DNA of 64,000 nt. Origin: Clostridia bacterium (lineage in GTDB: Bacteria; Bacillota; Clostridia; Oscillospirales; Acutalibacteraceae). The notes below the pieces were generated by a model, which saw nothing but the letters and a program-made list of their open reading frames with translations, did no database searches and was not told the origin of the DNA. The stretch covers positions 246,360 through 310,359 of the forward strand of contig JAFZUV010000007.1 of assembly GCA_017618135.1 (NCBI GenBank), read 5' to 3'. Positions 1 through 64,000 of this stretch are shown here, one piece after another; position 1 is the stretch's first letter, and the number at the start of each line of letters is the position of its first letter. The position numbers were made by a program, and so were the translations under genes.

Positions 1-1
1 T

Positions 2-295
2 GATAATTATACCGCTAAGGCTTCAAGTGTTTTAGGAGTTTATAAAAAGAAATTGCCGGTTTTGTCAAGCTTTGGCAGATTCTTTTTAACGCCGATTGGC
101 ATAACGATTACAATAATCTTTGTTTTGGCAATGATACTGCCTGTATATTTGCCCGATATTATAGCGGCTTTTCGCGAAAAGAATAAAAAAACCGCGGCGG
201 GTGCAAAGCAGGCAAAAATTGACGAGCTGGTCAAAGAGGAAATTGAAAGACTAAAGCTTGAAAATAATCAAAATAATAATTCTCAAGGGAAATAG
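2..295 (+). CDS. C-terminal part of a membrane protein, possibly a SipW-type signal peptidase
   Basis: The frame is open to the left window edge, so only about 97 C-terminal residues are visible. They show a short KKKLPVLSSFGRFFLTPIG stretch, one hydrophobic segment (ITIIFVLAMILPVYLP) and a charged, Glu/Lys-rich cytoplasmic-type tail. The pattern of a K-x-P-x-L-x loop, a 'TP-G' turn and a last membrane helix resembles the C-terminus of SipW/ER-type signal peptidases, but the catalytic part lies outside the window, so this is a guess. It probably forms an operon with the next gene, which starts 1 base after its stop. Confidence 0.4.
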   Translation, partial: DNYTAKASSVLGVYKKKLPVLSSFGRFFLTPIGITITIIFVLAMILPVYLPDIIAAFREKNKKTAAGAKQAKIDELVKEEIERLKLENNQNNNSQGK

Positions 296-296
296 G

Positions 297-530
297 GTGT
301 TTAAATTGTTTGAGAAGTCAATAATCAAGAAAAAAATTAAAAAGGCCAAGAAGAATATAGAAATGCTCGAAAAAAAGCGCGCTCGTTCACAGGCGGCGCT
401 TGTTACGGCTATTCTGTCTCAGCAAACGCCGGCGGATGATGATGTTGAATATTTCAATCATTTCACAGGTCTTATTGAAACCGAGCGTAACAGGATGCAT
501 TCTCTTATGAAGGATCTTGAGCAGCTTTAA
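297..530 (+). CDS. Small charged coiled-coil protein, unknown function
   Basis: A 77-residue protein starting at GTG 297, chosen because AAGGGA lies about 6 bases upstream; an ATG at 258 in the same frame would sit inside the previous gene with no ribosome site. It is very basic at the N-terminus (KKKIKKAKKN) and helical throughout, with no membrane segment or signal peptide. It follows the preceding membrane protein directly and precedes the EAL protein by 26 bases, suggesting one transcript. I do not recognise a family. Confidence 0.55.
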   Translation: MFKLFEKSIIKKKIKKAKKNIEMLEKKRARSQAALVTAILSQQTPADDDVEYFNHFTGLIETERNRMHSLMKDLEQL

Positions 531-556
531 TCTTTGTTTTGGAGTGAAACCATTGT

Positions 557-2851
557 ATGCCTGCTAAAAGACTTAAAAATCGTCTGCATAGTATAATAAT
601 TATCGTAATGTGCCTTGTAAGCATAATTCTCGTAGGCAGCAGTGTTGCCATGCTTGCAACATATTCAAGTGATATGCATGACGGTGCCGGTATGATAGGC
701 CTTATTTATTCTAAAGAGGCAGCGGACAGCTTTATAAAATCCATTAACTCATATCGCAGTAACGCCGAGCGTTTTGCCGAGAATATTTTATCGCAAAGCT
801 ACGGTACTGTTGATGATTTTTCTGTCGCCACGGCAGTGCTTAATAAGGATAAACGATTTGCGGAGACAATGTTTATCCGTTATTTTAAAGACAATATTGA
901 ATATTCGCTTTCCAATGAGCCGTTTGATATGACAATGGAGTCAAAAGCCGTATTGGTAGGTGCAAAGACCGGTGAAACATTTTGCACAGGCGTGGTTGAG
1001 GATAGGCAGTACAGCATAAGCTCTATCGCTTTTTGTGTGCCGCTTAAAGGCTGCCAGTTTGCCGACTGTATAGTGCTTTTTTATCCCGTAAGAAGTGTTA
1101 TGGGTTCGATTAAGCTGGCGGATAAAAACTCCGAGTATTCTCAGCTTTCGACTATTTGTACAAACGAGGGCGAAATCGAATCTATTATTTATCAGAAGAA
1201 AAACGGTGAGTTCTCCGTACAGGAGCATAATAATATCTATGAGGTACTGAGAGGCAAGATAAATGATAAGGGCACTATTGACGATGTGCAGCGTCTTATA
1301 TCCGACGGAGGCTCAAATTCGTTTTCCGTAACGATTTCCGGGCATGACCATATTCTTTCGGTAGTAGGAATCAGCGAGCATGGCACCTCACCGTTTTCGG
1401 TAATTTCGATTTACCGGTCTGATGACATATACAATGCGGCATATTCAACCGTAACAACGGTACTCAGTGAGCTCGCAATATTCTTTATGATGCTGATTTT
1501 TGCCGCGGTTTACTTTATTGTAAGCTACCGTGCCAGTGAACGGCGCATTAAGAATATTAAAGAGTTCAACGAAGAGATCGGCTGTCCCACGAGGGTCAGG
1601 TTTGAAAAAGTTGCCGGAGATATTATTTCTCGGAACAGAGGCTCGAAATTTGCGGTAATTGTTGTTGATATCCGTCACTTCGATTATATAACAGATCAAT
1701 TAGGCAATGAAAAAATACTTGAAGAACTTCGGAGAATGAAAGATTTCTATTCCCGCTTTCTTCAGGTGCAGGAGACTTACGGTTATGCCGGCAACGGTAG
1801 ATTTATCTTACTTTTCCATTACCGCGATGATAAGTCGCTTTCCGATAGAATTAAGGCTATTACGGCTTACCTCGGTATATCCAAATTCACAAACTCCGGT
1901 GAGAGAATAATACTTTCCGCATTCGGAGGTATATATAAAGTAGCCGATAACGATACCGCTCCTGTTGATCGTATGATTGACCGTGCCATTACTGCGGCAA
2001 ATTCTACGGATAGCCCGTTTGATATTGAATCCTTCAGGTTCTATAATGAAAAACTGCATTCTCGTAACGCAATGAATGAGTACATTGAAGTTAATATGCA
2101 AAACGCCCTTGACAACAATCTGTTTAAGGTGTTCTATCAGCCTAAGTATAATCTTGAGGGCAACCGTCCCGATGGATGCGAGGCGCTTGTTCGTTGGTAT
2201 AATCCGGAGACAGACGAGTATATGCAGCCGGGTATTTTCCTGCCGCTGTTTGAACAGAACAGGTTCATTGTAAAGCTTGATAAATATGTTTATGAGCAGG
2301 TATGTATTTATATTTCAAGAACCGTCGCGGAGCATAGACAGCTTTATCCCATATCTGTAAATGTTTCGCGTATTACAGCGGCTGAACCGGACTTTGCGTC
2401 TTATTACATAGCGATTAAAAACAAATATAATATAGCCGATAATTTTCTTACTATTGAGTTTACGGAAAGCTTTGCTTTTGAGGATTACGAACGCCTGCGT
2501 GAGACCGTTACGCTGCTTCATGATAACGGATTTAACTGCTCAATAGATGACTTCGGGTCCGGATTCTCCTCGTATAATATCCTTAAAGAATTACCAATGG
2601 ATGAAATTAAGCTTGACAGGTTCTTTATTTTAAAGGGCTTCTCTGATGAGCGTGACCTTAAAGTGCTTTCAAGCGTTATACGCCTTGGTAGGGAGCTTAA
2701 TATGAAGGTTACACAAGAGGGTGTTGAAACGAAGGACCAGTTGATGCTCCTTAAGAAAATGGGTTGCAATGTTATTCAGGGCTATTACTACTCAAAACCG
2801 CTTGTTGAAGGCGATTATGACGATTTCTTGACGAGGAAGTTTATATTGTAA
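557..2851 (+). CDS. Membrane-bound degenerate GGDEF / intact EAL cyclic-di-GMP phosphodiesterase
   Basis: A 764-residue signalling protein. Two membrane helices (about residues 12-35 and 293-318) bracket an extracytoplasmic sensor region. A GGDEF-like domain (about 340-500) has lost its signature: the expected GGDEF position reads AGNGRF, so it should not synthesise c-di-GMP. The EAL domain (about 515-760) keeps its metal and catalytic set: EALVRW, SVNVSR, IEFTES, IDDFGSG, IKLDR, QEGVET and QGYYYSKP. Expected role is hydrolysis of c-di-GMP at the membrane, with the GGDEF part as a possible sensor. GGAG lies 12 bases before the ATG, a slightly long spacing. Confidence 0.85.
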   Translation: MPAKRLKNRLHSIIIIVMCLVSIILVGSSVAMLATYSSDMHDGAGMIGLIYSKEAADSFIKSINSYRSNAERFAENILSQSYGTVDDFSVATAVLNKDKRFAETMFIRYFKDNIEYSLSNEPFDMTMESKAVLVGAKTGETFCTGVVEDRQYSISSIAFCVPLKGCQFADCIVLFYPVRSVMGSIKLADKNSEYSQLSTICTNEGEIESIIYQKKNGEFSVQEHNNIYEVLRGKINDKGTIDDVQRLISDGGSNSFSVTISGHDHILSVVGISEHGTSPFSVISIYRSDDIYNAAYSTVTTVLSELAIFFMMLIFAAVYFIVSYRASERRIKNIKEFNEEIGCPTRVRFEKVAGDIISRNRGSKFAVIVVDIRHFDYITDQLGNEKILEELRRMKDFYSRFLQVQETYGYAGNGRFILLFHYRDDKSLSDRIKAITAYLGISKFTNSGERIILSAFGGIYKVADNDTAPVDRMIDRAITAANSTDSPFDIESFRFYNEKLHSRNAMNEYIEVNMQNALDNNLFKVFYQPKYNLEGNRPDGCEALVRWYNPETDEYMQPGIFLPLFEQNRFIVKLDKYVYEQVCIYISRTVAEHRQLYPISVNVSRITAAEPDFASYYIAIKNKYNIADNFLTIEFTESFAFEDYERLRETVTLLHDNGFNCSIDDFGSGFSSYNILKELPMDEIKLDRFFILKGFSDERDLKVLSSVIRLGRELNMKVTQEGVETKDQLMLLKKMGCNVIQGYYYSKPLVEGDYDDFLTRKFIL

Positions 2852-2858
2852 TTAAGAA

Positions 2859-2894
2859 GCAAAACTCCCATCACTTGCGTGATGGGAGTTTTGC
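2859..2894. terminator. Bidirectional rho-independent terminator
   Basis: A perfect 16-bp stem (GCAAAACTCCCATCAC with its complement) around a TTGC loop separates the EAL gene from the convergent tRNA-Leu. The A-rich and T-rich outer parts of the stem would serve both strands. Confidence 0.85.
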
Positions 2895-2896
2895 TT

Positions 2897-2983
2897 TGGT
2901 GCCGCTGACCGGACTTGAACCGGTACGGTATTGCTACCGAGGGATTTTAAGTCCCTTGCGTCTGCCAATTCCGCCACAGCGGC
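2897..2983 (-). tRNA. tRNA-Leu(UAA)
   Basis: Read on the minus strand: a 7-bp acceptor stem GCCGCTG/CAGCGGC, a D arm with GGCAGACG, anticodon stem AGGGA/TCCCT with loop CTTAAAA (anticodon TAA), a long class II variable arm, a T arm GGTTCAAGTCC and encoded A-CCA. The long variable arm and the anticodon agree on leucine. Confidence 0.95.
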
Positions 2984-3021
2984 GTATACAATATAATATA
3001 TTAAATACGCACTTTTGTCAA

Positions 3022-3061
3022 GTAAAAAATAGGCTATCCGAAAGAAGAATTCGGATAGCCT
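3022..3061 (-). terminator. Rho-independent terminator of the coaD-side operon
   Basis: A 12-bp stem AGGCTATCCGAA/TTCGGATAGCCT at 3031-3061, followed on the minus strand by a T-rich run. It lies 6 bases beyond the stop of the coiled-coil gene at 3067. Confidence 0.85.
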
Positions 3062-3066
3062 GAAAA

Positions 3067-3531
3067 TCAGTCCTTATTAGCGGTAGAAGGAATCTGTTGC
3101 CTGAGAGCTGCTCTTGTTTTACGAATCTCCCCGAGGTTGGCTGTAAGACCTTCATCGGCGCGACGCATAATATCGTCAACAAAATCCTGAGCAGCGCGGC
3201 GCATCTCTTTACTCTTTGCCTGAGCATTGGCGATAATTTCCGTAGCCTTCTCCTGAGCCATCTTGACAATTTCTTCTTGAGCTACAATGGCTTTTGCGCG
3301 ATCCTCGGCGTTGCGAATAATACCGTCAGCTTCGCGCTTTGCTGTCGTAATAATATCAGTGCGATCGGCAACAATTCCGCGAGCCTGCTTGATTTCGTTA
3401 GGGATATTAAGACGAATGTCATCAACAACCGCGCGTAGTTTTTCAACATCAACCAAAGTTTTCTTGCCCGGTATCTTTATGCCGCCGTCAAGCACCTCGT
3501 CAAACTGTTCAAGTAATTCTTCAATGTTCAT
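3067..3531 (-). CDS. Conserved coiled-coil protein next to coaD (V-ATPase subunit H-like/DivIVA-like)
   Basis: About 154 residues, almost wholly helical and charged, with heptad-like Ala/Ile/Glu/Lys patterning between about residues 45 and 130 and a conserved-looking N-terminal block (IEELLEQFDEVLD, IPGKKTLVDVEKL, DDIRLNIPNEIKQA). Proteins of this type are regularly found beside coaD in Clostridia and carry loose labels such as H+-ATPase subunit H-like; function is unknown. The ATG at 3531 is preferred because GGAGG is 9 bases upstream; an ATG at 3540 directly abuts the ribosome site. No membrane segment. Confidence 0.7.
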   Translation of the reverse strand: MNIEELLEQFDEVLDGGIKIPGKKTLVDVEKLRAVVDDIRLNIPNEIKQARGIVADRTDIITTAKREADGIIRNAEDRAKAIVAQEEIVKMAQEKATEIIANAQAKSKEMRRAAQDFVDDIMRRADEGLTANLGEIRKTRAALRQQIPSTANKD

Positions 3532-3573
3532 TTTACTCATCCTCCATTATTAAAAGTCAAAATGCAACTGAAT

Positions 3574-4062
3574 TTACTTAGGCGATAGCTTTTTCAGAAT
3601 ATCACCTAATATGGCGGGAGGTACAAAATCGGATATATCTCCCCCCATACTCACTATCTGTTTGACCATACTTGAACTCAGGTACATATTCTGAGCGCTC
3701 GTAGTCAAAAAGACAGTTTCAACCTTAGGGTTGAGCTTTTTATTGGTAAGCGCCATCTGAAATTCATACTCGAAATCCGACATAGCGCGCAAACCCTTAA
3801 TTATTGCACAGGCGCCTTTTTTAGCCGCGTAGTCGGCTAAAAGCCCGTCATACATATCAACCCGGACATTTTTAATATCGCTTGTTGATTTTTTTATCAT
3901 TTCAACGCGTTCTTCAGGAGTAAAAGTGTACTCCTTCTTAACATTGTTCATAGCCACCACTATTATTTCATCAAACATATTAGCGGCACGCGAAATGATA
4001 TCCAAATGCCCTAAAGTAATGCAATCGAAACTGCCGGGGCAAATTGCAATGCGTTTATTCAT
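3574..4062 (-). CDS. coaD: Phosphopantetheine adenylyltransferase
   Basis: 162 residues, the usual length. Catalyses ATP + 4'-phosphopantetheine to dephospho-CoA, the fourth step of CoA synthesis, in the cytosol. Seen: the nucleotidyltransferase signature GSFDCITLGHLDII with its T/HxGH-type histidine, IKGLRAMSDFEYE, and the SSSMVKQI region. The ATG at 4062 is used since AAGGTG is suitably placed and the family begins right before this motif; a GTG 12 bases upstream would overlap rsmD. It is one base downstream of rsmD, the standard Firmicutes rsmD-coaD pair. The CoA pathway reappears at coaX-panT near 38-39 kb. Confidence 0.95.
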   Translation of the reverse strand: MNKRIAICPGSFDCITLGHLDIISRAANMFDEIIVVAMNNVKKEYTFTPEERVEMIKKSTSDIKNVRVDMYDGLLADYAAKKGACAIIKGLRAMSDFEYEFQMALTNKKLNPKVETVFLTTSAQNMYLSSSMVKQIVSMGGDISDFVPPAILGDILKKLSPK

Positions 4063-4063
4063 A

Positions 4064-4609
4064 TTAAGCAGCACCTTTTTTATACATAGTAACGAAAATA
4101 CCGCCGAACTTAAATATTCTGCTTATACTGAATTCTCCGACGCTTTCGGGAAGTATAATATCGGAAGGGTGTTCGCAAAAAACCATACCGTAATTGCTTA
4201 AGTGACTAACCGTATTACGCAATGCGTCCGCAAGCAAACCTGACTTATATGGCGGATCTAAAAAAACAATATCAAAAATATCGCTTGAGCGGAGCAAATA
4301 AGACATAAAATCACTATGGACAATCCGGGCGTTATCGCAAAAACCGCAAACCTCAAGATTTTTTTTAACAATATCAATAGCTGCCGCGCTTTTGTCAACA
4401 AACACCGCGCTCTCGGCTCCGCGGCTGAGAGCTTCAATGCCCATTTGCCCTGAACCCGCAAATAAATCAAGAACACGCCTGCCTTCAATATCAAATTGTA
4501 TCGAGCTGAAAACAGCCTCTTTGATTTTATCCGATGTCGGGCGTACAATATCAGTGCCGGGCAGAGTGGTAAGTCTTCTGCCGCGCGCGGAACCGGTTAT
4601 AACTCGCAT
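4064..4609 (-). CDS. rsmD: 16S rRNA (guanine(966)-N2)-methyltransferase
   Basis: 181 residues, full length. An SAM-dependent methyltransferase that modifies G966 of 16S rRNA during 30S assembly. Seen: N-terminal RVITGSARGRRL, RPTSDKIKEAVF, motif I VLDLFAGSGQMGIEA, and the catalytic NPPY-type motif DPPYKSG. Followed by coaD with a one-base gap. Upstream GGTGAAAA is only a weak ribosome site, but the start matches the family exactly. Confidence 0.95.
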   Translation of the reverse strand: MRVITGSARGRRLTTLPGTDIVRPTSDKIKEAVFSSIQFDIEGRRVLDLFAGSGQMGIEALSRGAESAVFVDKSAAAIDIVKKNLEVCGFCDNARIVHSDFMSYLLRSSDIFDIVFLDPPYKSGLLADALRNTVSHLSNYGMVFCEHPSDIILPESVGEFSISRIFKFGGIFVTMYKKGAA

Positions 4610-4726
4610 AGGTTTTCACCAAATATAATTAGTGTATTTTATAGTACATTATCACACTAAATTGGTGGTTTTGTCAATACCTAATTTTAAAATTCGATGC
4701 AATTAGGGCAGATTTATAAAAAAAGC

Positions 4727-4755
4727 TTGATTTTTCAGTGCTTTTATGATATCAT
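4727..4755 (+). promoter_or_regulatory. Promoter of rplS
   Basis: TTGATT at 4727-4732 and TATCAT at 4750-4755 with a 17-bp spacer, placed about 20 bases before the structured leader and about 120 bases before rplS. Confidence 0.65.
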
Positions 4756-4774
4756 AACAAAGCATTTGATTTCA

Positions 4775-4840
4775 CCTTCCCTTAGAGGTGGGTTTAATGC
4801 CGAAATATCGACATTGAAGCGGGCGGTCCTCTAAGCTATT
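4775..4840 (+). promoter_or_regulatory. L19 leader RNA (ribosomal-protein autoregulatory leader), candidate
   Basis: CTTAGAGG at 4781-4788 pairs perfectly with CCTCTAAG at 4828-4835, enclosing a second helix TTTAATG (4793-4799) with CATTGAA (4812-4818). Firmicutes rplS transcripts are known to carry such a small leader, thought to bind L19 itself. The fold, size and position fit; the family assignment was not checked by a covariance search. Confidence 0.7.
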
Positions 4841-4878
4841 GTTTATGAACGCTTGAAAGAATTAAGGAGGAAAATTTA

Positions 4879-5223
4879 ATGGATGTTTTGAAGGAATTTA
4901 CAGCCTCTCAGATTAAAGAGGATGCGCCCGAGATTATTATAGGTAGTACAGTAAGGGTGCATGTACGCATAAAGGAAGGCGAGAAAGAGCGTATTCAGGT
5001 TTTTGAAGGTACGGTAATCGCTAAGAATAATTCCGGCATTTCCGAAACATTTACGGTTCGCCGCATTTCTTACGGAGTCGGAGTTGAGCGTGTTTTCCCG
5101 TTGCATTCACCGATAGTGGCAAAGGTTGAGCTTGTCAGAAAAGGTAAGGTTCGCAGAGCGAAGCTGTATTATCTGCGTGATAGAGTCGGAAAGGCCGCGA
5201 AGGTTAAAGAACTTATCGGCTAA
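4879..5223 (+). CDS. rplS: 50S ribosomal protein L19
   Basis: 114 residues, normal length. L19 sits at the 30S-50S interface of the ribosome. Seen: the family blocks [48 protein letters not shown] and [21 protein letters not shown] (each cited in part). AAGGAGG is correctly spaced before the ATG. It has its own promoter and leader, and a terminator-like hairpin follows, so most transcripts probably end before lepB; some read-through would link L19 to signal peptidase, a common Firmicutes neighbourhood. Confidence 0.97.
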
Positions 5224-5232
5224 TGCGTATTT

Positions 5233-5264
5233 AAAGGAACGGGTTAGCGCCTGTTCCTTTTTGT
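5233..5264 (+). terminator. Terminator or attenuator between rplS and lepB
   Basis: An 11-bp stem AAAGGAACGGG/CCTGTTCCTTT (one G-U pair) with T-rich continuation directly after rplS. Confidence 0.7.
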
Positions 5265-5289
5265 TATTGTTATACGGAGGGATAGATTT

Positions 5290-5994
5290 ATGGATAATCA
5301 GAATGAAAATTTTGATATCGAGTCCCAAAATGATATAGTATCAAAAGAGAAGAAAGATTGTGACGGGATATTATTTCCTGAGTTCATTTCAGGAGAGAAG
5401 TCCGAAAATCCGAATGGCTTTGGTATGGTTTTAGATGGTCTTGATGTTATTGTCTCCGCTATGATTGCGGTAGTTATTCTGTTCTCTTTTGTTTTTAGAG
5501 TACCTACGATTGACGGCAGCTCTATGAACGACACGCTCTTTGATGGTGAACGCGTTATTATAAGCGACCTGATGTATGAGCCTGAATACGGTGATATAGT
5601 GGTTATTTCCCGAAATTATACCAATGATTCGGGTAATGTTGAGCGTTATTCAATGCCCATAATAAAGCGTGTGATTGCAACAGAAGGGCAAACGGTAGAC
5701 ATTGACTTTGAAAAAGGCAAGGTATATGTTGACGGTAAGGAGCTTAACGAAAGCTACACAAAAACACCAACAAATTTGTCTTATGATATAGAGTTTCCGG
5801 TTACTGTGAAGAAGAATTGTATTTTTGTTTTGGGTGATAATCGCAATGATTCTCTTGACAGCAGATCTTCCCAGATAGGAAGCGGCGGGATGATAGATAA
5901 AAGATATATTTTGGGAAAAGCGTATCTCAGAATTTTTCCTTTTGACAGAATCGGAAAAATAGGTTCCGAAAACGACATAAAAAAGCAAAAATAG
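5290..5994 (+). CDS. lepB: Signal peptidase I
   Basis: 234 residues. Cleaves signal peptides of exported proteins on the outer face of the membrane. A cytoplasmic N-terminal extension of about 45 residues precedes one membrane helix (VIVSAMIAVVILFSFVF), then the S26 boxes: GSSMNDTL with catalytic Ser about 78, IIKRVIATEGQ with catalytic Lys about 126, and GDNRNDSLDSR. This is the bacterial Ser/Lys type, unlike the Ser/His-type protein at 49.7 kb. GGAGGG precedes the ATG. The acidic N-terminal extension is longer than in Bacillus SipS; its role is unknown. Confidence 0.92.
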   Translation: MDNQNENFDIESQNDIVSKEKKDCDGILFPEFISGEKSENPNGFGMVLDGLDVIVSAMIAVVILFSFVFRVPTIDGSSMNDTLFDGERVIISDLMYEPEYGDIVVISRNYTNDSGNVERYSMPIIKRVIATEGQTVDIDFEKGKVYVDGKELNESYTKTPTNLSYDIEFPVTVKKNCIFVLGDNRNDSLDSRSSQIGSGGMIDKRYILGKAYLRIFPFDRIGKIGSENDIKKQK

Positions 5995-6022
5995 GCCGGT
6001 GCCGTTTTTTTAAAAAATTCTG

Positions 6023-6051
6023 TTGACAAAGAGCCGAATAGAATGTATAAT
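6023..6051 (+). promoter_or_regulatory. Consensus sigma-A promoter of tRNA-Met
   Basis: TTGACA at 6023-6028 and TATAAT at 6046-6051 with a 17-bp spacer: perfect consensus, about 33 bases before the tRNA. Confidence 0.9.
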
Positions 6052-6083
6052 ATTGTTTGCTGTCAGCCGCGTGGCTGATTTGA

Positions 6084-6160
6084 GGACCAGTAGCTCAGTT
6101 GGTTAGAGCAACCGGCTCATAACCGGTCGGTCCGGGGTTCGAGTCCCTGCTGGTCCACCA
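6084..6160 (+). tRNA. tRNA with CAU anticodon (elongator Met, or Ile2)
   Basis: 77 bases including encoded CCA. Acceptor GGACCAG/CTGGTCC, D arm AGCTC..GAGC, anticodon stem ACCGG/CCGGT with loop CTCATAA, T arm GGGGTTCGAGTCCC. It lacks the three G-C anticodon-stem pairs and the mismatched first pair of initiator tRNA. Met versus lysidine-modified Ile cannot be decided from the anticodon alone. Confidence 0.92.
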
Positions 6161-6194
6161 GCAAAAACCGCGCAGAAGCGTGGTTTTTGCTTTA
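6161..6194 (+). terminator. Rho-independent terminator after tRNA-Met
   Basis: GCAAAAACCGCGC-AGAA-GCGTGGTTTTTGC then TTT; the stem starts right after the CCA end. Confidence 0.85.
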
Positions 6195-6199
6195 AATAT

Positions 6200-6256
6200 A
6201 GGGGTATAGCTCAGTTGGGTTGTGCATCGGTCTTAAAAAACCGAGTGCCGGGTGAG
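6200..6256 (+). pseudogene. Truncated, degenerate copy of tRNA-Trp
   Basis: This stretch repeats the first two thirds of the intact tRNA-Trp at 6430: the first 19 bases and the region CATCGGTCT..AAAACCGAGTGCCG are shared. The D stem partner GAGC has become GTGC with an added base, the anticodon loop is expanded to CTTAAAAA with no CCA, and the T arm and acceptor 3' strand are missing. It cannot fold as a tRNA. Confidence 0.85.
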
Positions 6257-6420
6257 GTTGCGAGCGCCGCCGGGGGCGGAGGAAGCGAGCAAAACGAAGC
6301 GCCGCGGTAGAAAGTTGCCCGCGCTCCAAGCGGAAAGCAACTTTCGGGCACCGCAAGAGGGCAAACAGTCAATCGCCTTGCAGAGACCCCGAGGCACGAA
6401 ATTGAATGCAGAAAACTTAA
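6257..6420. other. GC-rich non-coding segment between the broken and intact tRNA-Trp copies
   Basis: About 160 bases with much higher G+C than the surroundings and no credible gene. It contains an inverted repeat GAAAGTTGC (about 6311) with GCAACTTTC (about 6346). It interrupts what looks like a tandem tRNA-Trp duplication. Origin unknown; an inserted repeat element is the simplest idea. Confidence 0.6.
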
Positions 6421-6429
6421 TATTTACAT

Positions 6430-6505
6430 AGGGGTATAGCTCAGTTGGTAGAGCATCGGTCTCCAAAACCGAGTGCCGAGGGTTCAAGTCCTTCTGCCCC
6501 TGCCA
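6430..6505 (+). tRNA. tRNA-Trp(CCA)
   Basis: 76 bases with encoded CCA. Acceptor AGGGGTA/TGCCCCT (one G-U), D arm GCTC/GAGC, anticodon stem TCGGT/ACCGA with loop CTCCAAA, T arm GGGTTCAAGTCC, discriminator G as usual for bacterial tRNA-Trp. Confidence 0.95.
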
Positions 6506-6538
6506 AAAATCCCTCAAACGTAAGTGAGAGGGATTTTT
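6506..6538 (+). terminator. Terminator after tRNA-Trp
   Basis: AAAATCCCTC paired with GAGGGATTTTT around a loop of about 11 bases, directly after the tRNA. Confidence 0.8.
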
Positions 6539-6540
6539 AC

Positions 6541-6629
6541 TTATTACTTCTTACCTTTTACTTCTTACCTATCAGTTAAGTTTTAAGGGATTTTTGGGAA
6601 GTAATAAGTAAAAAGTAAGAAGTAATAGA
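6541..6629. repeat. Long inverted repeat of ACTTCTTAC-type units
   Basis: The left arm (6541-6569) and right arm (6598-6628) are reverse complements over about 28 bases with three mismatches, separated by about 28 bases. Each arm itself contains ACTTCTTAC/ACTTATTAC direct repeats. It lies between tRNA-Trp and the four-helix-bundle gene. A small hairpin GCGGC-TTC-GCCGC follows at 6634-6648. Confidence 0.75.
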
Positions 6630-6683
6630 TTTTGCGGCTTCGCCGCTTTTATTGTAATATAACATAAGAAAGGCGGTATTTTT

Positions 6684-7028
6684 GTGGCGGATAGTATTTT
6701 GCTTACAAAATCGAAGGCATTTGCATTAAAGATAATAAAAGTTTGCAGCGAAGTTAAATCAAATAAAAAGGAAAGTGTTTTAACGAATCAACTGTTGCGT
6801 TCCGGAACAAGCATAGGCGCAAATATAAGAGAAGCTTTCTCGGGTCATAGCAGAGCTGATTTTATAGCAAAGCTCCAAATCGCGCTTAAAGAATGCTCTG
6901 AAAGCGAGTATTGGATAGAACTCTTAATTGAGAGTGGATATTATAAGGATAATGCCATATTGAACGATTGCATTGAACTTAAAAAACTGTTGATTTCATC
7001 AATAAATACAGCAAAGAGCAACAAATAA
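6684..7028 (+). CDS. Four-helix-bundle protein of the S23/23S rRNA intervening-sequence family
   Basis: 114 residues starting at GTG 6684 with AAAGGCGG upstream. Family hallmarks: a helix with LTKSKAFALKIIKVC, the conserved NQLLRSGTSIGANIREAF block, RADFIAKLQIALKECSESEYW and a C-terminal helix. The family is found inside 23S rRNA intervening sequences, as free genes of unknown function, and as the Avd accessory protein of diversity-generating retroelements. No reverse transcriptase or template repeat is nearby, so this is the free-standing kind. The flanking inverted repeat suggests it arrived on a small mobile unit. Confidence 0.88.
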   Translation: MADSILLTKSKAFALKIIKVCSEVKSNKKESVLTNQLLRSGTSIGANIREAFSGHSRADFIAKLQIALKECSESEYWIELLIESGYYKDNAILNDCIELKKLLISSINTAKSNK

Positions 7029-7038
7029 ATAAAAAAAC

Positions 7039-7078
7039 AGCACCCAATTCCAAAAACGGAGCCGGGTGCTATTTTTCT
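7039..7078. terminator. Shared bidirectional terminator
   Basis: AGCACCC (7039-7045) pairs with GGGTGCT (7064-7070), with A-run upstream and T-run downstream, serving the convergent S23 and XRE genes. The XRE stop codon lies inside the stem. Confidence 0.75.
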
Positions 7079-7272
7079 TTTCTGCCTATGAAATAATCGG
7101 CGGAAACCTTATAAAAATCACATAGTTTTATTAAATCATCTATTTTTAATTCTGCTCTGCCAATCTCAATATGATTATATCCTTGTTGCGACTTGTTTAT
7201 TACATTCGCTACTTGCGACTGTGTTAGATCATTATCCTCGCGTAGTTCCCTCATGCGTTCACGATAGTTCAT
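7069..7272 (-). CDS. XRE-family (Cro/CI-type) transcriptional regulator
   Basis: 67 residues, essentially one helix-turn-helix domain: RMRELREDNDLTQSQVANVI followed by the recognition helix region NKSQQGYNHIEIGRAELKIDDL and a tail KVSADYFIGRKEK typical of small XRE repressors. No sensor domain. It is divergent from a His-rich lipoprotein gene, and two identical-half-site operators lie between them, so it very likely represses itself and the lipoprotein operon. GGTGGTGC precedes the ATG as ribosome site. Confidence 0.9.
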   Translation of the reverse strand: MNYRERMRELREDNDLTQSQVANVINKSQQGYNHIEIGRAELKIDDLIKLCDFYKVSADYFIGRKEK

Positions 7273-7300
7273 AATGCACCACCTTTATTATATCTTAACA

Positions 7301-7317
7301 TACTCATATTTTGAGTA
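7301..7317. promoter_or_regulatory. Operator 1 of the XRE regulator (candidate)
   Basis: TACTCA-N5-TGAGTA palindrome, 17 bases, located upstream of a minus-strand TATAAT (7287-7292) for the XRE gene. The half-sites are identical to those of operator 2, whose centre lies 25 bases away. Confidence 0.75.
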
Positions 7318-7346
7318 TTGACAATTACTCAAAGATTGAGTATACT
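7318..7346 (+). promoter_or_regulatory. Promoter of the lipoprotein operon with embedded operator 2
   Basis: TTGACA at 7318-7323 and TATACT at 7341-7346 with a 17-bp spacer. The second palindrome, TACTCA-N5-TGAGTA at 7326-7342, fills the spacer exactly, so a bound repressor would block RNA polymerase. Confidence 0.85.
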
Positions 7347-7369
7347 ATTCGCAAAGGGGGGAACCGAAT

Positions 7370-7582
7370 ATGAAAAAACTATTACTGGTCATTATGATTG
7401 CCGCTATAATTTTAGCGCTATCTGCTTGTGGGGAATCTGCACCGGACCCAAATCGTACCAGGGAATCCTGTAGCTTTTTGGGAGAGGCACCTGTTTATCC
7501 GTCTTATCATAATAATGGCTACTGTCATCGGGACGGCGATGGATATTATTGGCCAGGATTTGGTCACCATCATCATAAATAA
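7370..7582 (+). CDS. Small His-rich putative lipoprotein
   Basis: 70 residues. An N-terminal lipoprotein signal (MKKLLLVIMIAAIILALSAC) ends in lipobox L-S-A-C, predicting diacylglyceryl-Cys at residue 20 and anchoring outside the membrane. The mature part is only about 50 residues, rich in Tyr, Gly, Asp and His and ending GFGHHHHK; with two further cysteines and another His it could bind a metal, but this is inference. GGGGGG lies before the ATG. It is the first gene after the operator-controlled promoter. I do not recognise a family. Confidence 0.75.
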   Translation: MKKLLLVIMIAAIILALSACGESAPDPNRTRESCSFLGEAPVYPSYHNNGYCHRDGDGYYWPGFGHHHHK

Positions 7583-7597
7583 TTATGAGGTGTAGAA

Positions 7598-7879
7598 ATG
7601 CAAATATTGTGTATTGTCCGAAATGGTGAAATCATAGCTAAGGGCATTTATCTTCCAAAAGCAGTGTTTTTAATGCAAGATAACGGCGGTTTAACAAAAT
7701 CATATTCTGATATGGGTGTCTTTATTTTGCTTAAGGGTAGCAAGGTTTTAGCAAGTGACAACATTCTTAGTGACTATATTTGTGATAATGTGACGAGTAA
7801 AGATTTGATCTTTCAAAGTAGAAATCTTGCGGCAAAATTTGTCCTGGGTGACAAAGGACACACAAACGTTTGGAAATAA
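7598..7879 (+). CDS. Hypothetical protein in the XRE-controlled operon
   Basis: 93 residues, GAGGTG ribosome site, 15 bases after the lipoprotein stop, so probably cotranscribed. No signal peptide or membrane helix. It starts MQILCIVRNGEIIAKGIYLP and looks like a small beta-rich soluble domain. No family recognised; function open. Confidence 0.6.
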   Translation: MQILCIVRNGEIIAKGIYLPKAVFLMQDNGGLTKSYSDMGVFILLKGSKVLASDNILSDYICDNVTSKDLIFQSRNLAAKFVLGDKGHTNVWK

Positions 7880-7969
7880 ATTAATATCAGCATTGTGTAA
7901 TTTTCGTAATCAAAAACACCAGAGATATAGCCTAATTACACTTTTGGGCTATTTTGTCTGTTAATCACA

Positions 7970-8004
7970 AAAACAGACAAGTCGAAATACTTGTCTGTTT
8001 TTTA
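7970..8004 (+). terminator. Terminator of the lipoprotein operon
   Basis: AAAACAGACAAG pairs with CTTGTCTGTTTT around an 8-base loop, followed by T residues. Confidence 0.85.
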
Positions 8005-8005
8005 T

Positions 8006-8180
8006 CCATTGCGAAAGCAATGGTATATCATCAATGTGCTTTGCACATAGTATCTCATCAGTCCATAAGGACTGTATATCATCACACCACAGGTGTGTAT
8101 CAATTTTCGCAATGATGATATACAAGACTTTGTCTTGATGATATGCAATTCGTTACGGAATTGATGATATACACGCTTCG
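8006..8180. repeat. Array of short hairpins separated by TATATCATCA-type spacers
   Basis: At least six small palindromes follow each other: CCATTGC-GAAA-GCAATGG (8006-8023), ATGTGC-TTT-GCACAT (8034-8048), CAGTCC-ATAA-GGACTG (8059-8074), CACACC-ACA-GGTGTG, AAGAC-TTT-GTCTT and AATTC-GTTACG-GAATT. They are joined by TATATCATCA (8024, 8075 and a variant at 8050) in the left half and by its complement TGATGATATA/C in the right half (8113, 8137, 8162), so the whole array is also one large foldback. No gene fits here. Confidence 0.8.
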
Positions 8181-8229
8181 CGGTGAAATCCGACTGCGTC
8201 GGGTTAAAAGGACGGATTTAATTTCACCG
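8181..8229. repeat. Nested hairpin adjoining the array
   Basis: CGGTGAAAT (8181-8189) pairs perfectly with ATTTCACCG (8221-8229); inside it CCGAC-TGC-GTCGG forms a second stem. Open frames crossing this stretch look like repeat translations, not genes. From here to 8460 I see nothing else I can support. Confidence 0.65.
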
Positions 8230-8462
8230 AACGCGTCAGAGTTCGATTTCGTCATTTGTACAGCTGATTTTTTGTCCGGAAAACACGGCGTAGATTTGGC
8301 TTTTTTATTGTTCTTCAAGGCTTTAATTGTCGAATATGTTTTTAGGAGCATAGGACCTTAATTACTATTACATACAAAAAGCTGTTGAAAACATGTTTGT
8401 TTTATTATATACTGAACACAGGATATATTGCAATGCTCTGTTATCTACAAGGAGAAATGTTT

Positions 8463-8651
8463 ATGGTAGAAGAAAAGCGATTTACTAAAGCAACCTGGCA
8501 GATTATGGAACAGTCATTTTTCAGGTTCGACAGGTCCGTAAATGTTGTGACCTGGTTATTAGCGGCGATGATCACGGTACTGTTTACAGCTTTAGTAAAC
8601 GTTATCGCACTAAGAAAGGTGAAAAGCTTGAAATTGACCGATATGTCCTGA
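8463..8651 (+). pseudogene. Remnant of the C-terminus of an FtsX-like ABC permease
   Basis: 62 residues from ATG 8463. The segment NVVTWLLAAMITVLFTALVN followed by ALRKVKSLKLTDMS resembles the last transmembrane helix and cytoplasmic tail of FtsX/MacB-type permeases, in which this is the end of a protein of several hundred residues. The rest of the permease and its ATPase are absent, and the hairpin array lies just upstream, so this is best read as the leftover of a deleted gene. It could still be translated as a single-helix peptide. Confidence 0.55.
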
Positions 8652-8669
8652 TGCTATGGGGGGAATTAT

Positions 8670-9485
8670 ATGTTCTCTTTTGAGCATATTTTATGGATAA
8701 TAATTTCATTTGTGTTTGTCGCTCTTATTATATTTTTTTATGGAAGGAAAAAACCAAGCTTTGAAAAGGTTTTAAACTGTGCGATTATTGGGTGTATAGC
8801 GTCAGAAATATTAAAACTTATCAGTTACATTAAATTGGTTCCGTCAGCAGGCGGTGAAATGGCAACACCTTATCTACCACTCAGTCAATTACCTTTGCAT
8901 ATGTGTTCTTTGCAAATCGTTTTAATCATTTATGTCAGATATGCAAAGAATAAAGACCGCAGAGATTATGTCCTTGCCTTTATGTATCCGACAACTATTG
9001 TAGGAGCAATCTCAGCAATGATATTGCCGAGAATTTTTAGAACCGATGTCACGCCCGACAAAGCCTTTTTAACGCCTGTCACGTATCAATTCTTTTTTTA
9101 CCATGTGCTGCTTATCGCATTGGGAGTAATAATTGTCAGGTCCGGTGAAATAAACTGGCAAAAACGCCATTTGAAAGCGGCGTTGATTATATTCTTCGTT
9201 ATGTCATTCGCGTCATTTTATTTAAATTCTGTTTTTGCAGTGCCGACATATGTTGACGGGAAACTCGTAAGCGTTGATTTCAGCACAAACTTTTTTTATT
9301 CATATCAAAACCCCTTGGGTATAACATTCACAGCCATTTGGCAATGGTATCTTTATGTGATGGGAATGTATATACTTGCGGTTTCAATAATTGTTTTGTT
9401 CATATATCCATTGATATTTGCACAAGCGAAAAGAGTGACTGTTTTACCTGGTAAAAAAGTCAAACAATGTAAAACGAATGGATAG
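8670..9485 (+). CDS. YwaF/TIGR02206-type integral membrane protein
   Basis: 271 residues with about seven membrane helices and no signal peptide. The conserved-looking LPLSQLPLHMCSLQIVL block, the FYHVLLIALG helix and the tail region match the YwaF family of Firmicutes membrane proteins, whose function is unknown. GGGGGG lies before the ATG. It follows the permease remnant after 18 bases, probably sharing whatever promoter served that gene, and the trehalase downstream has its own promoter. Confidence 0.75.
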   Translation: MFSFEHILWIIISFVFVALIIFFYGRKKPSFEKVLNCAIIGCIASEILKLISYIKLVPSAGGEMATPYLPLSQLPLHMCSLQIVLIIYVRYAKNKDRRDYVLAFMYPTTIVGAISAMILPRIFRTDVTPDKAFLTPVTYQFFFYHVLLIALGVIIVRSGEINWQKRHLKAALIIFFVMSFASFYLNSVFAVPTYVDGKLVSVDFSTNFFYSYQNPLGITFTAIWQWYLYVMGMYILAVSIIVLFIYPLIFAQAKRVTVLPGKKVKQCKTNG

Positions 9486-9534
9486 TCACCCATCAAATCT
9501 GAATTCCATGTTGCATCTATTCGGCATATATCGC

Positions 9535-9563
9535 TTGACTTTTTTGTGTAAATGGCTGATAAT
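9535..9563 (+). promoter_or_regulatory. Promoter of the trehalase gene
   Basis: TTGACT at 9535-9540 and GATAAT at 9558-9563 with a 17-bp spacer; about 80 bases of leader before the ATG at 9647. Confidence 0.7.
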
Positions 9564-9646
9564 ATACTCGGTGTGCGCATATAGCGCAATATAATTTTAA
9601 ACCGATTTGCACGGCAAGTGATTTTGATAAGGTACAGGTGATTTAA

Positions 9647-10873
9647 ATGAGGGAAAAGGTTTTAAAATATATAACTGAGAACCTGCAAAAGACCATAAGG
9701 TATAATCCTGAGGACAAGGGCAATCTTATAGGGCTTCCGAGACCCTATAATGTTCCTTCTGTTTCAGAAAAATTTCAGGAAATGTATTATTGGGATACAT
9801 ATTTTTTAAACAGAGGACTGATACTGCTCGGAAATGTTGAACAGGCAAAAAACAACACCGAAAATATGTTTTTTTTGATAGATAAATACGGTTTTATGCC
9901 AAATGGAAACAGAACCTTTTATTTGCATAATTCGCAACCGCCGTTTTTATCATTGATGGTTGATGACATATATTCGTCAACCGGTGATAAAGAGTGGCTC
10001 GCGTACGCATATAAAATTCTCGAAAAAGAGTATGCTTTCTGGCAAAACGAAAGAAATACAGAAATAGGTCTTAATCAGTATACCGGAAACAAAAAAATGG
10101 CAATGGACGAAAAAATGTTTGAGGGTTTTTTAAGGCGAATCGGTAATCGCCCCGAAGGGCATACCGACGAGCATCTTTCATGCCAATATGTTGCGGCGTG
10201 TGAAAGCGGATGGGATATCAGCCCGAGGTTTGGCTTTTATGTTGAAAATTTTGTCAATGTAGAGCTTAACGCATTACTTTATGCGCTTGAGAAAAATATG
10301 TCAAAGTTCAGCCGCGAGCTTGGAATTTCAGCAGATAATTGGGATGAAAGAGCCGCTGACCGTCTTGAAAAAATGAACAAGTATATGCTGAAAGACGACA
10401 TATATTATGATTACGATTTTAAAAACGGAATTATAAGTGATAAATTCACTTGTGCGAGCTATTATCCGATGATGCTTGGTATGATTGATGATGACCGGGC
10501 AAAAGCCCTTGCAGATAATTTAAAACGCATTGAAACCGATTATGGTGTTGCCGTAACGGAGAAAATGTATGATGCCGATAAATATACTTATCAGTGGCAA
10601 TATCCGAATGGCTGGTCACCGCTGTTCGATATAGTGTTTAGAGGGCTTTACAGATACGGTTATAAGGCAAAGTCAAAGGAAATAGCGCAAAAATATGTAG
10701 ATCTTATTGAAAATAACTTCCGCAAGACGGGTAATCTTTGGGAAAAATACAATGTCGTTTCCGGAGGTATTGATGTTAAGTACGAATCTTCAAACGGTGT
10801 ATGCGATATGCCTCCGATGATTGGATGGACAGCCGGAGTATATATTGAGGCTCTAAAAATTATTGAACAATAA
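9647..10873 (+). CDS. GH37-family trehalase-like glycosidase, cytosolic
   Basis: 408 residues without signal peptide; typical bacterial GH37 trehalases run to about 540, so this is a compact version. It should hydrolyse alpha,alpha-trehalose (or a related glucoside) to glucose. Seen: EMYYWDTYF (45-53), GNRTFYLHNSQPP (87-99), CESGWD with the expected general acid Asp190, QWQYPNGWSPL (316-326), and WEKYNV with the expected general base Glu366, plus IGWTAGVYIE near the end. Both catalytic positions are intact. It stands alone with its own promoter and terminator; no transporter or PTS gene lies beside it, so the substrate source is unclear. Confidence 0.85.
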   Translation: MREKVLKYITENLQKTIRYNPEDKGNLIGLPRPYNVPSVSEKFQEMYYWDTYFLNRGLILLGNVEQAKNNTENMFFLIDKYGFMPNGNRTFYLHNSQPPFLSLMVDDIYSSTGDKEWLAYAYKILEKEYAFWQNERNTEIGLNQYTGNKKMAMDEKMFEGFLRRIGNRPEGHTDEHLSCQYVAACESGWDISPRFGFYVENFVNVELNALLYALEKNMSKFSRELGISADNWDERAADRLEKMNKYMLKDDIYYDYDFKNGIISDKFTCASYYPMMLGMIDDDRAKALADNLKRIETDYGVAVTEKMYDADKYTYQWQYPNGWSPLFDIVFRGLYRYGYKAKSKEIAQKYVDLIENNFRKTGNLWEKYNVVSGGIDVKYESSNGVCDMPPMIGWTAGVYIEALKIIEQ

Positions 10874-10894
10874 ATCAATTCAATATAATTGCTT

Positions 10895-10922
10895 AAAGCG
10901 CGCCTGCGGGCGCGCTTTTTTG
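10895..10922 (+). terminator. Terminator of the trehalase gene
   Basis: AAAGCGCGCC-TGC-GGGCGCGCTTT followed by a T-run. Confidence 0.9.
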
Positions 10923-10975
10923 TGTGCAATACTTCTTTGGTAACAAGAAGTTTTTTTGTTTTTTTAAAAAAACAC

Positions 10976-11004
10976 TTGATTTTTATTGAAAGTGGAGTTA
11001 TAAT
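10976..11004 (+). promoter_or_regulatory. Promoter of the mraZ division/cell-wall operon
   Basis: TTGATT at 10976-10981 and TATAAT at 10999-11004 with a 17-bp spacer. Confidence 0.8.
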
Positions 11005-11018
11005 ACAAATCAGTGGGG

Positions 11019-11057
11019 AAAAGTGTATCTATTTACAATAAAAGTGTACAAAAGTGT
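11019..11057 (+). promoter_or_regulatory. MraZ-box-like AAAGTGT repeats in the leader
   Basis: AAAGTGT occurs at 11020, 11041 and 11051, the last two as a 10-base direct repeat and the first about two helical turns away; AAAGTGG at 10989 lies inside the promoter spacer. MraZ of other Mollicutes/Firmicutes binds tandem AAAGTGK-type repeats before its own gene and represses the operon, so autoregulation is likely. Confidence 0.75.
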
Positions 11058-11084
11058 TGATTTTCACAAAGGGAGGTGGCAAGC

Positions 11085-11510
11085 ATGCTTTACGGTGGAT
11101 ATGACCATAGTATTGATAAAAAGGGCAGGCTTGCCATACCGTCAAAGCTGCGTGATGAGCTTGGCGACAGCTTTATGATTTGCAAAGGTATTTACGGCAA
11201 GCGCTGTGTTTGCGTATATCCCAAAGCAAAATGGGAAGAGCTTGTTGAAAAAATCGGGCAATTACCTGCGGCAAGATCGAGTGTTGTCAAGCGATTTTTG
11301 TACGATGGAGCATTTAATGTGGAGTTTGATTCGCAAGGCAGAATACTTATTCCGGCATCCCTTCGCGAGTATGCTTCGCTTGAAACGGAGGCTCATATAA
11401 TAGGTGTTGATACCAACCTTGAAATATGGAACAAGGATGTATGGGGCGAAGAAAATAGTGAATATACTCCGGAAACAATTGCTTCTATAGTGCAGGATCT
11501 TGATTTTTAA
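11085..11510 (+). CDS. mraZ: MraZ, transcriptional regulator of the dcw operon
   Basis: 141 residues. A DNA-binding, AbrB-like-fold protein that forms rings and represses the division and cell wall operon. Two MraZ domains are visible: residues about 1-60 (YDHSIDKKGRLAIPSKLRDEL) and 75-130 (VEFDSQGRILIPASLREYA); the DxxGRxxIP signature appears in both. ATG 11085 is chosen because GGGAGG is at the right distance and the family starts here; the in-frame GTG at 11076 overlaps the ribosome site. First gene of the operon. Confidence 0.95.
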   Translation: MLYGGYDHSIDKKGRLAIPSKLRDELGDSFMICKGIYGKRCVCVYPKAKWEELVEKIGQLPAARSSVVKRFLYDGAFNVEFDSQGRILIPASLREYASLETEAHIIGVDTNLEIWNKDVWGEENSEYTPETIASIVQDLDF

Positions 11511-11511
11511 T

Positions 11512-12441
11512 ATGGAATTTAATCATAAGTCAGTTCTTTTAGAAGAAGCGATAAACTCACTTGATATTAAGCCGGATGGTATTTATGTTGATGGTACAGT
11601 AGGTGGAGCCGGTCATTCCGTCCAGATTGCAAAGCGGCTTAACAGCGGTAGACTTTTTGCCTTTGACCGCGATATTGGGGCGGTAAGGGTTGCTTCAGAG
11701 AGATTAAAGAATTATAACGCAACGGTTATTGAAACAAATTATGATTGTATGCGGGAGGTACTAAAAAGCTACGGTGTATTTTCGGTAGACGGCGTGCTTT
11801 TGGATTTGGGCGTTTCCTCCTATCAGCTCGATAACGCCTCCCGCGGTTTCTCTTACCGTCAAGATGCGCCCCTTGATATGAGGATGTCAAATAGCGGTAT
11901 CACTGCCGCATATATAGTAAACAACTATTCTACGGAGGAATTAACAAGAGTATTTAAGGATTACGGCGAAGAAAAGTTCGCTTTCAAAATAGCAAAAAAA
12001 ATAGTTGCTGAAAGAGAACGCTCGCCAATACTTACAACGCTTGCTCTTGCGGATGTTATCAATTCCTGTATGCCGGCGGCGGCAAGGCGGGAGGGTAATC
12101 CTTCAAGAAGATGCTTTCAGGCGTTGAGAATTGAAGTCAACGGCGAACTTGACAGCCTTAAAAAGATACTGGATGAGGCATTTGATATGCTGAATGTCGG
12201 AGGAGTTCTGGCAATTATTACTTTTCACTCGCTTGAGGACAGGGCAGTTAAGCAAAAATTCAAAGAGTTTTGTACGGGTTGCATTTGCCCGCCGGACTTT
12301 CCGGTCTGCGTTTGTAACAGAAAACCGAGAGGTGAACTTATTTCGCGTAAGCCGGTACTTCCGAGCGATGAAGAAATCAAAGAAAATTCAAGAAGCAGAA
12401 GCGCAAAGCTTCGTGCTATAAGGAAGATAAGAGGAGAATAG
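11512..12441 (+). CDS. rsmH: 16S rRNA (cytosine(1402)-N4)-methyltransferase
   Basis: 309 residues. Methylates N4 of C1402 in the decoding centre using SAM. Seen: HKSVLLEEAINSL, YVDGTVGGAGHS (SAM motif), FAFDRDIGA, LDLGVSSYQLDNASRGFSYR, PLDMRM, NPSRRCFQALRIEVN, ITFHSLEDRAVKQ and CxxC-type CTGCICPPDFPVCVCNR near the end. ATG 11512 matches the family start, one base after the mraZ stop. Confidence 0.97.
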   Translation: MEFNHKSVLLEEAINSLDIKPDGIYVDGTVGGAGHSVQIAKRLNSGRLFAFDRDIGAVRVASERLKNYNATVIETNYDCMREVLKSYGVFSVDGVLLDLGVSSYQLDNASRGFSYRQDAPLDMRMSNSGITAAYIVNNYSTEELTRVFKDYGEEKFAFKIAKKIVAERERSPILTTLALADVINSCMPAAARREGNPSRRCFQALRIEVNGELDSLKKILDEAFDMLNVGGVLAIITFHSLEDRAVKQKFKEFCTGCICPPDFPVCVCNRKPRGELISRKPVLPSDEEIKENSRSRSAKLRAIRKIRGE

Positions 12442-12447
12442 ATTTAA

Positions 12448-12930
12448 GTGGATAACATTAAGTATTACAATGATAGCCTCGCATATGATTTTGAGATGTT
12501 TATGCCGCGTAGCAATACTGTTCGCAAAACAGAAGGCAAAGATAATATAGTTAAGCTTCCAAAGTCTGAAATTCGCGTTCTTTCGCGGAGAAAATCAGCG
12601 GCAAGACATTTGACGGCCAGTGCGTTTGCCGTGCTTACCAGCGTCTTAATATTAGCTGCGCTTTGCGGCAATATTTTCTTGCGTCTGCGTATCAATGAGG
12701 TGAATTCCGAAATCAACAGGGTAAAAAGTGAGATAGAGGCGGCTAAAAGCGAGCGGACGAGCTTAGCGGTTGAGCTTGAGAGGGAAGTATCATTTTCAAA
12801 TATTGAGCTGGAAGCAACAGAACTTGGTATGCAGAAAATGGATAAGAGTCAAGTGAAATATATAAGAGTAAATGAAAAAAACACCGCTGTTACAAAAGAC
12901 GGTAAGACTCTTACAAGCAGCAGTGATTAA
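12448..12930 (+). CDS. ftsL: FtsL-like division protein
   Basis: 160 residues from GTG 12448 (GGAGAA upstream). Topology: basic cytoplasmic region to about residue 50, one membrane helix (ASAFAVLTSVLILAALCGNIFL), then an extracytoplasmic coiled coil (RLRINEVNSEINRVKSEIEAAK, about 75-120) as in FtsL/DivIC bitopic proteins that bind FtsQ and activate septal FtsW-FtsI. Sequence identity is weak, as usual for FtsL; the call rests on topology and on position between rsmH and the PBP. Confidence 0.8.
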   Translation: MDNIKYYNDSLAYDFEMFMPRSNTVRKTEGKDNIVKLPKSEIRVLSRRKSAARHLTASAFAVLTSVLILAALCGNIFLRLRINEVNSEINRVKSEIEAAKSERTSLAVELEREVSFSNIELEATELGMQKMDKSQVKYIRVNEKNTAVTKDGKTLTSSSD

Positions 12931-13027
12931 GGTATAAGGACAAAAATACAATAATATAATATTGATGAATACGGGAGTGGAGAAAATCTTTGCTCTCGTT
13001 TTCGACCTATAAACGGGAGGTAAAGAA

Positions 13028-15274
13028 ATGTCGCTTAAGCCTGACAAACAGATGATCAGAAGAAGTGTTTTTATATTGGTTATAGCAATCCTTTGCCTCA
13101 CTCTGGTTTCTGGTGTAAGTCTCGTAAAAATAATGATAATTAAGGGCGAGGAGTATCAAAGCAAGGCTTCTGAGCAGCAACTGTATGACAGTATGGTAAC
13201 GGCACCGAGGGGAAACATTTACGACCGAAATATGAATCTCCTCGCTACAAGCGCTACCGCATGGACAGTTTATGTTATGCCAAACAGTATAAACAAACTT
13301 AAAGACGCCGAAAAAGCAGGTAAAATCAGAGAGATTATAAAAGTGGGTCTTTCTGATATTCTCCAAATGGATGGCGAAGAAATTGAAAAAAAGATAAATC
13401 AAAGCTCCTACTATGTTATAATAAAAAAGAAAGTTGAAAAGAATACGGCGGATGAGGTCAGAAAGTTTATTTCTGCAAACAAAGACTACGATATGACGAG
13501 ATATTTAGGTCTTGACGAAGCGACTAAGCGTTATTATCCAAATGATTCACTTGCTTCCTGCGTATTAGGCTTTGTAGGGGACGACGATCAGGGACTCGCA
13601 GGTCTTGAAAGCTATTACGATAATGAACTTACCGGTGTGCCGGGAAGAGTTGTGGCGGCGAAAAATGCGAAAGGAACAGATATGCCTTTTACATATGAAA
13701 AAGTGGAAGAAGCAAGACGGGGTAATTCATTGGTTTCAACGCTTGACTCATATGTTCAGTATGTGTGCGAAAAGTATCTCGATGCCGCAGTTGAAGAAAA
13801 TCATATTGCGGAGCGTGGCGCTGTCATAGCGATGAATGTCAATACAGGGGCAATTCTCGGCATGGCAATAAGCGGGGACTTCAATCCCAATAGTCCGTTT
13901 ACATTAGCAAGCGGAGATCAAGCTCAGGTTGATGCTGCTGTTGAAGACGAGAAGAGCAACCTAAAGAACGAATTGCTCAATCGCCAGTGGCGAAATAAAG
14001 CTGTTTCCGATACCTATGAACCCGGTTCGGTGTTTAAAATATTCACCGCGGCAACTGCACTTGAAGAGGGACTCATCAGTATCGAAAGCTCTTTTACTTG
14101 TAATTATACCTTTGTTGTTGCCGGAAATGCATATCACTGTCATCACGACGGTGGTCACGGTACGCAGTCTCTCCAGCAGGCGATATCCAATTCGTGCAAC
14201 CCGGCATTCATACAAATTGGGCAACTCATAGGAACAAAAATATTTAATAAATACTTTAAAGCTTTCGGTATGACCGAAAAAACAGGAATAGACTTACCCG
14301 GTGAGGCTCTGCCCACATATCACCAGGAAGAAAAAATGGGACCGACGGAGCTGGCGTCTTCATCATTTGGTCAAACATTCAATGTTACGCCTGTTCAGAT
14401 GATAACAATGGCGGCTACCGCGGTAAACGGCGGGTATCTTGTACAGCCGCACCTTGTTGATAAAATAATTGACAGCGAAGGCAAGGTTGTAGAAACAAAA
14501 TCAAGCGGATATAAAAGACAAGTCATATCCGAAGGCACTTCAAACACTATGCGTACACTACTTGAATTTGTAGTACAGAACGGTGCTAAAAACGGTATTG
14601 TTCCCGGGTACAGAGTGGGAGGCAAAACCGGCACATCTCAAAAAATGGTTAAAATAGTTGAAACGGGTAACAGAGGATTTTATATAGGTTCTTATGTGGG
14701 AATAGTTCCGATAAATGATCCTCAGGTAGCGGTTTATGTAATGCTTGATGAACCTACCGGCGGAATATATTACGGCGGCGTCATTTCAGCACCGGTCGGT
14801 TCGCGTGTTATGTCGGATATATTACCGTATTTGGGGATTGAGCCTCAATACACGGAGTCAGAGCTTAAAAACATTTCTGTTTCGGTTCCGGATGTTACTT
14901 CAAATGCTCTTATAGACGCAAAGAAGGCACTTAGCTCAGTGGGGCTTTCATATAAGGTCGTAGGAAACGGTTCAAGTGTAGTAAGACAACATCCGACTTC
15001 GGGAAATGCGGTATTTCGCGGCGGTACGGTAATTCTTTATACTGAAGATACCGAGCAGCAAAGCGCCACGGTTCCCAACCTTCTTAATATGACAGCGGAC
15101 GAGGTCAACTCCGCCGCTGCGTCCGCCGGTATAAATGTAGAATTTTCGGGGAATATACCTTCTACGTCAATTAAGTCGTATAAACAAAGCATAAATGCAG
15201 GTGAAACAGTACCGGTAGGGCAAATTGTAACAGTATATTTCCGTGACGAGGGTACTGTTGATCTCGCAGATTGA
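13028..15274 (+). CDS. ftsI: Class B penicillin-binding protein with PASTA domains (FtsI/SpoVD type)
   Basis: 748 residues. Septal peptidoglycan transpeptidase. Order: short cytoplasmic tail, membrane helix (VFILVIAILCLTLVSGVSLV), PBP dimerisation region starting MVTAPRGNIYDRNMNLLA, transpeptidase with SVFK (catalytic Ser about 333), SNSCNP (SxN, about 387) and KTGTSQ (about 532), then two PASTA domains (about 617-745). Two PASTA repeats occur in both PBP2x and SpoVD; without further evidence it could be the vegetative enzyme, the sporulation one, or serve both roles. GGGAGGT ribosome site. Confidence 0.9.
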   Translation: MSLKPDKQMIRRSVFILVIAILCLTLVSGVSLVKIMIIKGEEYQSKASEQQLYDSMVTAPRGNIYDRNMNLLATSATAWTVYVMPNSINKLKDAEKAGKIREIIKVGLSDILQMDGEEIEKKINQSSYYVIIKKKVEKNTADEVRKFISANKDYDMTRYLGLDEATKRYYPNDSLASCVLGFVGDDDQGLAGLESYYDNELTGVPGRVVAAKNAKGTDMPFTYEKVEEARRGNSLVSTLDSYVQYVCEKYLDAAVEENHIAERGAVIAMNVNTGAILGMAISGDFNPNSPFTLASGDQAQVDAAVEDEKSNLKNELLNRQWRNKAVSDTYEPGSVFKIFTAATALEEGLISIESSFTCNYTFVVAGNAYHCHHDGGHGTQSLQQAISNSCNPAFIQIGQLIGTKIFNKYFKAFGMTEKTGIDLPGEALPTYHQEEKMGPTELASSSFGQTFNVTPVQMITMAATAVNGGYLVQPHLVDKIIDSEGKVVETKSSGYKRQVISEGTSNTMRTLLEFVVQNGAKNGIVPGYRVGGKTGTSQKMVKIVETGNRGFYIGSYVGIVPINDPQVAVYVMLDEPTGGIYYGGVISAPVGSRVMSDILPYLGIEPQYTESELKNISVSVPDVTSNALIDAKKALSSVGLSYKVVGNGSSVVRQHPTSGNAVFRGGTVILYTEDTEQQSATVPNLLNMTADEVNSAAASAGINVEFSGNIPSTSIKSYKQSINAGETVPVGQIVTVYFRDEGTVDLAD

Positions 15275-15287
15275 TAAAGGAGTAAAA

Positions 15288-16724
15288 ATGATGCTTTTAG
15301 GTGAGCTCATATCGAGTGTATGCGGTGAATTATCGGAAATTCAAATTTCCGGAATTACTTGCAATTCCAAAGATGTTAAAAACGGCTATGCTTTCGTGTG
15401 CATAGTCGGTACGAGCGTTGACGGTCATGCCTTTGCGGAAAAAGCACTTGAATCAGGCGCGGCAGTCATTATAACTCAGAAAGATTTAGAAATTAAAAAT
15501 CAGATAATAGTCGATAACACGCGAAGGGTTTATGCACAAATGTGTGCGGCGTGGTTCGGCAATCCCGCAAAAAAGCTAAGATTAGTCGGCGTTACAGGTA
15601 CGAATGGCAAGACATCGGTGACATATATGTTGAAAAACATTCTTGAGACAGCGGGACATAAGGTAGGGCTCATAGGAACCATTCAAAACCTCATAGGTGA
15701 TGAGGTGATTTCTTCACATAACACCACGCCTGACGCTTATGAGCTTAATATGTTGTTCAGCAGGATGGTTGAGGCGGAATGCAAATATTGTGTTATGGAG
15801 GTTTCTTCTCACGCGCTGGATCAGTACAGAGTGTATGATTTACCGTTTGATGTTGCTTTATTTACAAATCTTACTCAGGACCATCTCGATTACCATAAGA
15901 CTATGGAAAACTATCTTGCGGCAAAAAAAAGGTTGTTCTGTATGTGTAAAACTGCAGTGATAAATATTGATGATGAATATGCAAATGAGTTAATGAGCGG
16001 TCTTGGATGTAATATAGTTACCTGCTCAAACGGAAATAACGCGACATATAGTGCGCGTTCAGTAAAATACAGACCTGACAACATTGAATATGAACTGCTT
16101 TCATCCGGAAAATTAAGTCATATAAAAGTGCTCACCGGCGGCGAATTTACAGTTTATAATTCTATGCTTTCATCTGTTGCGGCACTCGAATTGGGAATTG
16201 ATATTGAAATCGTAAAACGCGCGCTTTCAAGTATGGGCGGAGTAAAAGGCAGAGCCGAGTCAGTCCCTACAGGTAAGGATTTTACAGTTATAATTGACTA
16301 TGCCCATACGCCTGACGGTCTAAAAAATATACTTTCAACCTTCAGCCTTTGTAAAAAAAACAGATTGGTTGTTCTTTTTGGTTGCGGCGGTGACAGAGAC
16401 CGTAAAAAACGGCCTATAATGGGTAATATTGCGGTCCGCAATGCCGATTATGTAATAGTTACAAGCGATAATCCCAGAAGCGAGGATCCGGGGGCTATCA
16501 TTGATGATATTCTTGAGGGAACAAAGGGATATAACACGCCGGTCAAAGTGATTGAAAATCGTATAGAAGCAATTAAATATGCGATAAAAAACGCCGTCAC
16601 AGGCGATATAATTGTACTCGCCGGCAAAGGACACGAAACATATCAGATACTTCGTGACAAAACCATACATCTCGATGAACGCGAGGTAATAGCTGAGGCA
16701 ATTAAAGAAATCGGGGGAGAATAA
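15288..16724 (+). CDS. murE: UDP-MurNAc-tripeptide synthetase (meso-DAP type)
   Basis: 478 residues from ATG 15288, fixed by AAGGAG six bases upstream. Adds the third residue to UDP-MurNAc-L-Ala-D-Glu in the cytosol. Seen: ATP-binding GVTGTNGKTSVTYM, TTPDAYELN, HALDQYRV, DYAHTPDGL, FGCGGDRDRKKRP, and the substrate motif DNPRSEDP (about residue 393). DNPR is the signature for meso-diaminopimelate rather than lysine, so the cell wall is predicted to be DAP type. Confidence 0.95.
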   Translation: MMLLGELISSVCGELSEIQISGITCNSKDVKNGYAFVCIVGTSVDGHAFAEKALESGAAVIITQKDLEIKNQIIVDNTRRVYAQMCAAWFGNPAKKLRLVGVTGTNGKTSVTYMLKNILETAGHKVGLIGTIQNLIGDEVISSHNTTPDAYELNMLFSRMVEAECKYCVMEVSSHALDQYRVYDLPFDVALFTNLTQDHLDYHKTMENYLAAKKRLFCMCKTAVINIDDEYANELMSGLGCNIVTCSNGNNATYSARSVKYRPDNIEYELLSSGKLSHIKVLTGGEFTVYNSMLSSVAALELGIDIEIVKRALSSMGGVKGRAESVPTGKDFTVIIDYAHTPDGLKNILSTFSLCKKNRLVVLFGCGGDRDRKKRPIMGNIAVRNADYVIVTSDNPRSEDPGAIIDDILEGTKGYNTPVKVIENRIEAIKYAIKNAVTGDIIVLAGKGHETYQILRDKTIHLDEREVIAEAIKEIGGE

Positions 16725-16725
16725 A

Positions 16726-17748
16726 ATGAGAAATCTGACCGCCGTAATCGCAGCGGCAGTAGCGTTTGCGGTTACTACGCTTTCCGGGTTTATCGTTATT
16801 CCGTATTTAAGACGACTGAAATTCGGGCAAACCATACTTGAAATCGGTCCTAAGTGGCATGAGGGCAAAAAAGGTACCCCGACCATGGGCGGTATAATGA
16901 TAATCGCCGGTGTAATTATAGCTCTCGCGGCGGCTTACGGGTATTCAGTTATAACCGGAAGCGATTATGCTAAGGAGCTTAAAACACCGTTTAACCTTTC
17001 GGTATTTCTTTCGGGTATTTTTATGGCGCTTGGTATGGGAGCTATCGGATTTTTTGACGATTATATAAAGGTAGTAAAGAAAAGAAATTTAGGACTGACC
17101 GCAAAACAAAAAACGTTTCTTCAGCTTTTGGTTTCTGCGCTGTATTTGTTGACATTGGCGCTTTGCGGCGTTAAAACGACTAATATTCCCTTTATAGGGG
17201 ATATAAATATTACAGGTGGGATAGGCTTGATTTTCTGGCCGGTTGCACTGATATTTGTTTATGGCTTTACCAATGCGGTAAACCTGACCGACGGACTTGA
17301 CGGTCTCGCTTCAAGCGTAACACTCGTAGGAGCTTGTGCCTTTATGCTGGTTTGCGGCTTTTTCGGCTTAGGGCAGGGAAATGCTACCGCCGCGGCACTT
17401 GCAGGAGCCTGCGCGGGCTTTGTCGTTTGGAATAATAAACCGGCTAAAGTGTTTATGGGTGATACCGGCTCTATGTTCTTAGGCGGTATGATGGTAGCTC
17501 TCAGTTTCAGCACAGGCAGACCTGTAATATTGGTTATTATCGGCATTATTTATATTGTAGAGGCATTTTCGGTTATGCTTCAGGTGGCATACTATAAAAA
17601 AACAAAAAAACGCATTTTCAAAATGGCGCCTATTCACCATCATTTCGAGATGTGTGGATGGAGTGAAGAGAAGGTTGTAATGGTATTTTCAATCATTACG
17701 CTTATAGCGTCAGTGCTGGCGATGTTTTTGGTAATTCTGGGCAGATAA
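16726..17748 (+). CDS. mraY: Phospho-N-acetylmuramoyl-pentapeptide transferase
   Basis: 340 residues, ten or so membrane helices. Transfers phospho-MurNAc-pentapeptide to undecaprenyl phosphate to form lipid I. Seen: KKGTPTMGG, the aspartate pair in FFDDYIKV, NLTDGLDGLA, GDTGSMFLGG and the HHHFE motif close to the C-terminus. Starts one base after murE; murF and murD are not in between, unlike many relatives. Confidence 0.97.
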   Translation: MRNLTAVIAAAVAFAVTTLSGFIVIPYLRRLKFGQTILEIGPKWHEGKKGTPTMGGIMIIAGVIIALAAAYGYSVITGSDYAKELKTPFNLSVFLSGIFMALGMGAIGFFDDYIKVVKKRNLGLTAKQKTFLQLLVSALYLLTLALCGVKTTNIPFIGDINITGGIGLIFWPVALIFVYGFTNAVNLTDGLDGLASSVTLVGACAFMLVCGFFGLGQGNATAAALAGACAGFVVWNNKPAKVFMGDTGSMFLGGMMVALSFSTGRPVILVIIGIIYIVEAFSVMLQVAYYKKTKKRIFKMAPIHHHFEMCGWSEEKVVMVFSIITLIASVLAMFLVILGR

Positions 17749-17771
17749 AACTTATGAAAGGAAAGAACACG

Positions 17772-18917
17772 ATGTCAAAGGGCGGTTCAAGCAGCAATAA
17801 AAACAGAATACTGTTAAGCGGGAAACTTGATGTTTCTTTTCTTTCCTTCGTTTTGATACTTCTCACTATCGGGCTTGTAATGTTGTTTTCTGCAAGCTAT
17901 GCTTATTCGTACGAATATTATAACAACAGTTACCGTTTCATATTAAAACAGGCGTCTCTCGGCGGTGTAGGCGTTGTTTTAATGCTTATTATATCTAAAA
18001 TCGATTATCATATTTTAAGAAAATTCAGCTGGTTGGTTTACGCAATTACACTGGTAATGCTCATCGCTTTGCTCGCAATGCCGCCAATGGTAAAAGGTAT
18101 GGATGTAAAGCGTTGGATGATAATAGGCCCTATAAATTTCCAACCATCAGAGGTTGCAAAATTTGCAATTATTCTCTTGTTTTCAGGATTAATTGCCGCA
18201 AATTACAAGGAAATGGGTAATATCAAATTTGTGGCTATATTGCTTGGAATACTGGGAGTTACCTGTGTACTGGTAGCACTTGAACCGCATTTATCGGCAA
18301 CAATACTTATTTTTGCCATAGGAATTGTTATAATGATTATCGGCGGTCTTAAAATGAGATATATTATAGGAGGCGCCGCGGTAGGTATAGGCGGAGTTGT
18401 TCTGGCAATAGCCACAAAAACGATAAGCTATGGATCCGACAGAATAAAATATTGGCTTGATCCGTGGCTTGATGCAAAAGGTAAGGGGTTTCAGACTATT
18501 CAATCTTTGCTGGCAATCGGCTCTGGCGGCATACTCGGCCGCGGTATAGGACAGTCACGGCAAAAGTATCTGTGGGTTCCGGAACCGCATAACGATTTTA
18601 TATTTTCAATTGTATGTGAAGAGTTGGGATTGATAGGCGCCGTTGTAATAATACTGTTATTTGCTTTACTGGTCTGGCGTGGCTTTGTTATCGCTATGCG
18701 AGCGCCGGATAAATTCGGTTCGCTGCTTGCTATAGGTCTCACTTTCCAAGTAGGCCTTCAGGCGATGCTTAATATTTGGGTTGTCACAAATACAATACCT
18801 AATACAGGTATAAGCCTTCCGTTTTTCAGCTATGGCGGTACATCACTTTTGATTTTACTTGCTGAAATGGGAGTTGTGCTTTCTATATCGAGAACATCAA
18901 ATATTCAGAAAAATTAA
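17772..18917 (+). CDS. ftsW: SEDS-family peptidoglycan glycosyltransferase (FtsW/SpoVE)
   Basis: 381 residues; ATG 17772 is chosen because AAAGGAA sits 8 bases upstream, while an ATG at 17754 lacks a ribosome site. A ten-helix SEDS polymerase that acts with the class B PBP at the septum. Seen: GLVMLFSASYAYSYEYY, RWMIIGPINFQPSEVAKFA, the WLDPWLDAKGKGFQTIQSL loop, GRGIGQSRQKYLWVPEPHNDFIFS (quoted in part) and ISLPFFSYGGTSLL. The call among FtsW, SpoVE and RodA relies on the position in the dcw cluster. Confidence 0.93.
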   Translation: MSKGGSSSNKNRILLSGKLDVSFLSFVLILLTIGLVMLFSASYAYSYEYYNNSYRFILKQASLGGVGVVLMLIISKIDYHILRKFSWLVYAITLVMLIALLAMPPMVKGMDVKRWMIIGPINFQPSEVAKFAIILLFSGLIAANYKEMGNIKFVAILLGILGVTCVLVALEPHLSATILIFAIGIVIMIIGGLKMRYIIGGAAVGIGGVVLAIATKTISYGSDRIKYWLDPWLDAKGKGFQTIQSLLAIGSGGILGRGIGQSRQKYLWVPEPHNDFIFSIVCEELGLIGAVVIILLFALLVWRGFVIAMRAPDKFGSLLAIGLTFQVGLQAMLNIWVVTNTIPNTGISLPFFSYGGTSLLILLAEMGVVLSISRTSNIQKN

Positions 18918-18928
18918 AGGGGGATAAT

Positions 18929-20047
18929 ATGCATATTCTGTTTGCCGGAGGAGGCACTGCGGGTCACATAAATCCTGCCCTTGCTATTGCCGGATATATT
19001 AGAGAAAAACACCCTGACGCACATATCAGTTATATAGGCACTTCCGATAAGCTTGAGGCAAAGCTTGTGCCGGAAAAAGGATATAATTTCAGGAGTATAG
19101 AGGTTTCCGGGTTTAATCGTTCAATATCCCTTAAGGGCTTAGTTAAAAATGTTAAGGCTATTTCTCTTGCGGCAAGCGCGTCTGTAAATGCGCGTAGAAT
19201 ACTTAAAGAGCTTCAACCCGACATAGTAGTAGGAACCGGCGGATATGTAAGCGGTCCGGTTCTCAGAGAAGCTGTAAAACTCGGTATAAAGACCGCTATT
19301 CATGAGCAAAATGCATTTCCGGGAGTTACTACAAAAATGCTCGCAAGCCATGTTGACGCGGTTATGCTTGCTATGCCCGAAGCGCAAAAGTATATGAAAT
19401 TAAAATCAAAACCGTATATTACCGGAAATCCTGTAAGGCGTGAATTGCTCAATGCTTCAAGGGAGACTTCAAGAAAGGCGCTTGGTATAGATAACAGACC
19501 TCTTTTGCTTTCGTTTGGCGGTTCACTTGGAGCAAAATATATAAATTTAGCCGTTGAAGGGCTTATAAAGTGGCATAACGGCAGTGGAAAATTTCATCAC
19601 ATTCACGGCACGGGAAAGACCGGTTATAACGATATGATGGATCATTTCAAAAAAGACGGTGTGATTCTTTGCGAGGATGTTGATGTAAGAGAATACATAA
19701 AGAATATGGATGTTTGTATGGCGGCGGCTGATCTTGTAATATCAAGAGCGGGAGCAATTACGCTGAGTGAGATTACATCGCTCGGTAAGCCGGCAATTCT
19801 CATTCCGTCACCCTATGTTGCAGAAAATCATCAATTTCACAATGCAATGACCTTAAAGCGAGCGGGCGCAGCAGAAATAATAGAAGAGAAAGAGTTAGAC
19901 GCCAAGCGGCTTATTGAAGCGGTTGAAGGTCTTATTGAGAACAGACCTAAGCTTGAAAAAATGGCAAATAACGCACGGCATATTGCTATTACAGATGCAA
20001 ATGAGCGTATATATGAGGTTATAATGAAGCTTTATACCAACGCTTAA
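18929..20047 (+). CDS. murG: UDP-GlcNAc:lipid I N-acetylglucosaminyltransferase
   Basis: 372 residues, peripheral membrane GT28. Makes lipid II. Seen: the N-terminal glycine-rich loop FAGGGTAGHINPALAIA, GTGGYVSGPV, HEQNAFPG, the second Gly-rich LSFGGSLGAKYIN and the UDP-GlcNAc pocket SRAGAITLSEI plus PSPYVAENHQ. AAAGGGGG ribosome site, 11 bases after ftsW. Confidence 0.96.
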   Translation: MHILFAGGGTAGHINPALAIAGYIREKHPDAHISYIGTSDKLEAKLVPEKGYNFRSIEVSGFNRSISLKGLVKNVKAISLAASASVNARRILKELQPDIVVGTGGYVSGPVLREAVKLGIKTAIHEQNAFPGVTTKMLASHVDAVMLAMPEAQKYMKLKSKPYITGNPVRRELLNASRETSRKALGIDNRPLLLSFGGSLGAKYINLAVEGLIKWHNGSGKFHHIHGTGKTGYNDMMDHFKKDGVILCEDVDVREYIKNMDVCMAAADLVISRAGAITLSEITSLGKPAILIPSPYVAENHQFHNAMTLKRAGAAEIIEEKELDAKRLIEAVEGLIENRPKLEKMANNARHIAITDANERIYEVIMKLYTNA

Positions 20048-20103
20048 TAACAAAATTGAGACTTCCGCATAGTATGGATTGTAATATTTGCGGGAGGCGC
20101 CCT

Positions 20104-21357
20104 ATGCGAAATCTCATAATTAACGGTGGAAAGCAATTAAACGGTACGCTTAAAATCCATGGGGCAAAAAACAGTGTTTTGCCTGTTATTTCCGCCTCAA
20201 TTCTGTTGAGCGGAAAAAGTGTTTTACATAATTGTCCTGATTTAACCGATGTTACTGCGGCACTTGAAATACTTGAATGTTTGGGAATTAAACATAAAAG
20301 AAGCGGCTCTGATATAACTGTTTTTTCAGATGTACCGGAAAGCTTTGTAATACCGGATAATCTTATGCGTCGTATGAGATCTTCGGTGATGTTTTTAGGC
20401 TCAATACTTGCCAGATGCGGCAGAGTAACCATTAGCGCTCCCGGCGGATGTATGCTTGGTCCGCGACCTATTGACATTCATATTGCGGCGCTGAAAAAGC
20501 TTGGCGCAAAGGTTCGTGAAAATCGGGGAATGTTAGAGTTCAGCGCTAAAGGCGGGCTTAAGGGTACTGATATAGTTCTCGATTTTCCAAGCGTAGGTGC
20601 TACTGAGAATATAATTATGGCGGCGGTATTTGCCAAAGGTAAGACAACGGTTCATAATGCGGCACGCGAGCCTGAGATTAAAGATCTTATAGACTTTTTA
20701 AACAGTGCGGGCGCAAAAATCTCAAACGGTGGTACCGATACTGTTGACATCGAAGGTGTAAAAGAACTGCACAGCACAGAGCATACCGTAATACCTGACA
20801 GGATAGAGGCGGCTACTTATTTGACTGCGGCGGCAATCACCGGCGGTAATGTTAAGCTTATTGATGTAGAGCCGTCAAACCTTAGTGCAGTGAATGATGT
20901 ATTGGCTAAATCCGGTTGTGAAATATTATGCACCGGCAATAGTGTTACAATTAACGCTCCGGCGAGGCTAAAACCGGTAAAACTTATTAAAACAAATGTT
21001 TATCCGGGCTTCCCTACAGATGCGGGACCTCTCATTGTAAGCGCACTCTGTACTGCGGGAGGAACATCTGTGTTTTGTGAAAATATTTTTGAAAACAGAT
21101 ATGTGTTTGTGGATGAACTATCGCGTTTTGGCGCCGATATAAATACTTACGGAAAAATCGCGGTAATAGAGGGCAAAAAAACACTTTTATCGGCGCATTG
21201 TCAATGTACTGATCTTCGCGGAGGCGCAGCGCTTGTAATAGCCGCCCTTAAGGCTGAGGGAGAAAGTACAATAGGAAACATATGCCATATCAAGCGCGGA
21301 TATCAGGATATCGCCGAAAACCTTTGTAGGCTTGGCGCGGATGTCAAAGAAATATAA
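20104..21357 (+). CDS. murA: UDP-N-acetylglucosamine 1-carboxyvinyltransferase
   Basis: 417 residues from ATG 20104 (GGGAGG upstream). Transfers enolpyruvate from PEP to UDP-GlcNAc, the committed step of peptidoglycan synthesis. Seen: GAKNSVLPVI with Lys22-equivalent, RMRSSVMFLG, and GGCMLGPRPID carrying the catalytic Cys at about residue 115, the residue alkylated by fosfomycin; an Asp here would give resistance, so this copy should be sensitive. The C-terminus has the usual RGGAALVIAAL and RGYQDI blocks. Confidence 0.95.
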   Translation: MRNLIINGGKQLNGTLKIHGAKNSVLPVISASILLSGKSVLHNCPDLTDVTAALEILECLGIKHKRSGSDITVFSDVPESFVIPDNLMRRMRSSVMFLGSILARCGRVTISAPGGCMLGPRPIDIHIAALKKLGAKVRENRGMLEFSAKGGLKGTDIVLDFPSVGATENIIMAAVFAKGKTTVHNAAREPEIKDLIDFLNSAGAKISNGGTDTVDIEGVKELHSTEHTVIPDRIEAATYLTAAAITGGNVKLIDVEPSNLSAVNDVLAKSGCEILCTGNSVTINAPARLKPVKLIKTNVYPGFPTDAGPLIVSALCTAGGTSVFCENIFENRYVFVDELSRFGADINTYGKIAVIEGKKTLLSAHCQCTDLRGGAALVIAALKAEGESTIGNICHIKRGYQDIAENLCRLGADVKEI

Positions 21358-21370
21358 AGGAAGAATCAGG

Positions 21371-22147
21371 ATGAAAAAACAACTTTCTGAAAAAGAAGCG
21401 TTGCGGCGCGAGCGAAAGAAAAAAATAAGACGGAAAAGGCTTGTTATTCTGGCGCTTTTTTTGATTAGCACAGGAATTATCGTGTTTGCCGTCTTGCTCA
21501 AGGTTAAACTCTTTCCCATAAAAAGTATTTCTGCGAAAGGCAGCTCAGTTTATAAAAGCGAAGAGATAATATATGCGAGCGGAATTGCGGAAAAATCGCC
21601 TATTATGGGCTTTTCAAAGTCGTTGGTTGAAAAACGCATTACAAAAAAGCTTCCCTTTATTGAATCGGTAAAGATTACCAGGAATTTCCCAGATGCAGTA
21701 TCCCTTAAAGTCAGTGATGCAAACGAGTGTTATTTGTTTAGATCAGGCAAAGACTACTATACGGTAAGTGAAAAGGGCAAAGTTTTAAAAAAGAGCGTGT
21801 ATCCGACGGATGGTCTGATAGAGGTATTATCAAAGGATACACTTCTTAAAACGGGTGAAAAAATTGCTTTTAAAAATGACAAGACACAAGAACTGTTTGA
21901 TTTACTTTCGACTTATCCAAAAAGCAAAAACATTACCCTTAATACCATAAACATTGAAAGTGCTGTTCATATTGTAATCAATGTTGAAAACCGCTTTGAA
22001 GTTAATCTCGGTAATGAGACAAATTTAAAAGAAAAGATAAATCATCTTGCGGGAATGATAGCCGAGATTGGAGACAGAAAAGGGAAGATAAATCTTGATG
22101 TGTGGTCAAATTCTGACAGTAAGGGTACTTTTATCGAAGAAAACTGA
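21371..22147 (+). CDS. ftsQ: FtsQ/DivIB cell-division protein
   Basis: 258 residues; ATG 21371 with AAAGGAAG eight bases upstream. Strongly basic cytoplasmic tail (RRERKKKIRRKR), one membrane helix (LVILALFLISTGIIVFAVLL), then a POTRA domain (PIKSISAKGSSVYKSEEII to SVKITRNFP) and a FtsQ beta domain. It links FtsL/DivIC to the septal synthases outside the membrane. Basic sequence before the helix is typical of DivIB. Confidence 0.88.
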   Translation: MKKQLSEKEALRRERKKKIRRKRLVILALFLISTGIIVFAVLLKVKLFPIKSISAKGSSVYKSEEIIYASGIAEKSPIMGFSKSLVEKRITKKLPFIESVKITRNFPDAVSLKVSDANECYLFRSGKDYYTVSEKGKVLKKSVYPTDGLIEVLSKDTLLKTGEKIAFKNDKTQELFDLLSTYPKSKNITLNTINIESAVHIVINVENRFEVNLGNETNLKEKINHLAGMIAEIGDRKGKINLDVWSNSDSKGTFIEEN

Positions 22148-22149
22148 TA

Positions 22150-22190
22150 AATAGTTTTACAAAATTGCAATAAAACTATTGAAATTTCTT
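22150..22190 (+). terminator. AT-rich terminator-like hairpin after ftsQ
   Basis: AATAGTTTTA (22150-22159) pairs with TAAAACTATT (22171-22180). The tail is only moderately T-rich, so it may be a partial terminator before ftsZ. Confidence 0.5.
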
Positions 22191-22207
22191 AAATTATGTG
22201 TTAATAT
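22179..22207 (+). promoter_or_regulatory. Candidate promoter of ftsZ
   Basis: TTGAAA at 22179-22184 and TAATAT at 22202-22207 with a 17-bp spacer; would give ftsZ its own transcript. Confidence 0.5.
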
Positions 22208-22271
22208 CATTGTATATATCAGGTGGAAACTAAGTATTTTTATCAATTTACATAAAACGGAGGAATTATAA

Positions 22272-23330
22272 ATGCCATTTGAAGTAGCAGAAGAAATGGA
22301 AAATGTTGTTCAAATTAAAGTTGTAGGCGTTGGCGGCGGCGGCGGCAACGCTGTTAACCGTATGGTAAACGCAGGTGTTCGCGGCGTTGAATTTATCGCT
22401 ATAAATACGGATAAGGCCGCGTTGTTCCTTTCAAAGGCGGATCAAAAAATACAGATAGGTGAAAAAGCGTCATGCGGTATGGGTGCCGGTGGCAATCCGG
22501 ATAACGGTCGTGCGGCTGCGGAGGAGTCTCGCGATGAGATAGCGGCTGCTATTCGCAGTGCGGATATGATTTTTATTACCGCAGGTATGGGCGGCGGTAC
22601 CGGTACGGGCGCTGCTCCTGTTGTAGCAGCTATTGCTAAAGAGCTTGGCGTACTTACTGTCGGTATAGTTACAAAGCCATTTGCATTTGAAGGTAAAAAG
22701 CGTATGTCTCAGGCTGAAGCGGGTATTGCCGAACTCAGCGAGCAGGTTGATAGCCTTGTGGTTATTCCTAATGAGAGACTTAAGTATGTTTCTGAGCAGA
22801 AAATCACATTTAAAAACGCTTTCAATATAGCTGATGATGTTCTTCGTCAGGGCGTTCAGAGTATTTCCGAGCTTATCAATGTTACAGCTCTTGTTAATCT
22901 TGATTTTGCCGATGTCAAATCAATTATGGCTAATGCCGGTTATGCTCATATGGGCGTTGGCGTTGCTACCGGTCGTGATAAGGCTGAGCAGGCGGCAAAT
23001 GCGGCTATTACCAGTGAGCTGATTGAAACCTCTATGGATAACGCGCGCGGCGTGATTATCAGCATTACCGGTTCTGATGATATCGGTCTTGAGGAGGTTG
23101 AACTTGCATCTTCTATTATAGCCGATAAGGTTCATCCTGATGCGACTATTATCTGGGGTGCTCAGCTTGATGATAGCCTTGAAGATACTATCCGCGTAAC
23201 GGTTGTTGCTACCGGACTTGGCGAGGCTAAGAAAACTGACGGAGCGGATCTTGGAGTTTTATTCGATCAAAACCCTGAGGATGATGATGAGGCATACGGT
23301 CAGGTTATGAAATTCTTTAATAACGATTAA
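22272..23330 (+). CDS. ftsZ: Cell-division GTPase FtsZ with atypical C-terminus
   Basis: 352 residues. Tubulin-like GTPase that forms the Z ring. Seen: [29 protein letters not shown], the tubulin signature [12 protein letters not shown], and [17 protein letters not shown] plus the T7-type loop [16 protein letters not shown] before the ATG. After the globular domain only about 35 residues remain, acidic and ending [17 protein letters not shown]; the usual flexible linker and the (D/E)IPxFLR-type peptide that binds FtsA, SepF or ZapD are not visible. No ftsA or sepF gene is in the cluster. Confidence 0.96.
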
Positions 23331-23340
23331 TTAAATGATT

Positions 23341-23374
23341 AAAAGCCCGAAGGTATTGTCCTTCGGGCTTTTTT
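23341..23374 (+). terminator. Terminator of ftsZ / end of the dcw cluster
   Basis: AAAAGCCCGAAGG pairs with CCTTCGGGCTTTT around TATTGT, followed by a T-run; also usable by the convergent DUF4364 gene. Confidence 0.9.
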
Positions 23375-23383
23375 GTGTCTATA

Positions 23384-23932
23384 CTACTTAGATAATTTTT
23401 TAATTATGTCGGAAAAAATTTCCGATGGATTTTCAAGAAATTTTTCTCTTATAAATGTTCCGCTCTTTTCATCGGGAATAAGCATTTTAATTTCTATAAG
23501 AGGAACTTTACCGTCTATTGCGGTGCAGGTTATGTAAGAATAGCCGTTCTCGCTTGATATGCGAAAGCGTGTACCCTTGGCATTCTTGATTTTGGCAAGC
23601 ATTTTAAGCGTAGCTATATACGCGCGTTTTCTGACTGTAAGCGATAGCGAAGAATCAAGTTCGTCCGCAACCGATGACCCTGACGGGGTAATTTCGTAGT
23701 ATGCGCCTTCATCATCAACAGGAGATATCTGGCCGTTTTTTTCGAGGTGCGCTAAAGCATCGCTGACTTCAAATCCGTTGGCAATTCCTTCAAAATGAAG
23801 AATGTTTGATAGCATAGCCGCCGGCACAGGCTCTTTAATTGAATTAAGTATATAGCAAATAAGAATGCGGATTTCGGTAGTGCTGAAGAGACCGCCGTTT
23901 CTGACTCCTGCGCCAATAGCATCATTTTCCAT
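23384..23932 (-). CDS. DUF4364-family winged-helix-like protein
   Basis: 182 residues. The N-terminal half (TEIRILICYILNSIKEPVPAAMLSNIL, then DALAHLEKNGQISPVDDEGAYYEIT) reads as a winged-helix domain; the C-terminal half is mixed. This pattern fits the Clostridia DUF4364 family of predicted regulators with unknown targets. ATG 23932 is chosen because GGGAG lies 8 bases upstream; a GTG at 23941 overlaps it. Convergent to ftsZ, divergent neighbour of nothing known. Confidence 0.75.
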   Translation of the reverse strand: MENDAIGAGVRNGGLFSTTEIRILICYILNSIKEPVPAAMLSNILHFEGIANGFEVSDALAHLEKNGQISPVDDEGAYYEITPSGSSVADELDSSLSLTVRKRAYIATLKMLAKIKNAKGTRFRISSENGYSYITCTAIDGKVPLIEIKMLIPDEKSGTFIREKFLENPSEIFSDIIKKLSK

Positions 23933-24023
23933 TTTATTCACTCCCTGATTGAATTACTTCCGGATTAGTATGGTAATACCTATTATAACCTAATAAAAAA
24001 AATTTTCAAGATATTTTTGTCTT

Positions 24024-24311
24024 TTATCCGTCGTAATCCTCAATAATGGTTTGAGCTTCTTCAGGAGAGCTTACAGGTATGCCTTTTATAAATCTTTGCC
24101 TGTCTGAATGCGGAAATGCGGACAGCACGATTTCATCATATACGGACAGTATGTTTTCGCCCATAAACAACGCAACCGAACCGTTATACTCTTTGAGTAT
24201 ATATTGTTTATGTTCGTTTGTAGGATTTCTGTATGCAATAAGCATTATAATAACTGATAAAATCAGGGTAAAGATTATTATGACAACAGCAGTTTTTTTA
24301 TACGAAAACAT
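24024..24311 (-). CDS. Small membrane-anchored protein with BofC C-terminal-like domain
   Basis: 95 residues: one N-terminal membrane helix (TAVVIIIFTLILSVIIMLIAY) and a short outer domain with YILKEYNGSVALF and FIKGIPVSSPEEAQTIIEDYDG. Clostridial proteins with this ending are usually described as BofC-C-like; BofC regulates SpoIVB in Bacillus sporulation, but function here is unproven. Its start is 120 bases from the divergent PBP gene. Confidence 0.6.
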   Translation of the reverse strand: MFSYKKTAVVIIIFTLILSVIIMLIAYRNPTNEHKQYILKEYNGSVALFMGENILSVYDEIVLSAFPHSDRQRFIKGIPVSSPEEAQTIIEDYDG

Positions 24312-24435
24312 TTATATCACCTAAGTCTATACTTGCCGTTTTTAGCTTTTATATACAGTATAAGTTAAAAAATTGTAACTACAAATAGAAAAAGAACTGT
24401 AGTATAATATTTATTCAGTTAGTGAGGTGTTTTTT

Positions 24436-26724
24436 GTGGCAAAAGACAGCAATGATATTTTCAGCTTCAGCAATTCTGATGATATGCCGAAAAATGAGCC
24501 CTTGGAACTTAACAGCTTTTCGAGCAACGCAGTTGATTATGAAATGAAACGCCGCCGCCGTAAAAAGACCGGTAAAAGGCGCGCTTTGACAGCCGCGCTT
24601 ACCATTTTGCTTGTAGGCGTAATAACGGTCAGCATAATAGCCGGAACGTTTTTGCTTTATGCATTTACTATGGTTGACGGTACAATGGAAGAAGACCTTG
24701 ATGATTTAAAACTGAATTTCACAACCACAATTTATAATAAAGATAGCTCGGGTAATTGGGTAGAGTATCAGCGTCTGCATGGCACATATAACCGAATATG
24801 GGTGCCTTATGACCGGCAAGCTGCTCAAGAAAAAGCAGAGAACTATGAGGGTATACCAGAGCAAGCTGTTAACGCCTTTGTGGCGATTGAGGATAAAAGA
24901 TTCAGAATACATGACGGTATTGATTGGAAAAGAACTATGTCGGCTTTTTTAAATCTGCTACAGGGATCTAAAAGCTATGGTGGTTCTACAATTACTCAAC
25001 AGCTTGTAAAAAACCTTACAAATGATAACAGCAAGAGGGTCAGCCGTAAAGTAAGAGAAATTATGCGCGCAAGGTATCTGGAAGGTCACTACTCAAAGGA
25101 TACAATAATCGAGTGTTACTTAAATACAATCGCAATGGGTCACGGAATATATGGCCTTGAGGTTGCTTCAAATTATTATTTTAATAAAAGCGTTAAGGAT
25201 TTAACGCTTACCGAGTGTGCAGCGCTTGCCGCTATTACTAAAAGTCCGGCAACCTATGCTCCCGATACTCACCCTGAGGCAAATAAAAAGCGCAGGATTA
25301 CCGTGTTAAATGAAATGCTTGAGCAGGGTTATATAAATGACAAGCAATATGAAGAGGCGAAGAACGAGGAATTAAATATAGTTGCCTCGAAGGAAGCGTT
25401 AAATGAAAACGAGATTAACAATTACTTTGTTGACGCTCTTATCGTTCAGGTTACAAAGGACCTTGCGGAAAAGTATAACTATGATGAGGCGCATGCCGCG
25501 AATAATTTTTATAGTGGCGGATATAAAATTTATGCTACGATAGATCCATCAGTTCAGAATACGGTTGACAGTGTTTTTTCCAATTCAAAGGCGTATGGAA
25601 TTAAGGGCAAAAACGGCGCTCAGCTTCAAGGCGCGATTACCGTAATGGATTATGAGGGAAATGTGAAGGGACTTGCCGGTGGAATTGGTGAAAAAACGGT
25701 TAATCTCGGCACCTCAGGCTTCAACAGGGCAATAAACGCAATTCGTCAGCCCGGTTCTACAATGAAACCGATTTCCGCCTATGCGCTGGCTATTGAAAAC
25801 GGACTTATCAATTATTCGTCAAAGGTTAATGATAAAGCGACTACTTATGCAAAGGGATGGACACCTGTTAACTGGTATCATTCCTACAGAGGTAGTGTTA
25901 CGGTTCAATATGCTCTAGAAGTTTCTATGAATACAATTCCGGTTCAGCTGGTAAACGAGCTTACTCCGCAGGTATGCTATGATTTTCTTACTAAAAAGCT
26001 CGGTATAACAACACTCACGGACAAGGATGTCGACTTATCACCGCTCGGAATGGGAGGAACCAACGGCGGAATAACTACCACCGAATCGGCAGGAGCTTTT
26101 TCTATATTCGGTAACGGTGGAAAATTTTATAAGCCAACTCTATATTATGCGGTTTATGATCAGCACGATAAGGAGGTTTTGAAGGGGCAGTCTGTTCCTG
26201 AGGTAGTAATAGGGGAGGATACCGCTGAAGTTATGAATCACCTGCTTCAGAATGTTGTTTACGGGGACAGCGGTACCGGTAAATCAGCGGCGGGCTTTAT
26301 TCCAAATATGAAAATCTTTGCGAAAACAGGTACTTCAAACAATGTAAATGACCTGTGGTTCGTGGGAGGCAGTCCTTATTATATAGCGTCCTGCTGGTGT
26401 GGATTTGATGAACAGCAAAAGATAAGCAACACTTCAATAGCCCGGTCTATGTGGGGTGGCGTTATGTCAAAAATACATTTCGGGCTTGAGCCTAAAGAGT
26501 TTCCGCATACCGAATATGCGGTAAGGCGCTACTACTGCGCAGATACCGGCCTTTTGGCAACCAGCGCTTGCGGAAATGTATCAATAGGATGGTATAAATC
26601 AGATAATGTACCGGCGGTGTGCTCGCACGGCGGATCGGTGCTTGATTCGCCGGATGTGGTTGAAAAAGCGCAAGCCGAAAGCGCGCAAGTAGCCGAATCA
26701 ACTACGGAGGGTACCGGTAATTAG
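24436..26724 (+). CDS. Class A penicillin-binding protein (bifunctional transglycosylase/transpeptidase)
   Basis: 762 residues from GTG 24436 (GTGAGG eight bases upstream). Polymerises lipid II and cross-links the strands. Order: acidic then very basic cytoplasmic tail (KRRRRKKTGKRR), membrane helix, GT51 domain with EDKRFRIHDGIDW (catalytic Glu about 151) and GGSTITQQLVKNL, then transpeptidase with STMK (about 440), SMN in EVSMNTIP and KTGTSN (about 629). The C-terminal extension has several Cys residues and ends in an Ala/Glu/Ser-rich tail. A TATAAT at 24403 suggests the promoter lies in the divergent gap. Confidence 0.93.
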   Translation: MAKDSNDIFSFSNSDDMPKNEPLELNSFSSNAVDYEMKRRRRKKTGKRRALTAALTILLVGVITVSIIAGTFLLYAFTMVDGTMEEDLDDLKLNFTTTIYNKDSSGNWVEYQRLHGTYNRIWVPYDRQAAQEKAENYEGIPEQAVNAFVAIEDKRFRIHDGIDWKRTMSAFLNLLQGSKSYGGSTITQQLVKNLTNDNSKRVSRKVREIMRARYLEGHYSKDTIIECYLNTIAMGHGIYGLEVASNYYFNKSVKDLTLTECAALAAITKSPATYAPDTHPEANKKRRITVLNEMLEQGYINDKQYEEAKNEELNIVASKEALNENEINNYFVDALIVQVTKDLAEKYNYDEAHAANNFYSGGYKIYATIDPSVQNTVDSVFSNSKAYGIKGKNGAQLQGAITVMDYEGNVKGLAGGIGEKTVNLGTSGFNRAINAIRQPGSTMKPISAYALAIENGLINYSSKVNDKATTYAKGWTPVNWYHSYRGSVTVQYALEVSMNTIPVQLVNELTPQVCYDFLTKKLGITTLTDKDVDLSPLGMGGTNGGITTTESAGAFSIFGNGGKFYKPTLYYAVYDQHDKEVLKGQSVPEVVIGEDTAEVMNHLLQNVVYGDSGTGKSAAGFIPNMKIFAKTGTSNNVNDLWFVGGSPYYIASCWCGFDEQQKISNTSIARSMWGGVMSKIHFGLEPKEFPHTEYAVRRYYCADTGLLATSACGNVSIGWYKSDNVPAVCSHGGSVLDSPDVVEKAQAESAQVAESTTEGTGN

Positions 26725-26732
26725 TCCAAAAG

Positions 26733-26764
26733 AATTCGCAACCTGTTAAATCAGGTTGCGAATT
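26733..26764. terminator. Bidirectional terminator between the PBP and pyridoxal-kinase genes
   Basis: AATTCGCAACCTG pairs with CAGGTTGCGAATT, 13 bp, between two convergent stops. Confidence 0.8.
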
Positions 26765-26770
26765 AGTTTT

Positions 26771-27604
26771 CTAAGCCTGCAATCTTTCGATGTAATAGGG
26801 AAGTAAAGGCTCAAATTTTACCCCGTACCAGTGGCTGGTATCATCTACCGTATTTTCAATGCATTTTACAGTGTAATCAGCCGCTATAGCCGCGGAATCG
26901 TAGACGCTTTTTCCGCCGAGATAAGAGCCTGCAAAGGCGGATGCGTATACATCGCCGGTTCCGTGACTGTTTTTGGATATTTTGCGATGTTCATAGTATC
27001 TTTTAATGCCATTTTCAAAAATTACAACCCCGGTTGTGTCGTCATTATAACTGACTCCGGTAAGTATTACTGTTTTTGCGCCCGCTTTAATTAGTCTTTC
27101 TATAATATCATCTATGTATTTATCATCATACTTTTCTTGATATGGGGTATCGGTAAGTAAGCAGGCTTCAGTGATATTAGGGAGTATAATATCAGCTGTA
27201 AACGCGAGAGTCTTCATTTCATTTACAAAGGCGGTATCAAAGCCGGTATACAACTTTCCTCCGTCTGCCATTGCCGGATCAACTATGGTAATAAAGCCCT
27301 CTTTGCCGAGTTTGCCAAACATATCCTTTACATATCTGATTTGCGTAATGCTTCCGAGATAACCGGTGTATATAGCGTCAAATTTTATTCCTTCACTTTG
27401 CCAGTGTGTGGAAATTTTTGGTAATTCATCGGTTAAATCACAAAAAGTAAAGTTTTTAAATCCGCCGGTATGAGTAGATAGGACCGCGGATGGTAAAATT
27501 GCCGTTTCGTGTCCTGCCGCTGAAAGTATTGGTAAAGCTACGGTCAGCGAGCATTGACCTACGCAGGAAATATCCTGAACAGTTAGAATTCTTTTGTAGT
27601 CCAT
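26771..27604 (-). CDS. pdxK: Pyridoxal/pyridoxamine kinase
   Basis: 277 residues of the ribokinase/PfkB superfamily (PdxK/PdxY type). Phosphorylates B6 vitamers for salvage to PLP. Seen: VQDISCVGQCSLTVALPILSAAG at the N-terminus (quoted family block), YTGYLGS, VDPAMADGGKLY, the TEACLLT region, and the catalytic HGTGDVYASAFAG anion-hole motif. ATG 27604 follows GAGGTG by 7 bases. It is divergent from a MocR/PdxR-like regulator, which fits B6-responsive control. Confidence 0.88.
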   Translation of the reverse strand: MDYKRILTVQDISCVGQCSLTVALPILSAAGHETAILPSAVLSTHTGGFKNFTFCDLTDELPKISTHWQSEGIKFDAIYTGYLGSITQIRYVKDMFGKLGKEGFITIVDPAMADGGKLYTGFDTAFVNEMKTLAFTADIILPNITEACLLTDTPYQEKYDDKYIDDIIERLIKAGAKTVILTGVSYNDDTTGVVIFENGIKRYYEHRKISKNSHGTGDVYASAFAGSYLGGKSVYDSAAIAADYTVKCIENTVDDTSHWYGVKFEPLLPYYIERLQA

Positions 27605-27615
27605 AATACACACCT

Positions 27616-27661
27616 CAAAACATTGCTTGATTTTTGTTTAAGCTCATTATATAATGTTTTG
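27616..27661. promoter_or_regulatory. Divergent control region of pdxK and the MocR gene
   Basis: CAAAACATT (27616-27624) and AATGTTTTG (27653-27661) form a 9-bp inverted repeat 28 bases apart, with ATTATATAAT in its right part offering -10 elements on both strands. A regulator site is likely but unproven. Confidence 0.5.
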
Positions 27662-27704
27662 GTAGTATTAAAATATTCAAAACAGGAGAATTTTATAAGA
27701 CCAG

Positions 27705-28793
27705 ATGAAGTATTTAATTGATAAACGCATTAACAAGCCGATTTATATGCAGCTTTATGAACAGATTAGAACCGACATTTCAAATAAAGCTATTCTGTTT
27801 GGTGAAAAGCTGCCATCTAAACGGCTTGTCAGTGAAGAATTGGGTATAAGCGTTATATCTGTTGAACATGCTTATTCACTGCTTTTAGATGAGGGATATA
27901 TCGACTCGATACAACGCAGCGGATATTATGTGTGCTTTAATGACAGCGACGGCTTTCAACATCCCGCAACGGGTATGATATCTATGCATAAGCAAAATCA
28001 AACAATAGAAAAAAGCATATTTCCGTTTTCGGTGTACGCTAAAACAATGCGCAGAGTAATAAGTGAATACGCAGAGGAAATTCTGGAGAAATCTCCAAAC
28101 GCAGGGTGCGCGGAATTCAGGAGTGCGATTAAGGCATACCTGAAGAGAAGCAGGGGGATAGAGGTAGACGAGAACCGCATTATAATAGGTTCGGGCGCCG
28201 AATATTTATACGGCATAATAATACAGATGTTGGGTCGTGAGCGTGTTTACGCCACGGAAAAACCTTCCTATGAAAAAATAGAAGCTGTATACAGAGCAAA
28301 CGGTCTTAAATATGAACTGTTGGAATTAGGGGTTGACGGAATAAACAGCGCCGCGCTGAAAGCGAGCAAAGCTTCAGTCCTTCATATAACTCCTTACAGA
28401 AGCTTTCCGAGCGGCATTACGGCAAGCGCATCCAAAAGGCAGGAATATCTGCGTTGGGCAATCGGAGACAGGTTCATTATAGAGGAGGATTTTGAATCTG
28501 AATTCAGTGTGCTTTCAAAACCGGAGGAAACACTGTTTTCAAAAGGTAAAAATGATAATGTTATATACTTAAATACATTTTCAAAGACTATTTCACCCGC
28601 TGTTCGTATAGGTTATATGGTCTTACCGGAAAAACTTGTGTCGGTATTTGCGGAAACTGTAGGATTCTATTCATGCAGTGTGCCGGTTTTTGAACAACTC
28701 GTTTTGGCTGATTTTATATCTTCCGGAAACTTTGAAAGGCATATAAACAGGGTTCGCCGCCAAAAAAGGCAAAAGCAAAAATGTGCGTTTTAA
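27705..28793 (+). CDS. MocR/PdxR-family regulator, C-terminally truncated
   Basis: 362 residues. Residues 1-70 form a GntR-type winged helix (YMQLYEQIRTDISNKAI, LPSKRLVSEELGIS, GYIDSIQRSGYYV). Residues about 100-345 are an aminotransferase fold I domain with the PLP lysine in NTFSKTISPAVRIGY. Full MocR proteins run to 450-480 residues; here the frame ends ERHINRVRRQKRQKQKCAF just where the conserved helix before the C-terminal small domain should begin, and a terminator follows at once. About 90 residues are therefore missing. It is either a decayed regulator or a functional short form; the divergent pdxK supports a former or present role in B6 control. Confidence 0.8.
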   Translation: MKYLIDKRINKPIYMQLYEQIRTDISNKAILFGEKLPSKRLVSEELGISVISVEHAYSLLLDEGYIDSIQRSGYYVCFNDSDGFQHPATGMISMHKQNQTIEKSIFPFSVYAKTMRRVISEYAEEILEKSPNAGCAEFRSAIKAYLKRSRGIEVDENRIIIGSGAEYLYGIIIQMLGRERVYATEKPSYEKIEAVYRANGLKYELLELGVDGINSAALKASKASVLHITPYRSFPSGITASASKRQEYLRWAIGDRFIIEEDFESEFSVLSKPEETLFSKGKNDNVIYLNTFSKTISPAVRIGYMVLPEKLVSVFAETVGFYSCSVPVFEQLVLADFISSGNFERHINRVRRQKRQKQKCAF

Positions 28794-28804
28794 CATAATT
28801 GCAA

Positions 28805-28846
28805 AAAGCCCGACTTAATCGGATTACTCCGAAGAAGTCGGGCTTT
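28805..28846 (+). terminator. Terminator after the MocR gene
   Basis: AAAGCCCGACTT pairs with AAGTCGGGCTTT; a smaller inner stem CGGA/TCCG sits in the loop. Confidence 0.8.
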
Positions 28847-28904
28847 AGTGCTTAGATTGGTAATATACAGGAAAGTAAATAAAACTGGTAGGGGATAATA
28901 TCTT

Positions 28905-29516
28905 ATGAAAACAAAAGAATACAAGATGTTTCAGCCCACGGATCGCTCAATGTTTTTTTACAATGATTCGTTCTGAAATGCTCATCAGGAGATTTAACAA
29001 TACGCGGTTGTGGCATGTATCTAAAAGAACATATTATTCAAAAGAATTGTTGCTCATATTGACGGAAAACCGTTTTGCATAATGTCGCCCATTCATTTTC
29101 AGCAAGGTAATAATCTATACATAGGAAAGAATTTCTCTTGCGGTTATAACTTTGTTGTGCTCGACCACGCTAAAGTGTGCATCGGTGACAATGTGATGAT
29201 AGCTCCTAATGTAACCATATCAAGCGCCGCACATCCTAAAATTGCGGAGCAGCGTATAGTCAGCCTCTTTGATAATGTATTTGAGCCTTACGGCAAGGGT
29301 GAGATAGAAATAATATCCCCTGTAGCAACAGGGGATAATGTTTGGATAGCGTCCGGTGCTATTATCTGCCCGGGTGTTATGATAGGTGATAACAGCAGTA
29401 TAGGTGCAGGTAGTGTGGTTACAAAGGATATGCCGCCGAATGTTTTTGCTTGCGGCGTTCCTGCAAAGGTAATTCGCAGTATAACTCAGGAAGATAGAAT
29501 TGAAATTGATTTATAA
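28905..29516 (+). pseudogene. Sugar O-acetyltransferase (Maa/LacA type), N-terminally broken
   Basis: The C-terminal 144 residues from 29082 are a clean left-handed beta-helix acetyltransferase: IGKNFSCGYNFVVLDHAKVCIGD, MIAPNVTISSAAHP with the catalytic-type His, GDNVWIASGAIICPGV and GAGSVVTKDMPPNVFACGVPAKVIR (each quoted in part). The normal N-terminal mate domain is only found as scraps in other frames: an RBS and ATG at 28905 open a reading that stops at 28976, RRFNNTR and SKELL appear at 28987-29055, and DGKPFCIMSP joins the intact part by another shift. At least two frameshifts or small deletions separate them. Confidence 0.7.
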
Positions 29517-29626
29517 TTTTTGTAATGTGATCTGATTCAATTACTTTTAATTCTTAATAGGTGCCTGTGCTGAGAATGCTTTGACAAAAACATTTTTTGG
29601 TGCTGAAATAAATTCAACTTTATGAT

Positions 29627-29657
29627 AAACCCGAGTTCAATTGAACTCGAGGCGGGT
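29627..29657. repeat. Perfect 18-bp palindrome before the Fic gene
   Basis: CGAGTTCAATTGAACTCG at 29632-29649, extended by an outer AACCC/GGGTT pairing. It lies about 120 bases before the Fic start and may be an operator or a hairpin. Confidence 0.6.
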
Positions 29658-29770
29658 TGGATATTACAGATTAAAAACCTTTCATCACTTGATTTATCGT
29701 ATAAAAATTGGTATAATATACATGAGAAGTTAATAAGATTTACGGCTACAAACAAGTGAGGAGGTGCAAT

Positions 29771-30376
29771 ATGGCGCTTGAAAATAAACTTGGAATAACC
29801 AGTTCCGCGGAACTGACCCGTGAAGAAGAGAGAATCAGCAAAAAGAAAGCCGTAGAGCTTTTTGAAAACGGTATTCTGGATGAACTAAAACCCGGAACAT
29901 TTTCTGCTCTTAAATCAATTCATAAGTATTTGTTTGATGAAATTTATGACTTTGCAGGAGAAATCAGAACGCTTAATATTTCAAAAGGCAGTTTCCGTTT
30001 TGCACCGGTGATGTATTTGCATGCGGCACTTCAAAATATTGAAAATATGCCGCAATCAACATTTGATGATATTGTGGAAAAATATGTTGAAATGAATATC
30101 GCCCATCCGTTTAGAGAGGGTAACGGACGAAGCACACGAATTTGGCTTGATTTGATTTTTAAAAAAGAACTTAAAAAGGTGGTTGATTGGAGCAAGGTTG
30201 ATAAAGAAGACTATCTGCTTGCTATGGAACGAAGTCCGATAAAGGACACGGAAATTAAGCACATTCTCAAAAATGCCCTCACAGGCGATATAAACAGCCG
30301 TGAGGTCTATATGAAAGGCATAGACCATAGTTATTATTATGAAGGTTATACAACCTTTAAGGCGGAAGAGTTATAA
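29771..30376 (+). CDS. Fic-domain protein (putative AMP-transferase)
   Basis: 201 residues from ATG 29771 (GAGGAGGT upstream). The Fic core motif [12 protein letters not shown] (112-123) is complete, including the catalytic His and the GNGR anion loop, and the flap region [12 protein letters not shown] is present, so it should transfer AMP (or another nucleotide) to a protein hydroxyl. The N-terminus ([25 protein letters not shown] in part) is that of stand-alone bacterial Fic proteins. No antitoxin gene lies upstream, so any inhibition would have to be internal; I cannot place an (S/T)xxxE(G/N) motif with certainty. Target unknown. Confidence 0.88.
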
Positions 30377-30424
30377 TATAATTTCTGTACAAATCGTGTG
30401 TTTGTTTGAATATGCGATTTTTTG

Positions 30425-30453
30425 TTGCAATTCCACATAATATATGATACTAT
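30425..30453 (+). promoter_or_regulatory. Promoter of the structured RNA
   Basis: TTGCAA at 30425-30430 and TACTAT at 30448-30453 with a 17-bp spacer; the predicted start near 30460 is exactly the first base of the long closing stem. Confidence 0.65.
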
Positions 30454-30459
30454 GATAGT

Positions 30460-30669
30460 GCCAAACCAATTGAATATATGTGTAAGGGGCAGTATTTCTT
30501 TTTATAGGGATATTTTGTTCATGTTTACATATATCTACACTATAGAGTTTGATAAAAACGCAAATTCTTTCAGTGTAGATGTGTGCTTATTGCCCTTTAT
30601 ATTGAATTGGTTTGGCGACTATCGGAGTTTGCGTTTTTTGTGCGACTGCTTCGGTAGTCGCACTTTTTT
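30460..30669 (+). ncRNA. Highly structured RNA: small RNA or transcription attenuator, unassigned
   Basis: About 210 bases with no gene. Stem P1: 30460-30471 with 30605-30616 (12 perfect pairs) continued by 30473-30478 with 30598-30603. P2: 30484-30494 with 30588-30597 (one bulge). P3: 30528-30541 with 30572-30585 (14 pairs, some G-U). A 33-base bubble (30495-30527) lies on the 5' side only. The apical loop AAAAACGCAAA (30554-30564) is perfectly complementary to TTTGCGTTTTT (30628-30638) in the 3' tail, giving an 11-bp loop-to-tail helix. GCGACTA (30615-30621) can pair with TAGTCGC of the terminator 3' arm, an antiterminator-like alternative. Overall size and shape recall 6S RNA, but the tail pairing and position just before a gene favour a leader. 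Confidence 0.6.
30640..30669 (+). terminator. Strong terminator with TTCG tetraloop before the membrane-protein gene
   Basis: GTGCGACTGC-TTCG-GTAGTCGCAC followed by six T residues, ending 21 bases before the ATG at 30691. Confidence 0.92.
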
Positions 30670-30690
30670 AGTTTTAAGGGAGATGTGCAA

Positions 30691-31143
30691 ATGACCGAAC
30701 AATTCTTTTCCGGTATTTTTTCAGGTGCGTTAATCGGTGCTGTCATAAGCATTTTTACACTAAGATTTCATTATCGTGAATTATATGCAAAAAGCATATC
30801 ATCGAGTAGAATGCAATGGATAAATGATTTCAGAGAAGAAGTATCAACGATAATAGCAACTCTTAAAGCAAATAAAAGCGATATTAATAAAACTCAACCA
30901 AACAAAATTGTTTATAAGGCGGAACAGGCGAGAGCAAAGCTTTTAACGAGAATCAATATGAATACATCACAACCGGGAAATGAATACAACGATGTTTTTG
31001 CAAAACTGCTATTAGAACTTGATTTTAATAATACAATGGATATAAACATTGATGATACAACAAGAAAATTAACGGAACTTTCGAGAGAAATTTTGGAATA
31101 TGAGTGGAAACGGGTAAAAGATGAAGCGAGAGGTAAAAGATAA
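30691..31143 (+). CDS. Membrane-anchored protein with long helical cytoplasmic part, unknown
   Basis: 150 residues from ATG 30691 (AAGGGAG upstream). One N-terminal helix (FFSGIFSGALIGAVISIFTL) then a charged, mostly helical domain with SSSRMQWINDFREEVSTI, a pattern common in small anchored proteins of unknown role (an R-x-x-WI-x-x-R-E motif). No enzyme motif. It sits right after the structured RNA and terminator and two bases before the next small membrane gene, so its expression probably depends on read-through of that terminator. Confidence 0.75.
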   Translation: MTEQFFSGIFSGALIGAVISIFTLRFHYRELYAKSISSSRMQWINDFREEVSTIIATLKANKSDINKTQPNKIVYKAEQARAKLLTRINMNTSQPGNEYNDVFAKLLLELDFNNTMDINIDDTTRKLTELSREILEYEWKRVKDEARGKR

Positions 31144-31145
31144 TT

Positions 31146-31373
31146 ATGTGTAAATGTATGCAGTTATTTGGGGCAATGGGTTTTATGTGGCACATATGTA
31201 TTGTTTTAATCATAGCAGCCACATTGTTGTTAATTACAATTATTATTTGTAAAACCGTAAAAGAGGTACATAGCATTAAATCTAAAGAGCGCATTAAAAT
31301 TTACGAAATGCGAAAAAAAGACGCTGAAAAAATTGGTTCAAATAATAATGTGGAAGGGAATTCTGAAAAATGA
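31146..31373 (+). CDS. Small single-helix membrane protein
   Basis: 75 residues: Cys/Met-rich start, one membrane helix (WHICIVLIIAATLLLITIIIC) and a basic/acidic helical tail (KSKERIKIYEMRKKDAEK). It begins two bases after the previous stop and its own stop overlaps the ATG of the LRR gene (ATGA), so the three are translationally coupled. No family recognised; the upstream gene has a clear ribosome site while this one lacks a strong one, consistent with coupling. Confidence 0.65.
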   Translation: MCKCMQLFGAMGFMWHICIVLIIAATLLLITIIICKTVKEVHSIKSKERIKIYEMRKKDAEKIGSNNNVEGNSEK

Positions 31374-34300
31374 AGAAGTTCCTTTCAATAATTTTGGCAA
31401 TATCAATATTTTTAGCTGTCGTTCCGCTTGGGACATTTACGGTAAGTGCGGAAAGTGAAAAAATATTTATATATTCAATAACGAACGGTGAAGCAACTAT
31501 ATCTGGTTTGTGGAATAAAGAAAAAGTCGCTGGTGTTATTGAAATACCTAATACAATTGGCGGTTGCGCTGTAACATCAATTGGTAAATATGCGTTTGCA
31601 TATTGCACCGGACTTGAAAGTATAACAATACCTGACGGTGTAACATCAATAGGTACAGATGCATTTCGTGGTTGTATAAAACTAACTAGTGTAACAATAC
31701 CTGACAGTGTAACATCTATAAATAATCATGCCTTTGATAATACAGCATGGTTTAATGACAAGCCTGACGGTTTGGTATATGCTGGAAAACTGGCGTACAG
31801 ATACAAAGGTGCATGCCCTACCAACATAGAAATCAAGTATGGAACACACGGTATTAATGAATTTGCTTTTTATAATTGCACAGGGCTTGCGAGCATTTCT
31901 ATACCTAATAGCGTAACCTCAATTGGTGCTGGTGCATTTTATGGTTGTACTGGACTTACGAGCATTATCATTCCCCAAAGTGTAACTGATGTACATGCTG
32001 GGGCATTTGAAGAATGCACAGGGCTTAAAAGCATTATTATACCTAATAGCGTAACCTTGATAGGCGATCGTGCATTTTGCGGCTGCTCTGGACTTGCAAG
32101 TATTACTATACCTGATAGTGTAACCACAATAGGCTATGATGCTTTTTCGAGTACCGCTTGGATTAAAAATAAACCCGACGGCTTAGTTTATGCGGGAAAA
32201 GTCGCATACTTGTATAAAGGTCCATGCCCTTCTAATGTAAAAATCAAAGAGGGAACGTTTAGCATTACTGGCTGCGCATTTTCATATTGCACAGGCCTTG
32301 TAAGTATAAAAATACCTGACAGTGTAATATCGATAGGCAATGGCGCATTTTCAGGTTGTTCTGGGCTTAAAAGTATTAATATACCAGATGGTGTAACATC
32401 AATAGGCAATGGTGCGTTTTACGGTTGTGCTGGACTTATAAGTATCAATATTCCAAACGGCCTTACCAAAATAGACGATGGCACATTTAAAAAGTGTACC
32501 GGAATAACAAATGTTATTATCCCAGATAGTGTGACTGAGATAGGCTGGGAGGCCTTTCGAGATTGCACAGGGATCGTAAGTATTAATATATCGGAGGGTG
32601 TAACATCTATAGGGCAATATGCATTTGATAATTGCACTGGGCTAAAAACTGCAGGGCCTATTGGTGGTGGATATGATTATGAGTTTGGATGGGAAGATAT
32701 TGTTCCAGCACATGCGTTTTCAGGTTGCTCTGGACTTGAAAGTATAACAATACCTGACAGTGTTACATCAATAGGCAATGGTGCATTTTCAGGTTGTTCT
32801 GGACTTGCAAGTATTACTATACCTAACAATGTAATATCAATGGGTGAATGGGTGTTTAGCGGTTGTATTGGACTTAAAACCGCCGGACCTATCGGCAGGG
32901 GATATGACTGTGAATTTGGATGGACGGATATTATTCCGGACTATGCATTTTGCGGTTGTGCGATTACAAGTGTTTTTATACCAGATGGTGTGACTACAAT
33001 AGGTTATGGCGCTTTTAAAGACTGCACTAACCTTACAAATATTATAATGCCCAATAGCGTAACATCAATAGGCGGTTCTGCGTTTTCCGGTTGCACCGGG
33101 CTTAAAACTGCAGGACCAATTGGTGAAGGATATGATTATGAATTTGGATGGGAAGATAGTATTCCAGCCTATGCATTTTGTGATTGCACCGAAATTATAA
33201 GTGTTATTATACCCAATAGTATAATTTCAATAGGTGAAAGTGCATTTCAGGGCTGTACCGGACTTGCATGTATTACTATACCAGATAGTGTAGTCTCAAT
33301 AGGTTGGCGTGCATTTAACGCATGTGCAGGACTTACAGGTATTGATATACCTAGTAGTGTAACAACAATAGGTGGTTATGCTTTCCTGGATTGTATTGGT
33401 CTTACAAAAATAACAATATCAAATAGTGTAACATTAATTGGTGTGGGTGCGTTTCAAGGTTGTGCGTTCAAAACGGCAGGACCAATTGGCGGCGGATACG
33501 ATTGTGAATTTGGGTGGACCGATGAGATTCCATCATTTGCTTTTGCATATTGCGATGGAATTACGAGTGTCACTATACCAAATGGTATTACTTCAATTGG
33601 TCAGGGTGCATTTGAATGTTGCACAGGGATTACAAGCGTTACTATACCTGATAGTGTGACCTCAACTCATGCTCCATTTCGGGGTTGCACCGGACTTAAA
33701 ACAGCAGGACCTATTGGCGGAGGCTATGATTATGAATTTGGTTGGACTGATAAAATTCCAGTACTCGCATTTCGTGGTTGTACTGAGCTTACAAGTATTG
33801 TTATACCTGATGGAATAACTACAATTGATATTTGGGCGTTTTCAGATTGCACTTCACTTATGGCAATTAAAATACCGAATTCGTTGATTACGGTCTGTGC
33901 AAATTCCTTTCAAAATACTGGATACTATAATGATGAAAGCAATTGGGAAGATGGCGTTTTGTACTTAGATAATTGTTTGATAGCAGCAAAAGACGATATA
34001 TCTAGTGAATATGCTATTAAACCGGGCACCAAAATAATTGCTTGTAATGCATTTAATGATTGTAGCAAACTTGAGAGCATAATAATACCTGATAGTGTAA
34101 CATCAATTTATAATGCATTTGGCAAATGTAACATAAAGAATATTGTATTCGCTTATGGAACAAAGGCGATAACTCCAAGTATAGTAATTCACGGAAAAAA
34201 GCTAGAAAGTGTTGAAATACCTGATAGTGTAACATCAATAGAAGATTCTGCGTTTAGCGACTGTAAGAGTCTTAAAAGTATAAACATACCCAATAGCGTA

Positions 34301-34984
34301 ACATCAATAGGCGACTTTGCATTTCAAAATTGTACAGAACTTAAAAGTATAACCATACCTAATAGTGTGATTTCAATAGGTTATAATGCTTTTTGGGGTT
34401 GTACTGAGCTTACATCAATTGAACTTCCAGACTCTGTATTAAGAATTGGTAGACTTGCGTTTAATTATACAAAATACTATGATGACGAAAGTAATTGGGA
34501 AAACGGCATGCTTTACATAGGGAACCATTTAATTGAGACTGATTATTATGTTGTTGGATCTAACTGCGAAATAAAGCCTGGCACAAAAACCATACAAAGT
34601 CGGGCATTTAATAAACCTATTAAAAGGCTTATATTACCTGGAAGCGTAAAATTTATTGATGAATGCGCATTTGAATATGAAGTTTCACATGTTTGTTATT
34701 CTGAAGATAAAGAACAAAAAGAAAGCATTTTAATTAACAATTATAATGATAGTCTTCTTAATGCTACATGGCACTATAATTATATACCTCATATTTTGGG
34801 AGATATTAGCGATGATAGTTTGGTAAATAACAAAGACTTAACACGATTGTTCCAATACCTTTCTGATTGGAATGTTGATGTTAATGAAGTGGCACTTGAT
34901 ATTAACGGTGACGGTAAGGTCAACAATAAAGATTTAACTTGTCTATTCCAATATTTAAGCGGCTGGGGTGTTGAAATATTTTAA
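31370..34984 (+). CDS. Secreted BspA-like leucine-rich-repeat protein with C-terminal dockerin
   Basis: 1204 residues. Signal peptide (about 1-27, cut after TVSA), then more than thirty LRR_5/BspA-type repeats of about 23 residues with the core SITIPDSVTSIGxxAFxGC. Two kinds of larger cassettes interrupt them: five copies of KTAGPIGxGYDxEFGW and two of KPDGLVYAGKxAYxYKGxCP. Residues about 1142-1204 are a type I dockerin: GDISDDSLVNNKDLTRLFQY and DINGDGKVNNKDLTCLFQY, both with the Ca-binding Asp/Asn pattern (the first copy slightly weaker). It should be exported and docked to a cohesin, possibly as a binding or adhesion module. No cohesin gene is in the window. Nearly identical repeats make this region prone to recombination and assembly error. 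Confidence 0.9.
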   Translation: MKKFLSIILAISIFLAVVPLGTFTVSAESEKIFIYSITNGEATISGLWNKEKVAGVIEIPNTIGGCAVTSIGKYAFAYCTGLESITIPDGVTSIGTDAFRGCIKLTSVTIPDSVTSINNHAFDNTAWFNDKPDGLVYAGKLAYRYKGACPTNIEIKYGTHGINEFAFYNCTGLASISIPNSVTSIGAGAFYGCTGLTSIIIPQSVTDVHAGAFEECTGLKSIIIPNSVTLIGDRAFCGCSGLASITIPDSVTTIGYDAFSSTAWIKNKPDGLVYAGKVAYLYKGPCPSNVKIKEGTFSITGCAFSYCTGLVSIKIPDSVISIGNGAFSGCSGLKSINIPDGVTSIGNGAFYGCAGLISINIPNGLTKIDDGTFKKCTGITNVIIPDSVTEIGWEAFRDCTGIVSINISEGVTSIGQYAFDNCTGLKTAGPIGGGYDYEFGWEDIVPAHAFSGCSGLESITIPDSVTSIGNGAFSGCSGLASITIPNNVISMGEWVFSGCIGLKTAGPIGRGYDCEFGWTDIIPDYAFCGCAITSVFIPDGVTTIGYGAFKDCTNLTNIIMPNSVTSIGGSAFSGCTGLKTAGPIGEGYDYEFGWEDSIPAYAFCDCTEIISVIIPNSIISIGESAFQGCTGLACITIPDSVVSIGWRAFNACAGLTGIDIPSSVTTIGGYAFLDCIGLTKITISNSVTLIGVGAFQGCAFKTAGPIGGGYDCEFGWTDEIPSFAFAYCDGITSVTIPNGITSIGQGAFECCTGITSVTIPDSVTSTHAPFRGCTGLKTAGPIGGGYDYEFGWTDKIPVLAFRGCTELTSIVIPDGITTIDIWAFSDCTSLMAIKIPNSLITVCANSFQNTGYYNDESNWEDGVLYLDNCLIAAKDDISSEYAIKPGTKIIACNAFNDCSKLESIIIPDSVTSIYNAFGKCNIKNIVFAYGTKAITPSIVIHGKKLESVEIPDSVTSIEDSAFSDCKSLKSINIPNSVTSIGDFAFQNCTELKSITIPNSVISIGYNAFWGCTELTSIELPDSVLRIGRLAFNYTKYYDDESNWENGMLYIGNHLIETDYYVVGSNCEIKPGTKTIQSRAFNKPIKRLILPGSVKFIDECAFEYEVSHVCYSEDKEQKESILINNYNDSLLNATWHYNYIPHILGDISDDSLVNNKDLTRLFQYLSDWNVDVNEVALDINGDGKVNNKDLTCLFQYLSGWGVEIF

Positions 34985-35043
34985 TTCAATATCGTAGAAG
35001 CAATTATCAATCACCAGATATAAATGATTTTAAGCATAAAATC

Positions 35044-35068
35044 ACCCCTCACCGTTTCGGTGAGGGGT
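35044..35068. terminator. Bidirectional terminator between the LRR and ppdK genes
   Basis: ACCCCTCACCG pairs with CGGTGAGGGGT around TTT, between two convergent stops. Confidence 0.85.
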
Positions 35069-35093
35069 AAAATGTTTTTATAAGTCTTTAAGA

Positions 35094-37733
35094 TTATTTC
35101 GACTTAATCGCAGCCTGAGCGGCCGAGAGTCTTGCTATCGGAACACGGAACGGTGAGCAAGATACATAATCAAGACCAATCTTATGACAGAACTCGATAG
35201 ACGAAGGATCGCCGCCGTGCTCACCGCAGATACCGCAGTGAAGTGTGTTGCGAACCGCCTTACCGTTCTTAACTGCAAGTTCCATAAGTTGACCAACGCC
35301 TGTTGTATCAAGACGGGCAAACGGATCAGACTCGAAAATCTTATTTGCATAGTATGCCGGTAAGAATTTGCCTGCATCGTCACGGCTGAAGCCAAAGGTC
35401 ATCTGGGTTAAGTCGTTAGTGCCGAAGCAGAAGAACTCAGCTTCCTTGGCAATATCAGCCGCAGTAAGAGCCGCACGCGGAATTTCAATCATTGTGCCAA
35501 CTTCATACTTAAGGTCACTGCCTGCTGCTTTGATAACTTCGTCAGCAGTCTTAACAACAACATCTTTAACGAACTTAAGCTCTTTAACTTCGCAAGCAAG
35601 CGGTATCATAATTTCGGGAACAATATTCCAGTCGTTATGACGAGCCTTAACTGCGATAGCCGCTTTAATAACAGCCTTAGTCTGCATCTTTGCAATTTCC
35701 GGATAGGTAACTGCAAGACGGCAACCACGGTGACCCATCATCGGGTTGAACTCGTGGAGATCATTGATAACCTGCTTGATATAAGCGACAGTCTTGCCCT
35801 GTGTCTTTGCAAGAGCTTCAATATCAGCCTCTTCGGTAGGAACAAACTCATGAAGCGGGGGATCGAGGAAACGGATAGTTACCGGGAAGCCGCCGAGAGC
35901 CTCGAAAAGACCCTCAAAGTCAGCCTGCTGCATAGGCTCGATTTTATCAAGAGCCTTCTCACGCTCTTCTACTGTTTCAGAGCAAATCATTTCACGGAAA
36001 GCACCAATTCTGTCAGGATCAAAGAACATATGCTCGGTACGGCAAAGACCTATACCCTGAGCGCCGAGCTCGGCGGCACGCTTAGCGTCTGCCGGAGTAT
36101 CGGCATTAGTGCGAACTTTAAGAGTTCTGAACTTATCTGCAAGCTGCATTATTCTGCCGAAGTAACCGCTGTTAGGATCAGCAGGAACGGTCGGGATAAC
36201 CATATCGTAAATGTTACCGGTTGAACCGTCAAGAGAAAGACCGTCGCCCTCTTTAAATACCTTACCGGCAAGAGTAAACTGTTTATTCTCTTCGTCCATC
36301 TTAATATCGCCGCAACCCGATACACAGCAGGTACCCATACCACGGGCAACAACAGCCGCATGAGAGGTCTGACCGCCACGAACGGTGAGAATACCCTGAG
36401 CGTATTTCATACCCTCAATGTCCTCAGGTGAGGTTTCAAGACGAACAAGGATAACCTTTTCGCCGGCCTTGCCTTTTTCTGCGGCTTCTTCTGCGGTAAA
36501 TACTATCTTACCGGCAGCGGCACCCGGAGAAGCGGCAATACCTTTACCTACAACATTGTTCTTATCTGCTTCTTTCAGAGCCTTAGGATCAAATGTTGGA
36601 TGGAGTAGCATATCAAGGCTCTTAGCATCAATCTGCATAACAGCCTCTTCTTCGCTGATCATACCCTCATCAATAAGGTCACAAGCGATCTTAATAGCGG
36701 CGGCAGCTGTACGCTTACCATTACGGGTTTGAAGCATAAAGAGCTTGCCGTGTTCGATTGTAAACTCCATATCCTGCATATCGCGATAGTGATTTTCAAG
36801 GGTTTTGCAAACCTGCTGGAACTCATCAAATGCCGCCGGGAACTTATCCTTCATTTCACTAATCGGCATTGGTGTACGAACGCCGGCAACAACATCTTCA
36901 CCCTGAGCGTTTGTAAGGAACTCGCCCATAAGACCTTTTTCGCCGGTAGCCGGGTTACGGGTAAAGGCAACGCCTGTACCGCAATCATCACCCATATTAC
37001 CGAATGCCATCATCTGTACATTAACGGCGGTACCCCAAGAATAGGGAATATCGTGGTCCATACGATAGATGTTAGCACGGGGGTTGTCCCAAGAACGGAA
37101 AACAGCCTTGATAGCTTCAAAGAGCTGTTCTTTAGGATCGGACGGGAAATCTTTTCCAAGCTGATTTTTATACTCGGCTTTAAACTGAGTAGCAAGCTCC
37201 TTTAAATCATCAGCGGTAAGCTCAACATCAAAGGTAACGCCTTTCTTTTCCTTCATCTCATCGATGAGCTTCTCAAAATACTTTTTGCCGACTTCCATAA
37301 CAACATCCGAGAACATCTGGATAAATCTACGATAGCAATCCCATGCCCAACGGGGGTTATTGGACTTCTCGGCGATAACATTAACAACTTCATCATTAAG
37401 ACCGAGATTTAAAATGGTATCCATCATACCGGGCATTGAAGCGCGGGCGCCGGAACGAACAGAAACGAGAAGCGGATTCTCAAGATCACCAAACTTTTTG
37501 CCGGTGATTTCTTCCATCTTTTCGATGTATTCCATAATCTGTGCCTGAATTTCAGGATTGATCTGACGACCGTCCTCATAATATTGAGTGCAGGCCTCGG
37601 TTGAGATGGTGAAACCCTGCGGAACGGGGAGACCAATGCTTGTCATCTCTGCAAGATTGGCACCCTTGCCGCCTAAGAGCTCACGCATTGTCGCATTACC
37701 TTCACTGAAAAGGTAAACATACTTGTGACTCAT
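35094..37733 (-). CDS. ppdK: Pyruvate, phosphate dikinase
   Basis: 879 residues, full length. Interconverts pyruvate + ATP + Pi and PEP + AMP + PPi; in fermenting Clostridia it often works in the glycolytic direction with PPi. Seen: N-terminal ATP-grasp part starting GKGANLAEMTSIGLPVPQGF (in part), the phosphohistidine loop GGQTSHAAVVARGMG (His about 455), and the PEP/pyruvate barrel with GLCRTEHMF, GHRGCRL, GTMIEIPRA, FGTNDLTQM and the active Cys in LHCGICGEHGG. AGGAGGT before the ATG. Monocistronic. Confidence 0.97.
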   Translation of the reverse strand: MSHKYVYLFSEGNATMRELLGGKGANLAEMTSIGLPVPQGFTISTEACTQYYEDGRQINPEIQAQIMEYIEKMEEITGKKFGDLENPLLVSVRSGARASMPGMMDTILNLGLNDEVVNVIAEKSNNPRWAWDCYRRFIQMFSDVVMEVGKKYFEKLIDEMKEKKGVTFDVELTADDLKELATQFKAEYKNQLGKDFPSDPKEQLFEAIKAVFRSWDNPRANIYRMDHDIPYSWGTAVNVQMMAFGNMGDDCGTGVAFTRNPATGEKGLMGEFLTNAQGEDVVAGVRTPMPISEMKDKFPAAFDEFQQVCKTLENHYRDMQDMEFTIEHGKLFMLQTRNGKRTAAAAIKIACDLIDEGMISEEEAVMQIDAKSLDMLLHPTFDPKALKEADKNNVVGKGIAASPGAAAGKIVFTAEEAAEKGKAGEKVILVRLETSPEDIEGMKYAQGILTVRGGQTSHAAVVARGMGTCCVSGCGDIKMDEENKQFTLAGKVFKEGDGLSLDGSTGNIYDMVIPTVPADPNSGYFGRIMQLADKFRTLKVRTNADTPADAKRAAELGAQGIGLCRTEHMFFDPDRIGAFREMICSETVEEREKALDKIEPMQQADFEGLFEALGGFPVTIRFLDPPLHEFVPTEEADIEALAKTQGKTVAYIKQVINDLHEFNPMMGHRGCRLAVTYPEIAKMQTKAVIKAAIAVKARHNDWNIVPEIMIPLACEVKELKFVKDVVVKTADEVIKAAGSDLKYEVGTMIEIPRAALTAADIAKEAEFFCFGTNDLTQMTFGFSRDDAGKFLPAYYANKIFESDPFARLDTTGVGQLMELAVKNGKAVRNTLHCGICGEHGGDPSSIEFCHKIGLDYVSCSPFRVPIARLSAAQAAIKSK

Positions 37734-37879
37734 CTTAAGTCAACCTCCTAATTTAATTTATGGTCATACCATATTTTACAATTTTAGTATGCAAAGGAAG
37801 AAATTCCCCACATAACCAGTTTATTATAACAGGTACATAATAAAAAATAAAGAGAAATTTTTAAAAAAATGGCAAAAAC

Positions 37880-37908
37880 ATAAAAAAGAGGCGGACTAAC
37901 CGTCCGCC
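37880..37908 (-). terminator. Terminator of the coaX-panT operon
   Basis: On the minus strand GGCGGAC pairs with GTCCGCC and runs into CTCTTTTTTA, just beyond the panT stop. Confidence 0.8.
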
Positions 37909-37915
37909 CTAAAAA

Positions 37916-38515
37916 CTAAAAACGATTTTTAAGTCCTTGATATGCCCCGCGAGATACCGGATATGCGACGATAAATCCGGCAATTATTTCAATAAGACCG
38001 TTAATGCCTACAAACAAAATAACAAATACAAACGGATTTGCCGCACCTAAAGCTTTGACAAAATATTGTATTGTTTCGCCTTTATAAAACAGCAAAACCA
38101 ATGTAGACATAAACAGCACTGTGTTAAGAAGCGGTGCAATCAGCGAGCATATAATAAACCTGATCTCTTTAGCAGCGTTGCCGCCCTTTTCCATCAAGGA
38201 TGCAAGCAATCCGGTTATGTATCCCGCCAAAATTCTTGTAGGTACGCACACCAAAAACGAATAAAACGCGCTTTCACTCAAAAGCAGTGCGCCGAACGGG
38301 CTGTAACCAAAGCATTGGAGAAAGCTTACAATACCGAAAACCCCTCCGAGTACGGCGCCTGCTAAAGGACCATAAAGTATTGCGCCAACGGCAATGGGAA
38401 CCATGGAAAAGGTGATTTCAAGCCCAAGTGTTTTTAGCGGTATAAATGATATTACGGCAACAACTGCCGAAAGTACCGCTAAAACGGTCAATTTTACAGT
38501 TTTACTTTTTTGCAT
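37916..38515 (-). CDS. panT: ECF transporter S component, probably for pantothenate
   Basis: 199 residues, six membrane helices, from ATG 38515 (GGAGGT 8 bases upstream). It is the substrate-binding subunit of an energy-coupling-factor importer. Seen: the N-terminal LTVLAVLSAVVAVIS, then FSMVPIAVGAILYGPLAGAV with the conserved P..i.g.l.GP..G..vG pattern of S components. Substrate is inferred from the preceding coaX gene in the same operon; the shared EcfAAT module is not in the window. A different vitamin cannot be excluded from sequence alone. Confidence 0.82.
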   Translation of the reverse strand: MQKSKTVKLTVLAVLSAVVAVISFIPLKTLGLEITFSMVPIAVGAILYGPLAGAVLGGVFGIVSFLQCFGYSPFGALLLSESAFYSFLVCVPTRILAGYITGLLASLMEKGGNAAKEIRFIICSLIAPLLNTVLFMSTLVLLFYKGETIQYFVKALGAANPFVFVILFVGINGLIEIIAGFIVAYPVSRGAYQGLKNRF

Positions 38516-38590
38516 AATAATACCTCCGATACTGTCCGAATTCCCGGTACAGTTCATAATATTTGCACTATCCCTCAGGACAGATAATGC

Positions 38591-39355
38591 CTATTTGTTA
38601 CGCTCGTATATTTCGCGTAAGCCCTCAAGCAGCAGGTTTTCATCGTATATTATATCGTGCCGACAATGGACAATTATCTCTTTTGAGAGACCGCCTGTTG
38701 CAATAATCGTAGGCAAAGCGCCCAACTCGGCGGATATTTGCTCTATAAGACCGTCAAGCATAGCGGCGGCGCCGTAAACCAATCCGGATTGCATACAGTC
38801 GACTGTATTGGTTCCTATAACGCATTTAGGAGCGCAGATGTTAACGCTTGGCAATGCGGCTGTATTCTCGGTAAGCGCCTTTAATGTCAGCCTGACTCCG
38901 GCTGCTATAACGCCCCCTCTATATGTGGCGTTTTCGTCAATAACGCTCAGAGTTGTGGCCGTACCCATATCAATTACAATACAGGGGAGAGTGTACTCGT
39001 TTATTGCTCCGACTGCGCCTGCTACCAAATCCGCTCCGAGTTGTGCCGGATTATCGATCTTAATATTCAAACCGGTTTTAACGCCCGGTCCAAGTTCGAG
39101 AGGAACAATATCACAAAGAAAAGAAATCGCTTGCCTGAGCGCGGTGCAAACGGTAGGTACTACCGAAGATATGATACAATCTTCAATGTCCTTATAACCG
39201 TAGCCGTGGAGATCAAGTATGTTTTTGAGGTCAATGGCATATTGATCGGCAGTAGTCTTATTATCTGTGGCAAATCGGGCTGTAAACAACAAAACCTGTT
39301 CGTCATATAAACCAAGTGTAATATTTGTGTTTCCAATATCCACCGCAAGCAGCAT
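38591..39355 (-). CDS. coaX: Type III pantothenate kinase
   Basis: 254 residues of the ASKHA fold. First step of CoA synthesis; unlike CoaA it is not inhibited by CoA and needs a monovalent cation. Seen: LLAVDIGNTNITLG (phosphate loop), SSVVPTVC, GADLVAGAVGA, VIDMGTATTLSV with the catalytic Asp, and the GGVIAAGVRLTLKAL block. ATG 39355 lies 9 bases after AAGGAGG and matches the family start; an ATG at 39361 is too close. Followed by panT, so uptake and activation of pantothenate are co-expressed. Confidence 0.95.
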   Translation of the reverse strand: MLLAVDIGNTNITLGLYDEQVLLFTARFATDNKTTADQYAIDLKNILDLHGYGYKDIEDCIISSVVPTVCTALRQAISFLCDIVPLELGPGVKTGLNIKIDNPAQLGADLVAGAVGAINEYTLPCIVIDMGTATTLSVIDENATYRGGVIAAGVRLTLKALTENTAALPSVNICAPKCVIGTNTVDCMQSGLVYGAAAMLDGLIEQISAELGALPTIIATGGLSKEIIVHCRHDIIYDENLLLEGLREIYERNK

Positions 39356-39461
39356 ACGCATTTCCCTCCTTACTTTTCTCGTGTTATTTTACCACCTCAT
39401 ATCGAAAATTGCAATAGAAAATCGGCGTTTTTGAGAATGCCTTACAAATGAGCCCAAACTA

Positions 39462-39490
39462 TTGACTTATTTTTTTGATTTTGCTATAAT
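39462..39490 (+). promoter_or_regulatory. Promoter of the surface-polysaccharide operon
   Basis: TTGACT at 39462-39467 and TATAAT at 39485-39490 with a 17-bp spacer. Confidence 0.85.
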
Positions 39491-39501
39491 AGCAAAAAGA
39501 G

Positions 39502-39570
39502 TAACCACGGCGGTTTGCATAGTATGTAAACCCTTCTTTCTTTTAGCGGACTCAAAGTATCTTGTGGTTA
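39502..39570 (+). promoter_or_regulatory. Folded 5' leader of the polysaccharide operon
   Basis: TAACCAC (39502-39508) pairs with GTGGTTA (39564-39570); inside, GGTTTGCAT (39512-39520) pairs with ATGTAAACC (39524-39532). The outer stem ends just before the ribosome site AAGGGG. It may influence translation; it matches no riboswitch I recognise. Confidence 0.5.
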
Positions 39571-39583
39571 ATAAGGGGATATA

Positions 39584-41608
39584 ATGCATAAAAACAAGGA
39601 TAAGAACTTGATCGATTATATGAGCGTTGATAAGGAAAATACAGAGCTGAGAGAGGCAGTTTCCGCTTTAACGGCGGACAATGCACGGTTGAACGCAGAA
39701 ATTAACAGGATGAAAAGTACCGTTTCCTGGAAGATTACATTGCCAATAAGAATAGTAAGATCTGCGATTAGCAGGGTTATGAGATTTGCAAGAAGATGCT
39801 TTCATATTTTGAGGTGTTTGACACCTACAAATATCAGAAAAGCGTTTAGGCTTATAAGAGTTGTTGGTATTAAACGCACCGTCAAAGCTGCCAGGTACAG
39901 GTTGTCTACAAATCTTTCAGACCCCTACATCAATTGGATGAGTAATAATGATCCAAGTTCCGCAGAGCTTGAAAAACAAAGACGCGAGCGCTTTGTAATC
40001 AATCCAAAAATAAGCATTTTAGTCCCTGTGTATAACACTCCTATAAACTTTTTTGAGGAACTTATCATAAGTATTGTTAATCAAACCTATAAGAATTGGG
40101 AATTATGTCTGGAGGACGGCAGCCCCGAAGCAAACGGTGAGATTGCTAAAATTTGTAAGAAGGATAAAAGAATCAAGTATAACTATACCGGCAATAATTT
40201 AGGGATTGCGGGCAACACAAATGAAGCACTTAAGCGGGCTACGGGTGATTATATTGCACTTTTGGACCATGATGATTTTTTGCCGCCAAATTGCCTGTAT
40301 GAAATTGTAAAGGCAATAAACGATGATCCTGATGTTGAGTTCATTTATACCGACGAAGATAAGTTTACTACACTGGACAAGCCGCGTTTTGACCCGCATT
40401 TTAAACCTGATTTTGCAATTGATACTCTGCGTGCGGTAAACTATATATGCCATTTCAGCGTTTTCAGGCGGGATATTATGGAAAAGCTTGGCGGCGAAAG
40501 AATGGAATATGACGGTGCACAGGATTATGATTTGATAATTCGTATGGCGGAAATAGCGCACAATATAAAGCACATACCGAAAATTTTATACCATTGGCGA
40601 GTCCACGATAATTCGACATCAAAAGCTGATTCTGAAGCAAAGCCGTATGCCTTTGAAGCGGGAATAAAGGTCTTACAAGATCATTTGAAGCGCATTGGAA
40701 TTGACGGTACTGTGTCTCACGGTGCAACACTTGGAACATACCGGATTGATTATAAGGTTGTCGGCAGTCCGAAAGTCACAATACTTATTCCGAACTATAA
40801 TGAAGCGGATACGCTTAAGGTCTGTGTTGATTCCATTCTTAAACTTACTACCTATAAAAACTATGAGATTGCGATAATTGAAAATAACAGTACTGAAAAT
40901 TCGATATTTGATTATTATGACGAACTTGAAAAAAATGACCGTATTAAGGTATTAAGATATCCAGATAATGGATTTAATTATTCGCGCATTATAAATTTCG
41001 GAATTAAGAATACTGACGGTGAATACATCGTTCAATTAAATAACGATACTGAGCTTCTCACGCCTGATTGGCTTGAAAAAATGGTCGGAATGTGTCAGCG
41101 TGAGGATGTTGGATGTGTAGGTGTTAAGTTGTATTATCCCGATAATACCATTCAGCACGCGGGAGTTATTTTAGGTATGGGAGGCATTGCCGGACATCTG
41201 TTTAAAGGACTGGATAGAAATCAGCATGGCTATTTTTCACGAGACAGTCATATTCAGAATATGACTGTCGTAACCGCGGCTTGTATGATGTCAAAACGCT
41301 CGGTTTATGAACAGGTGGGCTTTATGGATGAAAAGCTTGCCGTAGCTTTTAACGATGTTGATTTTTGCATGAAGGTTATTTCTTCAGGAAAACTGATAAT
41401 ATACAATCCGTTTGTCGAATTCATACATTATGAATCTAAATCGCGTGGATTTGAAGACACTCCCGAAAAGGTAAAGCGTTTTAACGGCGAAATCTCATTT
41501 TTCCAAAAGAGGTGGAAGAGTGAACTTAAATCCGGAGATAAGTATTACAATATGAACTTTCGTTTAGATAACGATCAGTATGCGATAAAAGAAGAAAAAG
41601 TAGAATAA
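39584..41608 (+). CDS. Two-domain family 2 glycosyltransferase
   Basis: 674 residues, soluble. A predicted coiled coil (about 15-45) is followed by a basic linker and two GT-A domains. Domain 1 (about 145-380): ISILVPVYNTP, DGSPEANGE, NLGIAGNTNEALK and the metal motif DHDD. Domain 2 (about 400-650): VTILIPNYNEADTL, ENNSTENS, NYSRIINFGIK and NNDTELL as metal-motif equivalent. Such dual GT2 enzymes, often rhamnosyl- or galactosyl-type, build surface polysaccharides at the inner membrane face. Sugar specificity cannot be read. First gene of the operon. Confidence 0.88.
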   Translation: MHKNKDKNLIDYMSVDKENTELREAVSALTADNARLNAEINRMKSTVSWKITLPIRIVRSAISRVMRFARRCFHILRCLTPTNIRKAFRLIRVVGIKRTVKAARYRLSTNLSDPYINWMSNNDPSSAELEKQRRERFVINPKISILVPVYNTPINFFEELIISIVNQTYKNWELCLEDGSPEANGEIAKICKKDKRIKYNYTGNNLGIAGNTNEALKRATGDYIALLDHDDFLPPNCLYEIVKAINDDPDVEFIYTDEDKFTTLDKPRFDPHFKPDFAIDTLRAVNYICHFSVFRRDIMEKLGGERMEYDGAQDYDLIIRMAEIAHNIKHIPKILYHWRVHDNSTSKADSEAKPYAFEAGIKVLQDHLKRIGIDGTVSHGATLGTYRIDYKVVGSPKVTILIPNYNEADTLKVCVDSILKLTTYKNYEIAIIENNSTENSIFDYYDELEKNDRIKVLRYPDNGFNYSRIINFGIKNTDGEYIVQLNNDTELLTPDWLEKMVGMCQREDVGCVGVKLYYPDNTIQHAGVILGMGGIAGHLFKGLDRNQHGYFSRDSHIQNMTVVTAACMMSKRSVYEQVGFMDEKLAVAFNDVDFCMKVISSGKLIIYNPFVEFIHYESKSRGFEDTPEKVKRFNGEISFFQKRWKSELKSGDKYYNMNFRLDNDQYAIKEEKVE

Positions 41609-41627
41609 TGTTTTGTGAGGATATGTA

Positions 41628-43895
41628 ATGCAGTTTTTGAAAGATAATTTGGTAATGGGCGCCGAAAAATACAGATATATGTTTTTCGGCTTTTTTATTG
41701 CGGTAATTATTATTTTTTCATATAAGTTCATAGCATCATATCGTATGGAACTAAAAAAGAATAACAAACTCCTTGCAAACATTTCAAAACTTTTTGAAAA
41801 TAAGTATTTGAGAATACTTTTTTCAGTTTCATTGCCTCTTGCGGTAGAAATGATTGTCTTTAAGAACTATAGGTTGTTATTCAACATTGATTCATATTAC
41901 AGACTGTTTTACTGCTACGGCTTTATCGGTATGCTTTACCTATTTAAATTTTTATCTCGCTTTTCCGATAAGTTTAGAGCGGCTTTGAGTTTTATTGTAA
42001 AACACAGATACTCAATAGCTCTGATTGTGTTTGCCCTGTTTGTCATATTTAAAATCAATTTTTCCTCGATAGGTATGTGGGATGCATATGTGAGAGAAGG
42101 AAAATCATCTACACTTTTCGGAACCCCACGGTCTATTCGCTCGGACGAATGGCTTGTGGGCTCGCCTTTTACTTTATCACAGCAATATAACAACTATAGT
42201 CTTGTAAACGATAATTTGGCGCTTGGCAATAACGATATGAATTTGTTCAGGACTCCTGTTATAGATTTCTCTTTGCCGATGCGCGTTATGTATTGGGGCT
42301 TTTTCATTTTCGGAAATGAAATGGGTTTTGCCTGGCTTTGGTCATTTAAGCTTATAGCATTGTTTATGATTTCGTTTGAACTCGGCATGATGATTACCGG
42401 AAAGGATAAAAGCGTATCCCTTTTGTGTGCGTTTTGGATAACCTTTTCACCGATTATTATGTGGTGGTCAATTAGCGAACAATTTCTCTTTGGCATAGGT
42501 GTTATTGTTTTGTTCCATACCTATGTTGCAAATCCGGATTTAACGCTTGCCAAAAAAATTCTTATAGCGTATGCTATGTGCATATGCTTGTGTAATTTTG
42601 CATATGCGATATATCCCGCGTGGCAAATACCTTTTGCATATCTGATACTTGCTTTTGTAATCACCGACTCGGTTCGGTATCACAAAAATCTTAAGAAAAA
42701 AGATTATATTATTATGTCGTCAACTTTGATGGCGGCATTGGCGTTCATCGCATATTTCATAGTGACATCGCTTCCGAGCATAAACGCTCTGTTAAGCACC
42801 AAATATCCGGGTACTCGCGACATTACAGGCGGCGATTATGACTTAAAGAGATTGTTCAATTATTATTCAAATTTATTTACACCTTTTTTAAAGTTTTCAA
42901 AAAAATTTCCAAACCCATCCGAAATCTCCGCGGTTATTTGTCCGACGATTTCCGTATTTCTTATCATTGCTTTAGGTGCGTTCGCGGTAATTAAGGAAAA
43001 AAGAATAAAGAAATATATTAAGGATAGTAAGAATTGGTATTTGTTTTCTGTACTTGCTGTGATTTCTTATTTTGCTTTATGGCTAATGTTGCCTTGGAAC
43101 AGGATATTGAGAAAAGTTACATTGATGTATTTTTCTCCGGAAATAAGAACTGAAACTATCGCTCAAATTGCTTTTTTGATATTGATTATTATTCTTGCCG
43201 GCAAAATCTTTAACCGAAAAAGGCCGTTATTAAATAAGTGTGCTGCTTTTTTCGTATCTGTCGGGTTATCCGTTTTTGCGTATTTCATGGTTGCTAAGAG
43301 TAATTTCAGCGGATTATTTACCGGACTTATGTTTTTAGTTCTTGTGAGCATGATTTTTATAATGAACTATACTTTTCTTTCGGCTAATAAAAAGGCATTT
43401 ATATTTACAATGATTATCATTTGCATCATTACAGGCGCAACGGTTAACCCTGTGTGCTCGGGTACGGCAGTTATAAATGAAACAAAGATTGCAAAAGCAG
43501 CAGTAAGTATAGCTGAGAACGATACCGGAACAATTTGGGCGGGTGAGACTCAGGCAAATGCGCAATATCTGTTGGCAAACGGAATAAAAGTGATAAACGG
43601 CGTAAATGAGTATCCTAATTATGCTTGGATTGATAAATTAGATCCTGAACATAAGTATGAAGAGGTATGGGACAGATACGCTCATATATTGATTTCTCCG
43701 TCTGAAGGTGAGAAATTTGAGTTGCTTGGCGGAGATATTTATATAATGCACTTATCATATGATGACTTTAAAAGCCTTGGTATCAAGTATTTTTATTCAT
43801 ATAATAAATACGATGCAAATGTGATGAAAACATATATGATGTCGTGTGTTTATTCGGATGATTTATCCGGTCAGTATATTTACAAAATCGAATAG
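41628..43895 (+). CDS. Large polytopic membrane protein, GT-C-like (DUF7657-type)
   Basis: 755 residues, about 13 membrane helices and a C-terminal soluble part. The first loop has GTPRSIRSDEWLVGSPFTLSQ, a motif typical of a Clostridia membrane family next to cell-surface glycosyltransferases, where an Asp/Glu in the first outer loop suits a polyprenyl-phosphate-sugar transferase. Activity is not proven. It lies 19 bases after the GT2 gene and 17 before the next GT. Confidence 0.7.
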   Translation: MQFLKDNLVMGAEKYRYMFFGFFIAVIIIFSYKFIASYRMELKKNNKLLANISKLFENKYLRILFSVSLPLAVEMIVFKNYRLLFNIDSYYRLFYCYGFIGMLYLFKFLSRFSDKFRAALSFIVKHRYSIALIVFALFVIFKINFSSIGMWDAYVREGKSSTLFGTPRSIRSDEWLVGSPFTLSQQYNNYSLVNDNLALGNNDMNLFRTPVIDFSLPMRVMYWGFFIFGNEMGFAWLWSFKLIALFMISFELGMMITGKDKSVSLLCAFWITFSPIIMWWSISEQFLFGIGVIVLFHTYVANPDLTLAKKILIAYAMCICLCNFAYAIYPAWQIPFAYLILAFVITDSVRYHKNLKKKDYIIMSSTLMAALAFIAYFIVTSLPSINALLSTKYPGTRDITGGDYDLKRLFNYYSNLFTPFLKFSKKFPNPSEISAVICPTISVFLIIALGAFAVIKEKRIKKYIKDSKNWYLFSVLAVISYFALWLMLPWNRILRKVTLMYFSPEIRTETIAQIAFLILIIILAGKIFNRKRPLLNKCAAFFVSVGLSVFAYFMVAKSNFSGLFTGLMFLVLVSMIFIMNYTFLSANKKAFIFTMIIICIITGATVNPVCSGTAVINETKIAKAAVSIAENDTGTIWAGETQANAQYLLANGIKVINGVNEYPNYAWIDKLDPEHKYEEVWDRYAHILISPSEGEKFELLGGDIYIMHLSYDDFKSLGIKYFYSYNKYDANVMKTYMMSCVYSDDLSGQYIYKIE

Positions 43896-43912
43896 AAATT
43901 AATAGGGGACAT

Positions 43913-44620
43913 ATGAAAACACTAATTATTATACCTGCGTTTAATGAGGAATCTTGCATACTTAAAACCGTAAATGATGTTCTTGAGCATAACAAGAAAT
44001 ATGCAACCGATTACGATGTCATTGTGATAAATGACGGTTCTACAGACTGCACAGAAAAGGTTTTGACTGATAATGATATACCTCATATCTGTTTGATTCA
44101 GAATCTTGGTATCGGCGGCGCGGTTCAGACAGGATACAAATATGCTTTGATGAATAATTATGATGTCGCAATACAATTTGACGGCGACGGCCAGCACGAT
44201 ATATCTTATGCAAAAGACTTGATTGACGAAATTAATAACGGTGCCGATATGGCTATTGGTTCTCGCTTTGTAAGCAATGAACAATCCGGATTTAAGTCAT
44301 CCGCGGCAAGGCGTGTAGGTATTAAGATTATTTCTTTATTTATAAAGCTTTTTACAGGTAAAAGAGTTTATGACCCTACTTCCGGATTCAGGGCGTGTAA
44401 CAAAACCCTTATCAAACTGTTTTCAAAAAGCTATCCCACAGAATATCCCGAGCCGGTATCGGAGGTTACAGTGTTAAAGCATAAATTGAAAATTTCTGAA
44501 ATACCGGCTAATATGTACGAACGGCAGGGCGGAAAATCTTCAATACATGCCTGGAAAAATGTTTATTATATGATAAATGTAACACTGGCTATGCTTGCGG
44601 AAAGTCTAAAGAGGTATTGA
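43913..44620 (+). CDS. Polyprenyl-phosphate glycosyltransferase (DPM1-like GT2)
   Basis: 235 residues without C-terminal membrane helices. Seen: IIPAFNEESCILKTV, VINDGSTDCTEK, NLGIGGAVQTGYKYA, the metal motif FDGDGQHD, GSRF, and YDPTSGFRACNKTL. It should load a sugar onto undecaprenyl phosphate. The next gene encodes a DUF2304 protein, the common membrane partner of this enzyme type, and the GT-C-like protein upstream would be the consumer of the lipid-linked sugar. Confidence 0.88.
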   Translation: MKTLIIIPAFNEESCILKTVNDVLEHNKKYATDYDVIVINDGSTDCTEKVLTDNDIPHICLIQNLGIGGAVQTGYKYALMNNYDVAIQFDGDGQHDISYAKDLIDEINNGADMAIGSRFVSNEQSGFKSSAARRVGIKIISLFIKLFTGKRVYDPTSGFRACNKTLIKLFSKSYPTEYPEPVSEVTVLKHKLKISEIPANMYERQGGKSSIHAWKNVYYMINVTLAMLAESLKRY

Positions 44621-44621
44621 A

Positions 44622-44972
44622 ATGTCACTGAATTTAAAAATATTGTCGCTTGTTTTTGTGCTGGTTATGACTGTTGGGATATTACTTATTGTAAGAAAAG
44701 GTAAGATGTCTCTTAAGTATTCTATCGTATGGTATGCTTGCCTTTTTGTTCTAACGCTTTTCATTCTTTTTCCTGATGTACTCGTATGGGTTACGAAGAT
44801 TTTCGGCATACAGGTTTCTTCAAACTTTGTGCTTGTTTTTTTGATTGCAACGCTATTTATAATTTGCATTTCTCTTACAATCATTGTATCGGACCAGAAT
44901 GAAAAAATCAGGGATTTGATTCAAGAAATCAGTATTTTAAAGAATAATGACGACTTTTTAAAAAAACAATAA
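44622..44972 (+). CDS. DUF2304 membrane protein
   Basis: 116 residues with three helices (LSLVFVLVMTVGILLIVRKG, SIVWYACLFVLTLFILFP, FVLVFLIATLFIICISLTI) and a coiled-coil tail; the fixed RKGKMSLKYSIVWY block is typical of DUF2304. Begins one base after the glycosyltransferase stop. DUF2304 proteins are thought to anchor or assist the adjacent polyprenyl-phosphate glycosyltransferase. Last gene of the operon. Confidence 0.85.
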   Translation: MSLNLKILSLVFVLVMTVGILLIVRKGKMSLKYSIVWYACLFVLTLFILFPDVLVWVTKIFGIQVSSNFVLVFLIATLFIICISLTIIVSDQNEKIRDLIQEISILKNNDDFLKKQ

Positions 44973-44980
44973 TTTACTGC

Positions 44981-45017
44981 ATAATAAGACCTCCGGTTTT
45001 GCCGGAGGTCTTATTAT
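44981..45017 (+). terminator. Terminator of the polysaccharide operon
   Basis: A perfect 16-bp stem ATAATAAGACCTCCGG with its complement around TTTTG. A second hairpin, TGTATAAACAGG / ACTTGTTTATACA-type, follows at 45016-45050. Confidence 0.8.
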
Positions 45018-45084
45018 GTATAAACAGGTATTTTAATACTTGTTTATACATACTCTATTACAGGCGAAAAGGGGTGTTTGTATT

Positions 45085-45792
45085 GTGGATACATTAGATA
45101 AACTGAAAAAAGAAATTATGATAGTTTTTGTAATATGTCTCATCGCCGGTTTTGGTTATATACGAGAGGCAATTATACCAACTTCCGCAATACCGGAAAA
45201 CTTCAAAACAGTGATAATAGACCCGGGTCACGGCGGTTTTGACGGCGGTGCCGGTGCGGCTGATGGTACCCTTGAAAAGGATATCAATCTTCAAATATCG
45301 CTGAAAACCCGTGATTTTCTGTCATTCTACGGCTACAATGTTATAATGACTCGCACAGATGATACCGGTACGGAGGATGATTCATCTGCAAGTATATCTT
45401 TGCGGAAAAAAAGTGATCTTAAAAACCGTTTGGAGCTTATGGGTGAATATGTTGACTCTGTGTATGTAAGTATACACCTGAATAAATTTACAACATCATC
45501 CGTAAGTGGTGCGCAGGTGTTTTATTCCCCCGGTTTCAGCGAAGCAAAACAGCTTGGCGAGCACATTCAAGGTACAATAATATCGCTTTTACAACCTTTT
45601 AATCACCGTACGGTTAAAATGGGTAGCGACAGCACATATTTACTTAAAAATGCTACGATTCCCGCAGTGATAGTCGAGTGCGGTTTTTTAAGCAATCAAG
45701 ATGAGCTTAATAAACTTAAAGATAACAATTATCAGAATGATTTGGCATTTTGCATTGCTTCAGGTGTTACAAAATACTATTTGGGGCAATAA
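45085..45792 (+). CDS. N-acetylmuramoyl-L-alanine amidase (Amidase_3, CwlD-like)
   Basis: 235 residues from GTG 45085 (AAAAGGGG upstream). One N-terminal membrane helix or uncleaved signal (IMIVFVICLIAGFGYI), then a zinc amidase domain: VIIDPGHGGFDGGAGAADG (His ligand), TLEKDINL (Glu ligand), SIHLN (second His) and VECGFLSN (catalytic Glu). Length and domain order are those of CwlD, which makes muramic-delta-lactam in spores, but a vegetative role is equally possible. Confidence 0.88.
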   Translation: MDTLDKLKKEIMIVFVICLIAGFGYIREAIIPTSAIPENFKTVIIDPGHGGFDGGAGAADGTLEKDINLQISLKTRDFLSFYGYNVIMTRTDDTGTEDDSSASISLRKKSDLKNRLELMGEYVDSVYVSIHLNKFTTSSVSGAQVFYSPGFSEAKQLGEHIQGTIISLLQPFNHRTVKMGSDSTYLLKNATIPAVIVECGFLSNQDELNKLKDNNYQNDLAFCIASGVTKYYLGQ

Positions 45793-45794
45793 TC

Positions 45795-45823
45795 TTGACA
45801 TCCATTACCTCCTAACTTATAAT
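45795..45823 (+). promoter_or_regulatory. Consensus promoter of the exporter gene
   Basis: TTGACA at 45795-45800 and TATAAT at 45818-45823 with a 17-bp spacer, perfect consensus, just before the ABC exporter. Confidence 0.92.
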
Positions 45824-45852
45824 GTAAAATATTCTATGGGAGGTATCGACTT

Positions 45853-47778
45853 ATGAAAAGGACAAAATATACCGGCATAAACAAGCTTTTTAAAAGCGAT
45901 GCTTTGCAGGTTCTTATAAATAAGATTTATGACGGTACTTTTTCCGAATTCATTGACGATTGGAAATGGATTTTCAGTTTTTCTAAGAGGTATAAAGTAA
46001 TCATACTGTTTTATACACTGGTGGGTATTTTTACTTCAACCTTGTCGCTCGGTGCCGCGTGGCTTAGTAAAATTCTTATAAACATAATTGTGGGCAAGCA
46101 GGTCGACAGAGTTTGGCTTTTACTTGGTTCAATGATTGGTATGACGGTCTTTTCGCTCATATTCTCAAGTATAAGCAGCCGTATTTTTACGAGAATATCA
46201 ATTTATGTTAATAATGATATTCAGGCGGAGATTTTTGATCGTATTATTGATGCAAGGTGGAAGGAATTAAGCAAATACCCGAGCGGTGATTTGCTTAATC
46301 GGTTCAACAACGATGTCAGTACAATATCCGGTAATGCGATAGGGTGGATACCTAATCTGATCATCAATATTTACACATTTATAATCACATTTTTTGCACT
46401 TTTCAAAACCGATCCTACCATGGCGTGGATAGCATTTCTTTCAGCGCCCTTCTTACTTGCAATGAGTAGGTATATACTGCGTAAAATGAAAGAATACCGT
46501 AAGCGCGTTTTGGAGCTTAATTCTAAAATGATGAGTTTTGAGGTTGAAACCTTTTACAACTTTGATATGATAAAGTCATTCGGTATATTCGGTCATTATT
46601 CAAAAAAATTGCGTGAGTGGCAGAAGCTTTTTAAGAATTTCAGCCTTGATTATAATAAATTTGAAATTAAATCAAAAATACTTCTCACTCTTGTTTCAAC
46701 ACTTGTTTCGCTCGCGGCTTTCGGATACTGTCTTTACAGGCTTTGGACCGGTCAAATACAGTATGGTGATATGACATTCTTTTTACAGCAGAGATCTGCA
46801 TTGTCGGGCAGGTTCAACAGCCTTGTCGGTACAATTCCCGGTATGCTCAATTCCGCAGTTTCCGCACACAGAGTCAGAGAACTTATCGATTTACCACGTG
46901 AAACGCATAATATTGAATCTTATGAAGCATTAAAAAAATATGCTGATACCGGTATCACAGTTAAATTCAACGAAGTATCTTTTCGATATGACGATAAATC
47001 TGACATAAACATATATGAGGACGCTGACTTTGTTGCTCGACCCGGTGAAATTGTGGCGGTGATTGCAGCTTCGGGAGGCGGAAAGACAACCTTTATGAGA
47101 TTGCTGCTCGGTATGCTTGATGCGGAAAGCGGAAGTGTAACGCTATCCGGTGGCGATGAAGCTATGTTGCCGGTCAATGCCGATCTCAGAAATTTCTTTT
47201 CGTATGTGCCGCAAGGGAACACAGTGCTTTCGGGTACGGTGGCTGAGAATATGAGAATGGTTAAAAATGACGCCACGGATGAGGAAATAATCGGCGCACT
47301 CAAAACCGCTTGCGCATACGATTTTGTATCCAAACTTGAAGGTGGAATAAACGGTAAATTGGGCGAGCGTGGAAGAGGAATATCCGAGGGGCAGGCACAG
47401 CGTATTTCAATAGCCCGCGCAATTCTTCGCAATTCGCCTATATTACTCCTCGATGAGGCTACAAGTGCGCTTGATGTGGAAACAGAGGAGCAAGTGCTTA
47501 AAAATATTATTAAAGCGCAACCCAACAGGGTAATTATCGTTTCTACACATCGACCGAGTGCGCTTAAGCTTTGCAGTCGCATTTACCGTATTTCGGACGG
47601 CGGGTTTAAATCGGTGGACTTTGACGAGGCGGCAAAGCTTATCTGGCAATATGCCGATATGCCTGTCTCACCCGAAAAAACGATAGTGTCTCCAATAGCA
47701 AATGATATTCCGATTTCACAGATTGATCAAATTGATATACTTCCAAACAGTACAAACCAAGGATGGTGGAACGAATGA
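45853..47778 (+). CDS. ABC exporter (fused permease and ATPase) of the putative peptide system
   Basis: 641 residues. Six-helix type I exporter domain (about 30-345) and a nucleotide-binding domain (about 375-610). Walker A reads AASGGGKTT (about 404-412), where the first Gly is Ala; the signature reads ISEGQAQR (usual LSGGQ); Walker B ILLLDEATSALD and the H-loop STHRPS are normal. GGGAGGT before the ATG. No N-terminal C39 peptidase domain, so cargo would be matured by another protease, possibly the S26-type one at 49.7 kb. Its stop overlaps the acyltransferase start (ATGA). A non-peptide cargo cannot be excluded. Confidence 0.88.
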   Translation: MKRTKYTGINKLFKSDALQVLINKIYDGTFSEFIDDWKWIFSFSKRYKVIILFYTLVGIFTSTLSLGAAWLSKILINIIVGKQVDRVWLLLGSMIGMTVFSLIFSSISSRIFTRISIYVNNDIQAEIFDRIIDARWKELSKYPSGDLLNRFNNDVSTISGNAIGWIPNLIINIYTFIITFFALFKTDPTMAWIAFLSAPFLLAMSRYILRKMKEYRKRVLELNSKMMSFEVETFYNFDMIKSFGIFGHYSKKLREWQKLFKNFSLDYNKFEIKSKILLTLVSTLVSLAAFGYCLYRLWTGQIQYGDMTFFLQQRSALSGRFNSLVGTIPGMLNSAVSAHRVRELIDLPRETHNIESYEALKKYADTGITVKFNEVSFRYDDKSDINIYEDADFVARPGEIVAVIAASGGGKTTFMRLLLGMLDAESGSVTLSGGDEAMLPVNADLRNFFSYVPQGNTVLSGTVAENMRMVKNDATDEEIIGALKTACAYDFVSKLEGGINGKLGERGRGISEGQAQRISIARAILRNSPILLLDEATSALDVETEEQVLKNIIKAQPNRVIIVSTHRPSALKLCSRIYRISDGGFKSVDFDEAAKLIWQYADMPVSPEKTIVSPIANDIPISQIDQIDILPNSTNQGWWNE

Positions 47779-48854
47779 GTGAAAAAATTTTATCGGCCTT
47801 TTATGATGATGAAAGTAAAAACTATCATTCCAGGACTGATATATTAAGATTTTTGCTTGTTCCGTTTATGTTCTTTGTGCTTTTAGGCTTCCCCGGGAAA
47901 TACGGCGGCTATATATCAACATACAGTAACTTTGTGGCTCAAGCGTTTTTTATCCTTTACGGCTTTTTCACCCTCGTTCCCGATAAGGACAAGCGCAATA
48001 AGAAATTAAAAAAGGCATTTAAGCGCTCATTTAAATTTTTTGCTATTATGCTTCTAAGCTATCTGGCATTAAACATATTATATATTGCATATTTTAATGC
48101 ACTGCCCAGCCTGTTAAGTGCAGAGTTTTTGCGCAAGCGCACATTTTTTGATTTTTTAGTGCTTAACATCTGGCCGTTACCCGTAGGAAATAGTATTTGG
48201 TTTATTCAAAGCCTTGTATATGCGTATGCTTTCTTTCTGATTGCCGAAAAAATAAAACTGGATAAACTATATATCCCGATTTTGATAATACTTATAATAT
48301 TTACACTTCTTACAGGAGAGCTTGCGGCATTTTTCGGTTTCCCGCATTTCGGATACTCTTATATCCCTGCCGGCGCATTTACACGCGCGATACCCTATAT
48401 GCTTATAGGGATGCTTATCAGGAAAATGGTTGATATACTTTCTAAAATACCACAGTTTATCTATTTGATTTTGTTTATAGTAGGTCTTTTGGCGGCGATT
48501 GCGGAGATTGAAGTTCTAAACAGAATAGGTAAACTTGCCTACACAGGGCACACCGTAGGCTTCGGCATAATGGCGATATCCCTTTGCTGCTTTGCAATAA
48601 GCCGGCCGGTAATCAAAAAGAACTTTTTAAGCTACCACGGCAGAAGCTATTCAAAAAGAATGTATGCTTTTTGCCAGCCTGCTTTCTTCCTTTGCTGGAT
48701 ATTTACAGCCCTTATAAATCCTGCCTTTGTGGGCATTGTGCGAGCATACGGCAGTATAATATCATTTGCATTGAGCTTTCTTATAACATTTATTATAGGT
48801 ATTGTAAGATATGCAATAGTTGTAGAAAAAAGCAAAAAGGAAAAATTACATTAA
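47775..48854 (+). CDS. Acyltransferase-3-type membrane protein
   Basis: 359 residues, ten predicted helices, from ATG 47775 in an ATGA overlap with the exporter. The topology and the block NSIWFIQSLVYAYAFFLIAEK recall the OafA/YrhL acyltransferase-3 family that moves acyl groups across the membrane onto sugars or small molecules. The catalytic N-terminal His of that family is less clear here (RTDILRFLLVPFMFF), so it could be a relative without that chemistry. Coupling with the exporter suggests they act on the same product. Confidence 0.65.
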   Translation: MSEKILSAFYDDESKNYHSRTDILRFLLVPFMFFVLLGFPGKYGGYISTYSNFVAQAFFILYGFFTLVPDKDKRNKKLKKAFKRSFKFFAIMLLSYLALNILYIAYFNALPSLLSAEFLRKRTFFDFLVLNIWPLPVGNSIWFIQSLVYAYAFFLIAEKIKLDKLYIPILIILIIFTLLTGELAAFFGFPHFGYSYIPAGAFTRAIPYMLIGMLIRKMVDILSKIPQFIYLILFIVGLLAAIAEIEVLNRIGKLAYTGHTVGFGIMAISLCCFAISRPVIKKNFLSYHGRSYSKRMYAFCQPAFFLCWIFTALINPAFVGIVRAYGSIISFALSFLITFIIGIVRYAIVVEKSKKEKLH

Positions 48855-48902
48855 AAAAATATTATTTAGCACAAAATTACATAATTTGGCATAAAAAAAG
48901 TG

Positions 48903-48931
48903 TTGACATTATGATATATTTGTGTTATAAG
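48903..48931 (+). promoter_or_regulatory. Promoter of the candidate precursor gene
   Basis: TTGACA at 48903-48908 and TATAAG at 48926-48931 with a 17-bp spacer. Confidence 0.85.
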
Positions 48932-48967
48932 TAATATATACTAATTTACATATGAGGGGATTATACG

Positions 48968-49360
48968 ATGAAAAGACTAACAAATCCAGAATTAAAAGTT
49001 ATTCGTTTCGCAAGTGAAGATGTAATTGCTACAAGCCTTTATTACGCACCTTCTGCTGCGTTTAATGCTATCAACGGCACAAGCTTTACAAGCGATTTTG
49101 TTGAGTTTGAAGGTTCTATGACAAGTTATGACCCTGCCGCAGGCGGTTATTCCGTATCAAACATATATAATGTAAAAGCCGCAAACAATGATGATATAGA
49201 TGGGTTGAAGTCCGGCGGTAGCTGGGTTGTTCCCGGAGTTGGCATTACTATAGATATGTCAAGTATGGCTCCTGTTGCACGACAGTCATATAATGCATAT
49301 TCATATGAAGGTGGTTTATATACCAACGGTGTAACATATTACGACACATATTGGCAGTAA
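48968..49360 (+). CDS. Candidate RiPP precursor or maturation substrate
   Basis: 130 residues, GAGGGG ribosome site. Leader-like start MKRLTNPELKVIRFASEDVI followed by ATS; short 'E-V-x-F-x-x-E-D-V-I-x-T-S' starts recur in small Clostridia peptides near maturation genes. The rest has no membrane helix or enzyme motif, is poor in Lys/Arg and Cys-free, and becomes very rich in Tyr, Ser, Gly and Asn toward the end (SYNAYSYEGG, TNGVTYYDTYWQ). It has its own strong promoter and a terminator directly after, the classic arrangement for abundant precursor and scarce enzymes. Product structure unknown. Confidence 0.7.
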   Translation: MKRLTNPELKVIRFASEDVIATSLYYAPSAAFNAINGTSFTSDFVEFEGSMTSYDPAAGGYSVSNIYNVKAANNDDIDGLKSGGSWVVPGVGITIDMSSMAPVARQSYNAYSYEGGLYTNGVTYYDTYWQ

Positions 49361-49373
49361 TAATCTATAAAGC

Positions 49374-49405
49374 AACCTCCCCTGTTTTTCAGGGGAGGTT
49401 TTTTG
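49374..49405 (+). terminator. Terminator/attenuator after the precursor gene
   Basis: AACCTCCCCTG pairs with CAGGGGAGGTT, then TTTTTG. It separates the precursor from the processing genes. Confidence 0.9.
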
Positions 49406-49434
49406 TTGCAAAAAATTCTTCATTGTGATAGAAT
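49406..49434 (+). promoter_or_regulatory. Candidate internal promoter for the processing genes
   Basis: TTGCAA at 49406-49411 and TAGAAT at 49429-49434 with a 17-bp spacer, directly after the terminator. Confidence 0.6.
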
Positions 49435-49464
49435 ACAGTCAAGAAAGATTTGGTGAGGTTTTAT

Positions 49465-49734
49465 ATGAGACTCAGATATGAATTTACAATAATGGATATG
49501 GGCGATGAGTTTGCCGCGGTACCCGTAGGCGAGGATGCCTCAAAATTCCACGGTATGCTTAAAATGAATGCAGTATCCGCCGATATACTTGAACAATTAA
49601 AGGAGGATACGGATCCTGCTACCGTTCACAAATACCTTAAAGAAAAATATCCCGATTCCACAGATGATGAAATCGGTAATGCTCTGGCGCCGTTTTTAAA
49701 TCAGTTACTGAAAGAAAATCTTTTGATAGATTAG
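49465..49734 (+). CDS. PqqD-like peptide-recognition protein
   Basis: 89 residues from ATG 49465 (TGAGGT upstream). Order: beta strands (MRLRYEFTIMDMGDEFAAVPVG), a strand-turn (GMLKMNAVSADILEQL) and winged-helix-like helices with TDDEIGNALAPFLNQLLKENLL. This is the PqqD layout, the RiPP recognition element that binds leader peptides and presents them to modifying enzymes; the N-x-x-(S/A)-x-x-(I/L)-(L/W) stretch after the strands is typical. The neighbouring candidate substrate is the 130-residue protein upstream. Confidence 0.8.
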   Translation: MRLRYEFTIMDMGDEFAAVPVGEDASKFHGMLKMNAVSADILEQLKEDTDPATVHKYLKEKYPDSTDDEIGNALAPFLNQLLKENLLID

Positions 49735-49746
49735 TGTGTTTTGCGT

Positions 49747-50214
49747 ATGAATGGTGAAAGTTCTTTTGAGCGCGAGCTTTCCGTTGGCGGAAAATTGGTG
49801 TTTACAAATGTGGGCGTCAGTATGTTGCCGCTATTGCGCGAGGGCAGAGATATAATGCAAATAGAGGCTTTAAGTAGTAGTCCTAAAAGATATGATACCG
49901 TGCTTTTCAGGCGTGAAGGTATCAAGGGCAGAGGCAGATATGTTTTGCACCGTATTCTTAAAAGAAAAGGTGAAAAGTACTTTATCGCCGGTGATTATGA
50001 TACTCGCGGTGAATTGGTTAGCCGCGAGCAGATTTTAGGTGTTCTTACCGCCGTTTTTCGCGAAGGTAGAGTTATAAAAACAAGTGATTTTAAATATAAG
50101 CTGTATGTTCGGTTTTGGTGTGCGCCTTATCATTTGCGCTTTTTCATTTTAAAGCTATACAGAGGTATCAAATATTTAATTTCTGCAGTTAAGTATAAAA
50201 TTTTCGGAAGATAG
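49747..50214 (+). CDS. S26-type Ser/His signal-peptidase-like protease
   Basis: 155 residues from ATG 49747. Seen: GVSMLPLL with nucleophile Ser25, VLFRR, and VLHRILKRKGEKYFIAGDYD with His68 where bacterial LepB has Lys, plus Asp83/85. It thus follows the Ser/His (SipW/ER/archaeal) type. There is no membrane helix before the Ser, unlike normal signal peptidases, so it may be cytosolic or attached by the hydrophobic C-terminal part (FWCAPYHLRFFILKLYRGIK). In this context it is the best candidate for leader removal. It starts 12 bases after the PqqD-like stop. Confidence 0.75.
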   Translation: MNGESSFERELSVGGKLVFTNVGVSMLPLLREGRDIMQIEALSSSPKRYDTVLFRREGIKGRGRYVLHRILKRKGEKYFIAGDYDTRGELVSREQILGVLTAVFREGRVIKTSDFKYKLYVRFWCAPYHLRFFILKLYRGIKYLISAVKYKIFGR

Positions 50215-50227
50215 TTTTGAGGTTTTT

Positions 50228-50959
50228 ATGATTTTTAACATATCTGTTGCCGGTATTAATATCGGTATTGAGAGCATCTATGATGCGGTATATGAAATGT
50301 GCAGCAAGTATATTACGGATAGTGAGCCTGATTTTGTTGTATCAGTTACTGGTAGCGACATAGATTTTGAGCGTCAAAAATCAATATCGGAAGCTAAGTA
50401 TGAGGGCAGACCGTGTTATAATTATGCCCCAGAATATCTTGAAACACTCGCAGTGTATAGAAAGATCGCTACGGGTCTTTTATATTACGAGGCTTTTTTA
50501 ATGCACGGATCCGCTGTCGCGCTTGACGGTAAGGCTTATGTTTTTACTGCGCCTTCAGGCGTCGGCAAAACAACTCATACCGGATTTTGGTTGGCAAAGT
50601 ATCCTGACGCTTTTGTAATAAACGGTGATAAGCCTATCATTCGGTTTATTAATGATCGCGTTTTTGTTTGCGGTACTCCCTGGTCAGGAAAAGAGCAAAT
50701 AAATACTAATGCTATTTTGCCTCTGAAAGCTGTATGTGTTCTTTTCAGAGGCGAGGAGAATTTAATTGAACCTATAGAGTTTAAAAGAATTTTTCCGTTA
50801 GTTTTAGGGCAAATATACCGCCCGTCAGATAGAACCGCCGCAGAGAAAACACTTTCGTTGCTTAAAAAATTTGGTGAAAGTGTGGAGTTTTACACAATGA
50901 ATTGCAATTTAGATCCCGATGCTGCTCGTGTGGCTAAAGAGGGAATGAATTATGAATAA
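50228..50959 (+). CDS. HPr-kinase/PEPCK-like P-loop kinase
   Basis: 243 residues. Walker A APSGVGKTTHTGFW at about 107-120 with upstream MHGSAVALDGKAYVFT, then INGDKPIIRF and GTPWSGKEQINTN, the pattern of HprK-fold kinases found in lasso-peptide clusters such as the paeninodin locus, where the enzyme phosphorylates a Ser of the precursor. It lacks the N-terminal HprK domain of the genuine HPr kinase, and no HPr gene is near, so carbon-regulation is unlikely. Expected role: phosphorylation of the precursor. Overlaps the next gene by 8 bases. Confidence 0.8.
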   Translation: MIFNISVAGINIGIESIYDAVYEMCSKYITDSEPDFVVSVTGSDIDFERQKSISEAKYEGRPCYNYAPEYLETLAVYRKIATGLLYYEAFLMHGSAVALDGKAYVFTAPSGVGKTTHTGFWLAKYPDAFVINGDKPIIRFINDRVFVCGTPWSGKEQINTNAILPLKAVCVLFRGEENLIEPIEFKRIFPLVLGQIYRPSDRTAAEKTLSLLKKFGESVEFYTMNCNLDPDAARVAKEGMNYE

Positions 50960-52097
50960 TACACAAGCAACCGTACTTGAACTGATTAAAGCCTCTCTTT
51001 TCGGTATATCTCCCGATTTCCCCGAAGAGATAGACTGGGAATCGGTTTTTAAGGAGGCAAAAGAACAAACCGTTTTGGCGTTGGCTTTCAGTGCGGTTCC
51101 CAAAGAGTTTGCTGTCAGTTGGGAAATATCCGCAATGCAATCGCAGGCGCATTTTATGCGTGCGCTTTACGAGCAGTCAAAGCTTTGCAACTTATTTGAT
51201 GATGCCGCGGTACCTTTTGTTATTATAAAGGGCGCAGCGGCGGCGATATACTATCCAAATCCGAATATGCGCACTATGGGTGATATTGATGTTCTTGTGA
51301 GCGAGAACAATTTTGACGCCGCCTTCAGTTTGCTTGTGGAAAACGGATATATGTTTAATTGTGATTATGGTGACGGAAGAGACTATTCGTTTAGTAAGGA
51401 CGGGCTTATTTTTGAACTGCACCGTCGTTACAGCGATTATGATTATAATATTGAGGATTATATACAAAACTGGATTGATAAATCCGAGAAGCTTTCGTTA
51501 TACGGCAACACATTTCCCGCACTTCCTAAGGCGGAAAACGGGCTAATTATCCTTGACCATATCCGCCATCACTTAGTTGGCGGATTAGGTATCAGACAAA
51601 TAATTGACTATATGATGTTTGTAAACTCGGTAAAGAACGAAAAAGAGTTCGAGGAAGTCCATTTGCCTTTGTATCAAAAAACAGGTCTTTTGACATTGGC
51701 AAAGGTAATTATAAAAATGTGTAAGATTTATTTTGGTTTTCCTGTTTCGGCAACCTGGTGCGATGACGCTGACAGCAAGACCTGCGACGAATTGCTTGAA
51801 TGTGTGTTAACTAGCGGGAATTTTGGCAGGAAAGACCCATATGAGTACAGACCTGTGCGGTCTCTCACTATGGATATTAAACAAAACGGCGTATTTAAGG
51901 CATTACAAACGGCAGGTTTAGAAAACAGTGAGTTTATAAAAAATCATAAATTATTGCATCCGTTTGCCTGGATATATCAGACATTCCGTTATATAAAAAG
52001 GGGAATTGCCGCTCTTGTAAAAGGAGAAAGATTTAAGGGAGACATTTCCTCAGGGAAGCAAAAAACGGATTTCTATAAACGATTGGGTATAAAATAA
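50952..52097 (+). CDS. Nucleotidyltransferase family protein (NTP_transf_5-like)
   Basis: 381 residues. Seen: PFVIIKGAAAAIYYPNPNMRTMGDIDVLV, quoted in part, with the G-x-x-(R)-x-x-x-D-I-D pattern of nucleotidyltransferase fold enzymes; DxD is GDIDVL at about residue 111. The region HHLVGGLGIRQIIDYMMF is also typical. Such proteins accompany PqqD-like and HprK-like genes in several RiPP loci, where their reaction is not established. ATG 50952 overlaps the kinase stop, so the two are translationally coupled and probably act together. Confidence 0.78.
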   Translation: MNNTQATVLELIKASLFGISPDFPEEIDWESVFKEAKEQTVLALAFSAVPKEFAVSWEISAMQSQAHFMRALYEQSKLCNLFDDAAVPFVIIKGAAAAIYYPNPNMRTMGDIDVLVSENNFDAAFSLLVENGYMFNCDYGDGRDYSFSKDGLIFELHRRYSDYDYNIEDYIQNWIDKSEKLSLYGNTFPALPKAENGLIILDHIRHHLVGGLGIRQIIDYMMFVNSVKNEKEFEEVHLPLYQKTGLLTLAKVIIKMCKIYFGFPVSATWCDDADSKTCDELLECVLTSGNFGRKDPYEYRPVRSLTMDIKQNGVFKALQTAGLENSEFIKNHKLLHPFAWIYQTFRYIKRGIAALVKGERFKGDISSGKQKTDFYKRLGIK

Positions 52098-52129
52098 CGG
52101 CAGTCCTAAAAAAAGACTGCCGTTATTTT
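52091..52129. terminator. Bidirectional terminator ending the peptide cluster
   Basis: AAAATAACGGCAGTC pairs with GACTGCCGTTATTTT, 15 bp, shared with the convergent activase gene. Confidence 0.85.
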
Positions 52130-52883
52130 ATAGCTTGTATTCCATTCCGAGCATTTTGTATTTTGCACCGGCAAGTGCATTATACGGGAGCTTTTCCCAC
52201 GGGCTATCGCCGATTATTTCTTTAATTGCCTTAAGGTTATCTTTTGTATCCGTAATTCCGGGAATTAGCGGAGTTCTTATGGTATGCGGTTTGCCGGATA
52301 GTTTTAAATACTTAAAATTATTTATTATTGGTGTATTACCAACACCGGTGTATTCTTTATGCAAATCGTTGTCAGCCATTTTTATATCCATTATAACGAA
52401 ATCAAGTCGATCAATTATTGATTTAAAGATTTCCGGCTTTGCATAACCGCTTGTCTCTATGCACAGGTTATAACATTTAAGATTCTCAATAAGTTCAGAT
52501 AAAAACTCATGTTGAAACAGTGGTTCGCCGCCTGAAAAGGTAAAGCCGCCGAATGTAGAGCCGAGCATATACGCACTCTCTTTCAACTGCGTTGCAAGGA
52601 TCAACGCGTCAACTGTTTTACCGGTTATTTCAAGACAGTTTTCCGGGCAGATATGTACGCATCTGCCGAACGGTTTGCAATCCTCGTGCTCACATTTTTT
52701 ATAACACAGATTACAGTGACGGCATTTGTTTTCTTTAAACATCAGTTGAGGTTCGGCGCTTAGACCTTCGGGATTATGACACCACCAACACCGCAGAGGA
52801 CAACCCTTTAAGAATATTGTAGTTCGAATGCCCGGTCCGTCATGAACAGCCATTTCCTTAATGTCAAAAATCGTTCCGTTCAT
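52128..52883 (-). CDS. Glycyl radical enzyme activating protein (radical SAM)
   Basis: 251 residues. Uses SAM and a [4Fe-4S] cluster to abstract hydrogen from the glycine of its partner. Seen: FLKGCPLRCWWCHNP with the C-x3-C-x2-C cluster motif, an inserted ferredoxin-like domain with CRHCNLCYKKC and C-x3-C repeats (CVHICPENC), SGGEPLFQ, and the IDIKMAD-type SAM region. The extra Cys-rich insert is typical of activases of decarboxylase, dehydratase and lyase type rather than of PFL itself. Its ATG overlaps the partner's TGA by 4 bases. Confidence 0.92.
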   Translation of the reverse strand: MNGTIFDIKEMAVHDGPGIRTTIFLKGCPLRCWWCHNPEGLSAEPQLMFKENKCRHCNLCYKKCEHEDCKPFGRCVHICPENCLEITGKTVDALILATQLKESAYMLGSTFGGFTFSGGEPLFQHEFLSELIENLKCYNLCIETSGYAKPEIFKSIIDRLDFVIMDIKMADNDLHKEYTGVGNTPIINNFKYLKLSGKPHTIRTPLIPGITDTKDNLKAIKEIIGDSPWEKLPYNALAGAKYKMLGMEYKL

Positions 52884-54871
52884 ACGGTGTATGCCTGCCT
52901 TGCCATAACATGATCCTGGTATTCTTTATCAAGCTCAACAAAGTATGCGCTCCAACCCCATATTCGTACGACAAGCTGTTTGTGGTTTTCCGGGTGAATT
53001 TGTGCGTCTTTCATCATTTGGAGATTAACTGTATTAAGCTGTAACTGGTGACCGCCTCGGTCAATAAAATTCTTAACAAGCGCGCCTACCTTTACTATGC
53101 CGTCCTCGTCACTGAAAAGGCTTTGATGAAACTCAAGAGTAAGCGGACCGCCGTTTATGGCGCGATTAAAGTGCTGTTTTGTCATTGATGCAATGACCGA
53201 TACAGGGCCTTTAACATTTGCAAAAAGGCTTACTGAGAAATTAGTGCCGAAAGGCTCGTGGGTCAAGCGACCGTCAGGCGAAGCACCTATTTCATTTGCG
53301 TGCCACAGATAATACATAGCACTTCCGGTGCCTGCGCGGTAACTGCCTCCACGGCAGTTGGTTTTTCCTTCAAGTGAATCGGCGAATGCGTCAAGCAACG
53401 CGGTTGCTATGGAGTCAACATAATCATCGTTATTTCCGAGCTTTGGACTCTCATATCTTAACTTGTGCAGAAGTTCAGGATTGTTCTTATAATTTTCGTC
53501 AACGGCTTTTATATATGCCTGCTTATCAATGATTTTTTCATCATAGACATATTTTTTGATGGCGGCGATACTATCAGCCGCCGTAGCAATACCGGTTCCG
53601 TGGATGCCGAAATTGTTGTATTTTCCACCGTCATATATATCGCAGTCCATAAGTACATTCATAAACGGCGACGGAACAAACCATAAATTATTTATGCTTT
53701 TATGTATGCGGTCGGCTTCCTTTTTAATTTCATTCTTTACGGCGTCAAAGAATTGGTCAAATGTTTCGCACTCAATCAAATTATTATGAAAGGCGGTATC
53801 AACTGCCTTCGGATAGGAAAGCGCCGCAATGTTTGCAACATCTGCGCCCACGTTAGGTATTATAAACTCCCAGCACGCGGCAACCGTATAGTTTACAGCA
53901 TCATTATGCTCATAGCCTATGCTTTCAAGGGCGGGAATTACAATATCGTCATTTGAATATTGGGGAAAGCCCAGGCCGGCTTTTGTAAGCTTTGTGGCCT
54001 CCGTATAACGCTCTGCCGGTGTGTTTTTACATACGCGAAGATTTATTTTCGGGTCGATAAGCTTATTGTTGCATGAGGCCTTAAGACATAGTTCGGATAA
54101 CAGATTAAATACTTCATTACCGTTCTCATCCATACCGCCGAGCATCATACTCTGACCGTTATCACCCTGCTGAACGCCAATATATATGTCACTGTCCTTA
54201 TTAAATGACAGGAAAAAGTCCTCCAACAGTTCAAGCGCCGTATCTTTTGTATATACGCCGGCTTCAATATCAGCTCTAAGATACTCATACATATATTTGT
54301 CAAAACGACCTACAGTGTTGTGATAATTGCCTTCAAGCCATAAAGCATAATGAAGAATTCTGAAAAACTGCAACGCTTCTCTGAAATTGCGCGCGCTGTA
54401 TCGAGGCACTCTCGACAGTATTTCAATCAAATCATCTCTGCCTTGCTTTTTTGCTTCTTCAAGATATCTATCGGATAACTTGATAATATTATCAATAGCG
54501 CATTTTCCGTATTTATCTGCGCTTTTTCGCTTTTCAAGCAATCCCACCTTTATTGTATCATAATAATTTGGCGATAGATTTGACATAAAGCCAAGCTCAT
54601 GAATATAATGCTTACTTTTTATATTATTCCATTCTTCATCGGTGAAAATATCCGGCAAATTCGCGACAGTACGCATAAACACTATCTTTTCATCCGGCAG
54701 AATAACAGGGGTTTCCTCATCCGTCAAGCGGTTAAAACGGTCAGACATACGCTCAATGGGGGATAAGCCTGCTTTTGAATACTCATTCGCCAAATCCCAA
54801 TCAACCTTGTGACGGAATTTATGGTGTTCTTTATTAACAATGGTGTTATATAGTCGGCTTCCGTTTAACAT
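52880..54871 (-). CDS. Glycyl radical enzyme, PFL-like, substrate unassigned
   Basis: 663 residues from ATG 54871 (GGAGGT 7 bases upstream). Ten-strand barrel enzyme. Active-site Cys333 lies in NYTVAACWEFIIP; Glu335 stands where the base of CxE-type members sits (GCVE in CutC and HypD). The radical Gly639 lies in VVRIWGWSAYF (consensus RVxGY), with unusual Trp on both sides. QLNTVN (609-614) matches the loop before the glycyl domain. The ACWE sequence fits none of the characterised subclasses I know (PFL, CutC, HypD, GD, 4-HPA decarboxylase, IslA). It should be oxygen-sensitive. Divergent from the AraC regulator. Confidence 0.9.
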   Translation of the reverse strand: MLNGSRLYNTIVNKEHHKFRHKVDWDLANEYSKAGLSPIERMSDRFNRLTDEETPVILPDEKIVFMRTVANLPDIFTDEEWNNIKSKHYIHELGFMSNLSPNYYDTIKVGLLEKRKSADKYGKCAIDNIIKLSDRYLEEAKKQGRDDLIEILSRVPRYSARNFREALQFFRILHYALWLEGNYHNTVGRFDKYMYEYLRADIEAGVYTKDTALELLEDFFLSFNKDSDIYIGVQQGDNGQSMMLGGMDENGNEVFNLLSELCLKASCNNKLIDPKINLRVCKNTPAERYTEATKLTKAGLGFPQYSNDDIVIPALESIGYEHNDAVNYTVAACWEFIIPNVGADVANIAALSYPKAVDTAFHNNLIECETFDQFFDAVKNEIKKEADRIHKSINNLWFVPSPFMNVLMDCDIYDGGKYNNFGIHGTGIATAADSIAAIKKYVYDEKIIDKQAYIKAVDENYKNNPELLHKLRYESPKLGNNDDYVDSIATALLDAFADSLEGKTNCRGGSYRAGTGSAMYYLWHANEIGASPDGRLTHEPFGTNFSVSLFANVKGPVSVIASMTKQHFNRAINGGPLTLEFHQSLFSDEDGIVKVGALVKNFIDRGGHQLQLNTVNLQMMKDAQIHPENHKQLVVRIWGWSAYFVELDKEYQDHVMARQAYTV

Positions 54872-54898
54872 ATTATCAACCTCCAATACTATTTTATT

Positions 54899-54957
54899 GC
54901 AAAAAGTTGACTTTTTCTCGCAATATGTTATAATATAGTAGCAAAAAATTATCTTTT
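54899..54957 (+). promoter_or_regulatory. AraC-type operator repeats and promoter
   Basis: Direct repeats GCAAAAAGTTGACTTTT (54899-54915) and GCAAAAAATTATCTTTT (54941-54957) share 14 of 17 bases and are 42 bases apart, four helical turns. TTGACT (54907-54912) and TATAAT (54929-54934), 16-bp spacer, form a promoter toward the AraC gene between them. Confidence 0.7.
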
Positions 54958-54968
54958 AAGGAGTAGGT

Positions 54969-55742
54969 ATGCTATTTCACCAGCCGCATAATTCAATGGG
55001 CAACTATAATTTTAATGCCCATATATACAAGGATGAAATCTGGCAAAATCACTTCCATAAAAACCTCGAACTCATTTATGTTATGTTAGGTAATGTGGAA
55101 TGCGATGTTAACAATCATAAATACATGCTTGCCGCAGGAGATTTCGGGTTATGCTTACCGTATGATGTTCACGCATATATACCGTGTAAAAAAACAAAAT
55201 ATTATGTTTGCGTTTTCTCGGCAGACTATGTCAGGCTTTTTGAAAATCATGTTAAAGGTAAAAGTGCCGAAGGATTTTCTTTTAAACCTGATGATGTAAT
55301 CAAGGATTATTTTGTAAAAATGCTTGTTGATAACGATAACCCCGAAATATACACACTTAAGGGTTGTTTGTATTCTATTTGCGGTGAATTTCTTAAAAGC
55401 GTGTCTCTGTCCGAAAATAAGGACAGGAAACAATCTATAATAGCAATAACCGATTATCTGTCAAAAAATCATACGCAGAATATAAGTCTTAAGGATATTG
55501 CCGAGCTTTTAGGATATGATTATCACTATGTTTCAAGATATTTTCATTCGATGTTTGATATGTCGTTTGCAGAATTACTTGGCGCATATAGACTTGAAAC
55601 GGCAATAAAACTTATGGACGAAACTGATAAAAAAATTGCCGACATCGCGTATGAGAGTGGTTTCGGCAGTATAAGAAGCTTTAATTATACATTTAAAAAA
55701 AATTTCGGAATCAGTCCGAACGAATATAGGAGAAAAAGATAA
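54969..55742 (+). CDS. AraC-family transcriptional regulator
   Basis: 257 residues. N-terminal cupin domain (about 15-90: QNHFHKNLELIYVMLGNVEC and CLPYDVHAYIP) that should bind a small ligand, and two HTH motifs at 155-257 (NISLKDIAELLGYDYHYVSRYFH and KIADIAYESGFGSIRSFNYTFKK, quoted in part), ending FGISPNEYRRKR. AAGGAG ribosome site. It is divergent from the glycyl radical enzyme, so that operon is the likely target, and the ligand the likely substrate. The ATG of radA overlaps its stop. Confidence 0.88.
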   Translation: MLFHQPHNSMGNYNFNAHIYKDEIWQNHFHKNLELIYVMLGNVECDVNNHKYMLAAGDFGLCLPYDVHAYIPCKKTKYYVCVFSADYVRLFENHVKGKSAEGFSFKPDDVIKDYFVKMLVDNDNPEIYTLKGCLYSICGEFLKSVSLSENKDRKQSIIAITDYLSKNHTQNISLKDIAELLGYDYHYVSRYFHSMFDMSFAELLGAYRLETAIKLMDETDKKIADIAYESGFGSIRSFNYTFKKNFGISPNEYRRKR

Positions 55743-57103
55743 TGACACAAAAATCAAAAACCGTTTATGTATGTAATTCCTGTGGTTATGAGAGTGTAAA
55801 ATGGGTAGGGCAATGTCCTGAATGTCACGAGTGGAACTCAATGGAAGAACAATTAACCGTCGCGAGTAAAAAAAATGCTGATTATGTCCGCAAAACTGTT
55901 TCGGGTGCTGAAATACTCTTTGATGTAAATACCGCCGGGGAGCATCGTCTTGTGTCCGGCATAAAGGAGTTTGACCGAGTGCTTGGCGGAGGAATAGTTA
56001 AGGGCTCGGTTGTCCTTTTAAGCGGCGATCCCGGAATAGGTAAATCAACCATACTGTTACAGACTTGCGAAGCGTTTAAAGATAAGAATAATATTCTTTA
56101 TGTTTCCGGTGAAGAATCTGCGGCGCAGATCAAGCTTCGCGCCGGCAGACTCGGCGTTACAGGGAAAAACATAACCGTAATTACCGAAACCGATACACAA
56201 TCTGTTTGTGAATACATAAAAACCAATAGCCCTGATATGGTTATGATTGACTCTATACAGACTATGCAAATAGAAGAGATATCTTCAACTGCGGGCAGTA
56301 TAGTTCAGGTAAGAGAATCGACTAATCTTCTGCTAAGAACCGTAAAACCGCTTAATATACCGCTGATTATTGTAGGCCATGTCAATAAAGGCGGAGAGAT
56401 AGCAGGGCCTAAGGTGTTAGAGCATATAGTTGATACTGTTCTTTACTTTGAAGGCGAAAAAAAACAATCCTATAGAGTTTTAAGAGCAATTAAAAACCGT
56501 TTTGGTTCCACAAATGAAATCGGTATATTTGAAATGAGAGAAAACGGTCTTTTTGAAGTGGAAAACCCGTCTGCAATGATGCTGTCAGGAAGGAGATCAG
56601 AGGTTTCCGGCGGTTGTATTACCTGTGTTATTGAAGGAACAAGACCCATACTTTCGGAGGTTCAGGCATTGGTTACCGCAACCGGATTCGGCAATCCAAG
56701 AAGAATGTCAAACGGGTTCGATTATAACAGGCTTAATATGCTGCTTGCAATTCTTGAAAAAAGACAGGGTCTTTATTTTTCAAATCTCGATACATACCTG
56801 AATGTTGTGGGTGGAATAAGACTGTCCGAGCCGGCGGCTGATTTGGCTGTTTGTATGGCGCTGGTATCAGGCCTCAGAGATATACCGATTGATGAAAAAT
56901 GCATAGTTTTCGGCGAGGTGGGACTTTCGGGTGAAATCCGTGCCGTAGAGCGCGCGCAGTCAAGAATAAGCGAGGCGGCAAGGTTAGGGTTTAATAAATG
57001 TATTATACCTAAATCTTCACTGAAACAAATAACAAAGATCCCTTCCGGTATCACACCTATTGGTGTGAAGAACATAAAAGAGGCGTTAGATTATATCAGA
57101 TAA
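55742..57103 (+). CDS. radA: DNA repair protein RadA
   Basis: 453 residues, full length. A hexameric helicase that extends D-loops in recombination. Order: C4 zinc finger (Cys11, 14, 25, 28), Walker A GDPGIGKST at about 96-104, KNRFGSTNE motif, and a Lon-like C-terminal domain starting near RQGLYFSNLDTYLNVVGG. Its ATG overlaps the AraC stop by one base, an unusual partnership, so it may have a second promoter. Convergent with mtaB; the two coding ends overlap by 8 bases. Confidence 0.96.
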   Translation: MTQKSKTVYVCNSCGYESVKWVGQCPECHEWNSMEEQLTVASKKNADYVRKTVSGAEILFDVNTAGEHRLVSGIKEFDRVLGGGIVKGSVVLLSGDPGIGKSTILLQTCEAFKDKNNILYVSGEESAAQIKLRAGRLGVTGKNITVITETDTQSVCEYIKTNSPDMVMIDSIQTMQIEEISSTAGSIVQVRESTNLLLRTVKPLNIPLIIVGHVNKGGEIAGPKVLEHIVDTVLYFEGEKKQSYRVLRAIKNRFGSTNEIGIFEMRENGLFEVENPSAMMLSGRRSEVSGGCITCVIEGTRPILSEVQALVTATGFGNPRRMSNGFDYNRLNMLLAILEKRQGLYFSNLDTYLNVVGGIRLSEPAADLAVCMALVSGLRDIPIDEKCIVFGEVGLSGEIRAVERAQSRISEAARLGFNKCIIPKSSLKQITKIPSGITPIGVKNIKEALDYIR

Positions 57104-58373
57104 TTTCACCTATAACATAATCGCTTTTTGACTCTTTTATCACCACATCAACTATCTTGCCTTCAAGATTAACCTCACTGTTAACGCAAACTTTTGTGTA
57201 GTTTGGAGAGTACCCTTCATTTATACCGTTTTTCTTTTTTTCAAATAATACAGGTACCCTAAGACCTATCTGGCTTGATAAAAACTCCCGTTCGCTGTCT
57301 TTGGTGATTTCAATCATCTTCCTTGTTCTTATCTGTTTATCGCGGTTAGGCACTTGGCAGGGTAAACCAAAGGCTGTTGTTCCGGCTCTTCTTGAATAAG
57401 CAAATATGTGTGAGCGCGCAAAGCCTACTTTTTTTACAAATTCTGCGCTGGCATTAAATTCCTCTTCACTTTCACCTGCAAAACCTACCATAATATCTGT
57501 AGTTATTGCGGCGTTATTGAAAACACTTCTGATGCGTGTGACCAAATCATAATAGAATTTTGTGTCATAATGTCTGTTCATACGCTTAAGCGTACGGTCA
57601 CAACCGGACTGTAAGGATAGATGAAATTGTGGGCAGAATTTTTCTTGCGACTTAAGGTGAGTCAGCATTTGATCGGTTATGTGATCCGGTTCGAGCGAGC
57701 CGAGCCGGACTCTTTTTATACTTTCGACTTGACATACGGTATCAACCGCGTCGCAAATATTGTTTTCGCCGCCAAGCCCGAACGCGGAAAGATTTATGCC
57801 TACAAGTACAATTTCTTTATAACCGCTGTCAGCTAACGCTTGAGCTTCTGTTTTTATGTCATTAAGTGACCTTGAACGCACAAATCCCCGTGCTTTCGGA
57901 ATAATGCAATAAGAACAGTGTTGATTACAACCGTCCTCAATTTTCATAAATGCCCGTGTTCTTTCTGAAAACTCTGTGATAGTAAGGCCTGAATATGTAT
58001 CTTCCTTTTTGTGTTGGTTCAAAATATATATTCTGTCATTCTTAAATTTATTGATTGCATTTATAACAGCTGATGTATCACGATTGCCTATGACAATATC
58101 CGCGTCAGGCAAACTTTCGGCTTTTTCCGGAAAGGCTTGTACCATACAGCCTGTGAGAATTATTATTGATTCCGGAAACTCTTTTCTTGTTTTGTGGAGC
58201 ATTTGCCGGGTTTTACGGTCACTCTCAGCTGTTACGGTGCAGGAATTTATTATAACAGCGTCTGCAGATAAATTTTCAAACGCAGTATGACCGAGCTTCA
58301 GTATGGCTTCTCTTAATGATTGTGTTTCATATTGATTAACCTTGCAGCCGAGTGTTTTAAAGTGAAAATTCAA
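57096..58373 (-). CDS. mtaB: tRNA (N6-threonylcarbamoyladenosine(37)-C2)-methylthiotransferase
   Basis: 425 residues. Radical-SAM enzyme that converts t6A37 to ms2t6A in tRNA-Lys type anticodons. Seen: TLGCKVNQYET (first cluster, first Cys), INSCTV, TGCMVQ, radical SAM GCNQHCSYCIIPKARG, then a TRAM domain near the end (VPVLFEKKKNGINEGYSPNY). The TLGCKVNQYE start separates MtaB from MiaB (GCQMN). Its minus-strand start is about 120 bases from the divergent hydrolase. Confidence 0.94.
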   Translation of the reverse strand: MNFHFKTLGCKVNQYETQSLREAILKLGHTAFENLSADAVIINSCTVTAESDRKTRQMLHKTRKEFPESIIILTGCMVQAFPEKAESLPDADIVIGNRDTSAVINAINKFKNDRIYILNQHKKEDTYSGLTITEFSERTRAFMKIEDGCNQHCSYCIIPKARGFVRSRSLNDIKTEAQALADSGYKEIVLVGINLSAFGLGGENNICDAVDTVCQVESIKRVRLGSLEPDHITDQMLTHLKSQEKFCPQFHLSLQSGCDRTLKRMNRHYDTKFYYDLVTRIRSVFNNAAITTDIMVGFAGESEEEFNASAEFVKKVGFARSHIFAYSRRAGTTAFGLPCQVPNRDKQIRTRKMIEITKDSEREFLSSQIGLRVPVLFEKKKNGINEGYSPNYTKVCVNSEVNLEGKIVDVVIKESKSDYVIGEII

Positions 58374-58493
58374 AATACCACCTCAAATCCTAATAATTAT
58401 AAACAAAAGTTTGTCTTTTTTCAATATAGTAATTGTGTTATGGAGCAAGATGTGGTATTATATTGTACAGCGAAACTGTTTAAGGGTGATAAA

Positions 58494-59426
58494 ATGTCTC
58501 TTTTAATTGTTTTGGTATCGTTAGTCGTCTTGTTTCTTTTGGTGGTTGTTGTATTTTTCTTTTATACATTTGTCAGAAAAGGAAAAGAGTCGCGTGTTGT
58601 ATTTAAAGACGGCGATGAAGCGTATTTTGGCGAATACTACAAATACATTCGTGACGGTGCCGATTATATAATGTCAAGGCGGTTTGAAGAACATCGCATC
58701 AAAAGCTTTGATGGGCTTACCCTTTACGGCAGATATTTAAAGAACGGTGACAGCAATAAGACGATTATGCTCTTTCACGGTTACCGTTCCTGCGGCGAAA
58801 AAGATTTTTCCGGCTCCTTTAAGTATTATTTTGATAGTGGATTCAATATTTTGCTTGTGGATCAGAGATGTCACGGGAAGAGCGAAGGCAGAATAATATC
58901 TTTTGGCGTAAAAGAAAGCAGAGATGTTATTTCGTGGCTCGATTATATGCTTGAGACCTACGGTAATAAAGAAATATTCATTGTAGGGCTTTCAATGGGT
59001 GCGGCAACCGTTTTATTCTCAACGCGATTTAAAATGCCTGATAATGTTAAGGGGATTATAGCGGATTGCGGTTTTAACTCGCCAGAAAAGATTATCCGAA
59101 AAGTTGCAAAACAAAACTTTAGTATTAACGGTTTTCTGCTTATGCCCATGTTAAATGTACTTTGCCGCTTATTTGGGAAATTCAGCGTGTACGATGCTTG
59201 CTCTGAGAAAGCTCTTAAAGACTTTGACCGTCCGGTTTTATTTATACACGGAAAAGGTGACGATTTTGTGCCGTACGAAATGAGCGTTTCAGGCTTTGAG
59301 GCCGCGAATGAGCCGAAATTCATTTGCCTTGTTGACGGGGCTATGCACGGTATGAGTTATCTCGTTGATACGCCTAAAGTTCAAAAAGCCTTTGATGATT
59401 TTATAAATTTTTGCGAGAAAAGGTAA
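58494..59426 (+). CDS. Membrane-anchored alpha/beta hydrolase
   Basis: 310 residues from ATG 58494 (AAGGGTGA upstream). N-terminal signal-anchor (LLIVLVSLVVLFLLVVVVFFFYTF) and a hydrolase fold: LFHGYRSCGEKDF (oxyanion loop), GLSMGAATV with nucleophile Ser, HGKGDDFVP with Asp and DGAMHGMSY with His, the complete triad. Resembles Bem46/YfhR-like hydrolases and peptidases; the substrate is unknown. Catalytic part may face outside. Confidence 0.82.
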   Translation: MSLLIVLVSLVVLFLLVVVVFFFYTFVRKGKESRVVFKDGDEAYFGEYYKYIRDGADYIMSRRFEEHRIKSFDGLTLYGRYLKNGDSNKTIMLFHGYRSCGEKDFSGSFKYYFDSGFNILLVDQRCHGKSEGRIISFGVKESRDVISWLDYMLETYGNKEIFIVGLSMGAATVLFSTRFKMPDNVKGIIADCGFNSPEKIIRKVAKQNFSINGFLLMPMLNVLCRLFGKFSVYDACSEKALKDFDRPVLFIHGKGDDFVPYEMSVSGFEAANEPKFICLVDGAMHGMSYLVDTPKVQKAFDDFINFCEKR

Positions 59427-59433
59427 TATTTTC

Positions 59434-59462
59434 TTGTAATATTCGAGTGTTTGTGATAAAAT
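59434..59462 (+). promoter_or_regulatory. Candidate promoter of the E2-like gene
   Basis: TTGTAA at 59434-59439 and TAAAAT at 59457-59462 with a 17-bp spacer. Confidence 0.45.
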
Positions 59463-59490
59463 AAAGCAAATTGTTTTTTTGGGGGCTTTT

Positions 59491-60333
59491 ATGAGATCTG
59501 ACGGTTTTAAACTTAAAAATGTTGATCCTATGTATATGATTGCGTCGTATGTTATGGATAAGCGCTATGACGCGATGAATATGGTAACGATTGATATACC
59601 TCTTGAGCATATCAGCAACTATCTTAAGGAAAAGCGTAAACAGGGTATAAATATAAGCCATATGGCAGTTATTTTATCGGCATATGTGAGAGTTGTTGCC
59701 GAGTTTCCCGAGCTTAACCGTTTTATAGTGAATAAAAAACCGTACGCGCGCAAGGAATTATCCGTTTCAATGGTTGTTCTTAAGGCGGGCTCTAACGGTC
59801 ACGGCACAATGTCGAAAATGTATTTTGACAAAAAAAATACGGTTTTTGAAGTGAATGATATAATAAATCGATATGTGGACGAAAACAGAAATGAGCCGGA
59901 TAACAACGGAACCGAAAAGCTTATGAAGGTGCTGCTCAGCATACCGGGCCTTATGCCGCTTGGTGTAAAGGTTATCAAGTTTATGGACAGACACGGCTGG
60001 TTACCTAAAAGTATTATTGATATGTCGCCGTTTCATGCGAGTTTATTGATATCTAATCTCGCTTCTATCAGAACAAATCATATTTTTCATCATGTGTATG
60101 AGTTTGGTACAACTAGTATTGGTATAACAATGGGTAATACAAGGGAAATACCAAAACGCAGGGGTGATCAGATATTTTTCGAAAGATGTATGCCGCTTGG
60201 CGTTGTTATGGATGAGCGGATAGCTTCGGGCAGTTATTTTGCGACTGCGTTCAGGCGCTTGAGAATGTATTTGCGTAATCCGCAGTTGCTTGAGCAACCG
60301 GCGGAAAAAGTCGTTGAAGATTATGGTATATAA
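59491..60333 (+). CDS. Stand-alone 2-oxoacid dehydrogenase E2-like acyltransferase domain
   Basis: 280 residues from ATG 59491 (GGGGG upstream). The fold signature fits the chloramphenicol acetyltransferase/E2 catalytic superfamily: NMVTIDIPLEHISNYLKE, NISHMAVILSAYVRVVAEFPELN, and near the end PLGVVMDERIASGSYFATAF, where E2 proteins have H-R-x-x-D-G. The expected His-x-x-x-Asp reads MDERIASG here, so the catalytic His is not in the usual place. There is no lipoyl or E1-binding domain and no E1/E3 gene nearby. It is thus an orphan homologue; acyl transfer is possible but unproven. Confidence 0.72.
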   Translation: MRSDGFKLKNVDPMYMIASYVMDKRYDAMNMVTIDIPLEHISNYLKEKRKQGINISHMAVILSAYVRVVAEFPELNRFIVNKKPYARKELSVSMVVLKAGSNGHGTMSKMYFDKKNTVFEVNDIINRYVDENRNEPDNNGTEKLMKVLLSIPGLMPLGVKVIKFMDRHGWLPKSIIDMSPFHASLLISNLASIRTNHIFHHVYEFGTTSIGITMGNTREIPKRRGDQIFFERCMPLGVVMDERIASGSYFATAFRRLRMYLRNPQLLEQPAEKVVEDYGI

Positions 60334-60378
60334 TTTTTAATTATATCAAAACATTAATTACTTAGCGGAGGTAGAGTT

Positions 60379-61242
60379 ATGTTGGTATCAGCAAAAGAAA
60401 TGCTTAATAAAGCAAAGGCGGGTAAGTATGCGGTAGGTCAATTCAACATCAATAATCTTGAATGGACAAAAGCAATACTGCTCACAGCTCAGGAGGAGAA
60501 TTCGCCGGTAATTTTAGGTGTTTCAGAGGGCGCGGGAAAATACATGTGCGGTTTTAAAACAGTAGCGGATATGGTTAAAGCTATGATTGATGAATTGGGT
60601 ATAACCGTTCCCGTTGCGCTTCACCTTGATCACGGCTCATATCAGGGAGCTAAAAAGTGCATAGAAGCAGGGTTCTCTTCAATAATGTTTGATGGTTCTC
60701 ATTATCCGATTGAAGAAAATATCGCAAAAACAAAAGAGTTGGTTGGCGTGTGCGAAGAACTTGGTTTGTCAATCGAAGCTGAAGTCGGTGCAATAGGCGG
60801 CGAGGAAGACGGAGTTATCGGCGGCGGCGAGGTTGCCGATCCAAATGAATGCAAAATGATTGCTGATTTGGGTGTAACAATGCTGGCGGCAGGTATAGGT
60901 AATATTCACGGAAAATACCCTGAAAATTGGACGGGCCTTAGATTTGATACGCTTGACGCTATACAACAGCTCACCGGAAATATGCCGCTTGTACTTCACG
61001 GAGGCACCGGTATTCCTGCGGATATGATAAAAAAGGCCATTTCTTTGGGCGTATCCAAAATCAATGTTAATACTGAATGTCAGTTGGCATTTGCTGACGC
61101 TACAAGAAAGTACATAGAGGCCGGCAAAGACCTTGAAGGCAAAGGATTTGACCCGAGAAAGCTGTTGGCTCCCGGAGTTGAGGCAATAAAGGAAACTGTT
61201 AAGGAGAAAATGGAATTATTCGGTTCCGTCGGGAAAGCCTGA
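60379..61242 (+). CDS. fba: Class II fructose-bisphosphate aldolase
   Basis: 287 residues. Zinc-dependent cleavage of fructose 1,6-bisphosphate in glycolysis. Seen: GQFNINNLEWTKAI, LHLDHGSYQGAKKCIEAGFS (zinc His and catalytic Asp, quoted family block), DGSHYPIEENI, EAEVGAIGGEEDGV, GNIHGKYP, LVLHGGTGIP, and INVNTECQLAF for phosphate binding. AGCGGAGG ribosome site. Followed by a strong terminator, so monocistronic or the end of a short unit with the E2-like gene. Confidence 0.97.
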   Translation: MLVSAKEMLNKAKAGKYAVGQFNINNLEWTKAILLTAQEENSPVILGVSEGAGKYMCGFKTVADMVKAMIDELGITVPVALHLDHGSYQGAKKCIEAGFSSIMFDGSHYPIEENIAKTKELVGVCEELGLSIEAEVGAIGGEEDGVIGGGEVADPNECKMIADLGVTMLAAGIGNIHGKYPENWTGLRFDTLDAIQQLTGNMPLVLHGGTGIPADMIKKAISLGVSKINVNTECQLAFADATRKYIEAGKDLEGKGFDPRKLLAPGVEAIKETVKEKMELFGSVGKA

Positions 61243-61252
61243 TTTTGTTCTT

Positions 61253-61284
61253 TCAAGAGTGGGGAAACCCACTCTTGATTTTTT
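61253..61284 (+). terminator. Terminator of fba
   Basis: TCAAGAGTGGG-GAAA-CCCACTCTTGA followed by TTTTTT. Confidence 0.92.
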
Positions 61285-61330
61285 ATGCAAAATATTATAG
61301 AATTGTTATATCATTTTTTTGGAGTTGTTT

Positions 61331-61831
61331 ATGGATACTTATTGTGAACAATTAGTCAGAATTAAAAAGGGCGCGAAGTTTTATTTTGGAGTCATAGGCC
61401 TTTGGTTTGCTGTTTTATTGATAGCTTTTTTCAGTATGCTGTATTTGCGTGTGCTTGCGGCGGTGATTATTGTTGCAGCCGGTTACGGTGCATATTATCT
61501 TATGGGCTTTCTTTTGGTCGAATACGAGTATATAATCACAAACGGTGAGCTTGATATTGATATTATCTACTCTAAGCGTTCGCGTAAAAGACTTGCTACT
61601 TTTGAGCTTTCTGAAGTTGAAAGCATTGAAAAATATAACGGTGAGTATGTTGATAAGAATAAATATAAGAAAGCAGTTATCGCGTGTGATGTAAAAGCTG
61701 ATAACGCCTATAGATTTGTATTTAACGGCGAATCCGGTCTTAAAATTGCAATAATAACACCTGATGCGCGAACCCGTGAGGAAGTCGTGAAGTTTGTTCC
61801 AAGATTTGTCGGCAATAGTGCTTTTAAGTAA
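61331..61831 (+). CDS. DUF6106-like membrane protein
   Basis: 166 residues from ATG 61331 (GGAG upstream). Two adjacent helices (FGVIGLWFAVLLIAFFSMLY and VLAAVIIVAAGYGAYYLMGF) then a cytoplasmic mixed domain with EYEYIITNGELDIDIIYSKRSRKRL, the recognisable core of a Clostridia family of unknown function. It lies 15 bases before the nnr gene and probably shares its transcript. Confidence 0.7.
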   Translation: MDTYCEQLVRIKKGAKFYFGVIGLWFAVLLIAFFSMLYLRVLAAVIIVAAGYGAYYLMGFLLVEYEYIITNGELDIDIIYSKRSRKRLATFELSEVESIEKYNGEYVDKNKYKKAVIACDVKADNAYRFVFNGESGLKIAIITPDARTREEVVKFVPRFVGNSAFK

Positions 61832-61845
61832 TACTGAGGTAAAAA

Positions 61846-63309
61846 ATGAAAGTTTTAACTTGTGCTCAAATTAAATATGTGGAAAAAATGGCCGCTGATA
61901 ACGGCCGCTTTTCTTATGAGGATATGATGGAAAAAGCCGGTGCCGCCGTTTTTTACGAAATATCAAAAAGAGTTGATATTGACGCCAAAAGAATACTTTT
62001 GATAACAGGTCCGGGAAATAATGGCGGTGACGCAATAGTTGCGGCTGATCTTTTAAGGAATGCCGGTGCTGATGTTGAATTGTATTTTCCGTTAGGCGCT
62101 CCTTCGGCGCAAACAGCTAAGAATGTTTATAACAGTATAAATACTTTACCTGTATGCAATGAAATTATTGACCAATACGATATTTATATTGATGCTCTTT
62201 TCGGCATAGGATTTAATCGCGGTCTAACACCTGAAATAATAACTCTCCTTGAAAAAATTAACGCTAAACAAGGATTTAAAGTTGCCATTGATTTGCCAAG
62301 CGGTGTTTATTGTGACGGTGGTATGGCGGAAATTGCTTTCAGGGCTGATATAACGGTTACTTTTATCGGATACAAGCTATGCCATCTGCTTCCGCCTACG
62401 GCATCATTCTGCGGTGAAGTGATACTTAACAATCTTGGCATAGAAATAATGAAAAACTTTTCTTATGAGATTATTGATAAGCCTGATATTGTTGTGCCTG
62501 ACAGCAATTCTCATAAAGGTACTTTTGGTACCGCATTGCTTTTTTGCGGCAGTTACGGTATGTGCGGTGCGCAAATTTTATCAGCGCGCGCAGCGATTAC
62601 AAGCGGTGCGGGTATTGTAAAATGTATTGTCTGTGATAAAAACTATGCGGCTTTTACTCAAGCTGTTCCTGAGGCGGTCACCATACCTGTTGAAACATCA
62701 TCTGATGGGGCGCCACTGCTTAACGATAATATAATAATAACAGCGCTTAACGGCTCCTCGGCATTACTCATTGGCTGCGGCATTGGTAGAACAAAAGAGG
62801 CTAAGTCAATTACAAGAAAAATGCTGCAGTTATCAGAAATACCTGTTGTTTTAGATGCGGATGGCATAAATGCTATAGATGACGACATAAATATTCTAAG
62901 AAGTGTTAAGGCTCCTCTGATACTTACACCGCATCCCGGAGAAATGGGTAGATTGCTTGGCGTTGAAACCTACAAAATTGAAAGCAATCGTATTTATTAT
63001 GCCAAGGAATTCTCAATCAAGTATAAATGCGTACTGGTTCTTAAGGGTGCAAACACAATCGTTGCCGCGCCCAATGGTGAATTATTTTTTAATATCACAG
63101 GGAATTACGGTATGGGCAAAGGTGGAAGCGGCGATGTTTTAAGCGGCATAATTACAGCACTGCTTGCAAACGGGTGTGACGCGGTTAAAGCGGCAAAAAC
63201 CGCCGTTTATGTGCACGGTAGGGCGGGTGACAATGCCGCTGAACGGTATACAAAGCGCACAATGCTGCCAAGTGATATTATAAGGGAGCTTAAGCACATC
63301 GAGTTTTAA
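61846..63309 (+). CDS. nnr: Bifunctional NAD(P)HX epimerase/dehydratase
   Basis: 487 residues. Repairs hydrated NAD(P)H. The N-terminal epimerase part (about 1-210) has GPGNNGGDAIVAADLL, IDALFGIGFNRGLTP and DLPSGVYCDGG. The C-terminal ADP-dependent dehydratase part (about 220-487) has HKGTFGTALLFCGSYGMCGA, LIGCGIGRTKEA, VLDADGINAI, LTPHPGEMGRLL and the catalytic GKGGSGDVLSG. Both halves look intact. Followed by a lipoprotein gene. Confidence 0.95.
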   Translation: MKVLTCAQIKYVEKMAADNGRFSYEDMMEKAGAAVFYEISKRVDIDAKRILLITGPGNNGGDAIVAADLLRNAGADVELYFPLGAPSAQTAKNVYNSINTLPVCNEIIDQYDIYIDALFGIGFNRGLTPEIITLLEKINAKQGFKVAIDLPSGVYCDGGMAEIAFRADITVTFIGYKLCHLLPPTASFCGEVILNNLGIEIMKNFSYEIIDKPDIVVPDSNSHKGTFGTALLFCGSYGMCGAQILSARAAITSGAGIVKCIVCDKNYAAFTQAVPEAVTIPVETSSDGAPLLNDNIIITALNGSSALLIGCGIGRTKEAKSITRKMLQLSEIPVVLDADGINAIDDDINILRSVKAPLILTPHPGEMGRLLGVETYKIESNRIYYAKEFSIKYKCVLVLKGANTIVAAPNGELFFNITGNYGMGKGGSGDVLSGIITALLANGCDAVKAAKTAVYVHGRAGDNAAERYTKRTMLPSDIIRELKHIEF

Positions 63310-63325
63310 TTCAGAGGTGCATAAA

Positions 63326-63829
63326 TTGAAGCTTCGCATAATCTGCGTATTACTTATTGTTACTTGCGTATTCTGCGGTTGTAAAAGCAATTCAAAACCG
63401 GTCAAACTGCAACTTAAATCAATTTCTTTTGTTGCTGATATTAAATACAATGAAATCAGTTATAGTTGCGATTGTACTATTCATTCAAATAAAAATTTAA
63501 GCATAGTTTTTAAATCTCCGGATAATCTTAAGGGGTTGACTGTCGCCTGCAACAGCGGTTTATGCTCAATCAGCTATAACGGACTCAGCATCGATTCGGC
63601 GGATAATGTTTTACCTGAAAATTTCTTTGTTTCAAATTTTAATGATGTTCTGAAAATGTGCGATGGTTCTGAATTGATTGAACAAAAGCACAGTTTATAT
63701 GTCAACGGTAAATTAAACGGTAAAGAGTTTAAGCTTACTGCTTCGCCTACCGGCTTGCCAATATTGCTTACTATTCCTGATTTGTGTATGCGGATTGATT
63801 TTAATAATGTAAAAGTAAAAAACAAATGA
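63326..63829 (+). CDS. Putative lipoprotein of unknown function
   Basis: 167 residues. TTG 63326 is preferred because GAGGTG lies 6 bases upstream; a GTG at 63317 overlaps that site. The signal peptide (LRIICVLLIVTCVFCGC) ends in a lipobox-like F-C-G-C, so it is probably attached to the outer membrane face by Cys. The mature part is beta-rich with repeated short strands (SISFVADIKYNEISYSC, LSIVFKSP) and several Cys residues. No family recognised. It ends in a terminator 6 bases before the mobile element. Confidence 0.7.
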   Translation: MKLRIICVLLIVTCVFCGCKSNSKPVKLQLKSISFVADIKYNEISYSCDCTIHSNKNLSIVFKSPDNLKGLTVACNSGLCSISYNGLSIDSADNVLPENFFVSNFNDVLKMCDGSELIEQKHSLYVNGKLNGKEFKLTASPTGLPILLTIPDLCMRIDFNNVKVKNK

Positions 63830-63857
63830 CCGGAGAGCCCTTCGGTCATTTGTTTTT
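63821..63857 (+). terminator. Terminator at the end of the nnr operon
   Basis: AACAAATGACCG (63821-63832) pairs with CGGTCATTTGTT (63843-63854), followed by T residues; the stem includes the last codons and stop of the lipoprotein gene. Confidence 0.85.
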
Positions 63858-63921
63858 AGTGGTAGTAAATCCACTGGCTCTGCCAGTGGACAGAGAGCTT
63901 TAGCTATGGACAGAATAAAAA

Positions 63922-63978
63922 CTCCTTGATATATTTGAAGTTGAGGTTCGCCAACCCAACGAGAATATATCAAGGAGG
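63922..63978 (+). promoter_or_regulatory. Hairpin sequestering the transposase ribosome-binding site
   Basis: CTCCTTGATATATT pairs perfectly with AATATATCAAGGAG; the ribosome site AAGGAGG (63972-63978) is inside the 3' arm, 8 bases before the ATG. IS200 elements are known to hold back transposase translation in this way. Confidence 0.7.
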
Positions 63979-63986
63979 TCCTAACC

Positions 63987-64000
63987 ATGAAAGAGAAGGA
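63987..64000 (+). CDS. Start of a transposase gene (IS200/IS605 TnpA-like), cut by the window edge
   Basis: Only the first codons (MKEKE) are visible, so the family call rests on the hairpin-controlled ribosome site and the end hairpin upstream. The gene continues beyond the window. Confidence 0.5.

Follow-up and report, generated by a model that had tools for sequence, protein, structure and literature searches.

Gene content and layout of the cluster

The window, by which we mean the whole 64-kb stretch of DNA analysed here, carries a cluster of seven genes, all on the plus strand, in the order ABC exporter, acyltransferase-3-like (AT3-like) membrane protein, precursor, RRE, S26 peptidase, HprK-like kinase and NTP transferase. 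These seven genes and their order had been proposed in an earlier note on this DNA, and all were found at the correct positions. The names LppB, LppD, LppK, LppN and LppS refer to a published system discussed below.

45795..45823, plus strand: sigma-70-like promoter TTGACA-17-TATAAT, 12/12, a consensus match only; precedes the exporter gene
45853..47778, plus strand: MsbA-like ABC exporter, 641 aa, LppD counterpart (Pfam ABC_membrane and ABC_tran; neighbour in relatives)
47763..48854, plus strand: acyltransferase-3-like multi-pass membrane protein, 363 aa (family relatives)
48968..49360, plus strand: precursor, 130 aa (leader profile, comparison with relatives)
49374..49400, plus strand: terminator-like hairpin, 11 pairs and a T run, between the precursor and RRE genes
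49465..49734, plus strand: PqqD-like discrete RRE, 89 aa, LppB counterpart (Pfam PF05402, E 1.4e-8)
49741..50214, plus strand: S26/SipW-like Ser-His-Asp peptidase, 157 aa, LppS counterpart (conserved residues, relatives)
50228..50959, plus strand: HprK-related kinase, 243 aa, LppK counterpart (conserved residues, relatives)
50952..52097, plus strand: NTP_transf_5 nucleotidyltransferase, 381 aa, LppN counterpart (Pfam PF14907, E 3.3e-36)

The tight spacing with overlapping starts that had been described is real at the exporter/AT3 and kinase/NTP transferase junctions and does not extend to the others, the precursor and PqqD-like genes being separated by 104 bases that contain the hairpin. Since a scan of the region gave 3 terminator sites against 5.7 expected in shuffles, the hairpin call relies on the 11-pair stem and T run themselves. 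A terminator-like site 3' of the precursor gene counts against the pathway reading given below as far as co-expression of precursor and RRE is concerned. The corresponding promoter scan yielded 27 promoter-like sites against a shuffle mean of 21.4 (sd 4.0). Alternative starts exist for the PqqD-like gene (ATG at 49465, with a longer TTG frame from 49450) and for the peptidase gene (a possible ATG at 49747). The top NCBIfam match of the exporter is MsbA, under that family's cut-off, and no C39 peptidase match was found in its 641 residues.

The window's kinase, peptidase and AT3-like protein have no Pfam match of their own; in the peptidase, kinase and NTP transferase of the window, the residues conserved throughout each family are intact. 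That the peptidase is of the Ser/His type is confirmed by S27, H70 and D85, conserved in 98–99% of 116 sequences; the absence of a membrane helix before the Ser also holds, as only 26 residues precede it, with no obvious helix by eye. The peptidase profile matches signal peptidase I (4nv4) weakly (E 0.015). Kinase and peptidase are fused in one ORF in three loci (L065, L165 and L169), and a fusion relative matches Peptidase_S24 at 1.4e-8. The kinase carries the P-loop S110-G-V-G-K114-T-T-H117 together with H93 and D134, and the NTP transferase carries G-D111-I-D113. Among 24 members of the kinase family, 19, 15 and 10 match ScmC and the HprK-related kinases A and B (TIGR04249, TIGR04352 and TIGR04355) at E<=0.1, the best values being 5.1e-9 for ScmC and 1.1e-4 for HprK_rel_A, whereas the window's own kinase has no match at this threshold. 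In SynChlorMet/HprK-related cassettes, too, an HprK-like protein is found together with a PqqD-like one; the window cluster differs from SynChlorMet in having no radical-SAM gene.

The precursor family and its membrane partner

The precursor consists of a 23-residue leader, MKRLTNPELKVIRFASEDVIATS, and a 107-residue core rich in Ser, Tyr, Gly and Ala, whose C-terminus carries a YNAYSY..GLYTNGVTYY-type motif. The leader ends in Ser23 (codon 49034–49036), and this terminal Ser is conserved in 56 of 63 aligned leaders, an Asp five residues ahead of it in 60 of 63. Clostridial leaders follow the consensus KYxxPELEVIxFxxEDVITTS. A leader profile, whose seeds include the window precursor, finds this precursor as the single ORF at E<=1 in the window (5.2e-10). 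Among the 17,413 ORFs of the window and 134 loci, it recovers 56 ORFs at E<=1e-4 and none among reversed or shuffled sequences; at E<=1 there are 63, against 0 reversed and 2 shuffled. Thirty of the 56 come from loci without any seed. For 46 of the 56, a kinase, RRE or peptidase gene is found no more than 2 kb away, and the 2-kb surroundings of such genes make up 36% of the scanned bases. The neighbourhood search proposed in the earlier note thus finds the gene set recurring with a precursor-like gene. As the set is found again in other gut and rumen Clostridia, together with a common precursor leader, the locus can still be described as a cyclase-free RiPP-like cluster whose precursor is accompanied by a PqqD-like RRE, a Ser/His S26 peptidase, an HprK-like kinase and an NTP transferase. 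We count it against our main reading that, across the wider set, a leader was recognised (E<=0.5) in only 30 of the 80 loci from named genomes.

Core length divides the family according to the membrane protein. In loci bearing an AT3-like gene the cores span 86–119 residues (n=14), and elsewhere 40 of 42 span 7–32. One leader-bearing ORF of 128 aa (L207) has a 100-residue core and no AT3-like gene, so long cores can occur without this partner. An AT3-like gene is present in 13/13 non-redundant long-precursor loci, and three of the 16 AT3-bearing loci show no long precursor (L117, which ends at a contig end, L148 and L158). The complete gene set is found in 10 of the 13 long-precursor loci, the window's among them, and the window's gene order is repeated in L120, L143, L144, L146 and L155. 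Three loci are incomplete: L195 (8.8 kb) has neither NTP transferase nor exporter gene; L223 has only the AT3-like and RRE genes, the nearest peptidase and kinase of the genome being on another contig; and L224 is without peptidase and kinase, which both lie on other contigs. In L116 the AT3–precursor pair is duplicated next to single copies of the other genes. Comparison among the relatives thus shows, at the level of sequence, that the AT3–precursor pairing, the gene set and the common leader hold. It also suggests that the AT3-like protein is a precursor-specific partner outside the general machinery.

The acylation suggested in the earlier note stays hypothetical. The window's AT3-like protein is a divergent one. 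The AT3-like proteins are 29–95% identical to the window's, and 8 of 16 match PF01757 at E<=1 (best 3.7e-11), the window protein not among them. The acyltransferase-3 family has a conserved catalytic His, and across the 16 sequences no His column is invariant, the best two reaching 14/16 and 13/16.

The locus could also be read as a bacteriocin-like toxin/immunity system, with a putative antibacterial core and the AT3-like protein as its immunity protein; the kinase, RRE and peptidase would then be enzymes of maturation in general. The single AT3-like gene per long precursor, jointly duplicated in L116, the variable cores behind a constant leader and the patchy occurrence (6 of the 70 genomes in the genus carry the precursor at full length) would all fit. 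We consider it unlikely, however, given that the precursor has no family match in Pfam, NCBIfam or PADLOC and that half of the 16 AT3-like proteins, with the spread of identity given above, match an enzyme family.

Relation to linear polyphosphorylated peptides and lasso peptides

A kind without precedent is not supported, as Popov et al. described the same core in May 2026 for the "linear polyphosphorylated peptides" (LPP), comprising a SipW-like peptidase, a discrete RRE, an HprK-like kinase, an NTP transferase and an MsbA-like exporter (PMC13381572). According to that description, the trait of the family is kinase-dependent polyphosphorylation of core Ser; for the cluster studied, lpp of Paenibacillus alginolyticus DSM5050, phosphorylation that depends on the kinase was demonstrated in B. 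subtilis, RRE-dependent S26 cleavage was also shown, deletion of LppN had no visible effect, and the leader peptidase LppS has the triad S29, H68 and D93 (PMC13381572). Its main text does not mention acyltransferases, the rumen, or Ruminococcus-, Oscillospira- or Lachnospira-type names (PMC13381572).

All of the LPP core genes as described there are present in the window, the peptidase and kinase being assigned through conserved residues and relatives, and the window triad S27, H70 and D85 can be equated with that of LppS by motif and order. Both systems need no cyclase or B2. Both have a conserved N-terminal leader, a conserved Ser at the leader end or immediately behind it and a variable C-terminal part, and the 130-aa window precursor falls within the reported LPP range of 35–200 aa. 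Glycosyltransferase genes nearby are a further likeness, here a GT2 gene at 43913 (one glycosyltransferase was tested). The differences concern the leader, which reads YxxPxVLxHQxIxFETxxS in the described LPPs, and the 86–119-residue cores, the AT3-like partner and the gut and rumen clostridial hosts of the window's branch. The LPP leader motif Px9Fx[T/A] occurs in 0/57 clostridial leaders, the window's included, so that alignment cannot carry the LPP cut site over to the window.

The RRE is related to LppB and the lasso B1 proteins, as profile comparison shows: its family profile matches TbiB1 (1.1e-9), PbaB1 (9x90, 3e-7) and LppB (9x8z, 5.5e-7), and the chains of LppB and lasso B1 with solved structures score better against it (1.1e-9 to 7.5e-7) than PQQ-type PqqD does (0.021). 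When the window RRE is mapped on LppB, N35 corresponds to N33, which is Asn in 101 of 103 RREs, and F77 to F74, while A73 stands at the position of D70. On the leader side, Leu occupies the position of the LPP Tyr-16 and the Pro is retained. Thus, of the [Y/W]xxP leader motif combined with RRE Asn33 and Asp70, the window keeps the Asn and lacks both the Tyr and the Asp. In LppB the leader Tyr is held by this Asp; binding of the leader by the window RRE is therefore something we infer. Among 48 loci, 29 have both Tyr and Asp, 17 neither and 2 only one, and on the tree this amounts to approximately one joint change. Both are also absent in the short-core loci L035, L129 and L131, which have Phe and Ser there. 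The Tyr–Asp handshake is otherwise common to LPP and many lasso systems. It is kept in Ruminococcus flavefaciens YL228 (L213), which shares the leader family and the kinase, RRE, S26, ABC and NTP transferase genes with the window and differs in its 34-aa precursor and in having no AT3-like gene.

This joint variation argues against another explanation, under which the precursor would be a common small protein, secreted or structural, and the kinase, RRE and peptidase would act on other peptides. Such a view may draw on the protein-sized core and the terminator-like site between the precursor and RRE genes, as well as on L118, L121 and L224, in which no RRE, S26 or HprK gene lies within 4 kb of the precursor, and on L223 and L224, whose loci have no peptidase or kinase. 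We regard it as quite improbable, since short peptides beside these genes in other genomes have leaders of the family to which the 23-residue leader belongs, and the leader and AT3-like gene are kept in L155, L195 and L224 although the cores there are, by eye, wholly different.

A degenerate or unconventional lasso locus, in which B1, K and the NTP transferase are accessory genes while the cyclase and B2 act in trans, appears very improbable. Loci of the paeninodin type (A, C, B1, B2, K, NTP, D) do share the RRE (B1), the HprK-like kinase, the NTP transferase and the exporter with the window; there is also the match of the RRE profile to lasso B1 chains, and the genome has Asn_synthase homologues on other contigs (1, 12 and 20). 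The window locus, however, has an S26 peptidase of its own and a long core in place of the cyclase C and B2. The lack of an asparagine-synthetase-like cyclase and of B2 at the locus, noted earlier, was confirmed by Asn_synthase and Transglut_core3 searches, with no Asn_synthase match on the window's contig 17 and 0 matches to Transglut_core3 in the genome. Of 15 other genomes in which such a locus includes an AT3-like gene, 14 likewise gave no B2 match; the exception, G225, has it on a contig (C116) with Asn_synthase matches, and that genome's L195 locus shows no such gene at the matching position. The 107-residue core also speaks against a lasso product, as the lasso cores known to us are all far shorter.

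Proposed pathway and its significance

We favour the reading that the cluster is a clostridial LPP-like RiPP pathway making a phosphorylated small protein of ~107 residues, to which we assign a probability of about 0.75. The seven genes together probably phosphorylate, trim and export this tyrosine-rich protein, and the cluster looks like a new branch of LPP, set apart by its recognition tag, by the far greater length of its product and by an additional membrane partner. For the chemistry in the window organism we infer the following course. The PqqD-like RRE would bind the leader of the 130-aa precursor, and the HprK-like kinase would phosphorylate, perhaps repeatedly, a residue at the leader–core junction, presumably Ser23. 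The Ser-His-Asp S26 peptidase would then cleave near VIATS, the predicted cut site. The NTP transferase may add a further substitution to the phosphate, although nucleotidylation, also part of the earlier note's reading, stays hypothetical in view of the LppN deletion; the MsbA-like exporter would secrete the core. The AT3-like protein may modify or anchor the product, aid its export or confer self-protection.

More speculatively, the LPP toolkit may serve gut and rumen Clostridia for secreting phospho-proteins of ~100 residues, with one leader and enzyme set, interchangeable cores and a core-specific AT3-like protein that acylates, anchors or protects; the Tyr–Asp handshake would have been lost jointly, possibly leaving an orthogonal code. 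We offer this wider picture tentatively, as one that may well prove wrong.

A very recent RiPP family studied in Bacilli is hereby extended to gut and rumen Clostridia, and a defined leader family is now available. Relatives of the kinase are common in the window's family, being present in 72 of 150 sampled genomes. The branch with protein-sized products and a dedicated membrane partner makes the role of the product testable in a relative, Clostridiales bacterium NK3B98 (locus L155), which we take to be a cultured strain. The variant leader–RRE contact is a natural one that can be probed by single-residue swaps, and an RRE–leader pair without the Tyr–Asp contact could serve as an orthogonal handle in RiPP engineering.

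Gene set of the cluster and its likeness to LPP pathways

The cluster is located on contig 17 of a genome of 1.63 Mb, assembled in 20 contigs, and comprises seven genes:

45853-52097, + strand: seven-gene cluster (ABC exporter, multi-pass membrane protein, 130-aa precursor, PqqD-like protein, S26-like peptidase, HprK-like kinase, NTP_transf_5 protein)

The exporter, the PqqD-like leader-binding protein (RRE) and the NTP transferase have direct Pfam support, and the remaining assignments were tested via relatives, whose loci carry L-numbers here. In the peptidase, S27, H70 and D85 are 98-99% conserved across 116 sequences; a natural kinase-peptidase fusion matches the Pfam family Peptidase_S24 at 1.4e-8, and the peptidase profile weakly matches solved signal peptidases in the PDB (4nv4, E 0.015). 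In the kinase, H93, the P-loop Lys and D134 do not vary across 115 sequences. ScmC was matched at E<=0.1 by 19 of 24 kinase relatives and HprK-related kinase A by 15 of 24, while the PDB yielded nothing useful with the single sequence and weak matches with the 24-sequence profile (PEP carboxykinase, E 0.0034; HPr kinases, E 0.008-0.010). In three relatives (L065, 9297-10439; L165, 6296; L169, 2869) the HprK-like kinase and the S26-like peptidase form a single ORF of 380, 415 and 401 aa, respectively, which ties phosphorylation to cleavage. The 22-sequence RRE profile found in the PDB TbiB1 (1.1e-9), PbaB1 (9x90, 3e-7), LppB (9x8z, 5.5e-7) and TfuB1 (7.5e-7), and reached PQQ-type PqqD only at 0.021; of the 71 PDB matches to the single RRE sequence, the 60 listed include none of PqqD type.

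Clusters for linear polyphosphorylated peptides (LPP) are described as containing an S26/SipW-like peptidase, an RRE, an HprK-like kinase, an NTP transferase and an MsbA-like exporter (PMC13381572, Nat Commun, 20 May 2026). According to the text of that report, the kinase places several phosphates on one core Ser, the leader is removed by the peptidase together with the RRE in a reaction that needs the catalytic Ser, His and Asp, and deletion of the NTP transferase gene causes no visible change (PMC13381572). All five LPP parts are present in the window's cluster, with the residues conserved across the families intact. The main text of the LPP report mentions neither an acyltransferase nor the clostridial family names that we sought (PMC13381572), and some of the loci considered here may already sit in its peptidase network. 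Besides this paper and lasso-peptide surveys, a literature search at the level of listings returned no recognised description of the gene set. HPr kinase, PqqD and nucleotidyltransferase are given for about 58%, 46% and 30%, respectively, of the rumen genomes analysed in one of these lasso-peptide surveys (PMC7533575), the main text of which does not mention S24, S26 or acyltransferase.

Two other origins were considered. A lasso-peptide origin was rejected because the transglutaminase-like B2 peptidase is lacking and there is no cyclase at the locus. As to anti-phage defence, the exporter was the only one of the seven proteins that PADLOC matched; its matches, to four families (best mads_3, 8.5e-25), were attributed to the general resemblance among ABC/AAA ATPases, and this candidate was rejected too. 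A terminator-like site lies 3' of the precursor gene, in a region no richer in such sites than its shuffles, and is counted against the reading of the cluster as an LPP-like pathway. A separate precursor promoter (TTGACA, 17 bases, TATAAG near 48902) failed the rule of the promoter scan and is not claimed.

The precursor leader and its contact with the RRE

Kinase relatives are accompanied by tiny upstream ORFs with a common start sequence, and the leader profile was built from 21 seeds, the window's 130-aa protein among them. At E<=1e-4 the profile recognised 56 ORFs among 17,413 (134 loci and the window), with no match in either reversed or shuffled sequences; at E<=1 it recognised 63, with none in reversed and two in shuffled sequences. 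More than half of the 56 (30) come from loci that supplied no seed. Of the 56 ORFs, 46 have a kinase, RRE or peptidase gene no more than 2 kb away; 36% of the bases are that close to such a gene. Two of the ORFs are on contigs with none of these genes. Within the 64-kb window the 130-aa protein, itself a seed, is the sole match at E<=1. A recognised leader (E<=0.5) was found in 30 of the best 80 of 358 named-genome loci, well under half, and this is counted against an LPP-like pathway.

The consensus of the 63 aligned leaders is K-Y-x-x-P-E-L/M-E-V/I-I/V-x-F-D/E-x-E-D-V/I-I-T/A-T-S, with the Asp conserved in 60 and the final Ser in 56. The window's precursor starts with MKRLTNPELKVIRFASEDVIATS, followed by a Ser-, Tyr-, Gly- and Ala-rich stretch of 107 residues; searched alone in the PDB it gave a single match (E 0.29), judged to be chance. 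By analogy with LPP, the conserved Ser23 would be the likely phosphate acceptor, and the cut site may be close to it. The LPP motif Px9Fx[T/A] occurs in none of 57 leaders, so strict LPP membership fails on this feature, though the machinery matches. The LppA leader chain (the LPP precursor), sought in the PDB with a composite leader query, was not among the matches, which were only designed or solenoid repeat proteins.

In LppB, the LPP RRE, Asp70 is reported to contact leader Tyr-16 and Asn33 to contact leader Pro-13 (PMC13381572). Among 103 clostridial RREs, the Asn33 equivalent is kept in 101 and the Asp70 equivalent in 66. The 48 loci with a readable leader and RRE have both Tyr and Asp (29) or neither (17), the exceptions being L169, with Tyr and no Asp, and L044, with Asp and Phe in place of Tyr (Fisher p 7e-11, kinship ignored). 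This table omits L126, L132 and L224, whose leaders are gapped where the Tyr would align, and retains L058, whose leader peptide, like that of L060, is doubtful (E 0.08-0.09); restricted to leaders at E<=1e-4 it reads 27, 16, 1 and 1 of 45. A quick tree of the concatenated peptidase and kinase from 42 loci shows about one joint change (Tyr two changes, Asp one, two independent pairs), so that statistical independence is not claimed for the association. The tree omits L035, L043, L129, L131, L223 and the exceptional L044, which lack a kinase or peptidase match. The joint change maps to the window's branch, which comprises 14 loci (13 with neither residue, plus L169; SH-aLRT 95). It thus marks a clade, in agreement with the contact seen in the crystal, and is not a coincidence that arose repeatedly.

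Long cores and the acyltransferase-like partner

Core length was measured for 56 of 57 leaders, L192 being left out for its long upstream frame. The 14 cores from loci with a gene for the acyltransferase-3-like membrane protein (AT3), the window's included, have 86-119 residues; elsewhere, 40 of 42 cores have 7-32, the outliers having 60 (L170) and 100 (L207). The long core of L207, found without an AT3-like gene, is counted against the main reading. All 13 non-redundant long-precursor loci carry the gene:

Long-precursor loci with an AT3-like gene: window, L116, L118, L120, L121, L143, L144, L146, L153, L155, L195, L223, L224

L156, in which the contig starts within the precursor-like ORF, was excluded. 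Ten of the 13 have the full gene set; it is incomplete in L195, whose contig measures 8.9 kb, and in L223 and L224, whose genomes carry genes like the window's peptidase and kinase on different contigs. Conversely, three of 16 AT3-bearing loci show no visible long precursor (L117, which ends at a contig end, L148 and L158). In L116 the AT3-precursor pair is duplicated, with diverged sequences, all other genes being single-copy, and the AT3-like gene of L144 is broken up into two ORFs. As judged by eye, L155, L195 and L224 lack the core's C-terminal motif and retain both leader and AT3-like gene, so the core can be replaced and the leader cannot. In L153 (452-8683, a red-deer Eubacterium record) the AT3, precursor and RRE genes precede the exporter, and the precursor (4620-5021) has both the leader and the C-terminal motif.

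Eight of 16 AT3-like sequences match Acyl_transf_3 (best 3.7e-11), the window's own copy giving no match. No His column is invariant among the 16, the best being kept in 14, and the profile found one match in the PDB (E 6.5), judged to be chance.

Distribution and neighbouring loci

Kinase relatives were found in 72 of the 150 genomes that were sampled within the window's family, and peptidase relatives in 54 of the 61 that were searched within the genus; the precursor profile matched in eight of 70 genus genomes, at full length in six. Since the best 80 of 358 named-genome loci were chosen by their peptidase, it is present in all 80 by construction; the kinase is found in 68, the RRE in 64, some ABC ATPase in 57, the NTP transferase in 50, all five core parts in 36 and an AT3-like gene in 13. 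Six loci that repeat other loci's contigs (L147, L151, L152, L159, L160 and L163) are retained in this tally and were dropped from the leader, Tyr/Asp, tree, conserved-residue and AT3 counts. By title the named-genome loci are mostly from rumen and gut Clostridia MAGs; records without a MAG title include Ruminococcus flavefaciens strains and Clostridiales bacterium NK3B98. The cluster of L214, on a contig of a MAG titled Alistipes senegalensis, groups in the tree with Ruminococcus ones; it is probably a mis-binned clostridial contig, or otherwise a case of transfer.

The window's own genome has a second RRE and S26 pair (L035, contig 12, 4898-7617), with a 34-aa peptide, MFKKANLDIYEIDVEDIIMASEGDYTGDEEDPFA, 1.8 kb off, beside a secreted-looking protein; L129 and L131 have very similar peptides. 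A second kinase (L036, contig 13) and a second NTP transferase (L037, contig 9) are both separate from this pair. Radical-SAM proteins adjoin the kinase/RRE/peptidase set in L126 (5250-6623), L132 (11283-12644, with an ATP-grasp protein too), L038 (6115-7545) and L046 (11503-12966), possibly a further branch with radical-SAM chemistry. L126 and L132 encode short acidic Cys-containing candidate precursors with DIITTS/DVITTS, which match the leader profile weakly (E 0.19 and 0.3). Directly 5' of the kinase, L044, L045, L049 and L050 have an ORF that by eye is low-complexity and lipoprotein-like; the versions in L045 and L050 have an aromatic tail at their end (WTNFY, WSGWY), resembling that of some short precursors (GEWY, GAWY).

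Just upstream of the cluster, at 39584-44972 of the window, Pfam identifies a GT2 glycosyltransferase (43913) and a DUF2304 protein (44622), and another glycosyltransferase-like protein and a large membrane protein were recognised by eye, which suggests a surface-glycan locus. A nearby surface-glycan locus is likewise reported, in the text on LPP clusters, for those of Bacilli.
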